A stretch of DNA of 64,000 nucleotides from Calothrix anomala FACHB-343 (lineage in GTDB: Bacteria; Cyanobacteriota; Cyanobacteriia; Cyanobacteriales; Nostocaceae), in contig NZ_JACJQG010000052.1 of the NCBI RefSeq assembly GCF_014696435.1, forward strand, positions 1 to 64,000, given 5' to 3'. This document shows positions 1-64,000 of the stretch, in pieces. The position numbers and the translations under genes were made by a program. Each line of letters opens with the position of its first letter. Position 1 is the stretch's first letter. The notes beneath the pieces are model-generated. The model saw nothing but the letters and a program-made list of their open reading frames with translations. It did not search any database and was not told where the DNA came from.

Positions 1-22
1 TGGGATATGCTTTACTCATGTT

Positions 23-77
23 GCTCTCTCGGTGCTGTCTACTATCTATTCACAGCGTATACCGAGAGAGCTTTTTT
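23..77 (+). terminator. Long-loop hairpin followed by T6
   Basis: An 11-bp perfect stem (GCTCTCTCGGT at 23-33, ACCGAGAGAGC at 61-71) encloses a second 5-bp stem (GCTGT at 34-38, ACAGC at 52-56) and is followed by six T residues at 72-77. This is the shape of an intrinsic terminator reading rightward, for a gene that would lie off the left edge. It also closes the tail of the leftward ORF ending at 95. A repeat-derived palindrome is possible. Confidence 0.65.
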
Positions 78-94
78 ACAATCTGTCCGACTTT

Positions 95-472
95 TCAAAC
101 ATCCTCTAATACTAAAAATTGTTTTTTTCCTTGAGATGTAATTTGCCCAATTCCCGAACTGCGTAATAACAAATAAAGTCCATTGATGTAAGGATAGGAT
201 TTTTGTACAGGACGTTTCAATTTTGTATCAATTGGATGACTTAAACGTAAATTAAGTTCCGAGAGTACTTTTAACGGAAGCAGATTATTCACACTACTGA
301 CTTCCACTCCTTTGGGTTGAAGAAATTCGATTAAAGTTTGAAAGTCACGCAGAATTGTACCCGGTTGATTTTCATCAATGCTGGTTTCTTTGAGTAGTTT
401 TTGCTGTACATCTGAGAGGTAAGGTATTTCTTGATTCAGAATTGGTTCTATGTTGGCAAAAAAGTCTTCCAT
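95..472 (-). CDS. Hypothetical protein, possible N-terminal fragment of a larger family
   Basis: A 125-residue ORF starting at ATG 472. The N-terminal half is acidic and helical. The C-terminal half contains LNLRLSHPIDTKLKRP and SYPYINGLYLLLRSSG, a pattern I associate with the N-terminal region of much longer cyanobacterial proteins annotated near plasmid pRiA4b ORF-3-like proteins (recalled, not searched). Here the frame stops right after LVLEDV, close to a terminator-like palindrome, so the gene may be a 3'-truncated remnant. No signal peptide or membrane segment is visible. It is divergent from the nucleotidyltransferase gene on the other strand, with about 130 bases between them. A complete small protein cannot be excluded. 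Confidence 0.5.
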   Translation of the reverse strand: MEDFFANIEPILNQEIPYLSDVQQKLLKETSIDENQPGTILRDFQTLIEFLQPKGVEVSSVNNLLPLKVLSELNLRLSHPIDTKLKRPVQKSYPYINGLYLLLRSSGIGQITSQGKKQFLVLEDV

Positions 473-606
473 AATTAAAAATTAAATTCACAATTTAAAC
501 TTTAATTAAATTTAATTTAATCCTATGTATGAAGAGCTAGACAAAATTAAGCAAATGATGAATGCTAATATTTTCGCTTGCTGGTGGCAAATCTTACAAA
601 TTTGAT

Positions 607-1143
607 ATGAACAGTAACACTCGCTTACAGACGATCTTAGCTGATACAGCTGTAGGGATGATTTTACCCGCGATCGCGCAACTTCATCTACCTGATTGGT
701 GGTTAGCCGGCGGTGCGGTACGTAATACAGTCTGGCGCTCAATTTTTGGCGATGACTGCGAGTTAATAATTAAAGATTTTGATATTGCATTTTACGATAT
801 CCAAGGCGATCGCGCTCAAGAACTAGCAGCAAAAGCTACACTCACCGAACAATTCCCCGACCAGCAATTTGATGTGAAAAATCAAGCTAGTTTTAACCGT
901 TGGCGCAAAGGTGAAACAACCTACCAAAGTACAGAAGATGGTATTTCCCAATGGTTGCATACTGCTACGGCTGTAGGGGTGCGTGTAGATTTGCAAGGAC
1001 AATGGGAGTTTTTTACCCCCTACGGCTTAGATGACTTATTTCAGGGAATTATCCGTCCTACACCCGTCCATACCGATAATCCTGATGCGCATAACAAAGC
1101 AGCTAGTTTTTTAGAAAAGTGTCCTTATTTGCGATTAGTGTAG
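607..1143 (+). CDS. Nucleotidyltransferase family protein (DUF925/NTP_transf_6-like)
   Basis: About 178 residues from ATG 607. An in-frame ATG at 562 would add 15 residues, but the 607 start fits better because the recognisable domain begins soon after it. Visible motifs are DWWLAGGAVRNTVW near the N-terminus and DFDIAFYD about 30 residues later. Together they match the glycine-rich loop and acidic metal-binding segment of the DUF925 nucleotidyltransferase-like family, a relative of the DNA polymerase beta superfamily. The C-terminal part carries PYGLDDLF and a conserved-looking end, KCPYLRL. Substrate is unknown for this family. It stands alone, followed by a palindromic repeat. A cytosolic soluble enzyme is expected. 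Confidence 0.75.
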   Translation: MNSNTRLQTILADTAVGMILPAIAQLHLPDWWLAGGAVRNTVWRSIFGDDCELIIKDFDIAFYDIQGDRAQELAAKATLTEQFPDQQFDVKNQASFNRWRKGETTYQSTEDGISQWLHTATAVGVRVDLQGQWEFFTPYGLDDLFQGIIRPTPVHTDNPDAHNKAASFLEKCPYLRLV

Positions 1144-1153
1144 GTTAAATCTT

Positions 1154-1178
1154 GTAGAGACGCGATAAATCGCGTCTC
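1154..1178. repeat. Dispersed palindrome (AGACGCGAT/ATCGCGTCT)
   Basis: A near-perfect palindrome, AGAGACGCGATAAATCGCGTCT plus flank. Close copies occur at 6091-6117, 46011-46039 and 49639-49665, and a degraded one near 23796-23820. Copies are intergenic and vary mainly in the central three to four bases, so this is a dispersed extragenic palindrome family. Confidence 0.8.
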
Positions 1179-1213
1179 CAATCCACCACAACCCCAAAAT
1201 CATGACTATGTTG

Positions 1214-1288
1214 TACCAATTTGAAAAAAGAATACGATCGTGCCCTCTAGAATATATTGATGTGTCGCAAAAATTATTTAACTTGGTA
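1214..1288. mobile_element. MITE-like element, family B, short copy
   Basis: A 75-bp element bounded by TACCAATTT and an inverted-type end (AACTTGGTA). It shares GAAAAAAGAATACGA, TGCCCTCTAGAA and TGTCGCAAA blocks with fuller copies at 27638-27736 and, inverted, 43320-43417. This copy lacks about 24 bases of the central GGGGCA...TGCC palindrome. Both ends begin or end with TA. Confidence 0.7.
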
Positions 1289-1304
1289 TACCTTAATTTC
1301 CAAA

Positions 1305-1336
1305 ATATAAACTCGCTGATGACAACGAGTTTATAT
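1305..1336. terminator. Hairpin downstream of the DUF1611 gene
   Basis: An 11-bp perfect inverted repeat (ATATAAACTCG at 1305-1315, CGAGTTTATAT at 1326-1336) lies 20 bases beyond the end of the leftward gene. The stem is AT-rich with no long T tract, so terminator function is plausible but not certain. Confidence 0.45.
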
Positions 1337-1356
1337 ACTTGCTAGGAAAATAAAAT

Positions 1357-2403
1357 TTAACTTTTCATCACTGCATCTAACAGGACATTAGCATCAAAGC
1401 GGACGGCATCAGTACAGGGTAAACCAGTTAATTTTGTGGTTTGTGCGATCGCATCTTTCGCCGCATTTTCATCTAGACCAACAGTATTTAAAGCTACGGC
1501 AACTACACGCACCGGGGCAAAAGCACCGCCAGCACTCGCTACTGTTTCATACAACTTAATCACCTCTGGTAAAGGCGGAATCGGTACATGGGGATTATTG
1601 CGGTTATGAGTTTGCCCAGCGCGATGAACTAAAACTAGTTGGGTAGGTTGAGAACCACGAATTAAGGGTAAAGTCGCCGTTGAACCAGGGTGTAATAAAG
1701 AACCCTGTCCTTCAACATGAACGATATCGTAGTTTTTACCATAGCGCATCAACATTTGTTCCACAGCGCCAGCCGCATAATCTACCCGCACAGCATCTAA
1801 GGCTACACCATCCCCTTCTAGCATGACACCAGTTTGACCGGTAGCTAAAAATTTAGAACGCCAACCCCGCAGCTTTGATGCCCAATGCATTTCTAAGCTA
1901 GTTGACATTTTACCAATCGCCATATCAGTACCCACAGTCAACACCCGCCGACAGGGGAGAGTACGCGCTAAACCGCTAGCGATGCCTAAATTCGGTGGTT
2001 CTTTGCGCACATCCCAAATTAATTGCCCTGGTTTGAGCAGTGCATTTAATTCTGGCATGGTTGCCAATGGTGTGTGTAAACCATTTACCAATGACATCCC
2101 AGCTTGTAAGGCGTTTTTGATTTCTATCCAATAATCATCTGGTACAGTACCACCTTTGGGAGCAATCCCAATTACCAAAACTTGCGGCTGATATTGTAAG
2201 GATGCGGTTACAGATTCGACTATGGGAACATCACGCTTAATACCTGTGATGTCTGTTAACGATCTACCGACACATTCGCGATCGATAACAGCGACGATTG
2301 GGGCTTCACTGTAACGTAACAATGATAACCCGGTTTTCCCTTGAGGGCCAGCAGTTCCCTCATGTAACAAAATAGCTATTCGTTGATTAAGTGGCAGACG
2401 CAC
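1357..2403 (-). CDS. DUF1611 protein, DgcN-like
   Basis: About 348 residues if translated from GTG 2403, which overlaps the upstream epimerase gene by 17 bases. A farther start at 2472 would give an 86-base overlap and is less likely. The C-terminal domain carries VLTVGTDMAIGKMSTS, the GTDxAxGKM P-loop-like signature of DUF1611, and VHVEGQGSLLHPG. DUF1611 proteins paired with a dipeptide-epimerase-like enzyme have been described as DgcN/DgcA, in which DgcN N-acetylates D-glutamate and DgcA racemises the product. The same pairing is seen here, so a role in D-amino-acid or cell-wall peptide recycling is inferred. An unrelated nucleotide-dependent function is possible. No signal peptide is visible; the protein should be cytosolic. 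Confidence 0.8.
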   Translation of the reverse strand: MRLPLNQRIAILLHEGTAGPQGKTGLSLLRYSEAPIVAVIDRECVGRSLTDITGIKRDVPIVESVTASLQYQPQVLVIGIAPKGGTVPDDYWIEIKNALQAGMSLVNGLHTPLATMPELNALLKPGQLIWDVRKEPPNLGIASGLARTLPCRRVLTVGTDMAIGKMSTSLEMHWASKLRGWRSKFLATGQTGVMLEGDGVALDAVRVDYAAGAVEQMLMRYGKNYDIVHVEGQGSLLHPGSTATLPLIRGSQPTQLVLVHRAGQTHNRNNPHVPIPPLPEVIKLYETVASAGGAFAPVRVVAVALNTVGLDENAAKDAIAQTTKLTGLPCTDAVRFDANVLLDAVMKS

Positions 2404-3439
2404 TATGTTGTACCCCCAAACCTGGTAAATCGTTGGGCAAGACTTTCCCTTGGTGAATTGATGCACCCACAAAAGGATCGTCGATTAAGTTTAAATGACT
2501 GTCTAAATCGAGATAATCAGCTAGCGGTGCTAGTTGTGCTGCGGCTGTATTTGCTAGGGAACTATCAGAATAGCAACCAAACATGACTTGCAAACCATAG
2601 GCTTTGGCGGTGTGTACCATGCGCATGGCTTCGGTTAAGCCGCCTGATTTCATCAATTTGATATTAATACCATCAACATAGTTAGCTAACAGAGGAATAT
2701 CAGCATTGCTAAAGCAACTTTCATCGACAAAAATCGGCAGGGATGTATGCTGCTTGAGTTCGACTAAACTAGTTTCCTGTCCCCTGGGCAATGGCTGTTC
2801 TACATACTTTATACCTAAATCGGCTAGCCAATTACACATTTCTACTGCATCGCTTAAACTCCAACCGCCATTAGCATCAACAAAGAATTGCAAATTTGGT
2901 GCTTCTTCTTGGACTGCTAATAACATTTTCCGGTCTGCATCTATGCCATCCGGATTACCTAACTTTACCTTGAAAACACGGATATCTGTAAATTTTAACC
3001 AATCCCGCGCCCTAGTTCGCGCCCCTTCTGGGGTATTAATGCCGATAGTAACTGAAGTGGGGACAATGCGATCGCGTTCCAGTCCCCAAAGTTGCCATAA
3101 TGGTAACCCTACCCGCTTACCCAACCAATCATGCATCGCCATATCCAGCGCCGCCCTCACCGCCGAAGGAACCTGCAATTTAATTAACTCGGCTTCAACT
3201 TGCTGCCGTTGTAACGGGCTAAATCCTTGCAAAATCGGCGTTACTTGCTGCAAAGCATCCTTAATTTTATCAGTTGATTGCGAATGATTGCCCACACCAA
3301 AAGGCGACGCTTCCCCCCAGCCCTCAATCCCATCTTGAGAAACAATCACCCAGATATTTGTTGTCTGTGCTGTTGTCCCCCGACTAATCGTCAAGGGAAA
3401 CCGCTTATTGACAGTAAATATTTTTACTTGAACTTCCAT
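2387..3439 (-). CDS. Dipeptide epimerase / DgcA-like enolase-superfamily racemase
   Basis: A 350-residue member of the muconate-lactonizing subgroup of the enolase superfamily. The KxK catalytic pair is visible at Lys157/Lys159 (FKVKLG). Metal ligands are in FFVDANGG, KYVEQPL and IFVDES, and the opposite-face lysine is in INIKLMKSGG. Usual members are L-Ala-D/L-Glu epimerases for murein peptide recycling; the DgcA subgroup racemises N-acetyl-glutamate. Length is typical. It is the promoter-proximal gene of a two-gene operon with the DUF1611 gene. The first residues (MEVQVKIFTVNKRFPL) match the usual N-terminal capping strand, which supports the ATG at 3439. Confidence 0.88.
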   Translation of the reverse strand: MEVQVKIFTVNKRFPLTISRGTTAQTTNIWVIVSQDGIEGWGEASPFGVGNHSQSTDKIKDALQQVTPILQGFSPLQRQQVEAELIKLQVPSAVRAALDMAMHDWLGKRVGLPLWQLWGLERDRIVPTSVTIGINTPEGARTRARDWLKFTDIRVFKVKLGNPDGIDADRKMLLAVQEEAPNLQFFVDANGGWSLSDAVEMCNWLADLGIKYVEQPLPRGQETSLVELKQHTSLPIFVDESCFSNADIPLLANYVDGINIKLMKSGGLTEAMRMVHTAKAYGLQVMFGCYSDSSLANTAAAQLAPLADYLDLDSHLNLIDDPFVGASIHQGKVLPNDLPGLGVQHSASAT

Positions 3440-3548
3440 AAATATCTTGATTTCAAGCTAGGTGAATTACACAAATATCACACTTTAGCGCTAAAGTTTA
3501 GTTATTTGTACCAATCTGTTATAGTTTTTTACCGAAAAAGATTTTGAT

Positions 3549-3583
3549 GACTGTTGACTGTTGACTGTTGACTGTTGACTGTT
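3549..3583. repeat. Heptameric short tandem repeat (TTGACTG)
   Basis: Five consecutive copies of the heptamer TTGACTG/GACTGTT, ending 28 bases before the Nudix gene start. Such arrays are typical of heterocystous cyanobacteria. Related arrays occur at 6121-6150, 22849-22891, 25941-26010, 46982-47013, 50899-50938 and 58653-58690. Confidence 0.9.
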
Positions 3584-3611
3584 CCAAGAGTGTTTTTTTA
3601 TCCCATGCCCA

Positions 3612-4172
3612 ATGACTAATTTAAAAAAATGGACAATCCTTAAATCCAAAATGGTATTAGATCATCCTTGGTGTCAAGTCAGGCAAGATGAAATCGAATT
3701 ACCTAATGGCAAAATTATCGATGATTATTTTGTAAATATTAAACCGGAAGTAGCTTTAATTTTACCAATAACTAATAATCTAGAAATTGTCTTTGTCCGC
3801 CAATATCGGCACGCTGTCGGTGATTTTTTTATCGAATTACCTGCGGGAAGTTTCAACCCTCAACAAGAAAGTGCAGAAGTAGCAGCAGTGAGGGAATTAG
3901 CAGAAGAAACTGGTTATATTACTCAACAAGTTAGGAAAATCGCCACTTTATACGATAAGCCGAGTAAAGATACCAATCAAATACATTTATTTTTAGCTGA
4001 AAATGTCGTTAAAGTTAAAGAACAACAGTTAGATATTACAGAAGAAATTGAGGTTATATTAATCCCTGTAGATGAAGTTTTAGAAAAAATTGCCCAAGGA
4101 GAAATTGCGGTAGCGGGTACTGTGGCGGCGCTATTCTTAGGGTTAAATTTTCTCAAATCGATTAATTGTTGA
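3612..4172 (+). CDS. Nudix hydrolase, ADP-ribose pyrophosphatase-like
   Basis: 186 residues. The Nudix box is recognisable as GSFNPQQES...REL.EETGY, with the REL-EE core intact. One extra residue lies between the leading Gly and the first Glu (G-x6-E instead of G-x5-E). The preceding ELPAG and the strand VFVRQYRHAVGDFFIELPAG match the ADP-ribose pyrophosphatase (NudF-like) branch, which hydrolyses ADP-ribose or other NDP-sugars. The start ATG at 3612 lies just after a heptamer repeat array; an ATG at 3604 is out of frame. The gene is single and cytosolic. The exact substrate cannot be read from sequence. Confidence 0.85.
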   Translation: MTNLKKWTILKSKMVLDHPWCQVRQDEIELPNGKIIDDYFVNIKPEVALILPITNNLEIVFVRQYRHAVGDFFIELPAGSFNPQQESAEVAAVRELAEETGYITQQVRKIATLYDKPSKDTNQIHLFLAENVVKVKEQQLDITEEIEVILIPVDEVLEKIAQGEIAVAGTVAALFLGLNFLKSINC

Positions 4173-4688
4173 GTTGTTATATAGGACTTATATTGGATTT
4201 CTGAAATACACGTAGGGGAGCCAGTGCGTTGCGGAGGTTCCCTCCGTTATAGCAACTGGCGTTGTGTTGTCGCGCAGCGCAACGCACCAAAGCCGAGGAT
4301 AAGGTGCGTTATACTTTGTGATAACGCACCCTACACATACTATGCAGCCTCATAAAGAATTGGTATAAGATACCTAATTTATCTAAGAGTTTGAGGCTCT
4401 GAATGCCAAATTTTACTTAACCTAAACTAGAATTTTTCTTAATTTCATCAACTAATTTTTAAACTACTTTATCCTTTGGTTAAAATAGGCTATATTTGCT
4501 ATTAATAGCGACTGCAAATAACGCTATACAAGAATTAACCATCATATCTTGAAAAGTAGAGATTTGTTAAATTTAAATTTAAATATTTTGCATATTATTA
4601 ATTTTGCCTTTCATAAATATTTCTTAGTTTTCTCTTAATAGAGATAAATAATTTTGTCTCCATGAGAGTAAAAACTAAGGAGCATATT
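4173..4688. other. Intergenic region with degenerate palindromic repeats
   Basis: No gene is visible. The stretch 4205-4340 holds GTGCGTT/AACGCACC inverted segments (for example GTGCGTTGCGGAGG, CGCAACGCACC, AAGGTGCGTTA, TAACGCACCC) of a decayed extragenic palindromic element. The last 250 bases are AT-rich and must contain the promoter of the Tat-exported protein. No clear operator is seen. Confidence 0.6.
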
Positions 4689-5945
4689 GTGACCTTATCA
4701 AGGCGGAAATTTTTTACTTTAGCAGGGACAGGAACTGCTGGTGCTCTGATATTATCTCCATTGCAAGCTTTTTATGCTAACCGCGCTTTTGCAGCCGGGC
4801 CTTATGGTTCTTTGGTATCCGATCCGAAACGTGTTTTGGATTTGCCGAGTGGATTTTCTTATGTGAGAATGTCGGAAGCTGGGCAAACTATGAGTGATGG
4901 CTACAAAGTTCCGGGTGGACATGACGGAATGGCAGCGTTTCCCGGCACAAATGGCAGTACTATTTTAGTGCGTAACCACGAACTTAACTTTTCATCGGGT
5001 GGTAGTGTAGGCGCACCCAGTAGTAAAAAATACGATAGCCAAGCTAAAGGTGGTACTACTACCTTAGAAGTTAGTTCCACTAGAGTATTACTCAGACATC
5101 ACGGTTCTTTGGCTGGTACGGATCGCAACTGTGCGGGAGGCCCTACTCCTTGGGGTTCTTGGCTAAGTTGCGAAGAGAGTTTTGAAACTGGTAATAAAAA
5201 GCACGGCTATGTCTTTGAAGTTCCTAGCAGTGCAACGAGTTTCGTCACCCCTGTACCATTAACAGCGATGGGTCGATTTAATCACGAAGCCGCAGCTGTA
5301 GACCCAAATACCGGCTATGTCTATATGACCGAAGACCGGGGAGATGGTTTATTATACCGCTTCGTACCTAAAACCAAAGGTAAATTGAGTGATGGCGGTA
5401 CACTGTATGCTTTGAGAATTCAAATCAGACCGAAAGCCAATACCAAAACAGGGTTTACAGTTGGTCAAGCCTTTTCAGTAGATTGGGTTCGCATTACTAA
5501 CCCCGATCCTTCTAGCGATACTGTTAGATCTGAGGGTTATAACCTTGGTGCAGCTAGATTTAGCCGTGGCGAAGGTATCTTTTATGGTAAAGGAGATATC
5601 TATTTTTGCTGTACCAATGGCGGTAGTGCTGGCTACGGTCAAGTGTGGCGCTACAATCCAGCTACGGAAACAATACGACTATTTGCCGAACCAAATAATC
5701 GGAATATTCTCGACTACCCAGATAATATTGTCGTTGCACCCAATGGCGATTTGTTCCTTTGCGAAGATGGCGACGGCGAAATCTTTATTGTCGGCATTAC
5801 ACCCAGTGGTACGCTATATAAATTTGCCCGTAATGCCTTGAATTCTGAAGAATTTGCCGGAATTTGCTTCTCTCCCGATGGCAAAATTATGTTTGTAAAT
5901 TTGCAATCACCAGGAATTACCTTTGCAATTAGAGGCCCTTGGTAA
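4689..5945 (+). CDS. Tat-exported PhoX/DUF839-family protein (putative alkaline phosphatase)
   Basis: About 418 residues from GTG 4689, chosen because AAGGAG at 4677-4682 sits six bases upstream. An in-frame ATG at 4662 would add nine residues and lacks a good ribosome site. The N-terminus has a twin-arginine signal, SRRKFFTLAG, followed by a hydrophobic stretch and an ANRAFAAG cleavage-like region, so export to the periplasm is predicted. The mature part matches the DUF839/PhoX beta-propeller family: GRFNHEAAAVDPNTGYVY, TEDRGDGLLYRF, SWLSCEESFE and a terminal FAGICFSPDG block. PhoX enzymes are Ca/Fe-dependent phosphomonoesterases. Many DUF839 proteins of this length are not proven phosphatases, so substrate is inferred. 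A hairpin follows at 6024. Confidence 0.82.
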   Translation: MTLSRRKFFTLAGTGTAGALILSPLQAFYANRAFAAGPYGSLVSDPKRVLDLPSGFSYVRMSEAGQTMSDGYKVPGGHDGMAAFPGTNGSTILVRNHELNFSSGGSVGAPSSKKYDSQAKGGTTTLEVSSTRVLLRHHGSLAGTDRNCAGGPTPWGSWLSCEESFETGNKKHGYVFEVPSSATSFVTPVPLTAMGRFNHEAAAVDPNTGYVYMTEDRGDGLLYRFVPKTKGKLSDGGTLYALRIQIRPKANTKTGFTVGQAFSVDWVRITNPDPSSDTVRSEGYNLGAARFSRGEGIFYGKGDIYFCCTNGGSAGYGQVWRYNPATETIRLFAEPNNRNILDYPDNIVVAPNGDLFLCEDGDGEIFIVGITPSGTLYKFARNALNSEEFAGICFSPDGKIMFVNLQSPGITFAIRGPW

Positions 5946-6023
5946 ACAAGAAAAAGGCAAAAGCCAGAAGGTAGCAGGAACTAACCTCAGACTTACGCCT
6001 TCATTAAATCAATAGCTTATGAA

Positions 6024-6056
6024 TAGCCGCGATCGCACAAATGCAGGTCGCGGCTA
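6024..6056. terminator. Hairpin after the PhoX-like gene
   Basis: A 9-bp stem (TAGCCGCGA at 6024-6032, TCGCGGCTA at 6048-6056) lies about 80 bases after the stop and is GC-rich. There is no T tract immediately after it, so it is either a weak terminator or an extragenic palindrome. Confidence 0.4.
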
Positions 6057-6090
6057 ACTGTATAATTACATGAGTTTATTAGTCATTTGT

Positions 6091-6117
6091 TAGAGACGCG
6101 ATTAATCGCGTCTGTAC
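6091..6117. repeat. Dispersed palindrome (GACGCGATTAATCGCGTC)
   Basis: A perfect palindromic core, GACGCGATTAATCGCGTC, flanked by TTAGA and TGTACA. It is the same family as 1154-1178, 46011-46039 and 49639-49665. Confidence 0.85.
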
Positions 6118-6120
6118 AAA

Positions 6121-6150
6121 CCGTCAACAGTCAACAGTCAACAGTCAACA
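6121..6150. repeat. Heptameric short tandem repeat (CAACAGT)
   Basis: Four tandem copies of the heptamer CAACAGT, the complement of the TTGACTG repeat near 3549, immediately after a dispersed palindrome and 40 bases before the next gene. Confidence 0.9.
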
Positions 6151-6189
6151 ATATTTTACTTAAAAAATTTTTAACAACCCAACCCCAGC

Positions 6190-7836
6190 ATGAAACGAAC
6201 TAAGAAGTCTCTGCTATTAGCATTGAACTGGGTGTTACTCTCATTTGCAACCTCGATTTTAATTATTCTCGCACAACCTACAGCACCCGTTCCCGCCCAA
6301 GCGCCTAATTCAACTAATTCAGAACAAAGTAGAAAAGAACAACTGCGCGAAGTCTTACAACGCCAATCACCTAAGCCTGTTGTCATTCCTCAAACTACGC
6401 CCACACCGGAAGCTACACCATCACCCACACCCACACCCAAGTCTGATGAAGCGACAGAACCAGCACCAACACCGGAAGAAATCGCCCGTCGCGAACAATT
6501 TATCGCCGCAGATAAGCTGTATTTGGCGGGACAAATTGGCGACGCAGAAAAAATTTATCGTCAGCTAAAAGAACCTTTCGCCAAAACGACGCAACCCTCG
6601 GAACGCAAACCAGCAATTACCGAGCCAACGCAACTATCCCCAGCAGGAAAAGTCTACTGGCGCGAATCAGAAGCGGGGATAGCCAAGAATTTACAATCGA
6701 GAACTTTAGTACCTCTGCAATTATTGGTGGAACAGTATCCGGAGTTTATTCCCGGACATATCAGATTTGCGGAAGTTCTCAAGCAATACGATCGCACTGA
6801 GCAAGCTTTAGATATCTTAGAACGGGGAGCTTCTCTTTATCCAGACCAACCAGAATTAGTCAAAGCCAGAGTTACAGCCCTTGCAGATGCGAAAAAATGG
6901 ATGGAAGCTTCTTTAGCAGCCCGTCAATTTGCGATTCTTAACCCCAAAAATCCCCAAGCGGCAGAGTTTAACAACTTAGCCGAAGTCCATCTCAAACGTT
7001 ATAAAAGCCATATTCAAGCGGAAATTCGCGGTAATGCGATCGCAAATATTATTACTGGTGCCTTAGGTTACGCTGTTACAGGCAGTTTAGTCGGGCCATT
7101 CTCTGCCCTTGATTCTACCATATTACTTTTACGTGGTGAAGAATCCATTGGGGAATCGGTAGCCAAACAAGCTAAAGAACAACTCAAACTCATTACCGAT
7201 GAGACAGTCGTCGCCTATGTGAATGAAATCGGTCAAAAACTCGCCAAAGTCGCTGGACGCAATGAATTTAAATATGAATTTTTTGTCGTTCCCGACGAAC
7301 AACTCAACGCCTTTGCGCTCCCAGGTGGGAAAATATTTATTAACGCAGGTGCGATCGCCAAAACTAATTCTGAAGCCGAATTAGCCGGATTAGTCGCCCA
7401 TGAATTATCCCATGTAGTCTTATCCCACGGCTTTCAACTAGTTACCCAAGGTAATCTCGTTGGCAACATCACTCAGTATATTCCCTTGGGCGGGATTATC
7501 GGTCAACTCTCAGCCTTGAGTTACAGCCGCGATATGGAACGTCAAGCAGATACCCTGGGTACGCGCTTAATTGTCGCCACAGGTTATGCAGCTGACGGTT
7601 TACGTAACTTAATGGTCACCCTAGAAAAACAACAAAAAAATGTTCCTCCCAGTTGGTTCTCTTCTCATCCTGGGGGTAGTGAGCGCGTCAAATATTTAGA
7701 AGATATGATTATCAATAGCAACTATAACCGCTACTCCTATGAAGGAGTGGAACGACATAGCCAAATTCAAGCCAAGGTCAAGCAGCTACTCAAAAACAAG
7801 AAAGAACAAGCAGAAAAAAAACAGCCTGCGCGATGA
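6190..7836 (+). CDS. M48-family metalloprotease with TPR-like region (BepA-like)
   Basis: 548 residues. A membrane anchor or signal segment lies at about residues 10-30, followed by a Pro/Thr-rich linker (about 60-95) and a helical TPR-like segment (about 150-270, with ALDILERGASLYPDQPELVKAR). The catalytic domain has the zinc motif H404-E405-L-S-H408 and a third ligand, E450, in RDMERQAD. This is the M48 arrangement of periplasmic BepA-like proteases that degrade or help assemble outer-membrane proteins. A hydrophobic stretch near residues 285-305 (NIITGALGYAVTGSLVGPF) could be a second membrane contact. The gene is followed after 68 bases by the COP23 gene in the same direction, so the two may be co-transcribed. 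Substrates are unknown. Confidence 0.88.
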   Translation: MKRTKKSLLLALNWVLLSFATSILIILAQPTAPVPAQAPNSTNSEQSRKEQLREVLQRQSPKPVVIPQTTPTPEATPSPTPTPKSDEATEPAPTPEEIARREQFIAADKLYLAGQIGDAEKIYRQLKEPFAKTTQPSERKPAITEPTQLSPAGKVYWRESEAGIAKNLQSRTLVPLQLLVEQYPEFIPGHIRFAEVLKQYDRTEQALDILERGASLYPDQPELVKARVTALADAKKWMEASLAARQFAILNPKNPQAAEFNNLAEVHLKRYKSHIQAEIRGNAIANIITGALGYAVTGSLVGPFSALDSTILLLRGEESIGESVAKQAKEQLKLITDETVVAYVNEIGQKLAKVAGRNEFKYEFFVVPDEQLNAFALPGGKIFINAGAIAKTNSEAELAGLVAHELSHVVLSHGFQLVTQGNLVGNITQYIPLGGIIGQLSALSYSRDMERQADTLGTRLIVATGYAADGLRNLMVTLEKQQKNVPPSWFSSHPGGSERVKYLEDMIINSNYNRYSYEGVERHSQIQAKVKQLLKNKKEQAEKKQPAR

Positions 7837-7904
7837 ACTAAAATCAAAATTTTGCGTCTCTGAAGCTATCAATAATCTATACCTATTTCCCTAAAGGATG
7901 ATCT

Positions 7905-8693
7905 ATGTCATCACACGCTTTGAAATTTGTACTTTTGAGTAGCTTAGGATTATCTTGTTTTCTAGGTAATTCCGTAGCAATGGCACAAGTTGATACATCT
8001 GGTGGTGTTGTCGTCCCCACAGATTCTACAGGCCCGTCAACCAGCACGCCAGTACCCGTAGATACCGCCACAGGTACACCTCCAGTTGATAGTAACACGC
8101 GCTTTAGCTGTCAGGTTTATAACGGTCAACATACAGTCATGTATCAACCCCAAAGTCAACCAGGCCAATACTTTGCTTGGGCTGCACCTGCAACTTTGGG
8201 TGGTGGTTGGGATATGCAAAAACGCTGTGCAACAATCGCCAGTCGCTTAGAATCCTATCGTCCCGATGGCTTGCAAGAACTGCAAGTAACGAGATTAAAT
8301 AACGAGAACGTTGTCTGCGTCACCACAGAAGCAGTTCCTAGCTGTCGTATTGTTCTCACCGTACCCCGTGACAAAGACCCCTATAATGTCCGCAATAGCA
8401 TCTTCCAAAACCTCACCACAGCCGATAGCGGCCAGCAAACTACCGCCGTCAACACCTATCGCGGACAAGGCGGCTGGCGCGATATATACGACCTCACTCG
8501 GACAACTGTAGGTGGTAACCGAGTTTCTGACGCCAGAAGTGGTATCAATCTTAAACCATTCCTTGATCGCAAAGATGGTGGTACTGGTAGCGGATTAAAG
8601 AATGGTGTCGCTTTGCGTAACCGTTCCACTAACCAAACAGTCCGTCAACCCAATAATGGCATTCGCCTCAACCCCGATAGATTCCGCCGTTAA
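7905..8693 (+). CDS. COP23-domain secreted protein
   Basis: 262 residues with a clear signal peptide (hydrophobic 8-22, cleavage after about Ala27 in SVAMAQ). A Thr/Pro/Val-rich linker leads to the COP23 domain, which has four cysteines (FSCQVYNG, KRCATIASRL, VVCVTT, PSCRIVL), probably forming disulfides in the periplasm. COP23 was first described as a circadian-oscillating membrane-associated protein in cyanobacteria; its biochemical function is unknown. The C-terminal part (GGNRVSDARSGINLKPFLDR onward) is basic and low-complexity. An intrinsic terminator follows directly, so this is the last gene of its transcript. Translation starts at ATG 7905 after an AAGGATGATCT leader. Confidence 0.85.
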   Translation: MSSHALKFVLLSSLGLSCFLGNSVAMAQVDTSGGVVVPTDSTGPSTSTPVPVDTATGTPPVDSNTRFSCQVYNGQHTVMYQPQSQPGQYFAWAAPATLGGGWDMQKRCATIASRLESYRPDGLQELQVTRLNNENVVCVTTEAVPSCRIVLTVPRDKDPYNVRNSIFQNLTTADSGQQTTAVNTYRGQGGWRDIYDLTRTTVGGNRVSDARSGINLKPFLDRKDGGTGSGLKNGVALRNRSTNQTVRQPNNGIRLNPDRFRR

Positions 8694-8716
8694 TTTCAGA
8701 TTTATGTATATCTACA

Positions 8717-8751
8717 AAAACGCGCTGTTAAAAATGTAGCAGCGCGTTTTT
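8717..8751 (+). terminator. Intrinsic terminator after COP23 gene
   Basis: The stem AAAACGCGCTG (8717-8727) pairs with CAGCGCGTTTTT (8740-8751), with a 12-base loop and a T run. It lies 24 bases after the COP23 stop codon and is a textbook rho-independent terminator. Confidence 0.9.
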
Positions 8752-8830
8752 GTTGTTTCATCGAGTATTAACGGTGGGTAAGATTTAGCGATGTCTACGA
8801 CAAGTTGCTTTACATCTTTGCATCGGGTAA

Positions 8831-8893
8831 CAATGCGATTGTATCAAGTGACAATTCAATTGTATCGCTGTGCAATGTGATTGTATCGCCATG
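8831..8893. repeat. Three tandem 21-bp repeats upstream of sucrose-phosphate synthase
   Basis: Three units at 8831-8851, 8852-8872 and 8873-8893, each of the form CAAT-N2-(G/A)ATTGTATC-N6, followed by a fourth CAAT. The 21-bp period equals two helical turns. The array ends about 490 bases before the spsA start, so it could be a regulatory array or just a local repeat. Confidence 0.8.
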
Positions 8894-8916
8894 CAATACC
8901 ATATGAAGATGCAATC

Positions 8917-8970
8917 TAGCCTGCGAAGGCAGGCTTTGTAAGTATAGCCCCAGGCTTCTAGCCTGCGGGC
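8917..8970. repeat. Dispersed palindromic repeat (CAGGCT family), copy 1
   Basis: Two adjacent hairpins: AGCCTGCGAAGGCAGGCT and CCAGGCTTCTAGCCTGCGGG. Related copies occur at 26832-26925 and 47417-47480, sharing AGGCT-N-GAAGCCTGGGGCT and the AAGCCCAC...GTGGGCTT hairpin. This is an extragenic palindrome family. Confidence 0.75.
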
Positions 8971-9385
8971 GTTCATGTGCAGCCTCACAGAGAATGGGTA
9001 TAAGTCTTGAATCTATTACAAAAGAAACTTTCAGCTACAAATAATATTTAGTATATTAAACAACAAATAAATCCCAGTATATAACGCCATCAATCTGTGA
9101 ATTGTTTGAGCTTAATGCTGGATATTTGCCAGCAGTTTAGTAAATTATGTGCTTATACTCCAAATCTCCTCTATTCAAAACCGTTGTATCTTTTATATAT
9201 TAAATGTTGGATTTTTTACCACAGTAATAGCGAAACTTAGTTGTAATATCAATTTTTGCTGACAGGAAATCTGTTTTATAATCTGCACATGCTGGGATAA
9301 TGTGTAATTTACCTGTAGTGGTTAACAGGCATCTCTATTCAAGACTTTACGTAGGCTGGAATGCAATCATATTGAGGAATTCACT

Positions 9386-11644
9386 ATGTCAAATAGCTCA
9401 GGGTTGTATATTCTACTAGTCAGCGTTCATGGATTAATCCGAGGTCATAATTTAGAACTAGGACGAGATGCTGACACAGGTGGACAAATAAAATATGTCG
9501 TTGAACTTGCGCAAGCCTTAGCGGAAAACCCGCAAGTAGAACGTGTAGACTTAGTTACCCGTTTAGTTAACGATCCAAAAGTTAGTTCTGACTACGCTAA
9601 ACCTGTAGAAGTACTTTCAGATAAAGCACGAATTATCCGCTTAAACTGCGGCCCCCGTCGCTATCTGCGTAAAGAAGTTCTCTGGCCGCATTTAGACAAC
9701 TTTGCTGATGAGTTACTTAAACACCTGCGACAAATTGGCAAATTACCTCATGTCATACATACCCATTATGCAGATGCAGGATATGTAGGTTGTCGTGTAG
9801 CTGGTTGGTTAGGTATACCCCTAGTGCATACCGGTCACTCTTTAGGGCGTGTCAAACAACAAAGACTATTAGAACAAGGAACAAAACCAGAAGTCATTGA
9901 AAATTATTACCACATCAATACCAGAATTGAAGCCGAAGAAACTACACTAGCTAGTGCAGCTTTAATTATTGCCAGTACTAATCAAGAAGTAACCCAGCAG
10001 TATGGAATTTACGACCATTATCAACCACAAAGAATGGTTGTAATTGCCCCTGGAGTCGCTCTTGAACGCTTCTACCCCATACCGCCCAATTGGCAAGAAC
10101 CGCCTATATATAAAGACTTGCAGCGATTTCTCACAGATCCGCAAAAGCCGATCATTATGGCGCTTTCTCGTCCGGCGATTCGCAAAAATGTCGGTACTTT
10201 AGTCAAAGCCTATGGCGAAGATCCAGAATTACGTCATCTAGCGAACCTAGTCTTAATCTTAGGCAACCGCGATGATATTACAACAATGGAATCGGGGCCG
10301 CGTCAAGTACTGACAGAAATTTTCCAATTAATTGACCGTTATGACCTTTACGGTCACATTGCTTATCCCAAACATCACGGATCTGATGAAGTTCCCGAAC
10401 TCTATCGATTGCTAGCCAAAACGCGCGGAGTATTTATCAATCCCGCCTTAACAGAACCTTTTGGTTTAACCTTAATCGAAGCTACAGCCTGTGGTGTACC
10501 GATTATTGCTACATCAGATGGCGGGCCGCGAGATATTATTGCCGCTTGTGAAAATGGTTTGTTAATCGATCCGCTCAATATTCCCGAAATTCAAGCTGCA
10601 TTGCGAACAGCACTCACCGATACACAAAAATGGGAAGGTTGGTCTAGTAATGGTTTGAATCGAGTCCGGGAAAATTTCTCTTGGGAAACCCACGTAGAAC
10701 GCTATTTAGAATCTGTGCGTCAACTACCGCAACGCCGAGTCCAATCTCTGCTGAGTCCGTTGCGACTAGGGCCAGCTAGTAGCCTGAATGATTGGAACGT
10801 TCCTGAGAAAAACCGTCTACCAACAGCCGATCGCTTTTTGGTGTGCGAAATTGATAATACCTTATTAGGTGACCCAGAGGCATTGCATCAATTAATCGAT
10901 CGCATCAATAACGAAGGCGAAACTACTGGTGTAGGCATTGCTACCGGACGCAGCTTACAAAGTTCCCTAGAAATGTTAGAAGAATATCGGTTTCCCATGC
11001 CCGATGTGCTAATTGTTTCTACTGGTAGCGAAATCTATTATGGCGCTCAAGTAATTGCAGATATCAACTGGCAAAGACATATTAGCTATCATTGGCAACC
11101 AGACGCCATCCGCCAAGCAATGGCAGAACTACCAGGAGTGAAGTTACAACCTCCAGAAGGTCAAGGTAAGTTCAAAATTAGCTACTTTATCGATGAAGAA
11201 AAATCTGTCAGTTACCGAGAAATTATGCGTCATTTGCGACGGCATAAGCTCCATGTTAAAGGTATTTATAGTCACAATATGTATCTTGACTTGGTACCAA
11301 TTCGCGCTTCTAAAGGGGATGCGATTCGTTATTGTGCTTTAAAGTGGGGATTGCCAATCAAACGCTTTTTAGTTGCAGGTGCATCCGGTAACGATGAAAC
11401 CATGCTAGCTGGTAATACTTTGGGTGTAGTTGTGGGTAACTATAGCCCAGAATTAGAAAAGTTGCGTAGCTATCCCCAAGTTTATTTTGCTCAAGGGCAT
11501 TATGCTTGGGGCATTTTAGAAGCACTCGATCGTTACGACTTTTTTGGCAATTTATCAGCCACAGAATCGGAATTAAACAGTAATGGAGATTTGGGAATGC
11601 AAAAACGTGAAGAAGCAATCACAGGTGCGGTTGTATCTGTGTAA
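9386..11644 (+). CDS. spsA: Sucrose-phosphate synthase with C-terminal HAD-like domain
   Basis: 752 residues. The N-terminal 460 or so form a GT-B glycosyltransferase: HGLIRGHNLELGRDADTGGQ and YVVELAQAL at the N-terminal substrate loop, HSLGRVK, and the E-x7-E motif in EPFGLTLIEATACG. This is the UDP-glucose:fructose-6-phosphate transferase signature of SPS. From about residue 480 there is a sucrose-phosphate-phosphatase-like HAD domain (TGRSLQSSLEM, GNDETMLAG). Its first motif reads C-E488-I-D490-N-T, so the nucleophilic Asp of DxDxT is replaced by Glu and phosphatase activity is doubtful, as in other bidomainal cyanobacterial SPS. The product is a compatible solute and, in Nostocales, a carbon carrier to heterocysts. 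A GAGGAA site precedes ATG 9386. It stands alone with a long 690-base upstream region. Confidence 0.9.
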   Translation: MSNSSGLYILLVSVHGLIRGHNLELGRDADTGGQIKYVVELAQALAENPQVERVDLVTRLVNDPKVSSDYAKPVEVLSDKARIIRLNCGPRRYLRKEVLWPHLDNFADELLKHLRQIGKLPHVIHTHYADAGYVGCRVAGWLGIPLVHTGHSLGRVKQQRLLEQGTKPEVIENYYHINTRIEAEETTLASAALIIASTNQEVTQQYGIYDHYQPQRMVVIAPGVALERFYPIPPNWQEPPIYKDLQRFLTDPQKPIIMALSRPAIRKNVGTLVKAYGEDPELRHLANLVLILGNRDDITTMESGPRQVLTEIFQLIDRYDLYGHIAYPKHHGSDEVPELYRLLAKTRGVFINPALTEPFGLTLIEATACGVPIIATSDGGPRDIIAACENGLLIDPLNIPEIQAALRTALTDTQKWEGWSSNGLNRVRENFSWETHVERYLESVRQLPQRRVQSLLSPLRLGPASSLNDWNVPEKNRLPTADRFLVCEIDNTLLGDPEALHQLIDRINNEGETTGVGIATGRSLQSSLEMLEEYRFPMPDVLIVSTGSEIYYGAQVIADINWQRHISYHWQPDAIRQAMAELPGVKLQPPEGQGKFKISYFIDEEKSVSYREIMRHLRRHKLHVKGIYSHNMYLDLVPIRASKGDAIRYCALKWGLPIKRFLVAGASGNDETMLAGNTLGVVVGNYSPELEKLRSYPQVYFAQGHYAWGILEALDRYDFFGNLSATESELNSNGDLGMQKREEAITGAVVSV

Positions 11645-11678
11645 ATTGCTCTGTTGATTGAGAATTTATTCATTTTGA

Positions 11679-11703
11679 TATATACGGCTTATTGCCGTAT
11701 ATA
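11679..11703. terminator. Hairpin after spsA
   Basis: A 10-bp perfect stem (TATATACGGC at 11679-11688, GCCGTATATA at 11694-11703) with loop TTATT lies 35 bases after the spsA stop. It lacks a T tract but is well placed to stabilise or terminate the spsA transcript. Confidence 0.5.
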
Positions 11704-12016
11704 AAATTTAGACGCGCATTAGCTGATTAAATGCGATCGCCTAAATTCACACATTTCTAGATAGCACAGAGCTACATTACCATGAAAAACTCAAAATGAC
11801 CTACCTATAAGGATTTATCTAGGCTAAATCGCCGGATTTTCTGCGATAGGTGCAAAATATTCAAATTTTATTGGCTATGCCTAAAGGTTATAAGTACCAT
11901 ACTTGTAAAGCATTAGACTTTAATAACTTCTCCGATTACCCTGAATTCTTAAGGGTTGTAATTTGCAATATTTAAATTCTGCTTCCGTAAATGTAATTAG
12001 CCAAGGGGTGTCTTAA
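11704..12016. other. Intergenic region upstream of crcB pair
   Basis: No gene is visible. I looked for the fluoride (crcB) riboswitch that often precedes crcB and did not find its conserved GGNGAUGG and pseudoknot pattern. An AGGGG-type ribosome site at about 12003-12010 decides the TTG start of the first crcB. Confidence 0.5.
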
Positions 12017-12418
12017 TTGTTTCAAAATGTTACTTTGTTCGGCGTACTGGCGATCGCTGTTGGTGCGATTCCTGGGGCTGTGAGTCGCTATTACCTAACT
12101 GAATTTTGTAAAAGGTCTTTAGGTACAAACTTTCCTTACGGCACTTTTATTATCAATTTCACTGGCTGTTTACTCATGGGCTTTTTCTTCACCTTATTTA
12201 AGGGAATTAAAGGCTTTCCACCAGAGATAGATTTGTTAGTTAGAACTGGTTTTTTAGGTTCTTATACAACCTTCTCAACTTACGGATACGATACATTGAC
12301 ATTGTGGCGCAATCATAAGCAGGGAGCCACTATTTTTTACTGGGTAGGCAGTGCGATTTTAGCAGTAGTTGGGATTATCGTAGGCACTAATTTAGCGCAG
12401 CTAATTCTGGGTTCCTAG
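12017..12418 (+). CDS. crcB: CrcB/Fluc fluoride channel subunit 1
   Basis: 133 residues starting at TTG 12017, supported by AAGGGGTG seven bases upstream. It shows the Fluc signatures GAIPGAVSRYYLTE, YGTFIINFTGCLLMGF and RTGFLGSYTTFSTYGYDT, and four predicted membrane helices. Fluc channels export toxic fluoride passively; many bacteria carry two homologous genes whose products form antiparallel dimers. The paralogue follows 66 bases downstream, so the two likely form an operon and a heterodimer. Confidence in family is high; the alternative of homodimers cannot be excluded. Confidence 0.92.
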   Translation: MFQNVTLFGVLAIAVGAIPGAVSRYYLTEFCKRSLGTNFPYGTFIINFTGCLLMGFFFTLFKGIKGFPPEIDLLVRTGFLGSYTTFSTYGYDTLTLWRNHKQGATIFYWVGSAILAVVGIIVGTNLAQLILGS

Positions 12419-12484
12419 CAATTCAACTGTATAAAATCACATAATTTATAGCAAATGAAGTAGATACCAGCAAATAATTTCATC

Positions 12485-12901
12485 ATGCAAAATACTTTTA
12501 TTCGCACTGTCATAGCGATAGCTTTAGGTGCAATGCCAGGGGCTGTAGGACGCTACTTGATCACTGAATTTACCAAAGCTACTTTTGGCAAAGATTTTCC
12601 TTATTATGGGACATTTTTTATTAATGTCACAGGCTGTTTTATTATTGCTTTGTTTTACACCCTAAACGAGCAAAAGTTTAAAAGCCTTGCACCTGAAATC
12701 CGGTTAGCGATCGCGACTGGTTTTTGTGGTGCTTATACAACATTTTCAACTTACGGATTAGAAACTTTCACCCAGATAGATAAAGGCAATACAACAGTAG
12801 CTTTAATCTATTGGTTAGGCAGTATGATAGTGGGAATGCTGGGTATTCAATTAGGTGTAACCTTAGGTAAGCTTAATTCTAAATCCAGCGTGGCTGAGTA
12901 A
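12485..12901 (+). CDS. crcB: CrcB/Fluc fluoride channel subunit 2
   Basis: 138 residues, ATG 12485. It has the same motifs as its neighbour: GAMPGAVGRYLITEF, YGTFFINVTGCF and ATGFCGAYTTFSTYGLET, with four hydrophobic helices. Homology to the upstream crcB is obvious throughout, which indicates tandem duplication. Paired subunits of opposite topology are known for fluoride channels. No terminator is obvious between the genes. It ends 286 bases before the pentapeptide-repeat gene. Confidence 0.92.
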   Translation: MQNTFIRTVIAIALGAMPGAVGRYLITEFTKATFGKDFPYYGTFFINVTGCFIIALFYTLNEQKFKSLAPEIRLAIATGFCGAYTTFSTYGLETFTQIDKGNTTVALIYWLGSMIVGMLGIQLGVTLGKLNSKSSVAE

Positions 12902-13187
12902 TTAACAAATGTGGGGTAGGTAGGAAAGGCTGTGAATTCAGATATACCATCCCACAAATATCGTAAACAATAATCTATAGATTTACTTATTAATTTTCCA
13001 AATTTATTATTTTTAATATCGCCAAGTAATTTTCCAGCAACTTTGAGCAATCATGACAAGTGATATTTATGGAAGTAGATAAATTTTTATTAGCTCAAAA
13101 CATGGCATTTCTAATTGCCATTCCGGAAGCATCAAAAGCTTACTGCGTAAAGAAAATTATCTATTATGGCTGAGAGCTTTAGGGGAA

Positions 13188-13943
13188 GTGCTAGTCAAAA
13201 TCACCCAGAAATTCAGCCAGACTTTTTGGGTATTACCAACCTGGGCGATCGCTCTTGGTGTAGTTTTAATCATGTCAGCAGTTTTTATCTTAGCTGATGA
13301 ACATTCTGCACTAGGAAAACTACTCGCTGGTGTTGAGGCTATTAGTATAGTTGTAGCGGTAGTTTTATATGTGAAAGAAACGCCCGATCGCAAAAAAGAA
13401 TCTTACTACCAAGCTTGGAGTACAGTTGATGCGGCTCACGGTGTCAAAGTGAGTTATGCCAGAATTATGGCGCTGCAAGATTTAAACGAAGATGGTGTTT
13501 CCCTGAGAGGTTTAGATGCTCCGGGTGCAGAATTAGTAGAGATTAATCTTCCCCGTGCTAATCTCAGTAGAGCTAATTTAATTGATAGCGATTTAACTAA
13601 TGCCAATCTCAGTCATACCAATTTAGATAATGCTAATCTTAGCCAATGTAAACTAATTAATGCAGATTTGAGTCATGCTAACTTAGGGTTTGCTCGCTTA
13701 AATCAAGCTAATCTAAGTAGTGCTAATTTGAGCGGTGCTAATTGAATTTGTGCAGAGTTAAGTCATGCTAACTTAAGCGGTGCTAATTTAAAAAATGCAA
13801 GTTTGAGTGGCGCTAATTTGCAGGGAGCTTACCTCACTGGCGCTAATCTTAAAAATGCTCAAGTCAGCAACTATGAACTGAGTAGTGCTTTTTTAGAAGA
13901 TGCTATCATGCCTGATGGTTCAAAATATCGCTCGCAAAGTTAA
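13188..13943 (+). pseudogene. Pentapeptide-repeat membrane protein interrupted by an in-frame TGA
   Basis: The reading frame encodes two hydrophobic helices (about residues 15-36 and 46-64), a soluble segment, and from about residue 110 pentapeptide repeats A(N/D)Lxx. At 13743-13745 the frame reads TGA where the repeat pattern demands a central Leu; TTA to TGA is one transversion. Past the stop, the same frame continues with SHANLSGANLKNASLSGANL-type repeats to TAA at 13941-13943. The intact protein would be 251 residues; the current product would be 185. Function of such proteins is unknown. The GTG at 13188 is a tentative start: AGGGG lies only two bases upstream and the frame stays open further upstream. 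A sequencing error would also explain the TGA. Confidence 0.8.
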
Positions 13944-14073
13944 GTAAATCTGTAATTATATTTAAAACAATAATATAGTCAAGTAAGTCAAAATTACAAA
14001 TCAATAAGCTCATGCATCATTTAAAATTGCTATAGTTCTATAGTTCAATTACTGCTTCTCCAATCTCTATAAT

Positions 14074-17000
14074 ATGCGGGATAACCAGTCTCCTAATAAT
14101 CAACGCATTATCCATTTAACCGAAGTCTCTGCTACAGGTTTTCCTGCTGCCAATATTTATAAATATAAATGCCGCGTGCATCTGTTATCCAATGATGGTG
14201 AGATGTTGTTGCACAAGGATCTGTTTACGCGGATGCAGCCTAGCTGGTTGGTGGAGTTGAAGAATAAGGGTGACTGCACAATTTCCATAACATTCTGCTA
14301 CCGAGAAGGCGATATTACCAACCCTTGGCAAGATACAGGAACAGTTGTATTCGCGACACAGGACTATTTGCAGGTAGATGCTAACGCCGATCTAGAATTT
14401 CCGATTACAACCTGGAGTCAAGCACCACAGTTAAAGCTAAAAGTCAGACTAACCGAAAGCTGTAGTGAAGGTAGCAGCAGCACAGTTAATATATTTGGCA
14501 GACAAAATGGTTCTCGTTGGCTGCGTTCTCAAAATGGCGATCGCGCCAACGTTGAGGTTGAACTCCCCGAACTGATTGCCCTAACGCCACAGGAAGAAGT
14601 ATTGGTAAAAGACGTATGGGGAAAACTGCGATCGTGGAAAGAACTGCAGATGGAAAAGTTCTTTAAGCGTCTGTTGCTGGAAGAACCCGATTTAGAGTAT
14701 CTATTTGGCGAAGCACTCGACAGCATCACAGACTTCTTCTACGAATTGTTTGACTGCTGTGCCCATCAACTGCAACCAGAAACCCAGAATATTATCGCCG
14801 AACCCCTGACAGGTGTACTGCCAGAGCAAGAACATGGTTTTAAAACTGTTGAAGACTACGGCAAGTTTTTTGCAGATGTAGGAATGCGTCCTCATCACTG
14901 GCTAAAAGCCCGCCAGGTATGGATGTGGATGCTACCATCAATTCCCTACCTAGAAGAATACGATCGCGAAGATTTGGCAAAAGGGGTAAACTCTGCATTC
15001 TACAAATTTTTCAATACCCAGATAATTTTGCCGATGGTAGATGCGATTCGCCATTATGAAGCAGCTATACCACCCGAATTGTTTCTGAAAATGGCCGATT
15101 CTTGGCAAGTGATGAGCCAAAACAAGCAGCAAATGGGGATTGAATTTTATCAAATGCTGTTTGAGAAATATCCCTTTGTCCTACCAATATTTGGGCGGGC
15201 AGATATGGATTATCTTTCGCTGCACTTATTCCAAGCACTGGAATTTTTAGTTAATTGTCTCAAAACTGGTAGTATTGATGAGATGTTGCGAGAACTGCGC
15301 TTTTTGGGACAGGTACATGGTAGTGCTGATGTGCCCACCTGTGCTTATCCAGCAATTACAGAATGTATGATTGCCTTAATGGAAAGGCATATCCCAGATT
15401 TTACCGCAGAGGTACGCCAAGGATGGGTAACGTTGATAGAGCGAGTCATCAATGTTGTGAAACTGCCAAAGCTGAATGAAGAACGCTTGCTCAAAAAAGC
15501 CAAACAATTTATCGAGTTAATTGCCTCAGAGCAAGCCTGGGAAAGCGAAGATAAAGAACGACGATGGAAAGAAATTAAAGAAGAAGTCAAAGCCACAGGC
15601 ACTTATACTCACACCTATGAAGAATTAGCCTATGGTACCCAAGTAGCTTGGCGCAATGCGTCTAAATGTGTCGGGCGGATTGCCTGGAATAATATGGTAG
15701 TACGCGATCGCCGTCATGTTACCGACCCCGATGAAATGTTCCGGGAACTGCAAGAACATGTGCGCTTTGCTACTAACGGCGGTAATTTGCAAATTACCAT
15801 GACAGTCTTTCGTCCCAAGCAACCCAAAGAACGCTGGGGCCCCCGCATTTGGAATTCTCAACTATATCGCTATGCCGCTTATCAGCAACCAGATGGTAGT
15901 ATTTTAGGCGATCCTGCCAACTTAGACTTAACCAATGCCATCATCAAATTTGGTTGGCAACCCCCAGAAACACGCACAGCTTATGATATTTTGCCACTCG
16001 TGATTGAACCGGCTGGGCAGCAGCCGAAAATGTATCACTGGAAACGCGATGAAGTGTTGGAAGTGGAAATTGAGCATCCGACAATCCCAGAGTTCAAGTC
16101 ACTGGGGATGCGTTGGTATGCCATTCCCGCCATCAGCAACTTCTGCGTCCACATTGGCGGCATCAACTATGGTTGTATTCCCTTCAATGGCTGGTACATG
16201 GGCACAGAAATCATGCGAGATTTCTTGGACGAGTACCGCTATAACATGATGGAGGACATTGCCAAAGCCCTGAAATTAGATACTAGTTCCGAGCAAACCC
16301 TATGGCGCGATCGCGTCGCCTTGGAACTTAATATCGCTATCCTCCACTCTTTCCAAAAAGCGAAAGTCACAATGGTAGATCACCAAACCGCTTCGCGTCA
16401 GTTCTTAATTCACGACTTGCGCGAAAAGAAAGCCGGACGGGAGTGTCCTGGTGACTGGGGTTGGGTTGTCCCCGCCGTTGGTGGTAGTACCTGTCCGGTA
16501 TGGCATCATTCCATGCGCGACTTTTATCTAGAACCTGCCTATCATCATGCAGCCGATCGCTGGGCAGTAGAAGATGATATTAATTTAGAAAAATTCATTA
16601 CGGTTATTGATGAAACCGGGAATCAGCAAGACCGAATTCTGATCCTTTATGCTTCAGAAACCGGTACTGCCGAAGGATTTGCCCGCAAAGCCGCTAGACA
16701 ATTGCAACAATTCCGTCCCAAAGTCATGGCGCTGGATGAATATAGTCTTGATACCCTAGCGACAGAAAAGCTGGTATTAGTTGTGACATCAACCTTTGGC
16801 AACGGTGAAATACCAAGTAACGGCAAGCAGTTTCTCCAACGGCTCAAGCAAATGCCTGCTGGTTCCCTCAGTGGCTTAAACTATTCTGTTTTGGGGATTG
16901 GTAGCACTGTTTACGAACACTTTTGTGCAGCTGGCATAGCAGTTGATAAAGCACTTGCCAAAGCGGGAGCCAATTGTGTAGTACCTCTACACAAAGGCGA

Positions 17001-18486
17001 TGAAATTAAGGGACAAGCCGATACTTTCAAAGATTGGTTAGGACTGATTGCTCGCTTGTTAGGTGCAGATGAGACGGCTGGCAATACCACAAATGCCTCG
17101 ACTGTGAAACTAGCGGTAAAATTCTTGAGTGCAGCCGAGGCCGCAACCATTACCCCCGTAGCCGTCAGAGGCGATCGCAGTATTGAAGTCCCGTTAATTG
17201 CCAATGATGAATTGCTGCAAGAAGTAATACCTGGCAGCCGTTCCACACGCTATCTCGTATTTGATATTGCGGGGACAGATTTACAATACGAAACAGGCGA
17301 CCATGTTGCCGTACATCCTTGCAATCCGCTAGAACTGGTAAATCGCCTGTGTCAGCGCCTGAATGTTGCCCCTGATACATACTTTACTGCGGCATATACT
17401 AAAGCCGATGGCACAGCGACAGAAGACCAACCGCCTGTTGCCGTACCGATGACAGTCGGTCAGCTATTATCGGCAGAACTAGATTTAGCGTTACGGGAAC
17501 CGTTTAATGATTTACTCGCTTACTTGTATACATCTGCCCAAAATCCCCAAGACAAACAACGTTTAGAAACTTGGCTAGAAATTCTCCGCCAAGGAGAGGA
17601 TCATCCTGACAGTATCACGCTCAAGAAAACGATTACAGACAATTTCATGAGCGTTGTTGATTTATTTGCTGAATTCCCCTCTGCGCCCATCACCCTCGAA
17701 GCCTTACTGGAACTGTTACCGAAGCAAAAGCCACGCCTATACTCTATATCTTCTTGTCCCCTGCTGCATCCCCAAAAAATTCAAATTACAGTTGGCGTGT
17801 TGCAAATTCAAACTGATGCGGGGAAAGTACGTCAAGGGCTTTGCTCCAACTACCTCGCAGCCTTGCCCATTGGTGCAAAAGTGCGGATTGACGTTCGCAC
17901 CTCTGGCTTCCGTCCCCCAGCCGATCCTCAAGCACCGATGTTAATGGTAGGGCCTGGTACGGGAGTATCACCGCTGATTGCCTTCCTGCAGTACCGCGAA
18001 GCTTTACAGAACCAGGGAACACAGCTAGGTGAAGCTTGTCTGTACTTTGGCTGTCGCAACCAAAGCGATTTTCTCTATGGCGAACAACTGACAACCTGGC
18101 AAAATCGAGGAGTACTCACCGATTTACAGGTAGCTTTCTCTCGGTTAACCGAGAACAAAGTCTACGTGCAAACTTTAATGCAGGAAAACGCTGAAAGCCT
18201 TTGGCAATTACTCAGCCATCCTCAATGTCATTACTATGTCTGCGGTGATGCCAAGATGGCAGATGATGTATTTGAGGTGTTTTTAGCGATCGCCAAAAAG
18301 CAAGGCAAACTTAACCACATAGAAGCGGTACAATTCTTTGACCAGATGAAGCAAGAAAAACGCTTCCATACCGATGTGTGGGGCGTGCAGTTGAACTTTA
18401 AGCAAGCTATCCAACAGCTCCAAAAAGACAACTACTCCAAAGCAGAACTCTGGCTGAATCGCGTCAAAGATGCCGTTGATGCCTAA
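14074..18486 (+). CDS. Nitric oxide synthase with N-terminal globin domains and fused reductase
   Basis: 1470 residues. Residues 1-165 match nothing I recognise. Residues about 168-320 and 345-470 are two globin-like domains; the second has proximal His415 ([11 protein letters not shown]), while the first has Phe266 at the position where I expect the ligand. The NOS oxygenase spans about 480-840, with haem Cys532 in [11 protein letters not shown], the arginine-binding Glu712 in [11 protein letters not shown], and ECPGDWGW near the pterin/dimer region. A short linker leads to a flavodoxin-like FMN domain (YASETGT at 859-865), then FAD (R1221-LYS) and NADPH (GPGTGVSP from 1293) domains. The linker lacks a calmodulin-binding basic helix. 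Predicted reaction: L-arginine to citrulline plus NO, possibly with conversion of NO to nitrate by the globin. The architecture fits the globin-NOS known from Synechococcus sp. PCC 7335. It is monocistronic. Confidence 0.95.
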
Positions 18487-18499
18487 TACCATTTCACCT

Positions 18500-18629
18500 T
18501 ACAGCAGTTTTCACCTATTTGAACCACATCTGTGGTAGGGGCACGGCATTGACAATCTTTTGGTACATACAATAATTTTACTGGTGCCGTGCCCCTACAG
18601 CGTGGTCTATTTACCTGAAAATAGCTGTA
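18500..18629 (+). mobile_element. MITE-like element, family A, copy 1
   Basis: 130 bp bounded by TA dinucleotides, with imperfect terminal inverted repeats of about 45 bp (TACAGCAGTTTTCA at the left, TGAAAATAGCTGTA at the right). An inner palindrome is built on GGGGCACGGC/GCCGTGCCCC. Other copies are at 27738-27864 (inverted), 32130-32259 and 43190-43318. Structure and TA boundaries suggest an IS630/Tc1-type non-autonomous element. It begins 14 bases after the NOS gene. Confidence 0.85.
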
Positions 18630-18895
18630 AAAATGATACATATTGCCTAGCACAGGGAGCAGAGGAGCAGAGGAAGTAATTTGTATCAATAATTTCGTGA
18701 ATTGGTATTACCAATGTCTTCAACAACAGCTAACTGTGTTCCAGGATTTGCAACAAGAACAAGAGTTAACGATCCAGCCTAGTTTAGTTGGTTAATAGCT
18801 TGCTGTTAACAGTGAACAGTCAACTGTTAACAGATTCAATCTTGAACATATTCAAAATGGCGTTGGGGTAGTTAAAAGTATTTTAAATAATAAAT

Positions 18896-21800
18896 TTATT
18901 CTAATAGCAATGGCAAAGTGAAGCAAAATGTGCTACCTACACCCAGGGTACTTTGTGCCCAGATTTTGCCACCATGTTGTTCGATAATACTGCGACAAAT
19001 TGCCAAGCCTAAGCCTGTACCGCCTTTATCGCGCGAGTCGGAAGCATCTACTTGCTGAAATCTGCCAAAGATTAGTTCTAATTTTTCTGGGGGAATTCCG
19101 CGCCCGCGATCGCTAATTTGAAACAGTACGCGATCGCATTGCGGTTGAATGCTGACATCAATAGTGGACTCGTCAGGGGAAAATTTTAAAGCATTACTAA
19201 ACAGATTAGTCAGTGTTTGAATAATTGCGTCAGCAGCAGCCCAAACTTGCACATCGGGAGCATCAATATTAAAGCTAATATTCTGTTGTTTGGCGATCGC
19301 TTTCACTCCCTCTACAGCTTGGGCAATTAAATCAGCCGCATTGCAGGTGGTTTTTTGCAGCACAGCCCGCCCTGATTCTAAGCGTTCTAAGTCAAGAATA
19401 TCATTGACTAGACGGACTAAGCGATCGCAATCAATTGCAGCTATCTCAATCATCCGCTTAAATTTTTCTGGTCTGTTATCGTAAATACCAGTGTTTAATA
19501 AACCTAGTGAGGCGCGGATAGCTGTTAACGGCGTGCGCAGTTCGTGACTAACTATGCCAATAAACTCACTTTTCATCTGCTCCACTTTTTCCAGTTCTGT
19601 GATGTCTTCAGCAATACCAGTAACGCGAATAATTTCCCCTTGTTCATTTTTAATTGGGAAAGCGCGATCGCGAATCCACAGCATAGAACCATCAGGGCGG
19701 ATAATACGATATTTAATATCTGAGAGTTCGGGAATTAACTGTTCTACAAATGTGGTTTGTACGCGAGTGCGATCTTCGGGGTGAATGCTATCGAACCAAG
19801 TTGATATGTCTTGGTAGATACTTTCACAACTCCTTTGCCAAATAGTTTCATAAGTCTTGCTCACGTAAATAATTTGCTGAGTTTGCATATCCCGCATCCA
19901 AAATACTGCTTGGATGTTTTCTGCTAGTTGGCGAAACTTTTCTTCACTTTCCCGTAAAGCATCTTCCATGCGTTTGCGTTGCCTAGCTTGGCGATAGGCA
20001 TCGGTAATGTCTTCCACAATGTAGGAAAATTTAGGATAGCCTTTGTCGATACAAGTAATTGGGGAAACCGTTGCAGCTAGCCACCTTTGCCCATTGACAG
20101 TCTCATGGGGATATTCAAATCGGACTGGAGCTTGAATTTTTTGTGCTTGTCGATAATAATCTATCCATTGGTCGAGAATCGGTTGGGGTACACCTAAATT
20201 ACTGGCAAACTGATTCTCCATTGCTGCGGGAGTAGTGCCAAAAAACCTAGCTGCTGTTTGGTTATCGGAAATATGTAAAATATCGTTGTCATATAACTCT
20301 ACAATACCCATGAGCATTGCGCCACTGTTAAAGAAGCTGCGCAAAGTAGACTCACTGCGTTGTAAATTGGCATTGCTGGTAATTAACTCGGCTGTGCGTT
20401 CGGCAACTCGGACTTCTAATTCTTCCTTGGCTTGCTTGAGTTCGGCTTCAGCGCGTTTGCGTTCGGTGATTTCTTCGCATACTGTACTAATACCAATAAT
20501 GCGTTCCCCATCTTTTAAGGGTAAAAAGCTTTCTAACCAAGTTCGTTGCACCCCTGGTTGCGCCGGAGTTTCTCCAGTAATTTCTACATTTAACAGTGGT
20601 TTGCCTGTTTCTAAAACCGAGCGTAACACTTGTTCGGAGGTATCAGCTAATTCCGGTAACAACTCGCGTACAGTCAGCCCAATATGCTCTGCCATCGAAA
20701 ACCCATTCATTTCTGCTAGGCGCTGGTTAATGCGCACAAAGCGCAAGTCTGTATCTAAAACATTTAAGCCAATGGGCGCGGATTGGTAGATATTTTCAAT
20801 TTCTGCCAATTGCTGCTGTAGCTGAATTTGGCTTTGATGGAGAGCTATTTCCGCTTGTTTGCGTTCTGTAATATCTGCACAGGTACCAATCCACTCACTA
20901 ATTTTGCCAAATGCATCGAGAATGGGTACACCACGCACCGCAAAATCACAGTATATACCATCTTTTCTCCGCAGGCGATACTCAGTTTCGTAGAAAGTAC
21001 CATTTGTATAACATTCTTGCCAAAGCTGGGCACAGCGATCGCGATCGTCAGGATGAATACAATTGAGCCAACCCCATCCTAAGCATTCTTCTAGAGTTTG
21101 TCCGGTGAATTTTTTCCAACCCTGGGGCGCAATGATTGCCATACCTTCAGCATTAGTACGCCAGACAATTTGAGCCGAAGCATGAACTAAGGCGCGATAT
21201 CGATGTTCGCTTTGGCGTAAAGCTGCTTCGATTTCTTGGCGTTGTGCTAGTTCTGTTTGCAGATTTGCCAACAAATCTGCTTGCTGGATAGCAATGCTGA
21301 CTTGACTTGCTACCTGTTGTAGTAGCCCAATTTCACTTGATTGCCACTCACGCGGTGCTTGACAGTGATGAGCAATCAGTAAGCCCCATAATTCATCTTT
21401 ATACAGGATGGGAACTACTAAATTCGCCCTGATTTGGAATTTGGCTAACAGTTCAATATGGCAAGGGTTGATACCTGCATGATAAATATCAGATTTGGCA
21501 GTCACTAGACCTTGTTTAAAAGGTTCAATGTATTCATGACTAAAGCAAGGATCGTAGATATTACTAGATAATATAGCTGTCCAATTAGCGTCCACGGATT
21601 CAACAACTACACTGCCGCTACCATCAGGCTGTAACTGAAAGACGATCGCGCGATCGCACTTGAGAAATTGCCGCACTTCATCAACAGTAGTTTGCAGGAT
21701 ATCTGGTAAATTAAGCGTTTGCCGAATGCGCTGAGTGATATCCATGACTAAGCGTTGTTGCTCAAATTGCTGTTGCAATGTTATTTGTGCTTGTTTGCGC

Positions 21801-22519
21801 TCGTCAATAGCCATCACAGTTCCACTCATACGCACAGGTTCGCCAGATTTGTCATAAAACCCCTGTCCGCGAACTTCTAGCCAGTGAATGCTACCATCAG
21901 CTTGAATAATCCGATACTCGTGTTGTAAAATACTTTGGGTTTGTAGTGCTTGCTGTACGGCTTGGTGAAATTCTTGGCGATCGTCAGGATGCAAGTAAGC
22001 AGTAAAAGTTTCATACTTACCATCAAATTTACCAACACCCCAGCCAAATAACTGTTGTTGTTCTGGTGACCAAATTATTTCTCCTGTCACTATATCCCAA
22101 TCCCACATTCCCATTTGTGCAGAAGATAAAGCCATACGCAGTTGTTTGGCATTTTCTCTAGCTAATTGCTGACTGAGTTTTTGCAGCTTTTGCGTACTTT
22201 GGCGAAAATTGCTAGTCAGCAAGTTGATAGTCAAAGCTACCATCAGAAAAAGACCGATACGCAATAAATTATCTGGTTGTGGGATGGCAATTTGATATCG
22301 CGGCAGAATCAGGAAATAATCTATTGCCAGTGTTGATAGCACAACTGTTACTAATCCCGGTTTCAAGCCACCATACCAAGTGCTAACAATCACAGCTATA
22401 TAAAAAAAAGCGCTAATTGGTTGAGACAGCAGAAATTCTAGCCAGATTGATAGTAATAGAGCGATCGCTGTTGAGCTAATGGCAATTCCGTAGGGTAATA
22501 TTTTTTGATAAATCCTCAT
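18896..22519 (-). CDS. Cyanobacteriochrome-type sensor histidine kinase (DUF4118-PAS-GAF-PASx4-HisKA-HATPase)
   Basis: 1207 residues. The N-terminal 110 or so contain four hydrophobic helices of a KdpD-like DUF4118 sensor membrane domain. A PAS domain at about 130-255 follows, then a GAF domain at about 270-440. This GAF carries D323-P-C325-F and C353-H354, the two cysteines of DXCF-type cyanobacteriochromes, 28 residues apart, and RANLVVPIL plus LWGLLIAHHC typical of phycobilin-binding GAFs. Four further PAS or PAC segments (about 455-965) precede HisKA (H992 in VSHELRTPL) and an HATPase domain with GTGLGLAICRSI. No receiver domain is present. It is probably a membrane-bound light-sensing kinase. 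No response regulator gene is adjacent. It converges with the NOS gene. Confidence 0.9.
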   Translation of the reverse strand: MRIYQKILPYGIAISSTAIALLLSIWLEFLLSQPISAFFYIAVIVSTWYGGLKPGLVTVVLSTLAIDYFLILPRYQIAIPQPDNLLRIGLFLMVALTINLLTSNFRQSTQKLQKLSQQLARENAKQLRMALSSAQMGMWDWDIVTGEIIWSPEQQQLFGWGVGKFDGKYETFTAYLHPDDRQEFHQAVQQALQTQSILQHEYRIIQADGSIHWLEVRGQGFYDKSGEPVRMSGTVMAIDERKQAQITLQQQFEQQRLVMDITQRIRQTLNLPDILQTTVDEVRQFLKCDRAIVFQLQPDGSGSVVVESVDANWTAILSSNIYDPCFSHEYIEPFKQGLVTAKSDIYHAGINPCHIELLAKFQIRANLVVPILYKDELWGLLIAHHCQAPREWQSSEIGLLQQVASQVSIAIQQADLLANLQTELAQRQEIEAALRQSEHRYRALVHASAQIVWRTNAEGMAIIAPQGWKKFTGQTLEECLGWGWLNCIHPDDRDRCAQLWQECYTNGTFYETEYRLRRKDGIYCDFAVRGVPILDAFGKISEWIGTCADITERKQAEIALHQSQIQLQQQLAEIENIYQSAPIGLNVLDTDLRFVRINQRLAEMNGFSMAEHIGLTVRELLPELADTSEQVLRSVLETGKPLLNVEITGETPAQPGVQRTWLESFLPLKDGERIIGISTVCEEITERKRAEAELKQAKEELEVRVAERTAELITSNANLQRSESTLRSFFNSGAMLMGIVELYDNDILHISDNQTAARFFGTTPAAMENQFASNLGVPQPILDQWIDYYRQAQKIQAPVRFEYPHETVNGQRWLAATVSPITCIDKGYPKFSYIVEDITDAYRQARQRKRMEDALRESEEKFRQLAENIQAVFWMRDMQTQQIIYVSKTYETIWQRSCESIYQDISTWFDSIHPEDRTRVQTTFVEQLIPELSDIKYRIIRPDGSMLWIRDRAFPIKNEQGEIIRVTGIAEDITELEKVEQMKSEFIGIVSHELRTPLTAIRASLGLLNTGIYDNRPEKFKRMIEIAAIDCDRLVRLVNDILDLERLESGRAVLQKTTCNAADLIAQAVEGVKAIAKQQNISFNIDAPDVQVWAAADAIIQTLTNLFSNALKFSPDESTIDVSIQPQCDRVLFQISDRGRGIPPEKLELIFGRFQQVDASDSRDKGGTGLGLAICRSIIEQHGGKIWAQSTLGVGSTFCFTLPLLLE

Positions 22520-22899
22520 AACGCTTTACTTCTCCCTGGCTCTAACTATCTTGCCAATGTTAGTTGATTCGCGTCATCGGGCTGATTACCCATATCAACA
22601 GTTCTCCACTCAGCAACAATTTGGCGATCGCATCATCTGTTTCTGCTACAAAGACTAGCTTTTGGTATTTCGTATTAAAAATAACTTAATATTTAAGTAA
22701 ATACAATTAAGACGATTTGATTAAACTAGCTGATACAATTTTAAAACATCAACTATAGACATTTATAAATCTAGCACTACTAAATTTAGATATGTTACTA
22801 TAATTACCTAGCATAAGTAAGTCAGTATAAATAGACTGTAAACCCTTACCAATGACTAATGACTAATGACCAATGACTAATGACTAATGACAGCCTTTT
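22520..22899. other. Intergenic region with heptamer array
   Basis: No gene is visible. Bases 22849-22891 are a tandem array of AATGACT/AATGACC heptamers immediately after the stop side of radC. The remainder is AT-rich and should contain the promoter of the sensor kinase gene. Confidence 0.7.
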
Positions 22900-23628
22900 T
22901 TAATCACCTTGCGGATATTCATCCCATAAAGTAGTGATTTCTCGTAAACTTTGATGATTACCATTGCCTAATATGAGATGGTCTAGTAATGGAATCCCTA
23001 AAAACTGCGCTCCAGCTAATAACTGACGAGTTAATTCAATATCTTCTTGGCTAGGTTCAATATTTCCCGAAGGATGATTATGTGCCACAATCACCCGCGT
23101 AGCACCTTGACGAATCACTTCGCGAAAAATTTCTCGGGGAGAAGCTAAAGTTTCCGTCGCCGTACCAATTGTAATTACTTTTGTACCTAACAAACGATTC
23201 TTGGTATCTAATAACAAAACCCCAAAATGTTCTTGGGTTTGCCACATTAAATTTTGACTCAGCGCTGCCGCCGCCGCTATGGGACTATCAATAGTTGCAC
23301 CTTCGGGACGAGATTGAAAAGCGCGTTTACCCAATTCTATTGCAGCTAAGATTGTTGTAGCCTTTGCCGGGCCGATTCCTTGAATTTGCATTAATTCTGC
23401 AGGCGTCACCTCCCGCAAAACTGTCAAAGGATCGCGCTGATGCTTGCTCAATTCACTTAAAATATATTGCCCCAATCCTACCGCAGATAGTTTCCCCGGC
23501 CCTTGACCGGTACCTAACAAAATTGCAATTAATTCAGCTGTGGCTAAAATTTTCGGACCATGAGCCATTAAGCGCTCACGCGGACGCTCAGTCTCAGGCA
23601 TGTCAGCAATTCTGAGGCAATATTTCAT
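22900..23628 (-). CDS. radC: RadC-family JAB/MPN domain protein
   Basis: About 242 residues from ATG 23628 ([20 protein letters not shown]). An upstream in-frame ATG at 23694 adds 22 residues that do not resemble the family. An N-terminal helix-hairpin-helix region ([24 protein letters not shown]) is followed by the JAMM metal motif in [20 protein letters not shown] and a leading Glu in [13 protein letters not shown]. The family was named for DNA repair, but its biochemical role is uncertain. Length is typical. It is cytosolic and monocistronic, flanked by repeats on both sides. Confidence 0.9.
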
Positions 23629-23879
23629 AGAGTAACTGCGAGAATATCTACCATAGTTGGAACTATCTTTAGTTATCCCTTGTTTACTCAACAAATTATG
23701 CTGATTTGAAAAAATCTTTAATTTTGTTCAGAAGTCATGACGGCGGCAAAGGAAAGAAAGATACAGCAGATTGCCAGTTGCTAACTATTGACTATTGTAC
23801 AGACAAGGGTTGTCGCGTCTCTACTGACCATTAACCAATAGCCAAGAGCTTGACTAAATAGGCAAATACTTTCCTAAAG

Positions 23880-24113
23880 TTACTTATAATTAGTCACCAT
23901 GAGCAACTTGACAGCGTTTTCACTGTCTGATACTTTGGAATCAGTGCCGAAAACCAAGGCCAACTTCATATCTGGTTTGTAAACCACAGTCGCGTTCATT
24001 ACTAGCCAGCCCTTAAAAAGGTCGAAGGTGATACCAAGATTCTTTAAATAGGTGGAAAATAATTTTGAACAATGGCTAAAAGCTTCAGAAAAAATTTGAC
24101 AGACCGCAAAATA
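23880..24113 (-). pseudogene. Uncertain ORF remnant
   Basis: A leftward open frame ends at 23880 with a stretch that looks protein-like (NLGITFDLFKGW, VYKPDMKLALVFGTDSK). Its upstream continuation runs antisense through the tnpB fragment at 24114-24209, so it cannot be an intact gene there. I do not recognise the family. It may be the tail of a gene cut by an insertion, or chance. Confidence 0.25.
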
Positions 24114-24209
24114 GGCTCGGCTAGAGCCGAATCTACGCCTGTGGACAAGAAGGAGCCGACTCCCTTGGTGGAAGCAGGAAGCAGACCCTCTAAAGAAAAC
24201 TTTAGTTGA
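24114..24209 (+). pseudogene. 3'-terminal fragment of an IS200/IS605-family tnpB
   Basis: The frame reads GSARAESTPVDKKEPTPLVE and continues with AGSRPSKENFS before a TGA. Ends with DKKEPTPLVEAGS are characteristic of the C-terminus of cyanobacterial TnpB proteins (family knowledge). The rest of the gene, with all RuvC motifs, is missing. The fragment sits just downstream of feoA on the opposite strand, a scar of a decayed insertion. Confidence 0.7.
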
Positions 24210-24253
24210 ATGGCGAAGCTTAGATAAGTTTAGCCAAGTTTTGTATAGCAGAC

Positions 24254-24475
24254 TTAACAAGATTCCACAAAAATACTTTGGGCTGTTTCTTGATCTAAAG
24301 CAGCGCGAGTTCTACCAACTGTGATAATGTACGATGGAAAGCGTTGTTCTAACACTAAACTACTACCTGGTAAAATCCCAAATGCCATGAGTTTGTGTAA
24401 AATTGCATCATCTTCAGTTTGCAAACAAACTACCGTTTGTGGTTGACCAATTTTGACTGTAGGTAAGGCGTTCAT
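24254..24475 (-). CDS. feoA: FeoA-like ferrous iron transport accessory protein
   Basis: 73 residues, a small SH3-like FeoA domain: HKLMAFGILPGSSLVLEQRF and YIITVGRTRAALDQETAQSIFV match the hydrophobic core and the glycine-containing turn. FeoA assists the FeoB iron transporter, probably by binding its cytosolic part. ATG 24475 is one base after the stop of the FeoB membrane half, so the two are translationally linked. Iron-starvation (Fur) control is usual for feo genes; no clear Fur box was identified here. Confidence 0.9.
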   Translation of the reverse strand: MNALPTVKIGQPQTVVCLQTEDDAILHKLMAFGILPGSSLVLEQRFPSYIITVGRTRAALDQETAQSIFVESC

Positions 24476-24476
24476 T

Positions 24477-25940
24477 TTAAAATTGCACTCCGAATGCAGT
24501 TAAGCCAAGATTTACAAGATATCCCATCAAAAAAGCAAAGGGGAAAATAAATAATACGATCGCAGTTGTAGTTTTTGCTCCCCGTTCTTTAATGAGCATT
24601 TGTAATTGAGCAATGCAAGGTAGAAACAATGTCAATACAATCGCCGCTACCACTAACTGATTACCTGTGAGGCTACCTTGTTGCTGTAAATCAAATAATC
24701 CGGCTGCACCATAATCTCTTCTAAAGAAACCATAGAGAAATATGGGTGCTGCTTGTGCGGGCATTCCTAAGGCTGAGACAATCGGTTCAATTAAGCGGAT
24801 AATCATGTCAAATAATCCGGTTAATCTTCCTGCCCAAATCAATACTGATGCCCAAATAAATAAGGGTAAAACTTCGATAAAATACCATTTCATTCTTACC
24901 CAGGTTTTAGTAATGACGTTCCGTAATTTGGGTAAACGTAAAGGCGGAACTTCCATATAAAATCTGCCAGAATCACCGGGTAATAATTTGGCGGTGAGAT
25001 AGCCTACTATTATAAAGATGGCAGAAATAAAACCTCCCCAAAACAGTAAGCCTGCGGGTTTTTGGGCGAGTAATCCTACAATCACGCCCCACTGGGCTGC
25101 ACAGGGAATGGCGAGGGAGAGTAAAAAGGTAGCAATTAATCGTTCCCGCTTGGTTTCTAGGGTGCGGGTAACTATTGTGGCCATTGTGTCACATCCTAAG
25201 CCTAATACCATGGGAATGACTGCACGACCCGATAAACCTACGGATTTGAATAAGCGATCCAGCATTAACGATAAACGTGGTAGGTAACCGCTATCTTCTA
25301 GTAAGGAGAACATCAAGAAGTAAGTGGCGACTACAGGTAAAACGATCGCGGTGGCGTAGCGAATTCCTAAGGTGATAATCCCATAATCATTAGCAATTAA
25401 GTCTTGAATTGATTTCCAGGGAATAACTTGTGTAGTAATTTGGTTGACAAATGGGTTAATCTGTAATTCAAAAAACGTTTCAATGCGATCGACTAATTCC
25501 CCTGCGCCAAATTCACCGACAAATTTGTAGACTCCGTAATAGAGGATGAAAACCAGAATGGGGAATCCGGTGATGGGATTGACGGTGAGTTGATGCAGTG
25601 TTTCCCCAAGTGGCGATCGCCTTTTTCTAGTTTCCTGTAAGACTACTCTTTCTATCGTCCGCGCTTGACTTTGGCGAGTATTCGCGATCGCTAATCCAAT
25701 AGGTTGTTTAAGTTGATTTTGCGTGACGGTAATCAAGACTTCTAGATGACGACACTGTTCTTGATCCCGTTGCATAGTTTCCCAAAGTCCGGGGTCTTTT
25801 TGTAACAGTAATAAAGCTAAACTCCGGGGAGAGAGTGAGTAATTGTAGAATAAATAGCGATCTCCTAAAGTTTGCCACCAAGATTCCAATTGTGCGATCG
25901 CGGCTTCAATCGGTTCTGGATAAATTATTTGGTTAATCAT
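24477..25940 (-). CDS. feoB: FeoB membrane half (GDI helical domain plus Gate domains)
   Basis: 487 residues beginning MINQIIYPEPIEAAIAQLES, which corresponds to the linker and GDI domain after the G domain of normal FeoB. From about residue 130 there are the membrane segments and two Gate-type motifs: LEDSGYLPRLSLMLDRLFKSVGLSGRAVIPMVLGLGCD with the ETKRERL segment, and the later FFRRDYGAAGLFDL. FeoB is the ferrous iron permease of the inner membrane. No G domain is present; it is encoded by the adjacent upstream frame (26016-26636), in the same reading frame, with one TAA and 25 repeat-derived codons between. There is no visible ribosome binding site before ATG 25940. The two halves may be translated separately, by readthrough, or be a damaged gene. 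Confidence 0.85.
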   Translation of the reverse strand: MINQIIYPEPIEAAIAQLESWWQTLGDRYLFYNYSLSPRSLALLLLQKDPGLWETMQRDQEQCRHLEVLITVTQNQLKQPIGLAIANTRQSQARTIERVVLQETRKRRSPLGETLHQLTVNPITGFPILVFILYYGVYKFVGEFGAGELVDRIETFFELQINPFVNQITTQVIPWKSIQDLIANDYGIITLGIRYATAIVLPVVATYFLMFSLLEDSGYLPRLSLMLDRLFKSVGLSGRAVIPMVLGLGCDTMATIVTRTLETKRERLIATFLLSLAIPCAAQWGVIVGLLAQKPAGLLFWGGFISAIFIIVGYLTAKLLPGDSGRFYMEVPPLRLPKLRNVITKTWVRMKWYFIEVLPLFIWASVLIWAGRLTGLFDMIIRLIEPIVSALGMPAQAAPIFLYGFFRRDYGAAGLFDLQQQGSLTGNQLVVAAIVLTLFLPCIAQLQMLIKERGAKTTTAIVLFIFPFAFLMGYLVNLGLTAFGVQF

Positions 25941-26010
25941 GACGGTTGACGGTTGACTGTTGACTGATGACTGATGACTGATGACTGTTGACTGTTGATT
26001 GTTGACTGTT
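25941..26010. repeat. Heptamer repeat tract inside feoB
   Basis: Seventy bases of GACGGTT, GACTGTT and GACTGAT heptamers fill the gap between the two feoB halves. On the coding strand they read as 25 open codons rich in Val, Ser, Asn and Gln, without stops after the single TAA that ends the first half. Confidence 0.9.
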
Positions 26011-26015
26011 GCCTT

Positions 26016-26636
26016 TTACACTGGAATCATTGCTGTCTGAACTGGTAAGAATGGGGCAATTCTGTGGCGCAATTCATCTATACCTTGGTTCAAAGCCGCA
26101 GACATGCAAACTACAGGAATTTCTAACTCCATCTCCAAGGAGTCTTGGTGTAAATCTAATCCCCAGCGATGGGCTTCATCCATCATATTCACAGCCAGGA
26201 TTACAGGTAACCCAGCTTCGATGAGTTGAAAAGTTAGCGGTAGCATTCTGCCTAAGTTCTTTGCATCTACCACATGAATCACAACCGATACAGGTTCACT
26301 TAACAATAAATCTCTGGCAACCTTTTCTTCTTCACTAATAGGTAAGAGTGAATACATCCCCGGTGTATCAATGACTGTGATAATTTGCTCTCCTATCTGC
26401 GCTAATCCCCGACTCACTTCTACAGTCGTACCAGGGTAATTAGAAACAGTGACATAGATACCAGTTAGAGCATTAAACAGCACACTTTTACCTACATTGG
26501 GCATTCCTACCAAAGCAATTGGTGGATTTGTGGAAGTCTCTGTGTCTAACAATGGCTGTTTTTTGCGAAAGAATGCTAGTCCTCGCGATTTACCTCCACA
26601 AGATTTACCTTGTGATTTACATTGATGGCATTCCAT
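26016..26636 (-). CDS. feoB: FeoB GTPase half (N-terminal G domain)
   Basis: 206 residues. The N-terminus has a Cys-rich leader (CHQCKSQGKSCGGK), then G1 GMPNVGKS, G2/switch I TVSNYPGTTVE, G3 DTPGMYSLLP, G4 NMMDEA and a G5-like CMSAAL. It ends at QTAMIPV just where the GDI domain should start. It is therefore a clean FeoB G domain as a separate frame. In standard FeoB the domain is fused to the permease; here a TAA at 26016-26018 precedes a heptamer repeat. The Cys-rich leader could bind metal. The order G-half, membrane half, feoA is that of one leftward operon. Confidence 0.88.
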   Translation of the reverse strand: MECHQCKSQGKSCGGKSRGLAFFRKKQPLLDTETSTNPPIALVGMPNVGKSVLFNALTGIYVTVSNYPGTTVEVSRGLAQIGEQIITVIDTPGMYSLLPISEEEKVARDLLLSEPVSVVIHVVDAKNLGRMLPLTFQLIEAGLPVILAVNMMDEAHRWGLDLHQDSLEMELEIPVVCMSAALNQGIDELRHRIAPFLPVQTAMIPV

Positions 26637-26831
26637 AGGAATTTATTGCTGAGGTTTAATGCAACTTATTGTCAAATAAAATTGTGAGGATCTTGTGAAG
26701 AAGATATCTCTTTGGGGGGAGGTTAGCGATCGCAATATGAATCTGTCGAGGATATCCCAAGTTTGATGCAATATCCTATGAATCAATTCAAAATTCAAAA
26801 TAAAAAAATTTCTCTTGCTTACCCGACACAC

Positions 26832-26925
26832 CGCCCGCAGGCTGGAAGCCTGGGGCTAAAACTACGAAGCCCACAAAGGTGGGCTTTGTAAGATTAGCCG
26901 CACCCTTCTAGGGTGACGGCGGGAT
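26832..26925. repeat. Dispersed palindromic repeat (CAGGCT family), copy 2
   Basis: Hairpins CAGGCTGGAAGCCTG, AAGCCCAC-AAAG-GTGGGCTT and CCCTTCTAGGG in series, flanked by CCGCCCG and CGGCGGG. It lies in the 354-base gap upstream of feoB, which otherwise holds only AT-rich promoter-like DNA. Confidence 0.8.
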
Positions 26926-26990
26926 TTCGGGATCAGCGAGGGGTTTTACCATTGATTAGCCTTTAGGATGCTTCCTTTTCCCAATTAAGA

Positions 26991-27560
26991 TTATTTATTA
27001 TTTATATTTAGCTGAGAATAGGGATTTTGTGAATTAACATTGTTGAGTTTCAAGAAGCTGTCAAAGGCATACCAAGCTAAGACATACCAAGGAATCATAT
27101 CTAATTGCATACCTTTAATAATTAACTGTCTCACAGCTAATATACTTAGTCCTAAAGGAAACAAAACTCTTAAATCAACTGTACTATCTGTAGCGCGGGC
27201 AAACTTATTATTTACAGCTATTACAGATTTTCTTACATATATAGCTGCTTTAGTATTTCTTGGTATGTAATTTGTAAAATTAATACCTAAATTTTGCATA
27301 GATGCGAAAACAACAGCTAAAGTAACATTCTCAGCATAATTGATGAGAATGCTACCTTGATGCAAGTTGGTTTTTACCTGAATAATGTACGGTTGCGTCT
27401 CTAGAAAATTGACAATTTGTTGCATTATCTCAGATTGACGATGGCTAGGTGCAATTCTCAACCGCAACCTTCCCGGAGTATCGCTAATAATTTGGGTAGC
27501 TATCGGTGTATCAGCGAGTGCTGGATGGCTAATTTGTTGTTTCTGGGGAATAATTACCAT
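26991..27560 (-). CDS. HMA_2-type metal-associated domain protein
   Basis: About 189 residues from ATG 27560. The in-frame ATG at 27596 starts inside a GGGGCAT repeat and encodes repeat residues, so it was not used. An HMA-like (ferredoxin-fold) domain at about residues 25-95 begins TPGRLRLRIAPSH. It lacks the GMxCxxC metal-binding cysteines. One or two hydrophobic helices near the C-terminus (LFPLGLSILAVRQLII, MIPWYVLAWYAFDSFL) suggest membrane attachment. The same TPGRLR(L/F)R sequence occurs in the two P-type ATPases and the 352-residue protein nearby, so it probably works with them. Metal specificity is unknown. Confidence 0.75.
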   Translation of the reverse strand: MVIIPQKQQISHPALADTPIATQIISDTPGRLRLRIAPSHRQSEIMQQIVNFLETQPYIIQVKTNLHQGSILINYAENVTLAVVFASMQNLGINFTNYIPRNTKAAIYVRKSVIAVNNKFARATDSTVDLRVLFPLGLSILAVRQLIIKGMQLDMIPWYVLAWYAFDSFLKLNNVNSQNPYSQLNINNK

Positions 27561-27572
27561 AGTTTTGGTTGA

Positions 27573-27608
27573 AAATGGGCATGGGGCATGGGGCATGGGG
27601 CATGGGGC
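27573..27608. repeat. GGGGCAT tandem repeat
   Basis: Consecutive GGGCATG/GGGGCAT heptamers in the gap before the HMA gene. The same motif recurs at 49577-49638 and, complemented (ATGCCCAATGCCCC), at 52968-53003. Confidence 0.85.
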
Positions 27609-27637
27609 AAAAGTTAAAATTCAATATAGAGTTCTTA

Positions 27638-27736
27638 TACCAATTGGAAAAAAGAATGCGACAGATTGTAGGGGCACTGGCAATGCCATGCCCTCTAGAA
27701 CATTTTGATATGTCGCAAAGATTATTGAAATTGGTA
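27638..27736 (+). mobile_element. MITE-like element, family B, copy 2
   Basis: 99 bp from TACCAATTGG to AATTGGTA, with inner palindrome GGGGCA-CTGGCAATGCCA-TGCCC and shared blocks GAATGCGACA and TATGTCGCAAAG. One base separates it from family A copy 2, giving a B-A composite found again, inverted, at 43190-43417. Confidence 0.85.
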
Positions 27737-27737
27737 T

Positions 27738-27864
27738 TACTATTTTCAGGTAAATAGACCACGCTGTAGGGGCACGGCAACAGTAAAATTATTGTATGTA
27801 CCAAAAGATTGTCGATGCCGTGCCCCTACGACAGATGTGGTTCAAATAGGTGAAAACTGCTGTA
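27738..27864 (-). mobile_element. MITE-like element, family A, copy 2
   Basis: 127 bp, inverted relative to copies 1 and 3. It matches them throughout, including GTAGGGGCACGGC and TTATTGTATGTACCAAAAGATTG, but lacks three bases (AGC) at its left end. Ends are TA. It directly follows the family B element. Confidence 0.85.
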
Positions 27865-27970
27865 ATTTTGAATTTTGTGGAAAGTCTGAGCGCCGGCTTC
27901 CGACGAACAGAACTTTCCAAGAGAGAATTTTGAATTTTGAATTTTTTATCCCCCTTCCCCATGCGCTGTA

Positions 27971-28270
27971 TTAATCTTTGTGGTGATTTTCCACAACATT
28001 GGCACCTGGTTCAAATACATGTTGATATTGGCTTTCAGCGATTTCGGCTTTGGCTTCAGCAACGATGTCTTCCCAGGTTTCACCCAGTTCAGCGAAAGCA
28101 CCTTTGCTTTTTTCGTAGGCGAGGATTCCACCTTTAATAATAGATTTAGCTACGGGTTTACCAATACCAGCCACAACTGGCAGAATAACTGGTGCTAACA
28201 ATACTGCACCAATACCAGCGATTAGTCCAGGTCTACCTGCGTTTTCCATTAAATCTGTAATTTTAGCCAT
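27971..28270 (-). CDS. DUF5132 family small protein
   Basis: 99 residues. A hydrophobic glycine-rich segment (LIAGIGAVLLAPVILPVVAGIGKPVAKSIIKGG, about residues 15-47) is followed by an acidic helical tail ending EPGANVVENHHKD. This matches DUF5132, small membrane-associated proteins frequently next to HMA-domain proteins and P-type ATPases. The His/Asp-rich tail might bind metal (inference). It lies four bases after the ATPase stop in the same direction, so it is the last gene of that operon. Confidence 0.78.
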   Translation of the reverse strand: MAKITDLMENAGRPGLIAGIGAVLLAPVILPVVAGIGKPVAKSIIKGGILAYEKSKGAFAELGETWEDIVAEAKAEIAESQYQHVFEPGANVVENHHKD

Positions 28271-28274
28271 ATTT

Positions 28275-30587
28275 TTATGAACCTCCTGGTGGGGAATATG
28301 GGGATAAATGTTTGCTTGCGCGAGTATCGCGGATTTGGGATGAGGAAGTTGTGAGGATTGGTCTTAAACCGTTGACTCCGGCAACTACGGTGGAACCATT
28401 GTTGACTATGGTTGCGGCTAGGGGGTTGAGTCCAAATAAAGCGGCGATCGCTAATCCTGCCAAATTTGGTATAGTGATAATGGCGGTATTTTGCTGAATC
28501 AATTGCTTGGCTTGATGCGCAATTGCGATCGCTGTTAACAAACCATGCAAATCATTCTGCATTAACACTATATCTGCTGTCTCCCGTGCAATCTCGGAAC
28601 CATTGGCAAAGGATACAGAAACATCGGCGTAAGCTAAAGCTGGTGAATCATTAATTCCATCGCCAACAAAGGCGACTGTTCTACCTTGGTTGTGTAGTTG
28701 CTGGACGATAGCGGCTTTTTGTGCGGGAAAGGCTTCTGCGTGGGTATGCGATGGCGGTATTCCCAATTCTGCTGCTACGGCGTTGGCTATCTGCTGGTTG
28801 TCGCCGGTAAGCAGATGTACATCTATGCCTTCTACCGTTAACAACTGATGAATTACGTCAGGGCTTTCATTGCGTAAGACATCTTTATAAGTAATTATAC
28901 CCTGTAATTCCTGGTTGCTAGCAACATATATTGTCGATTCTGCGAGATGATATTGTTTAGTTAGGGATGACATATCTACGCCTTGTTGACGTAAAAAGCG
29001 ATCGCTTCCTACATAGACAGTTTCACCATTGATAATTGCTTCTACACCTAAGCCTAGTTGATAATGCCATTGACTGCGCTGGGGAATATTCACACCTTGC
29101 GCGTCGGCGTAACGAATTATCGCTGCTGCTACTGGATGAGTTAATCTTTGTTCTGCTGCTGCGGCTAATGCTAAAACTCGCCATTGGGAAACATCGGGAT
29201 GACAACTTTCTACATTAATCACCTCTGCTTCGCCTTTTGTTAGCGTCCCTGTTTTATCAAAAACAATGGTATCAATTTGCGCCAGTTGTTCTAAGGCTCG
29301 ACCACTGCGAATCAGAATTCCTTGTTTAGCGGCATAGCTCAAAGATGCTAAAACTACTGTGGGAATAGCCACGCGAATTCCTGTAGCAAAATCTAAGGTA
29401 AGGATGCTGGCGGCTCTGGCGGCGTTTTTTGTCAGTGAAAATACGGTTGCTGCTAGTAGCAAAGTTGGTAATACAGCTTTCTCGGCGATTGTCGTTGCAT
29501 AGTTTTCCATGCGGGTATCATGGACTGGTGCTGCTTCCATGAATTTGATACTTTGTCCAGCACGGGTATCATCGCCTGTGCTTTCAACTAAGATATAAAT
29601 TCTCCCTTCCCTTACCAAAGTAGAGGCAAATACTCGTTGTCCTTTAGTTTTCAAGCTGGGTATGGATTCACCCGTGAGTTTTTGCTCATCTAGTAAGGCT
29701 TTACCTTTAATGATTGTGCCATCAACTGGTACTTGTTCCCCTGGATAAACAATGACAGTATCGCCTATTTGTACATCGTGAATGGGAATTTGCACCTTTT
29801 CTCCATCCCTTTCTACCCAGATAAATTGTCCTAAACAACTGAGTAAATCTAATGTTTGCAGTTGGGAAGTACGTGCCGTGCGATCGCGGATATTTTCGCC
29901 AATAGCAATTAAACTCAACATTAGGGCTGGTGTGAGAAAATGACCTTGAGCAGTGGTAATTGCGATCGCTAAACAATCCAACACATCAATTGTGAGTTTT
30001 TGCTGTCTGACAATTCCTGTAACTGCTCGTTGCAAAACAGGTAAACTAGCTACAGCAACAGTTCCTACCCGCAAAATTGGCGGAATTGGTAAACCAAAAA
30101 TCCTCTCGCAGACAGCTAAACCTGTAGCTAACACTGGTAGTGATAAGCTAGATTCAGCTGTTTGTTGTTCGTTAGTTGATGGCTTAAGTTGAGAAGTTAC
30201 AGAAATTTGCCTAGCAGCTAGTAGCAACTTACCCAAACAGCAGCGCATTTTGTTGTCATTAACTACGTTGGGTTGATAGGTAATAACTAAAGATGCGGCG
30301 ATTGAGTTGATGCGAAAACTAGTAATTAAAGGTTCTGCTGTTAATAAACCTTGCAGTCTGGAAGTATATTGTGCATCATGCCGTAAATTTGGCACTCGTA
30401 ACCTTAATCTTCCCGGTATTTCATGAACAACTTGATAATTTTGATGAGGGGAATTTTGGTTACTAGCTACAGGAAGTTGGACAACTTTACCATTGCTTTT
30501 CCCTAAATCGTCTAAGGGACTAGCTGCTACTAACGATTCGAGTGGAATTTTCACTTTACCATTCCTTTCGCCCATTGGAAGCGTCAT
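28275..30587 (-). CDS. P1B-type (heavy-metal-like) ATPase without CPx motif, copy 1
   Basis: 770 residues. An HMA-like domain at about 55-125 (HEIPGRLRLRVPNLRHD, no CxxC) is followed by membrane helices and the actuator domain (KLTGESIPSLK), then P-domain D444-K-T-G-T, the HP motif of the N domain (LTHPVAAAII) and GDGINDSPALAYAD. The membrane motif that is CPC or CPx in metal pumps reads LDFATGIRVAIPT here, so the usual thiolate ligands are absent. ATG 30587 overlaps the stop of the upstream gene by four bases (ATGA), implying translational coupling. An inner-membrane cation pump is predicted; the substrate is unknown and may not be a soft metal. Confidence 0.88.
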   Translation of the reverse strand: MTLPMGERNGKVKIPLESLVAASPLDDLGKSNGKVVQLPVASNQNSPHQNYQVVHEIPGRLRLRVPNLRHDAQYTSRLQGLLTAEPLITSFRINSIAASLVITYQPNVVNDNKMRCCLGKLLLAARQISVTSQLKPSTNEQQTAESSLSLPVLATGLAVCERIFGLPIPPILRVGTVAVASLPVLQRAVTGIVRQQKLTIDVLDCLAIAITTAQGHFLTPALMLSLIAIGENIRDRTARTSQLQTLDLLSCLGQFIWVERDGEKVQIPIHDVQIGDTVIVYPGEQVPVDGTIIKGKALLDEQKLTGESIPSLKTKGQRVFASTLVREGRIYILVESTGDDTRAGQSIKFMEAAPVHDTRMENYATTIAEKAVLPTLLLAATVFSLTKNAARAASILTLDFATGIRVAIPTVVLASLSYAAKQGILIRSGRALEQLAQIDTIVFDKTGTLTKGEAEVINVESCHPDVSQWRVLALAAAAEQRLTHPVAAAIIRYADAQGVNIPQRSQWHYQLGLGVEAIINGETVYVGSDRFLRQQGVDMSSLTKQYHLAESTIYVASNQELQGIITYKDVLRNESPDVIHQLLTVEGIDVHLLTGDNQQIANAVAAELGIPPSHTHAEAFPAQKAAIVQQLHNQGRTVAFVGDGINDSPALAYADVSVSFANGSEIARETADIVLMQNDLHGLLTAIAIAHQAKQLIQQNTAIITIPNLAGLAIAALFGLNPLAATIVNNGSTVVAGVNGLRPILTTSSSQIRDTRASKHLSPYSPPGGS

Positions 30588-31642
30588 AAAGGAAAGTTCG
30601 CCATCAAGCCTAAAGAATAAGACATCATTGAAGGCTTTAAATCAATCCAGATTTTTGATAGATCTAAATCTATATTTGTTTCTGCTGACGGCGTTGTTAA
30701 TGGCTGCGCTTCTGGCGGTGACACTAATATTTCTGGTGCTATCTCTGGTGGTAAAGCCGATTCTAGCAAGTGTAACCAATAATCTACACTCGTTTCTGGA
30801 TGATGATAATTAATTACTACTGAACTTGCTTGATAGTTCACCCGAAAATTAATAACTTCCGCATCAGCTTTGAGGATACTCTCTAATTTTTTACCATAGG
30901 CTGAATCTTTATTCAGTTGCTCAACATGAAAGCGAATTCTCCCAGGAATTTGATGGACAACTTGATAACTTAGTTTTCCCGGTTTAGCTATTTCTTTAAG
31001 AGACTTGTTCGCCACTTTTGTAAATCCTCGTAGCGGTATTTCTTTTTCCGTGAATTTCTCGGCAGTTTTTGCAATTACAGCAAGTAATAAACCCGGTTCT
31101 ACAGAGTCTATTACCCAGCGAGTTGCATCTGCCACCAGCATATAAACTAAAATTGCTGGTAAGCCTCTAACTCTCAAACCTCTTGTTACTGCTAACCCAG
31201 CCAGCAACGGTATCATCGCCATTGATTGCTTTTGCCAGAATTCCAGAGATTTAAAATCAGTCAAATCCACTTTACTGACTGCGGGAGAATAGCTAACATC
31301 AAATTCTGTTAATATTTTCAACACCTGGGGTAAAGAGACCTGATTTTCATCAAAGGTAAAAATTACACTACCCCGTTGTTGATTATGCTGAATATCTAAT
31401 AGCCAACTCTGTTGTTTTAAGTCTTGACACAGTTGCTCTATTTGACAATTCCAATTCCCATCATTAGACCGGATACGTAGCCGTCCAGCAGTTGCATGAA
31501 TTACTTGTAATTTTACCTGCTCAACTACTTGATTACCATGTTCCTGCGCTGATATTTCATCACAGAAATTCTGCTCAGAAGTTAAGTCAGGATAGTCATT
31601 TAACGGCGTACTTAAATTGTGACTACTGATGGTTGTTGTCAT
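30584..31642 (-). CDS. Tandem HMA_2-domain protein
   Basis: 352 residues with two HMA-like domains: about 48-115 (HATAGRLRIRSNDGNW) and about 225-295 (HQIPGRIRFHVEQLNKDSA). Both lack CxxC. Between them is a hydrophobic stretch (MAMIPLLAGLAVTRGL, LPAILVYMLVADATRWVI) that could cross the membrane. The domain similarity to the N-terminus of the following ATPase and the ATGA overlap suggest it supplies or regulates that pump, or forms part of the same complex. It is the first gene of the leftward cluster and is divergent from ATPase copy 2 across a 917-base gap. Confidence 0.78.
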   Translation of the reverse strand: MTTTISSHNLSTPLNDYPDLTSEQNFCDEISAQEHGNQVVEQVKLQVIHATAGRLRIRSNDGNWNCQIEQLCQDLKQQSWLLDIQHNQQRGSVIFTFDENQVSLPQVLKILTEFDVSYSPAVSKVDLTDFKSLEFWQKQSMAMIPLLAGLAVTRGLRVRGLPAILVYMLVADATRWVIDSVEPGLLLAVIAKTAEKFTEKEIPLRGFTKVANKSLKEIAKPGKLSYQVVHQIPGRIRFHVEQLNKDSAYGKKLESILKADAEVINFRVNYQASSVVINYHHPETSVDYWLHLLESALPPEIAPEILVSPPEAQPLTTPSAETNIDLDLSKIWIDLKPSMMSYSLGLMANFPL

Positions 31643-32129
31643 TAGTTAATAGCTGCACCAATTCAGACATTCACGATAGCTTCAATCATACCCGATTCTT
31701 TTCTCAATAAGATTTGTTCTTGAGAATAATTTGATAATCCGTAAATTTTGCTATTATTTCTTGTTCTTTGTTTATATAACTTAAAGGTTATACATAATTT
31801 TGCATACTCAACTCTCACAAGCTGGAAAATATTGTTAAATTTGGGTGTCTTTTCATCTTTCTTCCTCTGTGAACTCTGTCTTGAAAAGTTCTGATCGGAG
31901 GAAACCTCCGCTCAGACTTTTCGCTGTGTCCTCTGTGGTTCATTTCTTCCTAATCTTAAAAATGAATGGCGCAGATTGCAGTTCCGCTTCAACAAGACTC
32001 AAAGCTTTGCATCAGAACGTGAGAGAAACTTCAAGACTTACGCAAAAGTTACGGGAAATTAAACCACAGAGGACACAGAGGACACAGAGAAATAAAACTT
32101 TTAGAGAGTTATTGCTTAACTCTTAAACT

Positions 32130-32259
32130 TACAGCAGTTTTCATGCATTTAAACCACAATCGTAGTAGGGGCACGGCACCAGTAAGATTATTGTATATCC
32201 GAGAAGATTGTGGATGCCGTGCCCCTACAGTGTGGTCTATGTACCTGAAAATTGCTGTA
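32130..32259 (+). mobile_element. MITE-like element, family A, copy 3
   Basis: 130 bp, TA-bounded, TACAGCAGTTTTCA...AAATTGCTGTA, with the GGGGCACGGCACC/GATGCCGTGCCCC inner palindrome. It diverges by scattered substitutions from copies 1 and 4. Confidence 0.85.
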
Positions 32260-32468
32260 ATCTTTATGTAAAGAAATATATTCATTAATCACGATTCTTA
32301 ACTTTTTGCAAATAAAAAGTTAGTCAGATGCAGAAAAGTTTTTGTAAAAACAATCAAAATAATTGTTATTGTATAAAATCATCAGAAAAATTAGGGTTTC
32401 GCTAGGCATCAGAATGCAAATTTTGATAGGATAAAAAATCCCTATGGGCACAGAGGATATATTAAAAC

Positions 32469-32524
32469 TTAAGTTAGAACTGGGGAATTTTAAATTTGAG
32501 ATTTAGGTAGGAGCGCTAACTTAA
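32469..32524. promoter_or_regulatory. 9-bp inverted repeat upstream of ATPase copy 2
   Basis: TTAAGTTAG (32469-32477) and CTAACTTAA (32516-32524) form a perfect inverted repeat 36-91 bases before the ATG. It could be a looped operator or mRNA stem. No regulator gene is next to it, so function is only suggested. Confidence 0.3.
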
Positions 32525-32559
32525 ATTGAGAGTTGCCAATTTGAAATACTCCCACTTTA

Positions 32560-34842
32560 ATGGTTGGAATCAATTCACAATTGATTGAGCTTGTTAACTC
32601 TGAGCCATTGTCTGCCAAAAGAGAGGATGACGATATGGTTTTAGCAGTAAAATTACCAGATAATATGGAGATTGCAGTAAAAGCAAAAAATACTGCTATT
32701 ACTTACTCTGTCGTCCATGCAATACCAGGACGGGTAAGATTTCGTATTCCTTTATTAGCAGAAGATGGGGATTATGGCTGGCGGTTAGAAACACTCTTAA
32801 AATCGGATAGTAGAGTCACAGATATTCGCATCAATCGCCAAGCTGCATCAATTGTCATTCAATATCAACAGAGTGAAAATTATAATCGCGCTTTTTTGAA
32901 ACAGATAGTGCGATCGCTCCAACTTGCCACAAATACCTCACCTATTACCCAAAATACCACCAGCCCAGAAGAAGCTGAAGCAGAAGAGGCAGGTGTTAAA
33001 TTACCAGCCTTTGCAGTTTTGCTAGCATTACTGGGTTTAAGGCTTCCCATTCCCCAAAGTTTAATTGCTTCGGTTGTCGCCCTCGCAGCTTGGCCTGTTG
33101 CTAAACGCGCCTACAATAGTATTACCAAGAACCGCAAATTAAATATCGATTGCCTAGATTTTATGGCAATTTCCCTCACCGCAGCCCAAGGAAACCTCCT
33201 CACCCCAGCTTTGGTGATGACTCTGCATGAAATTGGTGATATGATTCGCGATCGCACAGCGCGAGTATCCGAACAAAACGCTTCTAACCTCCTTGACTCC
33301 CTGGGACGTTATGCTTGGGTATTGCAACCCGATGGACAAAAACAGCAAATTGAAGCCACATCTGTGCAACAAGGTGATACAGTCATTGTCTATCCAGGTG
33401 AGCAAATTCCCGTAGATGGTCAAGTGTTGCGCGGTAAAGCATTAATCGACCAACAAAAACTTACAGGTGAGTCTCTGCCTGTGTTACGGCAAATCGGCGA
33501 AACTGTATATGCTTCCACCTTGGTAAGGGAAGGAGAAATTTACATTCACACCGAGAAAGTAGGCAATGCTACCCGTGCAGGTGCAAGTATCGAATTAGTC
33601 CAACAAGCACCAGTTCATGATACCCGCATGGGAAATTACGCCGCCGCCATTGCCGACAAAGCGGTAATTCCTTCGCTATTATTTGCTGGCATAGTATTAG
33701 TTGCTACCCGCAATCCTGCCAGAGCCGCCTCAATTTTGACCCTAGATTTTGTCACCGGAATTCGTGTTTCCCTACCCACAACCTTTTTAGCCGCATTAAC
33801 CCATGCTACCAGACATGGTGTACTGATTCGGAGCGGTCGCGCATTAGAAAAATTAGCACAAGTAGATACTTTAGTTTTTGATAAAACCGGCACCTTGACC
33901 CAAGGTAACATTCAAGTAGTAGCAGTAGAAGCAGTTGCAGAGCGAATATCTACCAGCAGATTATTAGAATTAGCCACAGCCGCAGAACAAAGATTAACTC
34001 ACCCTGTAGCCGAAGCAGTCATGCGCTATGCTGCAGAACAGAATGTAGAAATTTTACCCCGTGGGGAATGGAATTATGAAATTGGTTTAGGCGTAATTGC
34101 CCAAATTGATGGTCAAGAGGTATTAGTAGGAAGCGATCGCTTATTATCTAAGTTTAATATCCCCCTGACTTGTTTTGATCGCGAACATCACTGTCAGCCA
34201 GAAGATTGTACAAACACCTTAAATTGTCCGATCTCTGCCCATGATTCCTTATTATATATAGCAGTTAACAGAGAATTTGCCGGAGTCATTGCTTATACAG
34301 ATCCCCTACGCCCCGAAAGTTCCGCCATCCTAGAACAATTACAAACAGAATATGGCATGGAAATTCATCTATTAACTGGGGATAGCCAAGCCAAAGCAGA
34401 GATGGTAGCAGAAAAACTCGGTATACCCTTGAGTAACGTTCACGCCGAAGCCTTTCCCGAAACCAAAGCCGCAATTATCCAGCAACTCAAAGCCGAAGGT
34501 AAAACAGTAGGTTACACCGGCGATGGTTTAAACGATTCCGCCGCCTTAGCTTATGCAGATGCAGCCATATCCTTTGGTGATGGTTCGGAAATAGCTAGAG
34601 AAACCGCCGATGTCGTGCTGATGAATAATAACTTAACTAGTTTTGTCGATGCAATAGCGATCGCCCGCGAAACCAAAACCGTCATTGGGCAAAATATTAG
34701 TTTAGCTGTCGTTCCCAATTTAGCCGCCTTAGGACTAGCCACCACCGTAGGAATGCACCCCCTAGCAGCCACTGTAATACATAATGGTTCCGCGATCGCC
34801 GCCGGACTCAACGGTTTGCGTCCACTCATGCATCGTGATTAA
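32560..34842 (+). CDS. P1B-type (heavy-metal-like) ATPase without CPx motif, copy 2, with Cys-rich insert
   Basis: 760 residues, clearly paralogous to copy 1 across the gap. HMA-like domain at about 50-115 (HAIPGRVRFRIPLLAED, no CxxC), actuator KLTGESLPVL, P-domain D441-K-T-G-T, N-domain HP motif (LTHPVAEAVM) and hinge GDGLNDSAALAYAD. The membrane motif reads LDFVTGIRVSLPT in place of CPx. Unlike copy 1, the nucleotide-binding region has an insertion with Cys538, Cys545, Cys550 and Cys556 plus His543-His544, a possible metal or redox site. ATG 32560 is tentative; an in-frame ATG at 32635 gives a shorter N-terminus that still keeps the HMA domain. Confidence 0.88.
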   Translation: MVGINSQLIELVNSEPLSAKREDDDMVLAVKLPDNMEIAVKAKNTAITYSVVHAIPGRVRFRIPLLAEDGDYGWRLETLLKSDSRVTDIRINRQAASIVIQYQQSENYNRAFLKQIVRSLQLATNTSPITQNTTSPEEAEAEEAGVKLPAFAVLLALLGLRLPIPQSLIASVVALAAWPVAKRAYNSITKNRKLNIDCLDFMAISLTAAQGNLLTPALVMTLHEIGDMIRDRTARVSEQNASNLLDSLGRYAWVLQPDGQKQQIEATSVQQGDTVIVYPGEQIPVDGQVLRGKALIDQQKLTGESLPVLRQIGETVYASTLVREGEIYIHTEKVGNATRAGASIELVQQAPVHDTRMGNYAAAIADKAVIPSLLFAGIVLVATRNPARAASILTLDFVTGIRVSLPTTFLAALTHATRHGVLIRSGRALEKLAQVDTLVFDKTGTLTQGNIQVVAVEAVAERISTSRLLELATAAEQRLTHPVAEAVMRYAAEQNVEILPRGEWNYEIGLGVIAQIDGQEVLVGSDRLLSKFNIPLTCFDREHHCQPEDCTNTLNCPISAHDSLLYIAVNREFAGVIAYTDPLRPESSAILEQLQTEYGMEIHLLTGDSQAKAEMVAEKLGIPLSNVHAEAFPETKAAIIQQLKAEGKTVGYTGDGLNDSAALAYADAAISFGDGSEIARETADVVLMNNNLTSFVDAIAIARETKTVIGQNISLAVVPNLAALGLATTVGMHPLAATVIHNGSAIAAGLNGLRPLMHRD

Positions 34843-34939
34843 TCAGCTATTCCTCATTACCGCAGAGATACCTGATGCTAGGTCGGATAATTTTTATCTC
34901 ATCGAGAAACTGACAAATGACAAATGACAAATGACTAAC

Positions 34940-36067
34940 TTATGCTTCAATTTGCGCGATCGCATCTACTGGGGTGACATTACTATAAATAATCGACATA
35001 ATCCCCGGTAAATATTCATCCATCATCGCCACGTTAGCGTAAACTACTCGTTTGATCAGTGCAAAACTCAGTCTGTCACCTTCCACATCAATGCTGGTTT
35101 TGTAGCTAATTTCGCCATCATTAAAATCTAGTTCAAAGTTACCCAGAATCATCCCAGAATTTGCTCTCGTAATAAACTCAGCTATAGCCAATAGTTTATT
35201 TTCTGGTGCGTTGACTGGACAAATTGAGTAAAAAACAAATTGATTTTGTTCGCTTCTCGCCCTAGCATAACAATTCCATTTACCATTTTCGCCTTGGAAT
35301 GGTAATTGTAACGCTGGCTGTCCGGGAATTTCTAGAAAAGCCCATTCATCAATTTTAAAGAAATTAACGATGGTGTCTAACAGATTATTATCTGGAGTAT
35401 TTTCTGGGAAATCAGCCGCAATTTTTTGGGTAATTTTATCGGGATTAATATCTGATATCTCTGTTAAAAATTTATCTAGGTCTTGCAGCATTTTAGCGGC
35501 TGATTTTTGCGTTTTTACAGATAAATTCGCTTCTGTCCAATCTTTAAAAAAGTTGACAATTCCTGCGGCGATTTCTTCACCAGAGTTGCTAGCTTGAGCG
35601 AGATTTTCAGGACTAATATAAGACCAAAGAGTTGTATAACCGATTTCCCCTGATTCTTGTTGCTGTTTTACAGATAAAGCTAACCAATTTTCGGTAAATA
35701 GGAGTTGATGATCTGGTTGTTCTTGGCTTAATTTGAAAATGTAATTTGCAGCTTCCTTATCATTGACAGCGTGTTCAGCTAGTAGGGGTAATAAATCGGG
35801 TTTGAGACTAGCTTCGATGGTGATATTTGGTTCTGCAAGGAATTTTTGAGATGAAAGCTGGTTTCGCGCATCTGGTTTGAGGTTGAATAATGCTTCTGTG
35901 TCGATGCGTTGATAGAGTTGGGGTGTTACTTCCAAAGTTAGGCGACAGGCGATAAGTTCGCTATCTTGTTTGTTGAGGCTGAGGGTAATGGCGCGAACAT
36001 TTAAGGGAGATTGGGAAGAATCGAGAAGGGTTAGTTCGCTGTCTAATTGATGATTTTCAGTTACCAT
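34940..36067 (-). CDS. YbjN-domain protein
   Basis: 375 residues. The C-terminal 145 or so (VNFFKIDEWAFLEIPGQPAL, CYARARSEQNQFVFYSICPV, SIDVEGDRLSFALIKRVVYANVAMMDEYLPG) match the YbjN family, which has a type III chaperone-like fold. The N-terminal 225 residues are acidic, soluble and unrecognised. No signal peptide. YbjN proteins are general stress or sensory-regulator proteins in enterobacteria; the cyanobacterial role is unknown. It is divergent from the LRR protein gene, which starts 217 bases away on the other strand. Confidence 0.75.
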   Translation of the reverse strand: MVTENHQLDSELTLLDSSQSPLNVRAITLSLNKQDSELIACRLTLEVTPQLYQRIDTEALFNLKPDARNQLSSQKFLAEPNITIEASLKPDLLPLLAEHAVNDKEAANYIFKLSQEQPDHQLLFTENWLALSVKQQQESGEIGYTTLWSYISPENLAQASNSGEEIAAGIVNFFKDWTEANLSVKTQKSAAKMLQDLDKFLTEISDINPDKITQKIAADFPENTPDNNLLDTIVNFFKIDEWAFLEIPGQPALQLPFQGENGKWNCYARARSEQNQFVFYSICPVNAPENKLLAIAEFITRANSGMILGNFELDFNDGEISYKTSIDVEGDRLSFALIKRVVYANVAMMDEYLPGIMSIIYSNVTPVDAIAQIEA

Positions 36068-36284
36068 ATCCTAATATTCAGACTAAAAGATGCGATCGCT
36101 CTATAGATTATCTCACTGCTAAGTGACTATGAGGCGATCGCAATAATTGTAAAATTATAAGAGATACACAGAGTAAAATATAGTAGATACAACCACCAAC
36201 ACAACTGATTTTAGTATGAAAAAAATAAATTATAGATAAATTGTAAGAGTTTAACAAAATTGTAATAATACAGGTAAATGAAGT

Positions 36285-37466
36285 ATGGAACAATTACAAA
36301 ATCTCCTCTCTCAAGAACCAACAAAAGAAACTTGGGAACAACTGATTGAATTTTTAGATAACTGGTCTGATGAAGCTTCTTTGTCTACAGCTTTGGATTA
36401 TGCAGAACAGCAATTAGATGAATGGCCAGACTATCTGCGTGCAGCCCCTAGCCAGCAATGGACAGCCATCCAAAATGGTGCATCTTTACCCCCTTGGTGG
36501 AAACTGGTTAGACATATCGAAATAGGGGAAGATGATAATATTCTTGAACCATTTCCTGTAGAGGCACTACAAAACATTACTTCTATTAAACTCGTGAATT
36601 GCGATCTTTTACCAGAGGATCTGTATTTACTAGCTAGGCTGAATAAACTTGGCACACTTGACTGGTATGATTTAATTGACTCGTTAGATGAATGGCCAGA
36701 GGATGAGCAAATCTCAGAAATTTTAGATTATGCTGAAGAACAATTAGCAGACTGGTCAGATGAGGATAGAGAAGCTCCTCAAGAGAATTGGAAAGCAATT
36801 CGAGAAGGCGCACCAATTCCTCGTTGGTGGCGGTTAGTTCGACATCTCGAATTAGGAGAATATGATAATAGTGAACTGTCACCGATTGAGGCATTTATCA
36901 ACCTCACTTCGCTTGAGTTTAATGGAATCAATCTTGGTTCTCTTGAAATTTTGACAGAATTAACTAAGCTAACTTCTCTTAAATTAGTGGATGATTTAAT
37001 CCCATTTAGTATTGAGCCACTCAGCAAGCTGACACAATTAAGATATCTGAGACTGACACTTGCAGAATTGACTGATTTAGATGGACTCGATGAACTCAAA
37101 AATTTGGAATATCTGGACTTGTCTGATAACAATGGACTTACTAATATTGATTCGCTAGCAGTTCTTAATAAATTGACGTGGTTAAGTTTAGAAGACTGTG
37201 AAGAACTCAACGATTTGACCCCTTTAAGTACACTTACTAAACTCAAAACCCTCGACCTCAGCAATTGCAAATCTCTGACTGATATTTCCTCTTTAGCAGG
37301 ACTAAATCAACTTGAGTCTCTCTATCTTAAGGGTTGTGATGCTTTAACAGATATATCGCCCCTCGCCAATCTTCACGCTCTTAGAAAACTTGATATCAGT
37401 GATTGCGATGCAATAACTGACTTATCTCCTTTAGAAAGTTTAAGCAATTGTCGGATTCGCCAATAA
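36285..37466 (+). CDS. Leucine-rich-repeat protein with duplicated WW-containing module
   Basis: 393 residues. Two copies of a module of about 85 residues at the N-terminus (about 20-105 and 130-215) share DYAEQQL..W, AP..W.AI..G, P.WW.LVRH and E.GE. LRRs follow from about 220 to the end, of the internalin-like 22-residue type (LKNLEYLDLSDNNGLTNIDS, LTKLKTLDLSNCKSLTDISS). No signal peptide or membrane helix, so it is probably cytosolic and a binding protein. Its stop is 17 bases from the stop of the giant gene on the other strand. LRR proteins are common in cyanobacteria with unknown roles. Confidence 0.75.
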   Translation: MEQLQNLLSQEPTKETWEQLIEFLDNWSDEASLSTALDYAEQQLDEWPDYLRAAPSQQWTAIQNGASLPPWWKLVRHIEIGEDDNILEPFPVEALQNITSIKLVNCDLLPEDLYLLARLNKLGTLDWYDLIDSLDEWPEDEQISEILDYAEEQLADWSDEDREAPQENWKAIREGAPIPRWWRLVRHLELGEYDNSELSPIEAFINLTSLEFNGINLGSLEILTELTKLTSLKLVDDLIPFSIEPLSKLTQLRYLRLTLAELTDLDGLDELKNLEYLDLSDNNGLTNIDSLAVLNKLTWLSLEDCEELNDLTPLSTLTKLKTLDLSNCKSLTDISSLAGLNQLESLYLKGCDALTDISPLANLHALRKLDISDCDAITDLSPLESLSNCRIRQ

Positions 37467-37483
37467 GTCAAGTATCATTAACA

Positions 37484-40400
37484 TTACTTAATCCCCAGAA
37501 TATCCTTAAGAAAATCTGCAACTGCATTTGCAGATTCTTTAGCAATGGCAATTATGTCGTCATATACATCTTTTTTCTCTGCATCCTCATGTCCTTTTAA
37601 ATTATTTGTATACTTTTCGTCAATTACCCCATAGTTTTCCAGCGATTGATATAATGGTAACTTTTGTTTTAGCTGATCTGGGTTAAATCCGATCAATATA
37701 TTTGGAAAGTAAGCGTCATATACAGCTTCTATAGCTTTTGATCTATTTGTAGTCGCTTCTTTTTTGGTTTTGTCGTTGTCTTTTTTAACTGTTTCAAGGT
37801 ATTGTGACCGCACTCGCCTACACCAATAAAACTTATCTGCGTGTCCTTGGGAACTATTAAACAAACTTTTGATATCCTTCTCTGTTAATCCTTTTAATTC
37901 CCCTCCCATCCAATTAATTTGACTTTGAACTTGCTCGTTACTTGCTTCTACTTTAAACCGCTCGCTCTTTGTCTCAATAGCAGCATCGAGGTTAAACACC
38001 ACATCTTTAGTTTGCAATTGTCTTTTCTTACGTAAATCAGCGACAAGTGCTTGACCCTCACCCTTGCCAGCCGTACTATTAAACGAAGCTTCTATAGTTT
38101 TTGCACCTTTGTTTACTCTGACAATAGTGTTTGGTTCAGGAAAATAAACAGTGAATGGGTTTATTTGTGCCATAGCTTGACGAATTGCCATATCAAGTTT
38201 ATTAGCAGCCACCGTCAATACATCTTGGGTTTGCCCGCCAGCAATCGGCAATCGAAACTCATATCCACCACTGACAATTGCAGGAGGAATACCGTCCTCC
38301 GAAGTATTGTCTTTTATAATCTTGTCGTACCGTGCAAATAAAGCATTAGCCATTTCTTCGACTGGAACTTCTCCTCCACCTTGTTTTTGACTGGAGGCTG
38401 GTTTTAGGCTAATTGCATCGGGATCGGCACTGAGTACATAGACTTCATTTCCTTTCTCTCTCAACTCTGAAACAAATTTTTCGGTGAATTTATGATTTTT
38501 AACTTGGTTGCGTATTAAATCATAAGGAATTATTGTTTTGAATGTTTGATTTTCATCCTTTATAACTTTTGCTTTTTCAGAATCATTTAGTTGGGCGTAT
38601 CCTGATTTTGCATCTTCAAAACTAACGTCCTGCCAATCTTCTTGTTTAATTTTCTGCCTCTTATTTTGTTTGGAATTAACTGTTTGTTTCTCCTCAGAGG
38701 GCTGCTGTAATTTTTCCCATTTAGCTGCCCGCCATGAGAACCCAAAGACACCCAACCGAAAAGTGTTGAATCCGTCAGTGGATACTTTTTCCTTAATATT
38801 ATTGGTACTATCTTCTCCACTAATGGACTGGTAGCCATTAACTCCAACAACAAGACCAAAACGGCGTTTTGCTTCCTCTGGCGACTTAAATCCTTCCCGG
38901 CTGTAAAGTTGAGCAATCTCTTTTGCTGATTTGTCTTTAGGAGTTGCTGGTACATTAGCTACGTAGCAAATTTCCTCTTCTTCTGGGACAGCATTACTGT
39001 TTTCAGATGCTTCTGCTATAGAATCCTTTAGCACTTCTCCTTTTTTATTTGCTTTAATCCTGTATTGTGGTTGCTCTCCTCTCTTGTTGACAGTTTCTTC
39101 TGTTTCTTCTTCTTCGTTTGGCCGGTCATGTCTTTTCCCTTTTGCTTTAGGATTAATTTCAGCCTCAATATGAGCAGTTGTTTTATCTACGGCATCTTTA
39201 TCAATGACAAGTTTGCAAGCAGTCATTTTATATTTAGTCTTGATTTTAGGTAGCTGCTTCTTGATATCTTTAAATGACAGTTTTTCATTTTGCATTAACT
39301 GTTCAGCTTCTGCTACAGCTAAATCAAGATCGTCTTGTTTTTGTTTATAAGTTCGCTCATCAGCTTTGCCAATCCCAAGCTTATCTTTGACTTTATTGCT
39401 AAACTTATCATATTTATCCTTAACGGCTTGCTTCTTGCCTTCAACCCAATTCTGAGCGGCTTCTTTTTTATCCTTAATCCACTGTTTACCTGCTTCCTTC
39501 TTATCCTCAACCCACTGCTTACCTGCTTTGTATTTCTCCTTGGCTGATTCTTTCCAAGATCCTAATTTTTTGCCAACTTTGCTATTTTTGAACTTGTTAC
39601 TTGCAGCTTCTTTTTTATCATTAACCCACTTTTCGGCTGCGGCTTTCTTATCTTCAACCCATTGCTCACCTGCGGCTTTCTTATCTTCAACCCACTGCTT
39701 ACCAGCTTGATATTTCTCCTTGGCTTTATCTTTAGCAGAGTTAAATTTCTTACCAAATTTACTCTTATTAAACTTATTACCAACAGCTTTAAACGCCTTC
39801 GATCCTTTATCAATAATCCAATCAACTGCTTTTTCCATTGGTTTGCGCAGTTTGCGGAAGATGGCTTGAATCTTACCTGCTATACCGCCCAAGCCTAATA
39901 AGCTAGCTAAGAAACTAATAACTACAGGTAAAGATTTGGCGAGAGCATTTTCTACACCTGCAATTGCTTGGTCAATTGCGCCACCTGCGATCGCGCCAAT
40001 TGCATCCAGTATCGCATTAATTAAATCTGCAATCTGCTGGGCGCGTTCAATAAAGAATTTGACTATCTCGTAAATTGTCTTGGCGGCTTTGATAAAGGCG
40101 GAAGCGGGTGTCAACAAACTCAGAACCCACTCAACCCCGGCTGTAATCACTTTTTCAATGATAAAGTTCTTGATGGGTTCAATAATTAAGGTGTTAAGGT
40201 CGCCAATTCTATCTTGGACAAACTGCCAAATTCCCGTTATACCTTCACTGGCTAAAATTTGAAATACCTCTACACTTTGTTCCATCCAACTAACTTTATC
40301 TTCACCCAGTCGTTTCACAGCTTGGCCGCGAATTACTTGATAAGTGAAGCCTGCAAGCTGCATAGCTAGGCTAAATATACCTTTAAGGTCAAAGTTTTCT

Positions 40401-42727
40401 GGCATTTCAATGCCTGCTTCTGCCATTGTGCCAGTTAGCCAGCCAATTAATCCTTGTTGCAGGTGCTTCCCGATATTCTTCATGAAGTTAAGGAAGCCTT
40501 GCTTCACCGCCTGAATTAAATTACCTAAGAAACCTATGGGATCTTTGAGAATTTGCCCAACTACACCAGCAACTCGTGCTAGAACTTCCAACAGCATTTT
40601 TGTCAATTCGATGATAGTCTTAATGACTCCCACCACTGCATCGAAGGCTTTTTGAACTAATCCTTTATTTGCCGCTTTCATCTCTTCAATGCGAGCATCC
40701 ACAGCGTCCAGATTTTCTTTATACTTCTGGGCTAGGGTGTCAATTAGCTCATCTTGTTTACTCTCAACCGTCTGCTCCAATTCGTCAAATTTGCTATCTA
40801 TGTCTGCGGCGGCTTCTTGACCAACTCCTTTCAAATCTTGGGGTAGTTGGTTAACATAATTTTGAATTTCCTGCTTACCATTGGTAATTTCGGCTTTGGC
40901 TTGGGTGATTCCTTGGCTGATGATGGCGACGACTTTGTTAATTACCCCATCCATTTGTTGGATGTAAAGCTGGCGACCTTCTTGGTAAAAAGCGTTCACC
41001 TCGTTGGGCATACCCAGCAATTTGTCTACTAGCCATTTTCCAGGGCCCCAAAATCCACTGTAGCGATCGCTCTTATATTTGTCCATCTTCTGACCGACGT
41101 AATCCTCAAAGGCTTTCTTGGCTTCAGCCGCGCCTGCATCAAAGGCTTGGATTACTTGTCCGTCTAAATCGCCCAGGGTTTTCTCAACTTTGGCTTTGGT
41201 TTTATCAAAAATCTTATTAATATCACCAGCAATTTTCGCCCTGGCTTGCTCATCCTTACCCTTAGCCCCTACCTGCTTATCTGCTACCTGTCCCAAGTTT
41301 TGGCTACGGACACCATGCATGGCTTGCAGTTGCTGTTGAGCTGTAGCTGTGGCGGTCGCTTGGGCTGTGGCGAGGATTGTTTGCTCTTGCTGGCGATATT
41401 TGGGCGGTGCTTCTTGGGCGTTGGTTTGGGCGTCTTTTTTGGCGGTGAGTGCGCCTTGAAACTCCGGCTCGTTAGATTTTTCTAACTGCTCTTCTGTGAC
41501 ATCCGCCTCTTGCATTTGCTGGTCAAGTTTTTTACTCTCCGCTTGGATTGGCGCTTCCACTTCACCCTGTCCTTTAGATTTGGGTGCGGCTTTATCTGCA
41601 CCTACTCCCGTTGGCGGTGCGCCGGGTTCCGTTGGCGGTAGGGGGGTAACTTGTTTGGCTTCAATGCCACTGGTATCGGGCTTTTGTTTACTTTTCTCTT
41701 CTAAGGGGCCTTGAGAGTTTTTCTGTTCTTCCTTGACTTTGCCGCTCAAATCGCCTTTAACCGAGTCAAGTTTATTGTTATTTTTAAACTCGTCTGCTTC
41801 TTCTAAATTTTTAGGAGCCATATCGGCAATCCGCTCCATCAATTTAGCTTTGAAGGCGGCGGCGTCAAATCCTGGGGTGGGAGCCTGTCCCATTTCGCCT
41901 ACATGATTGGCTTGGGCTTTGCTGTCTACTTCATTAGTAGGCGCAACCGCCGCAGCTTGGGCGGACTGAGCTTTGCTGGCGGCGGTGGGGTGTTGTTTTT
42001 GTTGTCCGGCAACTTGTTTGGTATTACTAACTACCGCTTGAAATGCGGGGTCATTGTCTGGAGAAACGGGAGCTTTTTCACCTTCACCAGGAACATTGGC
42101 TAATTTATCAGTTGTATTAGCTACATTAGCCCCTGGTAATTCCCCAGAGTTGTTACCTTTGCCTTGATTAGCTGGGATATCTTGTGGCTGAGGCTGTTTC
42201 TGGGCTGACAAGGGATTTCCCGCAGCTTCCACAGCCGTATCTACCTTTTTTGTCGGCGGTGGATTTGCGCCCCCATCACCGTTATTGGGTGGGGGAGAGG
42301 CGCTAGCTTGTTCTTTAATCGGCGGTTGCTGATTTTTTTGTTCTTTATTTTCGGTTTCTGGTTTGGATTCTCCCACCTCTGAGTTTTTTGGCTGATTTTC
42401 CTCAGTGGGTTTGGGGGAATTCTCCCGGCGTTGAATTGTTGGGAGTTTGTTTTCCTTGGGGGTAACGTGGAGAGATTTTGGCTGGAGTGGTTTTGACTCC
42501 TGGGGTTGTAATTCCTTAGCTGGCTCAGTTTCCGGTTGGGCTTGCGGACGCAACAATGATATACGACTAATATCATGTCCCGGAGGCTGATTCAGGGGTT
42601 GCAATAAAGAAACTGCCGGGGGAGAAGTTTGAGATGTGTTTAAACCAAAGCCACGTATCGGGTTTTTCAGAGTGGGGACAGAGAAACCTGTAGTAGTTTT
42701 TTTATGCCGGCTTACCTGTTCTCTCAT
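37484..42727 (-). CDS. Giant low-complexity/coiled protein resembling contractile-injection-system-associated proteins
   Basis: 1747 residues from ATG 42727, which is preceded by CAGGAG six bases upstream; the in-frame TTG at 42751 was rejected. The N-terminus (FSVPTLKNPIRGFGLNTS) resembles the leader of cyanobacterial proteins linked to extracellular contractile injection systems (recalled resemblance). Residues about 25-400 are Pro/Gln/Lys-rich disorder. About 440-680 are coiled-coil. About 680-965 are hydrophobic amphipathic helices (VLARVAGVVGQILKDPIGFL, VISFLASLLGLGGIAGKIQA). About 980-1120 hold 11-residue repeats such as KQWVEDKKEAG. A globular C-terminal region of about 450 residues is unrecognised. 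There is no DUF4157 HExxH motif and no structural injection-system gene nearby. It could be an effector, tape-measure-like or polymorphic toxin-like protein. Confidence 0.7.
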   Translation of the reverse strand: MREQVSRHKKTTTGFSVPTLKNPIRGFGLNTSQTSPPAVSLLQPLNQPPGHDISRISLLRPQAQPETEPAKELQPQESKPLQPKSLHVTPKENKLPTIQRRENSPKPTEENQPKNSEVGESKPETENKEQKNQQPPIKEQASASPPPNNGDGGANPPPTKKVDTAVEAAGNPLSAQKQPQPQDIPANQGKGNNSGELPGANVANTTDKLANVPGEGEKAPVSPDNDPAFQAVVSNTKQVAGQQKQHPTAASKAQSAQAAAVAPTNEVDSKAQANHVGEMGQAPTPGFDAAAFKAKLMERIADMAPKNLEEADEFKNNNKLDSVKGDLSGKVKEEQKNSQGPLEEKSKQKPDTSGIEAKQVTPLPPTEPGAPPTGVGADKAAPKSKGQGEVEAPIQAESKKLDQQMQEADVTEEQLEKSNEPEFQGALTAKKDAQTNAQEAPPKYRQQEQTILATAQATATATAQQQLQAMHGVRSQNLGQVADKQVGAKGKDEQARAKIAGDINKIFDKTKAKVEKTLGDLDGQVIQAFDAGAAEAKKAFEDYVGQKMDKYKSDRYSGFWGPGKWLVDKLLGMPNEVNAFYQEGRQLYIQQMDGVINKVVAIISQGITQAKAEITNGKQEIQNYVNQLPQDLKGVGQEAAADIDSKFDELEQTVESKQDELIDTLAQKYKENLDAVDARIEEMKAANKGLVQKAFDAVVGVIKTIIELTKMLLEVLARVAGVVGQILKDPIGFLGNLIQAVKQGFLNFMKNIGKHLQQGLIGWLTGTMAEAGIEMPENFDLKGIFSLAMQLAGFTYQVIRGQAVKRLGEDKVSWMEQSVEVFQILASEGITGIWQFVQDRIGDLNTLIIEPIKNFIIEKVITAGVEWVLSLLTPASAFIKAAKTIYEIVKFFIERAQQIADLINAILDAIGAIAGGAIDQAIAGVENALAKSLPVVISFLASLLGLGGIAGKIQAIFRKLRKPMEKAVDWIIDKGSKAFKAVGNKFNKSKFGKKFNSAKDKAKEKYQAGKQWVEDKKAAGEQWVEDKKAAAEKWVNDKKEAASNKFKNSKVGKKLGSWKESAKEKYKAGKQWVEDKKEAGKQWIKDKKEAAQNWVEGKKQAVKDKYDKFSNKVKDKLGIGKADERTYKQKQDDLDLAVAEAEQLMQNEKLSFKDIKKQLPKIKTKYKMTACKLVIDKDAVDKTTAHIEAEINPKAKGKRHDRPNEEEETEETVNKRGEQPQYRIKANKKGEVLKDSIAEASENSNAVPEEEEICYVANVPATPKDKSAKEIAQLYSREGFKSPEEAKRRFGLVVGVNGYQSISGEDSTNNIKEKVSTDGFNTFRLGVFGFSWRAAKWEKLQQPSEEKQTVNSKQNKRQKIKQEDWQDVSFEDAKSGYAQLNDSEKAKVIKDENQTFKTIIPYDLIRNQVKNHKFTEKFVSELREKGNEVYVLSADPDAISLKPASSQKQGGGEVPVEEMANALFARYDKIIKDNTSEDGIPPAIVSGGYEFRLPIAGGQTQDVLTVAANKLDMAIRQAMAQINPFTVYFPEPNTIVRVNKGAKTIEASFNSTAGKGEGQALVADLRKKRQLQTKDVVFNLDAAIETKSERFKVEASNEQVQSQINWMGGELKGLTEKDIKSLFNSSQGHADKFYWCRRVRSQYLETVKKDNDKTKKEATTNRSKAIEAVYDAYFPNILIGFNPDQLKQKLPLYQSLENYGVIDEKYTNNLKGHEDAEKKDVYDDIIAIAKESANAVADFLKDILGIK

Positions 42728-42849
42728 AGTCTGCTCCTGAAGCCCCAGCAATTAAGTTATTGATATTGCACCAGTTCAAATATCTCAGGATACAGCGATC
42801 GCATTTATCAAGCAATTAGCCCAAAGTCTAATAGTTAGATTTCGATAAT

Positions 42850-43074
42850 TTATTTTCTGGAAGTCCCTAAATCTTTGAATTTCCATTGCATATAGGCCTC
42901 AACAGAAGGAAAGTATTGGATAATACCATCTAACCCTTGTGGTCTGCCGTTGAGATAAGCTTCCAAATAAACCGAACCTTGCATTTGTGGCAATAACCCA
43001 GCATCGCGATCGCGACAACCTTGTTGATAATGAATTTCTCTTAAGCGATCGAACATACTCATATACCCACTCAT
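42850..43074 (-). CDS. Hypothetical small protein
   Basis: 74 residues, with alternative ATGs at residues 4 and 6. The sequence (FDRLREIHYQQGCRDRDAGL, YLEAYLNGRPQGLDGIIQYF, YMQWKFKDLG) is globular and charged, with no membrane segment. I do not recognise a family. It lies 122 bases upstream of the giant gene on the same strand and might be co-transcribed with it, which would make it a candidate partner or chaperone (inference). Confidence 0.6.
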   Translation of the reverse strand: MSGYMSMFDRLREIHYQQGCRDRDAGLLPQMQGSVYLEAYLNGRPQGLDGIIQYFPSVEAYMQWKFKDLGTSRK

Positions 43075-43189
43075 ATATATATCATGCTGCTACTTATAAT
43101 CTATGCATTCCGCCAGATAAGAGCAAATACTCTTGTTTTTCAAAAGCATAAATACAAGTTATTGATAATTGCTAAAGTGCGATCGCATT

Positions 43190-43318
43190 TACAGCAGTTT
43201 TCACCTATTTGAACCAAATCTGTCGTAGGGGCACGGCACCAGTAAAATTATTGTATGTACCAAAAGATTATCGGTGCCGTGCCCCTACAGCGTGGTCTAT
43301 TTACAGGAAGATGCTGTA
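43190..43318 (+). mobile_element. MITE-like element, family A, copy 4
   Basis: 129 bp, TA-bounded, TACAGCAGTTTTCACC to GATGCTGTA, nearly identical to copy 1 inside. One base separates it from MITE B copy 3, forming an A-B composite. Confidence 0.85.
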
Positions 43319-43319
43319 A

Positions 43320-43417
43320 TACCAATTCAAATAATGTTGGCGGTACATCAATATATTCTAGAGGGCATGGCATTGCCATGCCCCTACCATTTGTCGCATT
43401 CTTGTTGCAAATTGGTA
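43320..43417 (-). mobile_element. MITE-like element, family B, copy 3
   Basis: 98 bp, TACCAATTCAAA to AAATTGGTA, with TCTAGAGGGCATGGCATTGC and TGTCGCATTC blocks, inverted relative to 27638-27736. It ends three bases before the stop codon of the next leftward ORF. Confidence 0.85.
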
Positions 43418-43420
43418 TTA

Positions 43421-43636
43421 CTACCGCTTTTCTTCAGGGGGAACTGCGTGGGGTAATACAGGAATGTCTTCATCTACAGTGTGTAGAGGGATGTTTAAAT
43501 GCTTTCTTGCCATTTCTTCAGCTAGCTTATGGTCTTCCTTACTGTTAAACTGACTCTCATCTAGCAAATGCTCATTCTTGGCTGCTTCATCTCGACTTGG
43601 CGCTCTGCCATTTTTCCACCGATACTTAAAATCCAT
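43421..43636 (-). CDS. Hypothetical small hydrophilic protein
   Basis: 71 residues from ATG 43636: MDFKYRWKNGRAPSRDEAAK, then acidic and helical, ending HTVDEDIPVLPHAVPPEEKR. No membrane segment or signal peptide. Family not recognised. The stop codon TAG (43421-43423) abuts a MITE B copy, so insertion occurred just after the gene. A real gene is likely given the protein-like composition. Confidence 0.55.
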   Translation of the reverse strand: MDFKYRWKNGRAPSRDEAAKNEHLLDESQFNSKEDHKLAEEMARKHLNIPLHTVDEDIPVLPHAVPPEEKR

Positions 43637-43752
43637 AAGTTACACAGCAGTAAGACTGCCGTTGATTTCTATGATTTTAATAGTAGAGATGAAGCCAAGA
43701 TTGTACTTCTACCATAAAGTTGAAGCCAATATCTAGCCACTATACATTTAGT

Positions 43753-44439
43753 TTAATTTTTGTCTTTGTTGTCTTCGTTGACTAAAACTAGTTTACCTTC
43801 CTGGTATGCCTTTCTTAAGGCTACTGCTTCGGCTACGATTTGTTGAGCGCTTAAACCTTCTGTATCAATCATACTTTGCAAAGTTACCCCTGTACGCTCA
43901 TCTTCTTCGTGAATCGCCGGAATTTGGCAATATCTGCCACCATTCTTTGTCCGTCTCCAAATACTTGGTTTTTCTGGTTTTGGCGCTTTGGGTTTGCGAT
44001 GTTCTTTAACTAAAGAACGTACAGCTTCTTGAGTAATGGCGCTTAAATCTAACAGCGCATCGATAACTGGCTGATATTTATTACTGTTATTTGCTAGCTG
44101 ATATACAGTTAAAGGTTCAACTTGTCCTAAATCTTGGGGTGAAAATTCGCCAAATACCGCCGCAATTTTCAGATATTTTTTTTCTTCACCGCGCCAACCT
44201 CTATCAACCAGTAGCTTTTTGTACTGCCTGAGGGAAAGCTTCTGTTTTTGTTCCGCTAGCCAAAAGGCGTGATGTAAAATCGTTTTGGTAACATCACCTA
44301 AAGAAAGTAAAGGAAATTTTTCTCCACCAACACTTTTGAGGGCGTTCGGCTTTTCTTCCACATATTGCTCAAATTCTGATTTTGTAATCGCTTTAGAGTC
44401 AACGGGGGTGGGAACTACACTCTGTACTTGTGCGATCAT
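43753..44439 (-). CDS. Hypothetical cyanobacterial protein
   Basis: 228 residues. The N-terminus is MIAQVQSVVPTPVDSKAITKS. The middle contains SLRQYKKLLVDRGWRGEEKKYLKIAAVFGEFSPQDLGQVEP, suggestive of a helical DNA- or protein-binding region. It ends with a LSAQQIVAEAVALRKAYQEG helix and a charged tail. No signal peptide. I do not recognise a defined family. It precedes the 71-residue ORF in the same direction with a 116-base gap. ATG 44439 has AGGAGG nearby upstream (44450-44455 complement), which supports this start. Confidence 0.65.
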   Translation of the reverse strand: MIAQVQSVVPTPVDSKAITKSEFEQYVEEKPNALKSVGGEKFPLLSLGDVTKTILHHAFWLAEQKQKLSLRQYKKLLVDRGWRGEEKKYLKIAAVFGEFSPQDLGQVEPLTVYQLANNSNKYQPVIDALLDLSAITQEAVRSLVKEHRKPKAPKPEKPSIWRRTKNGGRYCQIPAIHEEDERTGVTLQSMIDTEGLSAQQIVAEAVALRKAYQEGKLVLVNEDNKDKN

Positions 44440-44662
44440 AAATCTTAGCCTCCTAAAAACTCCCTGGCACTACAAATCCATCGCCTTAGCTATTTCTATT
44501 TCGCAGGCGATCGCTTAAGTTGGTGGAAGTTGGAAAATAAAGTTTTCTACTAGAACAATTGTACTATTTAACTTCAAAAAAGCATCCCCAAACATACCCA
44601 AATTTTCGGGTGTGCGGGGAAAGCTTTATACACAGCCGCCCCTAAGATTAGGGACTTGCAAG

Positions 44663-45727
44663 TTATCTTGAAGGAACCCAGCCATTTTCAGAACATACGC
44701 CTACTTCGCGTCTGGGAGGAATACACCAATAATTTTTACCATCAAATACCAAACCTTCTTTGATAGCATTTAACTCAGAAATTGGTCGCCATTCTTGAGT
44801 TCCACCCTCGTCATCATAGCGATATTGTTCGCCTTTTACTTCTAAACCTTGATCGGTTCCTCCCAGTACATAAAACCCGTCTACAATGCGTGGGGATGAG
44901 GCTTCTATTAAAGAGGACTCACAAATTGTGCCTTCACCTTTACAGCCTCTTGCTATTTGTCCATCAGGTGATAAGCTATAAATTTTATTATCTTGTAAAA
45001 GCAATCCTAAGCCACTGCCATCTTGTAATTTGATGGGATTAGAAAATTTACCTTGATATTGCACTAAAGTTTCAAATTTACCGTTAAGCTTAACTATAGT
45101 GGTTCCATCAGGCGCGATCGCAATCGATTGACTAGTACCATTACCATTGAGAAAATTAAACAAGCGAGTACCAATAAACGGTGGTTTCGCGTCAGATGTA
45201 GAAGGTACAGCTTGCTGATTATTATTTGTTCCCTTGTCAATCCCCCAGCGCCAAATCACTCGTTCTGTATTAGTTCTGTCAGCCATAATTGCCGAAATCC
45301 ACAACAGTTCTCCAGCTTTGTTGGTAAACTCAAATCGACAAGGGCCTAATCCTGTTCCCGCACAGTCTTTCACCTCTTTATACCCAAAATCAAACAACTC
45401 TCTGACAGTATTATCTCGGAGATTGGGAGCATCGCCTTGTAAATTAGGTTGCCAACCTTGTTGCATCACCAGCTCGCGCGCAGTTCGATACAGCATACCT
45501 TCTTTAAGGGTGATTTTTGCAACCGGATTGGCGGAATCTTGCACCCTAGAACCAACATCCTGGACTTGCTTTGTTGCTGTTGAGGTGGGAGTCTTAATAT
45601 TTACATTGTTTTCTTGCTGCATATTGGGAGTTGTTAAGCTAGTGCATCCACAGGCGATCGCTCCCAGTAAACTTGTAAATATAGTTGTTTTAATCCTAGA
45701 GTCCCAAAATTTCTGATTTTTCAACAT
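44663..45727 (-). CDS. Putative lipoprotein
   Basis: 354 residues. The N-terminal signal (IKTTIFTSLLGAIACGC) has a lipobox-like AIAC, followed by a Ser/Thr-rich linker, so export and lipidation are likely. A first domain at about 70-170 (ARELVMQQGWQPNLQGD, FEFTNKAGELLWISAIMADR) has two cysteines in DCAGTGLGPC. The C-terminal half (IAPDGTTIVKLNGKFETLVQ, LLQDNKIYSLSPDGQIARGC) is beta-rich and propeller-like, with further cysteines. It ends with a Cys-rich WCIPPRREVGVC. Function unknown. Monocistronic. Confidence 0.68.
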   Translation of the reverse strand: MLKNQKFWDSRIKTTIFTSLLGAIACGCTSLTTPNMQQENNVNIKTPTSTATKQVQDVGSRVQDSANPVAKITLKEGMLYRTARELVMQQGWQPNLQGDAPNLRDNTVRELFDFGYKEVKDCAGTGLGPCRFEFTNKAGELLWISAIMADRTNTERVIWRWGIDKGTNNNQQAVPSTSDAKPPFIGTRLFNFLNGNGTSQSIAIAPDGTTIVKLNGKFETLVQYQGKFSNPIKLQDGSGLGLLLQDNKIYSLSPDGQIARGCKGEGTICESSLIEASSPRIVDGFYVLGGTDQGLEVKGEQYRYDDEGGTQEWRPISELNAIKEGLVFDGKNYWCIPPRREVGVCSENGWVPSR

Positions 45728-46010
45728 AATTTAAGTAGGTCGGCGTCATTAAATATAACTAGCAAGGGCTGTCATTAGTCATTTGTCATTCGTCATTGGT
45801 AAGGAGTTCAAGCCTATTTACGTTTCGTCATATAGTTTGGTTTATGTACAGCAACTTACTTATCAACCGCAACAGAATCTACAGACAACCCGAAAGCACG
45901 TTAAATAATACATATAATTAACATAATTTTCCGCAAATTTACCGTCTAAAAGCAGACACTAATAAACAGTCCCTATGAAATAATCAGGAAGTACAGCGAC
46001 AAATGACAAT

Positions 46011-46039
46011 TGTACAGACGCGATTCATCGCGTCTCTAA
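46011..46039. repeat. Dispersed palindrome (GACGCGATTCATCGCGTC), plus heptamer array
   Basis: A copy of the palindrome family seen at 1154 and 6091, inverted in its flanks (TGTACAGACGCG left, CGCGTCTCTA right). It is followed by AATGACC/AATGACA heptamers at 46041-46062, directly before the galU start. Confidence 0.8.
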
Positions 46040-46067
46040 CAAATGACCAATGACAAATGACTAAAAT

Positions 46068-46949
46068 ATGCAAATAAACCCAGTAAGAAAAGCAGTAATT
46101 CCGGCTGCTGGTTTTGGTACAAGATTATTTCCAGCTACCAAAGTTGTCAAAAAAGAACTTTTCCCCATTATTGATGAGAATGGGAGAGCTAAACCTATAA
46201 TTTTAGCGATTGTCGAAGAAGCAATTAGTGCAGGAATTACAGAAGTAGGTATCGTTGTTCAACCTGATGATGTAGGAGTATTTGCAGATTTATTTAAAAA
46301 TCCTCCCACATCAGAACTTTGGCAAAAACTCTCACCTTCTAATCAAGAATATAGCCAACATCTGCAAGAATTGGGTAAAAAAGTAGTGCTATTAACCCAG
46401 GAAGAGCAAGAAGGATATGGACATGCAGTATTTTGTGCTAAAGATTGGGTAGGGAATGAGCCATTTTTATTAATGTTGGGCGATCATGTTTATAAATCTC
46501 ATATTGATAAATCTTGTGCGCAACAAATCGTAGAACTTTACGCCCAATTAAATCAAAACGTAGTCAGTTTAACTATTATGCCAGCCGCGATTATTCATAA
46601 AGCGGGATGCGTTACCGGAGTGTGGCAAGAGTTAAACTCAATTCTGAAAATTACACAAATAGCGGAAAAGCCCAGTATTGATTATGCCCGCCAAAATTTA
46701 AGAGTAGAAGGCATGGCAGAAGATGAATTTTTGTGTATATTTGGTTTATATGTATTGACACCAAAAATCTTTGATTATTTGGGAGAAAGTATTGCAGAAA
46801 ATTCCCGCTACAAAGGTGAATTTCAGTTAACAACATGTTTAGATCAATTATGTCAGGCAGAAGGCATCACAGGTTACGCGATCAAAGGTCAATATTTTGA
46901 TACAGGTTTACCAGACACCTATCGCCAGACATTAATTGATTTTAGATAA
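46068..46949 (+). CDS. galU: UTP-glucose-1-phosphate uridylyltransferase-like (GalU/GtaB family)
   Basis: 293 residues. The nucleotide-binding signature GFGTRLFPATKVVKKELFPI lies at the N-terminus, then PIILAIVEEAISAGI, LMLGDHVYKS (metal/UTP site), a proposed sugar-binding EKPSIDYARQ and LYVLTPKIFDYL. It makes UDP-glucose from UTP and glucose-1-phosphate for polysaccharide, glycolipid and sucrose synthesis. It is slightly shorter than some relatives but complete. A related nucleotide-sugar specificity is possible. Monocistronic, cytosolic. Confidence 0.85.
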   Translation: MQINPVRKAVIPAAGFGTRLFPATKVVKKELFPIIDENGRAKPIILAIVEEAISAGITEVGIVVQPDDVGVFADLFKNPPTSELWQKLSPSNQEYSQHLQELGKKVVLLTQEEQEGYGHAVFCAKDWVGNEPFLLMLGDHVYKSHIDKSCAQQIVELYAQLNQNVVSLTIMPAAIIHKAGCVTGVWQELNSILKITQIAEKPSIDYARQNLRVEGMAEDEFLCIFGLYVLTPKIFDYLGESIAENSRYKGEFQLTTCLDQLCQAEGITGYAIKGQYFDTGLPDTYRQTLIDFR

Positions 46950-47014
46950 CTCAACCGATTTCCGTTTCCCGATTAAATAAATAATGACAAATGACAAATG
47001 ACAAATGACAAAAC

Positions 47015-47242
47015 TTAATATAGAGAACCGCATACAGCTTTTAACTGGGGTTCTGTTTGTCCAAAGTTTTGTTGGCGACAAAGTAAAACTTGAGCCGAAC
47101 GATAGCGATAATAAAACTGATGGCTAAACCAGCCTAAAGGCGCACCAGCAATTAAACCAATACATAAGCCAGTGATTAAAAGAGGTAATGGATTACGTCT
47201 TTTGAGATAAATATTTGGCTGTGAATTTGTAGTTTCTACCAT
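47015..47242 (-). CDS. Small membrane protein
   Basis: 75 residues with one hydrophobic helix (PLPLLITGLCIGLIAGAPLG, about residues 18-37), a basic N-terminus and two cysteines in the tail (LLCRQQNFG, AVCGSLY) that could form a disulfide on the far side of the membrane. No family recognised. It converges with galU across a heptamer array of AATGACA (46982-47013). Confidence 0.6.
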   Translation of the reverse strand: MVETTNSQPNIYLKRRNPLPLLITGLCIGLIAGAPLGWFSHQFYYRYRSAQVLLCRQQNFGQTEPQLKAVCGSLY

Positions 47243-47416
47243 TTTGATTTGATTTGTTCACTTGCTCCTGTTTCTTAATAGTGAACAAAAAATCGTGTTT
47301 AGTAGCTTCTCTCTGGGTGCGTATTTACGTTACTCCCAAGGTTGATATATTGGATGCGATCGCAATTCGTTAGCGAATCGTGCTGATACCAATTCTATGT
47401 CAAGTTGCGCTATATT

Positions 47417-47480
47417 CGCCCTCAGGCTAGAAGCCTGGGGCTACAAAAACAAAGCCCACCTTCGTGGGCTAATTAGGCGC
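47417..47480. repeat. Dispersed palindromic repeat (CAGGCT family), copy 3
   Basis: CAGGCTAGAAGCCTGGGGCT followed by AAGCCCACCTTCGTGGGCTAA, the same two-hairpin plan as 26832-26925. Confidence 0.8.
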
Positions 47481-47572
47481 ATCTTCATACAAAAAAGGTA
47501 TGAGTTTTGAGATCCCCGACTTCTGAGAATCTAATCGCTAGGATACGTGTATTTTTACGTAGCTAATTTGAC

Positions 47573-47752
47573 ATACTCCCCAGCCTAAAGGTGTGGAAAT
47601 TCTGGGTTCAAACAACAGTTGCAGGCATAGCCCGTCTTACACTATTTCGCCCGACAGACAATGCCCTGCCTGTTTCCACAATTCTATCAAAAAGCCGTCC
47701 TTGAAGGACGGGGCTTTAGACCCAGGTTTTTGGTAACAAACTAGATTTCTCC
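47573..47752 (+). mobile_element. Non-autonomous IS200/IS605-type element, short copy
   Basis: About 180 bp following TTGAC at 47568-47572. The left end contains the imperfect hairpin CCCCAGCCTAAAGGTGTGG; the right end has AAGCCGTCCTTGAAGGACGG and GGCTTTAGACCCAGGTTTTTGG. No tnpA or tnpB is inside. The same ends, in inverse orientation, bound a longer 390-bp copy at 57026-57411. It sits just before the ABC exporter gene and may carry part of its promoter. Confidence 0.7.
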
Positions 47753-47762
47753 AGAGAAAATT

Positions 47763-49574
47763 TTGCAGATAATCTGGAATAAGTCTTCAGAAACTCCGCA
47801 AAAACTGATAGCGTCAAACAAAGTAAAAGATTATTGTGGATGTGACAGCTTGAAAACGCGATCTAATTATTGGCAACTGCTACCCTATATTCAACTCCAA
47901 TGGCGAACCATTATTAAGGGATTTATTGGTATTTTGGGATATGTGCTAGCTACATTAACGCTAATTAATCTTGCAGGTAAATTGGCAGTTCCGTTTGGAG
48001 AGGGTAATGTAGTAGCGATCGCACAATTAGCTGGAATCTGCGCTGTTGTCTTTCTAGTGCGGGGGTTTTTTCAGTCTGTACAAGATATTTACATGGCGCA
48101 AGCTGCTTTAAGAGTAGCTTTTAATCTCCGCAAACAAGTCTACTCTCATCTACAAAAGCTGAACTTAAGCTATTTTGAAACAGCAAAAGCAGGTGATTTA
48201 TCTTACCGCTTAACTGAGGATGTTGACAGGGTAGGAGAAGTAGTTAATAAATTATTTCATGACTTAGTTCCCTGTGTGTTGCAATTGCTGGCAATTCCTA
48301 TCTATATGATTTACTTGAATTGGCAGCTAACATTAGCAACGGTGATTGTTGCGCCATTGATGGGAATTTTAATTGGCTGGTTTGGCGAACGGTTACAAAA
48401 ATATTCTCGCCGCAGTCAAAATCGTATCTCTAGTTTATCGGCTATTCTCACGGAAGTTTTTAGCGGTATTCGCTTAGTTCAGGCTTTTGCGGCGGAAAAC
48501 TACGAAATTGCTAGGTTTAGCCATGAAGCCGAACGCAGTCTCAAAGCTAAATACTCAGCCGAAAGACTCAAGGCGATTCAAATCCCCATTGTGGGATTTT
48601 TAGAAGCTGTGAGTGCTTTATCGCTGTTATTGGTGGGAGGTTGGCAAATTTCCCAACGCAATTTAACTGTGGGAGAATTTTTCAGCTATTTAACAGCAGC
48701 AGCGTTATTAATTGACCCCATTGGTCATACTACTAATAATTACAATGAATTTAAACAAGGTGAAGCTTCCGTTGACCGAGTTTTTGAATTATTAGCCATT
48801 GAACCCACTGTACTAGAAAAACCAAATGCGATCGCTCTGCCGCCAGTGCAAGGTAAAGTGGAATACGATCGCGTAGCTTTTGCTTACAAACCAGGCGAAC
48901 CTGTATTAAAAGATATCAGTTTATTAGTATATCCCGGACAAGCGATCGCTCTTGTGGGTGCTTCTGGTGCTGGTAAGACTACATTTGTGAATCTGCTACC
49001 CCGATTTTACGATCCGGTATCCGGTCAAATTTTGATTGATGGCGTAGATATTCGCGATGTCACCCTTAACAGCTTGCGGCGACAAATTGGCATTGTACCC
49101 CAAGAAACTATCATGTTTTCCGGCACAATTGCCCAAAATATCGCCTTTGGGCAAGAATATTTTGAAATGTCAGCAGTTATGGAAGCCGCAAAAATTGCTA
49201 ACGCCCATAACTTTATTACCCAGCTACCAGAGGGTTACGATACCTGGGTAGGCGAACGAGGAATGAATTTATCCGGGGGACAAAGACAAAGAATTGCGAT
49301 CGCTCGTGCTGTACTTCTCAACCCGCAAATTTTGATACTCGATGAAGCTACCTCAGCCCTAGATTCCGAGTCAGAAGCCTTGGTACAAGAGGCTTTAGAA
49401 AGACTGATGGAAAGCCGTACTGTATTTATTATTGCTCATCGCTTAAGTACAGTCAAAAGATGCGATCGCATTTTAGTTTTAGAACAAGGGCAAATTGTCG
49501 AATCTGGAACTCATGAAGAACTTTTAGCACTTCACGGACGCTATGCAAAATTTTATGCCCAGCAGTTTAGTTAA
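47763..49574 (+). CDS. ABC exporter with fused ATPase (MsbA-like)
   Basis: 603 residues counted from TTG 47763; the true start could be the in-frame TTG codon about 30 residues in, just before KTRSNYWQLLPYIQLQW, which would give about 573 residues, closer to the family norm. Six membrane helices (residues about 55-335) precede the nucleotide-binding domain: Walker A GASGAGKTT, signature LSGGQRQRIAIARA, Walker B ILILDEATSALD and AHRLST. No N-terminal C39 peptidase domain. Such half-transporters dimerise in the inner membrane and export lipids, polysaccharides, peptides or drugs; the substrate is not evident. A parvulin gene converges on its 3' end. Confidence 0.9.
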   Translation: MQIIWNKSSETPQKLIASNKVKDYCGCDSLKTRSNYWQLLPYIQLQWRTIIKGFIGILGYVLATLTLINLAGKLAVPFGEGNVVAIAQLAGICAVVFLVRGFFQSVQDIYMAQAALRVAFNLRKQVYSHLQKLNLSYFETAKAGDLSYRLTEDVDRVGEVVNKLFHDLVPCVLQLLAIPIYMIYLNWQLTLATVIVAPLMGILIGWFGERLQKYSRRSQNRISSLSAILTEVFSGIRLVQAFAAENYEIARFSHEAERSLKAKYSAERLKAIQIPIVGFLEAVSALSLLLVGGWQISQRNLTVGEFFSYLTAAALLIDPIGHTTNNYNEFKQGEASVDRVFELLAIEPTVLEKPNAIALPPVQGKVEYDRVAFAYKPGEPVLKDISLLVYPGQAIALVGASGAGKTTFVNLLPRFYDPVSGQILIDGVDIRDVTLNSLRRQIGIVPQETIMFSGTIAQNIAFGQEYFEMSAVMEAAKIANAHNFITQLPEGYDTWVGERGMNLSGGQRQRIAIARAVLLNPQILILDEATSALDSESEALVQEALERLMESRTVFIIAHRLSTVKRCDRILVLEQGQIVESGTHEELLALHGRYAKFYAQQFS

Positions 49575-49576
49575 AT

Positions 49577-49734
49577 TTGGGCATGGGGCATGGGGCATGG
49601 GGCATGGGGCATTGGGCATTGGGCATTGGGCATTGGGCAGAGACGCGATTAATCGCGTCTGTACAATTGTTTTTGTCCTCCTTGTCCTCCTTGTCCCCCT
49701 TGTCCTCCTTGTCCTCCTTCCCTTTTCCCCTAAA
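49577..49734. repeat. Compound low-complexity repeats between exporter and parvulin genes
   Basis: GGGGCAT/GGGCATT heptamers (49577-49638), a palindrome GACGCGATTAATCGCGTC (49639-49665) and about five copies of a TTGTCCTCC 9-mer (49673-49727). Such stacking of repeat families is typical of this genome. No gene. Confidence 0.85.
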
Positions 49735-50496
49735 CTACGCCGATTTGCTAAAAGAAGAACTATCATCCACTGAATTAGCAGATAACATCATTTGCTTTTG
49801 CTGTTCGTTCATCCAATTTTCAAACAGTTCATTCAACAGGCGCATTTTCATCGCATCATCTAATTGTGCAGTGACAAATTTTTCTAACTGCACAATCACA
49901 AACCATTCGCCGATGCGGTTGGGAGGTACAACCTGTCCTGGTTGAGAGTTCATCAAGATTTGCGCCATTGCAGGATGGAGTTGACTAAGTTCCACAGGGC
50001 CTACTAACCCACCTGTTTGCGCTTCTGGGCCTTGGGAATATTGTCTGGCTACCTCGGCAAAGGTTTGCTCTTTGTCTTGAATGCGAAAATATAATTCTTG
50101 GGCAATTCCTATATCTTGGGTACGCAGCAGAGAATAAATTACCTTGTCTAGCCTGGATTTTGATTGAAAGAAATAGGATTCAAGTTTTTTACCCCAGGTA
50201 ATTTGCTTAAATTTTTCAACTTTGAGCTTGCGTAGGGTTATGGCTTCTAGTTGATTAGTGCTGAGACCTTGATATTCCATCCAAGCTTTGAGTTCAGCTT
50301 CTGATTTTAACTGTCTCTCAGCCAAAAACTGCTGTTTAGCAGCGTTGATTTCTTCTCGCGTACAGTCAACTGATGCGATCGCTTCATCAATAATTAATTC
50401 CCGGCGCAACTGTGGCAGCATTTGGTAGCTTGCCAGTAAAGGAATTAGTTCATCAGCAGTGATTGTACGGTTACCAACTCTCAGTATTTCATTCAT
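49735..50496 (-). CDS. PpiC/parvulin-type peptidylprolyl isomerase
   Basis: 253 residues. An N-terminal SurA-like helical region (about 1-115) precedes the parvulin domain (about 120-210: FAEVARQYSQGPEAQTGGLV, GPVELSQLHPAMAQILMNS and IGEWFVIVQLEKF). No signal peptide is seen, so it is probably cytosolic. Similar proteins in cyanobacteria are often encoded beside ABC exporters or HlyD-type secretion genes, which fits the convergent exporter gene, but a link is only inferred. Start ATG 50496. The last 40 residues are polar and probably disordered. Confidence 0.82.
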   Translation of the reverse strand: MNEILRVGNRTITADELIPLLASYQMLPQLRRELIIDEAIASVDCTREEINAAKQQFLAERQLKSEAELKAWMEYQGLSTNQLEAITLRKLKVEKFKQITWGKKLESYFFQSKSRLDKVIYSLLRTQDIGIAQELYFRIQDKEQTFAEVARQYSQGPEAQTGGLVGPVELSQLHPAMAQILMNSQPGQVVPPNRIGEWFVIVQLEKFVTAQLDDAMKMRLLNELFENWMNEQQKQMMLSANSVDDSSSFSKSA

Positions 50497-50943
50497 GATC
50501 TTGCAAGTCTATATAAAGATATAGTATATGGGTTGTTCGATTTGATGCTGTTGATTTATCGATACTGATTCAGCAGCCTGCACTGCAATTATGCCATAGC
50601 GCAATCTGTACTGAATATGTATCACTACTGAAGTTAAATATTTAATAAGTGATTATTTTCAACAATCTTTTGGTGAAGATGATTCATGCCAAAACTCATA
50701 ATTTGGTATCAGTAGTTGCTTATGTTCTACACAATCAAATTTTAATTTCCAAACTATACTGCTTTTTATAAATTTTTCGACAAGAAAACACTGAGATCTT
50801 TAGGTAGATGTAATTGTGAAAAAAGATATGTAATGTAAAATCTGTTTATAAGCTCAGTAATTCTACCATATAGATAATAACCAAATCAGGAAATACAGCA
50901 AATGACCAATGACCAATGACAAATGACAAATGACCAATTAAAA
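50497..50943. other. Intergenic region with heptamer array
   Basis: 447 bases without a gene. The left part is AT-rich promoter-like DNA for the parvulin gene. Bases 50899-50938 are AATGACC/AATGACA heptamers directly downstream of lipB. Confidence 0.75.
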
Positions 50944-51597
50944 CTAATAATCAGGATTGACAAACTCTACAGCAAACACTTCTGCAAAACATTTTGATAC
51001 ATGTAAACGCACTTCTTCGCAGGTAATGCCTGGAATCCATTGAGCTAAACTAGCTACAGGCTTATCAGCAATACCACAGGGAATAATTTCTTTAAAGCCT
51101 GTGAGATCGGGACAGACATTTAAAGCAAAGCCGTGCATGGTAATCCAACGGCTAACTTTAATCCCAATGGCTGCAACTTTACGTCCTTCGAGCCAAACGC
51201 CTGTAAATGAAGGTAGGCGATCGCCTTTTAAGCCATAAATTGCCAATACCCGAATTAAAACTTCTTCTAGCTGGCGCAAATACCAATGCAGGTCTTTTTG
51301 ATAGCGTTGCAGATTTAAAATCGGATACCCCACCAATTGACCGGGACAATGATAAGTAACTTCCCCGCCACGTTCAATTCTATGGACATCAAATTTATTG
51401 TTGTTGAGGTCAAATTTGAGAAAGTCTAAACTAGCTCCTTGTCCCAAAGTATAGACAGGGGGATGCTCCAAAAGAATTAACACATCATCTAGATTGGGAT
51501 TTTGGATGCGATCGCTCATCAGCGATCTCTGCCATTCCCAAGCTTCTAAGTAAGGTAACAATCCTCGGTTATATAACACACAGCGATGCAAAGACAT
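50944..51597 (-). CDS. lipB: Octanoyltransferase LipB
   Basis: 217 residues. LipB signatures: [36 protein letters not shown] with the catalytic lysine, and [15 protein letters not shown] with the catalytic cysteine. It transfers octanoyl from acyl carrier protein to lipoyl domains of dehydrogenases and the glycine cleavage H protein; LipA then inserts sulfur. Length and start ([16 protein letters not shown]) are normal. It is divergent from lrtA across 625 bases. Cytosolic. Confidence 0.93.
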
Positions 51598-52222
51598 GGA
51601 ATTTATTACTACGGACGCCGCTAAAAATCAACTACTTGAGGGACAAAAAATATTGCAAGTCTCTAGGGGAGAGTCAACAAATGTCAAGCTATGCAAAGGA
51701 TTTTAAAGGAACATCAACGGAACCCACTTTAGAAAATACAAAATGCTAGTTTGAATATATAACCTAACTGGGTGTAGGAGGAGTTCTCTGCAATAAGCAT
51801 CACGCCACAACAACAGGAAGAAATGTACTGGCTGATGAAGTCTAAACAAATTGTTTGCATCAAAACCTTAATATTCTCTATGCAACGCCAGCGAATACCC
51901 AGGAGAAAAAAGAATAACTAAATAGTTAGCTAAACATAGCTCCCATAGTCAAAGCAAGTCAGACAGATGCTGTTCAGATTGCTTTATTCAGGGTATTCAC
52001 ATAGGTAATCAATTGACTGACAACCAATTAGATACCACAACATAGAGAGATATCCCCAAGGACGGGCAATAGGAAATTAAGATACAACAATTATGTGAGG
52101 CGGATTCGGTAGTACAGCAAAACACTTCAGAGATTGTTTTGGCGGCAGTGATAGACCTTACCGCATTTCCCTTTCATAGAAAACTAATACACATCAAATA
52201 AATATTGAGCGGGAGAGTTTAC
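51598..52222 (+). promoter_or_regulatory. Long leader region upstream of lrtA/hpf
   Basis: 625 bases with no convincing gene. Known cyanobacterial lrtA mRNA has a long 5' leader that affects its stability in light and dark, so part of this stretch is likely transcribed. A tiny frame of 32 codons at 51823 with a weak upstream AGGAGG at about 51777-51782 is not counted. The ribosome site GGGAG lies at 52211-52215. Confidence 0.45.
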
Positions 52223-52873
52223 ATGAAGCTTGTCATCCACGGCAAAAATATTGAAATCACCGACGCCATTCGGGATTATGTGCATCAAAAGATAGAAAAG
52301 GCGGTTAATCATTTTCAAAACATCACCAACGAAGTGGATGTGCACCTTAGCGTAGCTCGCAATCCCCGAATTGCTTCTAATAAACAAGCAGCTGAAGTCA
52401 CCATATATGCCAATGGTAACGTCATCCGTGCCGAGGAAAGCAGCGAAAACTTATATGCCAGCATTGACTTAGTAGCAGATAAAATTGCTCGTCAATTGCG
52501 CAAATACAAAGAAAGAAAACAAGATAAGAAAACTCAACCAACTAACGAGGTAGTAGTACCAGAACCAGTAGTTGCAGATTTAATTGGCGATCGCACTCCC
52601 GAACTCCCCAGTGAAGTCGTCCGCACAAAATACTTCTCCATGCCACCAATGACAGTTGCCGAAGCTTTAGAACAGTTGCAATTAGTCGGTCATGATTTTT
52701 ATATGTTCCTCAATTCGGACACGAATGAAATTAACGTAATTTACGAACGCAACCACGGCGGTTATGGCGTCATTCAACCCCGCCATAACAACGCCCACAC
52801 CAACGGTCATAGCAAGAATGGCAAAACAGCCCATGCTAATACCACTGTAGAAAAAGCCTCTGCGAGTAAATGA
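52223..52873 (+). CDS. lrtA: Ribosome hibernation factor HPF / light-repressed LrtA
   Basis: 216 residues from ATG 52223, chosen because GGGAG precedes it by seven bases; an in-frame TTG at 52205 was rejected. The N-terminal domain ([24 protein letters not shown]-type basic tail near 100) is the ribosome-binding fold of the HPF/YfiA family. A linker rich in Lys leads to the C-terminal dimerisation domain ([40 protein letters not shown]), making this the long HPF type that dimerises 70S ribosomes. The expression pattern (dark-induced) is known for cyanobacterial LrtA. Confidence 0.92.
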
Positions 52874-53007
52874 GGGGCTAGGGGCTAGGGGCAGAGGAGG
52901 CAGAGGAGGCAGAGGACGCAGAGGATGCAGAGGAGCAGGGGGAAAAATAGCTATAGACTATTGACCAATGCCCCATGCCCAATGCCCCATGCCCAATGCC
53001 CCATCTC
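52874..53007. repeat. Low-complexity repeats after lrtA
   Basis: GGGGCTA repeats, then GCAGAGGAG/GCAGAGGAC 9-mers (52895-52940), then ATGCCCA/ATGCCCC heptamers (52968-53003). No gene or terminator hairpin was identified. Confidence 0.8.
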
Positions 53008-53466
53008 CTACTTCACTAATTGCTGCAATGTTTTCAATGCTTCTTCAACGTGTCCTTGAAAATTGAACATTGAATCAAAGACATATTGCACAATGCCCTG
53101 TGAATCAATAACATAAGTCACGCGACCAGGAAACAAACCAAAGGCGGCTGTTGCACCGTAGAGTTTCCTTACTTGGTCGCCTTTGTCACTTAAGAGTGTA
53201 AAGGGCAAATTGTACTTAGCCGCAAATTTTTGATGGGACTCCCTAGAGTCGCCACTAACACCAATCACTTCAGCTCCGGCGTTTTTAAACACTTCATATT
53301 GATCGCGAAAAGCACAGGATTCCGCAGTACATCCTGGCGTGTCATCTTTTGGATAAAAATACAGAACTACAGCATTTTTGCCCCGAAAATCGCTTAAGCT
53401 TACCGTTGAGCCGGTTTGCGCAGGTAAGGTGAAATCAGGCGCAGTATCTCCAACTTTAACTGGCAT
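53008..53466 (-). CDS. bcp: Thioredoxin-dependent peroxiredoxin, BCP/PrxQ type
   Basis: 152 residues. The peroxidatic Cys is in [10 protein letters not shown] and a resolving Cys follows five residues later, the PrxQ/BCP pattern. [11 protein letters not shown] and FALLSDKG-like segments ([13 protein letters not shown]) fit. It reduces H2O2 and organic hydroperoxides using thioredoxin. No signal peptide, so it is cytosolic or thylakoid-peripheral. Start [12 protein letters not shown] is typical. Monocistronic. Confidence 0.93.
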
Positions 53467-53524
53467 AGGTATTAAAAAATTCCAAATTTGATAATTGCAG
53501 AAACAACTATTTTAACTAATTCGG

Positions 53525-54885
53525 CGGAATTCCCCACCTTCAGCGATAGCAAGGTGGGGTGGTTGAGAAGTTGTCAATTATTTTATTTTGCTACTTTACT
53601 AGAAAATGTACTTCATAGTAAAATACATAAATAAAGGAGGTGATGTTGAGTGTTGCATAAAGCTGTTCAAGTTCGTTTATATCCAAACAAAGAACAACAA
53701 ATACTATTAGCACAAACATTCGGATGTGCAAGATGGTGGTGGAACTTCGCTCTAAATAAGTCAATTGAGATTTATAAAGAAACAGGAAAAGGACTTGGGC
53801 AAGTAGCACTCAACGCACTTCTACCAAAACTCAAAAAAGCGGAAGAGACAAAGTGGTTAGCTGATTGTTATAGCCAAGTTTTACAAGCTACTACACTCAA
53901 CTTAACTACTGCGTACAAAAACTTTTTTGAAAAGCGTGCTGGATTTCCTAAGTTCAAATCCAAGCATGGAAAACAGTCTGTTCATTATCCTCAAAACGTC
54001 AAAATTGTAGACGGGAATGTAAAACTTCCCGGCAATATTGGAATAGTTAGAGCCAAAATACATAGACCGATTGAAGGGAAAATAAAGACTTGTACCGTCG
54101 TTAAAACTCCGTCAGACAAATACTTTGCATCTATTCTGACTGAAGTAGAAACAGATAAACTTGCTGTGATAGAGGGGAAGATTTATGGCGTTGATTTAGG
54201 ATTAAAACACTTTGCTGTTGTAAGTGACGGCAAAAAAGTTTCTAAATATGACAATCCTAAACACATTGCCAAACATGAGAAAAATCTTAAACGCAAGCAA
54301 CAAAAACTAGCACGTAAAGTAAAAGGAAGTAAGTCAAGGAATAAATATAGAAGACTAGTTGCCAAAGTGTACGAACGAGTTAGTAACTCACGGCAAGATT
54401 TTCTACATAAACTTAGTTACAAGTTGGTCAGCGATAGCCAAGCTGTCATAGTAGAAAATCTTCATATCAAAGGTATGGTTCGTAACCACAATTTGGCGAA
54501 AGCAATTATGAATTGTGGATGGGGAATGTTCACTAACTTTCTATCTTATAAGCTAGAACGCAAAGGTGGAAAGCTAGTAGAAATTGATAGATGGTTCCCC
54601 AGTTCCAAGCTTTGTTCTAATTGTTTCTATCAAGTCAGCGAAATTCCACTAGATGTGAGGGAATGGACTTGTCCTAACTGTGGCACTCATCATGACAGGG
54701 ATGGGAACGCAGCGATAAATATTAGAGCAGAAGGAATCAGAATGCTAAAGGCGGATGGTTCAACCGTCTCTGCTGTAGGAGGAGAAGTAAGACCGAAGCT
54801 TGGGCGAAAGTCTAAACTAAGGCATTCTCCTGTGAGTACAGAAGCCCCACCAAGAGCCGAAGGCCGGGTGGGGTAGTTCACGTGA
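53525..54885 (+). mobile_element. IS200/IS605-family element with tnpB only
   Basis: A tnpB gene is flanked by subterminal hairpins built on CCCCACC: 53532-53559 (CCCCACCTT/AAGGTGGGG, 10-base loop) and 54845-54873 (CCCCACC/GGTGGGG) overlapping the end of tnpB. No tnpA is present, as in IS1341-like elements. Exact ends are not determined. The 3' hairpin region is where an omega RNA is expected. Confidence 0.75.
53650..54876 (+). CDS. tnpB: RNA-guided endonuclease TnpB (IS605 OrfB family)
   Basis: 408 residues from GTG 53650, with a perfect AAAGGAGGTGA seven bases upstream. The N-terminus is the helix-turn-helix and RNA-binding part (RLYPNKEQQILLAQTFGCARWWWN). The RuvC active site is complete: D182 in YGVDLGLKHFAV, E269 in VIVENLHIKG and D349/D351 in HHDRDGNAAINI. 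A four-cysteine zinc ribbon (CSNC ... CPNC) lies between motifs II and III. TnpB is the ancestor of Cas12 and uses an RNA from the element's 3' end to cut DNA. This copy looks intact. The nearby gaps show an AT-rich promoter at 53575-53630. Confidence 0.93.
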   Translation: MLHKAVQVRLYPNKEQQILLAQTFGCARWWWNFALNKSIEIYKETGKGLGQVALNALLPKLKKAEETKWLADCYSQVLQATTLNLTTAYKNFFEKRAGFPKFKSKHGKQSVHYPQNVKIVDGNVKLPGNIGIVRAKIHRPIEGKIKTCTVVKTPSDKYFASILTEVETDKLAVIEGKIYGVDLGLKHFAVVSDGKKVSKYDNPKHIAKHEKNLKRKQQKLARKVKGSKSRNKYRRLVAKVYERVSNSRQDFLHKLSYKLVSDSQAVIVENLHIKGMVRNHNLAKAIMNCGWGMFTNFLSYKLERKGGKLVEIDRWFPSSKLCSNCFYQVSEIPLDVREWTCPNCGTHHDRDGNAAINIRAEGIRMLKADGSTVSAVGGEVRPKLGRKSKLRHSPVSTEAPPRAEGRVG

Positions 54886-55065
54886 TGTTAAGACCGTAAA
54901 GATAGGAAATACTAGATTTCAGACTTCTTCAAGAAGCTGAGGATCTGACATCATTAAACTTCATTTTTTACAAAATTTTAACTTCTATGTTAGTCTAGAG
55001 ACTTTGCTTGCTCGTCTGTCATAGCAGGTGTACTGTGTAGATCTCAAAAAAACTACTTTCCTGCT

Positions 55066-56193
55066 ATGCGTCTGACCTCACTTGATGTTTTTCGTGGTAT
55101 AACCATCGCTGGGATGATTCTCGTCAATATGGCGGGAGTTGCTGATGATGTATATCCTCCCTTAGCACACGCCGATTGGCACGGTTGCACACCAACTGAT
55201 TTAGTATTTCCCTTTTTTCTGTTTATTATCGGTGTGGCGATGACATTCTCATTGTCAAAGTACACTGAAGGCGAAAAACCCCAATCGGGAGTTTATTGGC
55301 GAATTTTGCGCCGTGCGGCTATTCTCTTTGTCTTGGGTTTGCTACTCAACGGTTTTTGGAATAAAGGAATTTGGACTTTCGATTTCAGCAGCATCCGGCT
55401 AATGGGAGTGTTACAAAGAATTAGCCTTGCTTATCTGTTTGCTTCCTTGACAGTTCTGAAGTTACCACGTAAAGGTCAATGGATATTGGCGGGTGTTTTA
55501 CTCATCGGCTATTGGTTGACGATGATGTACATACCTGTACCTGGTTACGGTGCGGGAGTGCTGACGCGGGAAGGTAATTTTGGCGCTTTTGTAGATAGAC
55601 TAATTATACCCAAAGCTCATCTGTATAAGGGCGATGGCTTTAATTTCTTAGGAGACCCTGAAGGACTTTTCAGCACAATCCCCGCAATTGTCAGCGTATT
55701 AGCTGGTTATTTTGCAGGACAATGGATACGTTCGCAGCCTGTACAATCACGTACAAGTATTGGTTTAGCATTATTTGGCGTTGGCTGCTTAATTGTTGGT
55801 TCGGCGTGGGGATGGGTATTTCCCATCAACAAAAAAATCTGGACGAGTTCCTATGTTGTGTTTACCAGTGGTTGGGCGTTACTGTTGCTAGCTGCTTGCT
55901 ACGAACTGATTGAAGTGCGACGGATCAAACGCTGGAGTAAACCATTTGAGATTATGGGCTTAAATGCGATCGCTCTTTTCGTGGCATCAGTGTTACTGAT
56001 TAAAATCTTAGTGAGAACCAATATCGGTACTGGGGAAAATGCACCCAATACCTTCAATTGGATTTATCAAAATGTTTTTGCCTCTTGGGCGGGAACCTTC
56101 AACGGTTCATTTTTATTTGCCCTTTTCACCGTCCTCTTTTGGTGGTTAGTTGCAGTAATTATGTATCGTCAACGCTGGTTTGTGAAAGTATAA
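55066..56193 (+). CDS. HGSNAT-like membrane acyltransferase (DUF5009)
   Basis: 375 residues with about ten membrane helices. The N-terminus (SLDVFRGITIAGMILVNMAG, then DWHGCTPTDLVFPFFLFIIG) is the hallmark of DUF5009/heparan-alpha-glucosaminide N-acetyltransferase-like proteins; the His of DWHGC is the putative acyl carrier or catalytic residue. Such proteins move acyl groups across the membrane onto sugars, so a cell-envelope glycan modification is inferred. The substrate is unknown. Single gene following the TnpB element. Confidence 0.85.
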   Translation: MRLTSLDVFRGITIAGMILVNMAGVADDVYPPLAHADWHGCTPTDLVFPFFLFIIGVAMTFSLSKYTEGEKPQSGVYWRILRRAAILFVLGLLLNGFWNKGIWTFDFSSIRLMGVLQRISLAYLFASLTVLKLPRKGQWILAGVLLIGYWLTMMYIPVPGYGAGVLTREGNFGAFVDRLIIPKAHLYKGDGFNFLGDPEGLFSTIPAIVSVLAGYFAGQWIRSQPVQSRTSIGLALFGVGCLIVGSAWGWVFPINKKIWTSSYVVFTSGWALLLLAACYELIEVRRIKRWSKPFEIMGLNAIALFVASVLLIKILVRTNIGTGENAPNTFNWIYQNVFASWAGTFNGSFLFALFTVLFWWLVAVIMYRQRWFVKV

Positions 56194-56213
56194 AGGTAAT
56201 TCGTAATTCCTAA

Positions 56214-56412
56214 TTCGTAATTCGTAAGCTGATGTGCAGCTAAATTGTGTAACACGAAAACGCAAAATTATTGTAGTGCGGGCATCTTGCCCGCGTCTAA
56301 TACACAAATTAAATAAACAACAGCTTAATTCGTAATTTCAATTTTGAATACTTCATGAAGCTCTCATTACAAGTTTTGAATTTTGAATTTTGAATTTTGA
56401 ATTTTGAATTGA
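56214..56412. repeat. Intergenic low-complexity and hairpin repeats
   Basis: AATTCGTAATTC repeats, a GCGGGC-ATCTT-GCCCGC hairpin (56279-56295) of a dispersed type, and TTTTGAATTTTGAATT repeats (56374-56410) just after the Uma2 stop. No gene. Confidence 0.7.
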
Positions 56413-56414
56413 AA

Positions 56415-57002
56415 TTACTCTTCTTCCGCGTTGAAATCCACCTTATCGTAAATATCCGCTAGAGTAATTTGGAAGGAAACAGACGCCAGGGATAACATGA
56501 CATCGCCATCTTCATATTCCGAAAATATCCATTTATTATTTTCGGTTTTAAAGTATTGTTCAACATGCATCTTATATTGATCAATTAGAACATACTCTTG
56601 AAAGCTAGGAATTGTGCGATAAGCTGCAAACTTTTCATCCCTGTCATAACTTTTAGTAGATTTTGATAACACCTCAGCAATAAATACTGGATTCATCAAA
56701 GTGTCTCGTCTTCCTTCCTGATACTCTAAAGGCGTGTTTACTATCATCACATCCGGGTAAGTATGTATTCGCCTGTTAGGAATCCATAAACGCTGATCGG
56801 TATAATAAACTTCATAAGGCTGACGCTTGAGAGCAAACAGAATTGAAGCATACAAGTTACCAGCAAGTTTGTTGTGATTTGGCGTTCCACCTGTCATAGG
56901 AATAATTTGTCCATCAATATATTCATGACGTTCCTCAGAATTAACCTCTAATTCTAGGTATTCTTCAGGCGAATAATATTGTTGTGTTTGTGCAATAGTC
57001 AT
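56415..57002 (-). CDS. Uma2-family (DUF820) putative endonuclease
   Basis: 195 residues with the PD-(D/E)xK-like core of the Uma2 family: YPDVMIVNTP, NPVFIAEVLSKSTKSYDRDEK and IPSFQEYVLIDQ. The family is hugely expanded in cyanobacteria, with unknown role; nuclease activity is predicted from fold. Start MTIAQTQQYYSPEEYLELE is typical. It stands beside a non-autonomous IS element. No restriction or toxin partner is seen. Confidence 0.85.
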   Translation of the reverse strand: MTIAQTQQYYSPEEYLELEVNSEERHEYIDGQIIPMTGGTPNHNKLAGNLYASILFALKRQPYEVYYTDQRLWIPNRRIHTYPDVMIVNTPLEYQEGRRDTLMNPVFIAEVLSKSTKSYDRDEKFAAYRTIPSFQEYVLIDQYKMHVEQYFKTENNKWIFSEYEDGDVMLSLASVSFQITLADIYDKVDFNAEEE

Positions 57003-57025
57003 AGGATTTCACCTAAGCTTATCGA

Positions 57026-57411
57026 AAAACTGGGTTTAAAACCCCGTCCTACAAGGACGGCTTTTGGTAAAATAAGGAGTGTGGAAGGGTAATTAACCAC
57101 TTGAAAAACCCTGTTGCTACCTAACAGGTAGAAGCTGCACCTTGACAACTGAATCTTGCTGATTCTACCTCTTTGTTCTAGTATCACCTGGAAGTAGGTA
57201 AAAGATTCACAGGTACTAGACTCACAGCATTATACGGGCATATAGCAATATGCTCCTAACAAACAAAAAATTGCAAGCTTTGCAAGTACGGTAGGGCATA
57301 CCGGAACTTAACGCTTGGGGAGAGAACCACCTATGACTTAGATACCGCAAGGGGTCTAAGTTAAGTGGACTCGTAGAACCAAGAATCTCCGCACTTTTAG
57401 GGCGGAGAGTG
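57026..57411 (-). mobile_element. Non-autonomous IS200/IS605-type element, long copy
   Basis: About 390 bp between Uma2 and obgE, read on the minus strand. It begins after TTGAC (complement of 57410-57414) with hairpin CTCCGCCCTAAAAGTGCGGAG, then a structured segment containing ACTTAACTTAGACCCCTTGC, and ends with hairpin AGCCGTCCTTGTAGGACGG and GGTTTTAAACCCAG. Both ends match the 47573-47752 element. There is no transposase or tnpB. The target TTGAC overlaps the obgE stop codon. Confidence 0.72.
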
Positions 57412-58694
<1,283 letters not shown>

Positions 58695-59411
58695 CTAAAT
58701 ATATGGTGAAATATCCTCTCCACAATCATCTGCCAAATAGGAGAGGGCGCGGAAACGCAAACCTACCATTTGTTCATACAGGGGATTAATTTTACATAAT
58801 GGCGGAATATGTACAATTTTGCGTCCAAATAGCTTAACATCCCGTTCAAAGGGACACTGGGGCGGAATCATTTTACATAAAAAGCGAGCAACTCTAGGAT
58901 CTTGAATATCCAGTCCGTCTAACCAATCGCGTACAGGGGTGAGTGCATCATGGGGAGGAGAATGAGGCCCAATGGTGATGGAAGGCTGGGCAGATGCTTC
59001 TTCCTGGAGAAAACTGTCGATTGTTGGATCTACATGTTCTGTGTGTTCTAGGGTGTGGCGCAAGGCTTCGATTAAATCCTTGGGTTCGCCTAGTGCTTGA
59101 CACAGCTGTTGCAAAACTTGGTCTTCACTGGGAGAATATATCCCATCTGCGATCGCTACCATCACAGCTGTGCGCAAGAAATTTTCTGCTGCTGATGTTC
59201 CTTTACCCAAAACTGTTGCTAATTCCTCTGGTGTAATCACTTCCAGAGAATCAAAATTAATACTCGGAGCTAATTCATTTTCCGTTATACTAGCAATTAA
59301 TTGTTTTTCATGTGCGTCAAAGTCACCATCAGCTAGAGCAATAGTGAGCAATCCACGCAACCAAGCCGCTACTTGTTCGCTAGTATAAGGGGATTGAACG
59401 ACACTTTTCAT
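58695..59411 (-). CDS. TerB-like plus Mo-dependent nitrogenase C-terminal domain protein
   Basis: About 238 residues from ATG 59411; TTG 59426 is in frame but weaker. The N-terminal half resembles a TerB/DjlA-like helical domain (GLLTIALADGDFDAHEKQLI, IADGIYSPSEDQVLQQL). The C-terminal half (DWLDGLDIQDPRVARFLCKM, IPPQCPFERDVKLFGRKIVH, IPPLCKINPLYEQM) is the Mo-nitro_C domain found in cyanobacteria. The name comes from nitrogenase-associated genes, but the domain also appears in non-nif loci, so nitrogen-fixation linkage is uncertain. Three cysteines could bind metal. Confidence 0.82.
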   Translation of the reverse strand: MKSVVQSPYTSEQVAAWLRGLLTIALADGDFDAHEKQLIASITENELAPSINFDSLEVITPEELATVLGKGTSAAENFLRTAVMVAIADGIYSPSEDQVLQQLCQALGEPKDLIEALRHTLEHTEHVDPTIDSFLQEEASAQPSITIGPHSPPHDALTPVRDWLDGLDIQDPRVARFLCKMIPPQCPFERDVKLFGRKIVHIPPLCKINPLYEQMVGLRFRALSYLADDCGEDISPYI

Positions 59412-59426
59412 AAACTCATACCTCAA

Positions 59427-59896
59427 GCTGTCCTCAGTCCATACAGTACATAGTAAGCTACCTTAAAGGGTATTAAACTGCTACATATTTAACTTTAAAG
59501 ACTGAGAGAATTGGTTTTTCAGGCTTAGAGAGCAGGATAAATGTATCAACAGGGCAAAAATACTTTTGAAAATCTGATAGCTTCTTAAAAAAGTATTGAG
59601 AATTTTTCTACTTAATCTATTTAGCCTTAATTTAGTTTTGATGGCTTTTTAGCCTCAGAAAGCTTGTTAAAGCGTAGGTAATATTCAAGATAACCTGCTT
59701 ATTGCAAAAAATCTTACCTCTTTGATACAATCACTATTGCGAATATATCTCAGATAGCTGGCATAAACAGTAATTTTCTGCAAATAGCATCCTCAAATTC
59801 ATGTATTTGGGATGACTACAAAAAGTGAGTTGAAATATTTCCTGTTTGATTACTTAGCATCAGATTGCAATTAACTCTACATATTTAGGTAATATC
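59427..59896. other. Divergent intergenic region
   Basis: 470 bases of AT-rich DNA between divergent genes. No repeat family, riboswitch or gene was recognised. Promoters for both flanking genes must lie here; no consensus could be assigned with confidence. Confidence 0.5.
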
Positions 59897-61003
59897 ATGA
59901 CGTTTTTTTTTGGGATTGAACACGAAGTTGCTTTTCTGAATCAAGCAGGAAAGTTCGCTGATTTTGAAAATACAAAATTTGCTGATTTTAGCCAAATCGT
60001 CGAAAGATTACCAACATACCCTAATGATTATGCACATTTACGTGTAGGTGATGCGGGAATCAAAAAGAAAAGATGGTATATTGAGGGATTTGAAAGATTT
60101 GCTGACTCTGATAAGGTAATTGACTGCTTACCTAAAGGTATCGAAATTAGAACCACTATACACTCTGATATTCAAGGTGCAATTAATGAATTATCAGCAA
60201 GTTTTCTCTTACTACGTGATGTCGCTGCTGATTACGGTTTCTCACCTGTATTGACTAGTTTTAATCCCTACAAGCCAGTTTTTGAGCCTGAACCTCCATT
60301 AAATGATTATGAAATTAGACGGCGACAAGCATCGCCGGAAAAACAAACTGCCAATATTCCTATGCTAACCTATGGCCCAGATTTAAATATTTCCCGAGCT
60401 GGGTTATCTTATGAAGGTTTAATTGATATTGGTAGAAAGCTAACTTATTACAGTCCCTATATAATTCCTTTCAGTTATAGTTCTCCATTTTATCAAGGCA
60501 GTTTGTGGCAAGGTCTTTCGGTCAGGACGTTTGTCAGAACAGGAAAAAGACCAGCGGCGATGGTTTTTGTAGAGAAACCAGAACAACTCATTAAAACCGT
60601 ACCTTCTTTGACAAAAATTGCCCGCCTTTCCGCAGAAGTAGGGCGGATTGAATTTAAGGCTTTTGATAGCTGTGATGACTTTTCACTTTATGCAGCTTTG
60701 TTAGCTTTGTTAAAGGGTTTAGTATTAGATGAATATTTGGCAGGTAGAGCCACAATTCCCGATGCAACTTTACACCAAATCTCAGCCAAAGCTGGATTTA
60801 ATAATGAAGAGATATCTCTAGTTGCAAATCAGGTTTTAACAGCAGCAGAAATTGCTTTAAAAGATGACCCAGATAGAGATTTATTAATAATGTTGAAAGA
60901 AAAATTACGTCAACAAGAGACACCCTCTCAACAACTCATTCAAGGGTATCAAGAATTAGGTTCTATAGAAGCAGCAATGCAGCAAACTTACTTAAATACA
61001 TGA
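59897..61003 (+). CDS. Glutamate-cysteine ligase-like protein (GCS2-type carboxylate-amine ligase)
   Basis: 368 residues. The N-terminal GIEHEVAFL matches the G(I/V)ExE strand of the glutamine-synthetase-like GCS2 fold, and the following GIEIRTTIHSDIQGAINEL contains the paired acidic strand. RLSAEVGRIEFKAFDSC is a later acidic strand of the same fold. Such enzymes join glutamate to an amine with ATP; a gamma-glutamylcysteine or related product is possible, but specificity cannot be read here. No signal peptide. Single gene with a long upstream region. Confidence 0.65.
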   Translation: MTFFFGIEHEVAFLNQAGKFADFENTKFADFSQIVERLPTYPNDYAHLRVGDAGIKKKRWYIEGFERFADSDKVIDCLPKGIEIRTTIHSDIQGAINELSASFLLLRDVAADYGFSPVLTSFNPYKPVFEPEPPLNDYEIRRRQASPEKQTANIPMLTYGPDLNISRAGLSYEGLIDIGRKLTYYSPYIIPFSYSSPFYQGSLWQGLSVRTFVRTGKRPAAMVFVEKPEQLIKTVPSLTKIARLSAEVGRIEFKAFDSCDDFSLYAALLALLKGLVLDEYLAGRATIPDATLHQISAKAGFNNEEISLVANQVLTAAEIALKDDPDRDLLIMLKEKLRQQETPSQQLIQGYQELGSIEAAMQQTYLNT

Positions 61004-61051
61004 TATTAATCTGAGGTTTAAGTAAGTCGGTGCGAAAGATGATGTAAGGTA

Positions 61052-61100
61052 GTAAGGACTTCAGTCCTTAATTGAGGACTAAAGTCCTCACTACTAAGTA
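61052..61100. repeat. AGGACTTCAGTCCTT palindromic repeat
   Basis: AAGGACTTCAGTCCTT, then TGAGGACTAAAGTCCTCA, flanked by TAGTAAGG and ACTACTAAG. It is a tandem pair of hairpins between convergent genes, probably acting as an extragenic repeat and possibly a bidirectional terminator. Confidence 0.75.
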
Positions 61101-61129
61101 TTCATCAGAAATACCTGTATTGAATAAAT

Positions 61130-61825
61130 TTACAAACTTGTCAATACTTGAGCTAATTCCTGAGATAAATCAGTTTGTGTTGTTTGATGTTTACTAAATA
61201 AAACACCAGCTAAAAAGTAATAGTCGCCGGAATAAAATGCCATTTTGTGCTTGCGCAATTCTTCAATATGTTTTTTTACCTTTGGTTCTGAGCTATAATG
61301 ACCAAATTTGAGCGGAAGCACGACAAAATTATTCACTGTATATCCATAATCTTTTGCTTGTTCAATAGTGCTGTTAGGGTTAGAATAGCTAGAAATTAAA
61401 ACTAAAACGTTTTCGTAACCTAAAGACAACAGATTATTAGTTACTGTCGCCCCATCTATACCCCCAAATAATAGTGGCATATAAATATCTGGATCTGGTG
61501 CAGGGAGATAAGGCGGATTAGCAACGAGATATTTAGCTTGAGGTTTATCTGATTTAAAGAGACAGGCATTATTGATGATATATTTTTCCGTGAGATTATA
61601 TTCATCAATTGTTAAATTAGCAGCTTTCCAAGCAGAAGTATTTAATTCAAATCCCTGAATAACACCATCAAATTTATTTCTCAGCAAAGAGTTGATTACA
61701 GGACTACCATCACCGGAACCAAATTCCACAATCGACTCAGGATTTGGACAATTTCTCAAAACTAAATTTTCTAAACAATTGGAGTAGAAATTAGATTCTT
61801 CTGGGCAAAAGAATATGTCTTTCAT
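61130..61825 (-). CDS. Class I SAM-dependent methyltransferase
   Basis: 231 residues. Motif I is VEFGSGDGSPVINSL. Motif IV is VANPPYLPAPD, the NPPY type of methyltransferases acting on planar nitrogen (HemK/RNA/DNA N-methyltransferases). The ending is less typical. Substrate unknown. A protein glutamine, RNA or small-molecule N-methyltransferase is possible. Leftward, separate from the next gene by 113 bases. Confidence 0.78.
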   Translation of the reverse strand: MKDIFFCPEESNFYSNCLENLVLRNCPNPESIVEFGSGDGSPVINSLLRNKFDGVIQGFELNTSAWKAANLTIDEYNLTEKYIINNACLFKSDKPQAKYLVANPPYLPAPDPDIYMPLLFGGIDGATVTNNLLSLGYENVLVLISSYSNPNSTIEQAKDYGYTVNNFVVLPLKFGHYSSEPKVKKHIEELRKHKMAFYSGDYYFLAGVLFSKHQTTQTDLSQELAQVLTSL

Positions 61826-61938
61826 GTGACCTCAAGTCAAATTTAATGTAGAATAAATTTAGATTTAGGCAGCAAAAACTGTTTCTTTAGCGTTTGATTT
61901 CTAAAGAAAGCTTTTGCAAAAGAAATTGAAAATTTTAG

Positions 61939-63048
61939 CTATTGTTCTTGGGCGCGGATGGAACAGACAACAGCTTTTGCGGCGCGATCGCCCATGAGTT
62001 TTTCTTGGTCATACCCTAGTAGCAATTCCCACGCATCATTGGGGTACTGTTGTGCTAAAGCTAAAGCCACATCATCTAACATCCAACGACCGTGGCGTTC
62101 GTCTTCGCGAATATGCAATTCCCAGTAACCCATCGCCGCATCTGATAGTCCCAAGCGTTGCGCGGCTGTGAGATAATTTCTGTAAGCTGCAGGGCCAGCT
62201 ACTTCAAAATAGGTTAATGCACCACTGTAGCGGAGAAAATAGCGCTTGCGTTCTGTGGTTAAAAAGTTATGATTATCGCAAGCTAAAACTTCCCAGGGTA
62301 CTAAATCAAAATATGCCTCTGGTGCTGTATTCATGCCAAACTCGGCTAGCATTTGGGCGAAATATGTCGAATGCTTGCGCGATAAGCGACCGTTACCATA
62401 TTCTTCTAAAAATACTCGTACTAGAGTACACTGCACTTCATTCGCCGCACCGCCTAAAATTGAGGTCATGCGACTACCTTCTACCAAGCCATCAAAGGAA
62501 CCAATGGCGAGTAGGTGACGGTAACCAGCTTCACTCATTTCTTCGCGGATGTAGCGACTTTCCGGTGATAAAGGCGGATCGACATCGACAGTTGCGCGTT
62601 CAATCAGTGCTTGTTTAACTTGTGTAACGTTTAGCTGTTGCAGTGCAAAGACATCGATTTGGGATAGTTCCCACTTTTGCCAAGCTGCTTCAATTTTATT
62701 TCTACAGGATAATAAATAGAGCGATCGCTCGTTGTCATAATGGCGCAAATCGTCATACCAAAACAACTTTAGCCGATTAATACGGTACAGGATTCTTTGC
62801 AGAAATCGATGCGCCACATCATCACCACTACCTTTTCCATAAGCAGCAGTAATTGCTGTTGATAACGTCTGTTCAAATTCCCAGACTTTGCTAGCATTTT
62901 CTTCCAGTTGATTATCTAAATTTTCTGTAGCTAGCAGTTCTATAAATTGCTGTTCAGCATTGTGATAGTTGGTAGCTGTTGTTTGTGCTATTTGATTATC
63001 ATTCCCTTTCACCTTTAGGTCAGGGAACATCAGCAGATTGTTTTGCAT
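61939..63048 (-). CDS. Haem-oxygenase-like diiron/iron-containing redox protein
   Basis: 369 residues. The C-terminal 220 or so look like the haem-oxygenase-like iron-containing redox family: FLEEYGNGRLSRKHSTYF, TYFEVAGPAAYRNY and HIREDERHGRWMLDD give Glu and His candidates for two metals. The N-terminal 130 residues are helical and less conserved. Members include diverse oxidases and desaturase-like enzymes of small molecules. The reaction here is unknown. Soluble. No clear biosynthetic partner is adjacent, apart from the methyltransferase in the same direction. Confidence 0.75.
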   Translation of the reverse strand: MQNNLLMFPDLKVKGNDNQIAQTTATNYHNAEQQFIELLATENLDNQLEENASKVWEFEQTLSTAITAAYGKGSGDDVAHRFLQRILYRINRLKLFWYDDLRHYDNERSLYLLSCRNKIEAAWQKWELSQIDVFALQQLNVTQVKQALIERATVDVDPPLSPESRYIREEMSEAGYRHLLAIGSFDGLVEGSRMTSILGGAANEVQCTLVRVFLEEYGNGRLSRKHSTYFAQMLAEFGMNTAPEAYFDLVPWEVLACDNHNFLTTERKRYFLRYSGALTYFEVAGPAAYRNYLTAAQRLGLSDAAMGYWELHIREDERHGRWMLDDVALALAQQYPNDAWELLLGYDQEKLMGDRAAKAVVCSIRAQEQ

Positions 63049-63379
63049 GGAATATTAAGTAGCGTTGCCAATTGTGAACATAAAACGTTATCTGTAATAT
63101 TTAAATTCACATAGTTATACCTATATTTACCTCTTTCCCAGGTTATAAAGAAAGATTAAGCCTATAGAAACAGATAATTCTCCCAAAGTAGGCAAATATG
63201 CCAAAAGATTGATGAATAAACTCTATAATCTCTATTGAATAAATTCCGAAAATAAAGTGAGTAGAGGATGCAACTTTAATCAAGAATTGTATTAGTTTGA
63301 TAACTGCTACCTTTGTCTGCTCGTATACTAAGGATATTCCTCAAGTTAGCGTGCGTATTGCACATTTGGAGGCCCCAAA
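63049..63379. other. Divergent intergenic region
   Basis: 331 AT-rich bases between divergent genes. No repeat or gene seen. GGAGG at 63368-63372 sets the start of the next gene. Confidence 0.5.
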
Positions 63380-63580
63380 ATGGTTCATACATACGAGGTA
63401 TTGGTAGATATTAAGGAATTTGCCGGACAAACAGACAATACCTTTCAACGCGAAACGGCAAGGTACGAAATAGACGCACCTTCAAAAGAAAAAGCTGATG
63501 GTATGGCTTTCCAAAAAGCGAGAAGCGAACATCCACATGGCACAGAATATGATGTTAGGGTAACAAGACTACTCAGATAA
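63380..63580 (+). CDS. Hypothetical small protein
   Basis: 66 residues, ATG 63380 with GGAGG seven bases upstream. Mixed alpha/beta composition (MVHTYEVLVDIKEFAGQTDN, PSKEKADGMAFQKARSEHPH, YDVRVTRLLR). It reads like a small compact domain, but I do not recognise a family. The strong ribosome site and following terminator support a real, expressed gene. Confidence 0.72.
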   Translation: MVHTYEVLVDIKEFAGQTDNTFQRETARYEIDAPSKEKADGMAFQKARSEHPHGTEYDVRVTRLLR

Positions 63581-63660
63581 AACGAATATTAAGTATGCTC
63601 ATTCTAGTGAATAGGCATTCTGTAAAAGTTGTAAGTTCAATAATTAATTATAGATTGTAA

Positions 63661-63688
63661 AACCGCCCTCGACTGTTTGGGGGCGGTT
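63661..63688. terminator. Bidirectional terminator hairpin
   Basis: AACCGCCC (63661-63668) pairs with GGGCGGTT (63681-63688) across a 12-base loop, located between convergent genes. The hairpin is GC-rich. T-rich tracts are short on both sides. Confidence 0.75.
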
Positions 63689-63719
63689 GCAGTTTGGGGT
63701 TTAATTGGCAATTTTTCGA

Positions 63720-63917
63720 CTATTTCAGATTTGCGATCGCTTCACTGACATGTGTGGAAGTTTCATAATCTTGATAAGGTATCTTTTTCAAAATCCGCAG
63801 TACTTTCTCATCAAAACCTTTCTCTTCTGCATTCTTAATCAAGTCTTTTTTACTAATCGGGTACTTCAGTTCGTGCAAACTTTTATTTAATTGTAGCGAG
63901 GTGGCTGTACTCATCAT
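63720..63917 (-). CDS. DUF2795 domain protein
   Basis: 65 residues from ATG 63917 (AGGAG seven bases upstream; ATG 63914 is also possible). YPISKKDLIKNAEEKGFDEK, VLRILKKIPYQDYETSTHVS and EAI match the DUF2795 helical fold, small proteins of unknown function with a possible nucleic-acid-binding shape. Single gene near the window edge. Confidence 0.8.
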   Translation of the reverse strand: MMSTATSLQLNKSLHELKYPISKKDLIKNAEEKGFDEKVLRILKKIPYQDYETSTHVSEAIANLK

Positions 63918-64000
63918 GGCGATTCTCCTGAATACTAATGATTTGCATTCAAATGTTATCCAGTTCTAATTTGCTATGAGATTTACTGGATTGTAATCTT

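What the first reader, a model, noticed from the sequence alone, without database searches (positions are those of the whole stretch)
14074..18486. Globin-fused nitric oxide synthase with complete reductase in a Nostocales-type cyanobacterium
One 1470-residue frame encodes globin-like, NOS oxygenase (Cys532, Glu712), FMN, FAD and NADPH modules. Full NOS with a reductase is rare in bacteria, and globin fusions are reported from few cyanobacteria such as Synechococcus sp. PCC 7335. The globin may oxidise the NO to nitrate, giving arginine-derived nitrate.
Basis: partly seen in the sequence, partly recalled or inferred. Interest (0 to 1): 0.85.

Follow-up and report, generated by a model that had tools for sequence, protein, structure and literature searches.

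The report
Cyanobacterial NO synthase with fused globin
This gene encodes a known type of cyanobacterial enzyme expected to make nitric oxide from arginine and to oxidise it on to nitrate in the same molecule; it is a new copy of a known kind, and its relatives suggest that the one copy studied so far is unusual in its calcium switch.

Summary
Window 14074-18486 (+) is one intact 1470-codon gene, the only NO synthase found in its 9.24-Mb Nostocaceae genome. It aligns almost end to end with syNOS of Synechococcus PCC 7335 (2197 bits; 63.5% identity), whose cryo-EM structure appeared in 2026 (PMC12922734). Haem Cys532, arginine Glu712 and globin His415 are in place; all folded domains show purifying selection. 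It is a new member of a known kind: globin-NOS was described in cyanobacteria in 2018, and 24 of 218 surveyed Nostocaceae genomes carry a complete six-domain copy. New material comes from 41 aligned relatives: syNOS lacks five C2 acidic residues that most others, including this one, have, and two published syNOS contacts are absent here. Some relatives carry an EF-hand pair inserted in a globin that has lost its haem ligand; others a fused carbonic anhydrase. The mechanism (NO made, then oxidised to nitrate, with a C2 switch) is inferred from syNOS. Structure prediction could not be run.

The parts
14074..18486 (+). six-domain nitric oxide synthase / putative NO dioxygenase gene (1470 aa)
14074..14454 (+). 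C2 domain (residues 1-127); includes loop 77-87 (nt 14302-14334) with Asp80 and Asp87
   Evidence: profile match to syNOS C2; acidic columns
14455..14586 (+). linker L1 (residues 128-171), fast-evolving (dN/dS 0.43 against L055)
14587..15069 (+). pseudoglobin (residues 172-332)
   Evidence: 65% identity to syNOS pseudoglobin
15070..15471 (+). haem globin / NO dioxygenase domain (residues 333-466); Tyr359 (taken as B10 by my own alignment reading), Phe373 CD1, His415 F8 (nt 15316-15318)
15472..16605 (+). NOS oxygenase (residues 467-844); haem ligand Cys532 (nt 15667-15669), Trp707, Tyr708, arginine-binding Glu712 (nt 16207-16209), Ile687
16636..17058 (+). FMN flavodoxin domain (residues 855-995)
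17107..18378 (+). FAD / NADPH reductase domain (residues 1012-1435)
18379..18483 (+). C-terminal tail (residues 1436-1470), Trp1436, Gln1450 where syNOS has Glu1454
13188..13943 (+). upstream pentapeptide-repeat gene, interrupted by an in-frame stop at 13743-13745; a globin-less relative of the two-globin pentapeptide gene next to NOS in the sister genome. Neighbour, not shown to belong to the NOS system

Best explanation
A homodimeric, Ca2+-responsive NO synthase / NO dioxygenase of the syNOS type. Proposed cycle: NADPH reduces FAD, then FMN; in the Ca2+-bound state the FMN domain reduces the oxygenase haem of the partner subunit, which converts L-arginine to citrulline and NO with a reduced pterin. 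In the Ca2+-poor state the FAD domain reduces the globin haem, and its oxy form turns NO into nitrate. The C2 domain is the switch: it covers either the oxygenase docking site or the mouth of the globin haem. Shown here: six domains by homology, catalytic and haem residues, purifying selection. Inferred from syNOS: the activities, the dimer, the electron routes and the switch. Inferred from sequence only: that the C2 acids (Asp80, Asp87 and others) give this enzyme a more canonical Ca2+ site than syNOS has.
For: Near end-to-end homology to syNOS, which has full-length solved structures. Cys532, Trp707, Tyr708 and Glu712 conserved 41 of 41; globin Phe373 41 of 41; globin Tyr359 and His415 37 of 41. 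C2 basic patch Lys30 (Lys in 36 of the 39 with a residue), Lys32 (39 of 39) and Arg77 (41 of 41) kept; in syNOS this patch contacts the reductase or the globin haem propionates (PMC12922734). C2-Oxy contact Arg53 (40 of 40) with Glu516 (41 of 41) kept. A C2 match is present at 36 of 36 loci retrieved with a pseudoglobin-globin query, a few of them broken or cut genes. dN/dS low in all folded domains. The NOS globin is the only PF00042 globin found in the genome. One H-NOX match, a possible NO sensor. One PTPS-family match, weak as evidence for pterin supply because the family also rings in 9 of 14 control genomes.
Against: No biochemistry, and no predicted structure could be obtained. C2 identity to syNOS is only 32%. 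Two contacts described for syNOS are not kept: Arg107 is Ala103 here (Arg in 23 of 41) and Glu1454 is Gln1450 (Glu in 1 of 41, syNOS itself), so the switch may be weaker or built differently. No NtcA-type box enrichment upstream in 40 loci (4 against a shuffled mean of 5.7). No family-wide gene neighbourhood. The pterin source was not established.
Confidence: 0.88

Rival explanations
1. The main product is NO as a signal (for example for the H-NOX protein of the same genome), and the globin only limits spill-over; arginine-to-nitrate recycling is not the point.
For: H-NOX match present. In four relatives the globin has lost His F8 and Tyr B10 and carries an EF-hand pair, so the enzyme can be kept without its own NO dioxygenase. 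Three genomes with an EF-type NOS gene (G700, G354, G810) show no PF00042 match at all; truncated globins (another family) were not searched.
Against: 37 of 41 family members keep the globin haem residues, and globin dN/dS is the lowest of all domains in the window-L055 pair (0.033).
Confidence: 0.4
2. The enzyme is mainly a nitrogen-salvage route (arginine to citrulline plus nitrate), as proposed for PCC 7335.
For: PMC6104048 abstract: syNOS lets E. coli grow on arginine as sole N source. The globin is conserved.
Against: No NtcA-box enrichment and no conserved neighbouring nitrogen genes recognised; patchy presence: 4 of the 9 same-genus genomes have a NOS match.
Confidence: 0.35
3. The gene is a decaying or uncoupled NOS.
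For: Partial and broken NOS copies are frequent in relatives, and the adjacent pentapeptide gene is interrupted.
Against: Full open frame, complete cofactor motifs, dN/dS 0.03-0.13 in all folded domains against L055.
Confidence: 0.03

Closest known systems
syNOS of Synechococcus sp. PCC 7335 (PDB 9q05, 9q06, 9q0x, 9q0y, 9q15)
   Same: six domains in the same order; haem, arginine and globin residues; C2 basic patch; Arg57-Glu523 contact; C-terminal tail
   Different: 63.5% identity overall, C2 only 32%; Arg107 is Ala and Glu1454 is Gln; the window C2 has Asp49, Asp67, Asp80, Glu108 and Glu132 where syNOS has Gln, Asn, Gly, Ser and Ser, and Asp87 where syNOS has Glu
Animal NOS (nNOS, eNOS, iNOS)
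   Same: oxygenase plus diflavin reductase in one chain (nNOS is the next PDB match, 613 bits)
   Different: no calmodulin-binding linker (about 10 residues between Oxy and Fld), no Cys-X4-Cys before the haem Cys, extra C2, pseudoglobin and globin
Bacterial flavohaemoglobin (Hmp)
   Same: a globin reduced by an FAD/NADPH module to turn NO into nitrate (shown for syNOS in PMC12922734)
   Different: here the two modules are separated by the NOS oxygenase and an FMN domain
Sorangium-type NOS
   Same: NOS with its own reductase
   Different: N-terminal [2Fe-2S]/FAD/NAD reductase and C-terminal oxygenase (PMC3701330). That order also occurs in cyanobacteria, with EF-hands or cNMP domains, but it is not the window gene

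Membership tests
syNOS-type six-domain cyanobacterial NOS | C2-pGlb-Glb-Oxy-Fld-FNR order in one chain | tested here: met
   by homology
syNOS-type six-domain cyanobacterial NOS | NOS haem Cys, substrate Trp/Tyr/Glu | tested here: met
   Cys532, Trp707, Tyr708, Glu712
syNOS-type six-domain cyanobacterial NOS | haem-binding globin with Phe CD1 and His F8 | tested here: met
   residues present: Phe373, His415 (numbering from PMC6104048); haem binding itself not testable
syNOS-type six-domain cyanobacterial NOS | pseudoglobin does not bind haem | tested here: inconclusive
   65% identical to syNOS pseudoglobin; absence of an F8 His was only read by eye, no structure obtained
syNOS-type six-domain cyanobacterial NOS | C2-Oxy contact Arg57-Glu523 | tested here: met
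   Arg53, Glu516
syNOS-type six-domain cyanobacterial NOS | C2-Oxy contact Arg107-Glu568 and tail contact Lys987-Glu1454 (reported in syNOS; not family-defining, since relatives lack them too) | tested here: not met
   Ala103 and Gln1450; Arg107 kept in 23 of 41, Glu1454 in 1 of 41
syNOS-type six-domain cyanobacterial NOS | NO and nitrate production, Ca2+ dependence | not testable with these tools
   needs purified protein
animal NOS | calmodulin-binding linker of about 30 residues | tested here: not met
   about 10 residues (845-854) between Oxy and Fld by the syNOS alignment
animal NOS | Zn-binding Cys-X4-Cys before the oxygenase core | tested here: not met
   read by eye in the translation: no Cys-X4-Cys between the globin and Cys532
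Sorangium-type NOS | N-terminal [2Fe-2S]/FAD reductase, C-terminal oxygenase | tested here: not met
   no Fer2_BFD match; reductase is C-terminal

The most novel reading that the evidence does not exclude
Across cyanobacterial six-domain NOS the calcium module is the part that varies. The studied enzyme syNOS lacks C2 acids that most others, including this one, have, so the commoner switch may be a more canonical Ca2+-binding C2 whose loop (Asp80/Asp87) plugs the globin. Separately, one globin version carries an EF-hand pair where the haem-ligand helix should be and has moved between NOS lineages by recombination, turning a nitrate-making enzyme into a Ca2+-gated NO-releasing one.
Probability: 0.35. 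Interest if true: 0.68.

Novelty: new member of a known kind. Interest (0 to 1): 0.38.

Why it matters
In the papers I could read, syNOS is the member of this enzyme family studied in detail. The window gene and its relatives show which parts of the proposed calcium switch are general (C2 domain, basic patch, Arg57-Glu523) and which look particular to syNOS (Arg107 in about half the family, Glu1454 in syNOS alone, the missing C2 acids). They also supply natural variants, with the globin haem site lost and EF-hands gained or a carbonic anhydrase fused, with which to test whether the globin exists to make nitrate or to limit NO.

Tried and rejected
NtcA-box control (GTAN8TAC from 400 bases before to 100 bases after the start of the open frame): 4 of 40 loci against a shuffled mean of 5.7; not supported. 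Conserved operon: groups of neighbours shared by at least four of 40 loci were one 14-locus group that holds a window ORF (I take it for the sensor-kinase ORF by eye), a 6-locus pentapeptide group and several groups confined largely to one clade; no family-wide partner. Phage carriage: viral-contig scan, 71 pattern matches, 0 relatives. The two-globin pentapeptide gene as a general NOS partner: relatives (many of them only part of the protein) occur in 61 of 210 Nostocaceae genomes; 16 of these 61 also have a NOS match, and the two are neighbours in 2 (the window's genome and G402), so a general link is rejected. Profile search of the C2 domain against PDB sequences: only syNOS. In one search (and the counts) one row, L074, was a wrong ORF; it was replaced and L142 was added, and residue counts in this report use the 41 rows. 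Left out of those 41 rows as broken, split or cut by a contig end: L056, L061, L098, L106, L109, L110.
Full report
WHAT IS THERE. The window holds one uninterrupted ATG-started frame at 14074-18486 (+), 1470 aa. Pfam finds a globin (357-461), NOS oxygenase (469-830), flavodoxin (857-988), FAD-binding (1054-1260) and NAD-binding (1291-1399) domain. It is the only PF02898 match in the 9.24-Mb genome. Against solved structures the best match is full-length syNOS of Synechococcus PCC 7335, 2197 bits over residues 11-1462; the next, nNOS, scores 613 bits. One fetched genome (G908, locus L111) carries what is evidently syNOS: it contains the 31-residue stretch I tested, gives 1468 residues from its first Met, and the residue numbers of two papers fall on the expected letters. 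Its numbering was used for mapping. Identity of the window protein to it: overall 63.5%, C2 32%, pseudoglobin 65%, globin 58%, oxygenase 75%, FMN domain 77%, FAD/NADPH domain 65%.

PMC12922734 (abstract, introduction, sections 10, 12, 14, 16, 17 read, further passages seen) describes syNOS as C2 - pseudoglobin - globin - oxygenase - flavodoxin - FNR. The window protein has the same six domains by homology. A profile of C2 relatives hits syNOS residues 9-134 with 162 bits and nothing else in the PDB sequence set up to E=10. At 36 of 36 named-genome loci found with a pseudoglobin-globin query a C2 match is present too; in a few of these the gene is split, cut or truncated.

IS IT FUNCTIONAL. In 41 six-domain proteins the haem Cys (window 532), Trp707, Tyr708 and Glu712 are invariant; Ile687 in 40 of 41; globin Phe373 41 of 41; globin Tyr359 and His415 37 of 41 (Cys, Phe and His numbering from PMC6104048 section 5; the B10 label for Tyr359 is my own reading). 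dN/dS against the same-genus copy L055: C2 0.13, L1 linker 0.43, pseudoglobin 0.07, globin 0.03, oxygenase 0.05, FMN domain 0.08, FNR 0.09; against L066 similar, with L1 0.76; in more distant pairs some values are saturated. The genome has no other PF00042 globin, one H-NOX match and one PTPS-family match; the last is weak evidence for pterin supply, since that family also rings in 9 of 14 control genomes.

MECHANISM. Taken from syNOS (PMC12922734; the NO:nitrate ratio of about 1:3 is cited in passages of PMC7554344): NADPH-FAD-FMN electrons reduce the oxygenase haem across the dimer for NO synthesis; the FNR reduces the globin for NO-to-nitrate oxidation; Ca2+ is proposed to move the C2 domain from the oxygenase to the globin and so trade one activity for the other. 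For the window protein all of this is inference from homology. The C2 basic patch (Lys30, Lys32, Arg77) and the Arg53-Glu516 contact are kept. Arg107 (Ala103 here; Arg in 23 of 41) and Glu1454 (Gln1450 here; Glu in 1 of 41, syNOS itself) are not. So two contacts described for syNOS are not general.

THE C2 ACIDS. PMC12922734 says syNOS C2 lacks the typical Ca2+-binding Asp residues yet binds Ca2+ at 1.6 uM. In the family several acids are widespread: window Asp49 (Asp in 36 of the 40 with a residue), Asp67 (38 of 41), Asp80 (38 of 41), Asp87 (39 of 41), Glu108 (40 of 41), Glu132 (Glu in 35 of 41); syNOS has Gln53, Asn71, Gly84, Glu91, Ser112, Ser139, that is, five non-acidic and one Glu for Asp. 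Asp80 sits in the loop (syNOS 81-89) that the paper says reaches over the globin distal pocket. Whether syNOS lost these or others gained them is open: Gly at the Asp80 site also occurs in L108 and L104, the earliest branches under my imposed root. That these acids bind Ca2+ is my inference; no structure could be computed.

DISTRIBUTION. NOS-oxygenase matches: 50 of 218 Nostocaceae genomes, 42 of 388 in the order, 19 of 388 in the class (18 over the cut-off), 17 of 386 in the phylum (13 over the cut-off); these samples overlap. 24 of the 218 Nostocaceae genomes, the window's own included, hold a six-domain gene in one frame, one of them EF-type. The rest are stand-alone oxygenases, Sorangium-like fusions, broken copies or fragments. 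PMC6104048 (section 5) in 2018 listed NOS in Nostocales and three other orders and described a cyanobacterial cluster with the complete globin-NOS. In the tree the window copy is sister to the same-genus copy L055 (91%), far from syNOS (quick tree).

VARIANTS IN RELATIVES. (a) EF-hand globin: in L067, L096, L099 and L100 about 60 residues with an EF-hand pair are inserted at the globin F-helix (Pfam EF-hand_7 8.9e-11 in L099, the one scanned; the other three by alignment); His F8 is lost and Tyr B10 is Phe. A fifth copy, L106, has the same enlarged globin but starts near a contig end. By globin sequence the four are one clade (SH-aLRT 100), but for Oxy-FNR one clade is rejected (p-AU 5e-8), which points to recombination of the globin module (the group was defined by the insert, before any tree). 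Caveat: a globin freed from haem binding may evolve fast and group artefactually on 134 columns; the pseudoglobin tree needs two changes. Of five genomes with this type, three show no PF00042 match at all (G700, G354, G810) and two do (G446, G793). (b) Carbonic anhydrase: L093, L101 and L103 have a C-terminal LCIB-type carbonic anhydrase (Pfam 4e-66 and 5e-67 for the two scanned; L103 by blastp). They sit in one 5-row clade with two members that lack it, so gain with losses or several gains are both possible. Beside the EF-type NOS of L099 lies an alpha carbonic anhydrase gene (PF00194, 1.9e-47). (c) Of six further proteins scanned, five are Sorangium-like; four of these have EF-hand matches (in L060 below Pfam's cut-off) and L112 has two cNMP-binding stretches instead; the [2Fe-2S] match is below the cut-off in L084 and L085. 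Sorangium-like NOS in two cyanobacteria was noted in 2013 (PMC3701330, part 1 of 2 read). My text searches listed no paper that I could recognise as describing (a) or (b); subscription papers and preprints are not covered.

GLOBIN GENES NEAR NOS. 5 of 80 NOS regions (L055, L088, L099, L107, L133) hold a separate globin gene within the fetched stretch of up to 20 kb, against 0.15 expected from 26 non-NOS globin loci in 34 genomes (Poisson 5e-7). The baseline was hand-counted, the samples overlap, the search profile was built from these very globins, and the pattern was seen before it was tested. The window's upstream gene (13188-13943) is a globin-less, stop-interrupted relative of the two-globin pentapeptide gene that neighbours the NOS in L055 (64% to its residues 406-595, 89% to 597-660); whether it is a remnant or a paralogue without globins is not settled.

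VERDICT. New member of a known kind, correctly spotted. Its value is as part of a comparative set that tests the published syNOS switch.

Noticed in passing
   Followed up: yes
L093, L101, L103: Six-domain NOS with a C-terminal LCIB-type carbonic anhydrase, about 1730 aa; L097, a close relative of L103, lacks it.
   Followed up: partly
L099:1055-4327: A globin ORF, a two-globin pentapeptide gene and an alpha carbonic anhydrase gene lie directly upstream of an EF-type NOS.
   Followed up: partly
L058, L060, L084, L085, L112: Sorangium-like NOS in cyanobacteria with N-terminal EF-hand matches or, in L112, two cNMP-binding stretches.
   Followed up: partly
L107:15272-17110: MscS-type channel protein with a C-terminal globin, near a six-domain NOS gene.
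   Followed up: no
window 13188-13943: Pentapeptide-repeat gene with an in-frame stop at 13743-13745; globin-less relative of the two-globin pentapeptide gene beside NOS in the sister genome.
   Followed up: partly
G545:C1:8492213-8528515 (L060, L061): Two NOS genes of different type about 35 kb apart, one Sorangium-like and one diflavin type whose open frame lacks the C2-globin part and whose oxygenase match contains a stop codon.
   Followed up: no
window 37484-42751 (-): 1755-aa Lys/Ala/Glu/Gln-rich protein with 33-base repeats and no Pfam match at 1e-4.
   Followed up: no
window 53650-54876 (+): TnpB-like gene (OrfB_IS605 and Cas12f1-like TNB matches).
   Followed up: no
window 12017-12901 (+): Two adjacent CrcB-family genes just upstream of the NOS region.
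   Followed up: no
window, many sites: Short heptanucleotide tandem repeats, many of them between ORFs.
   Followed up: no
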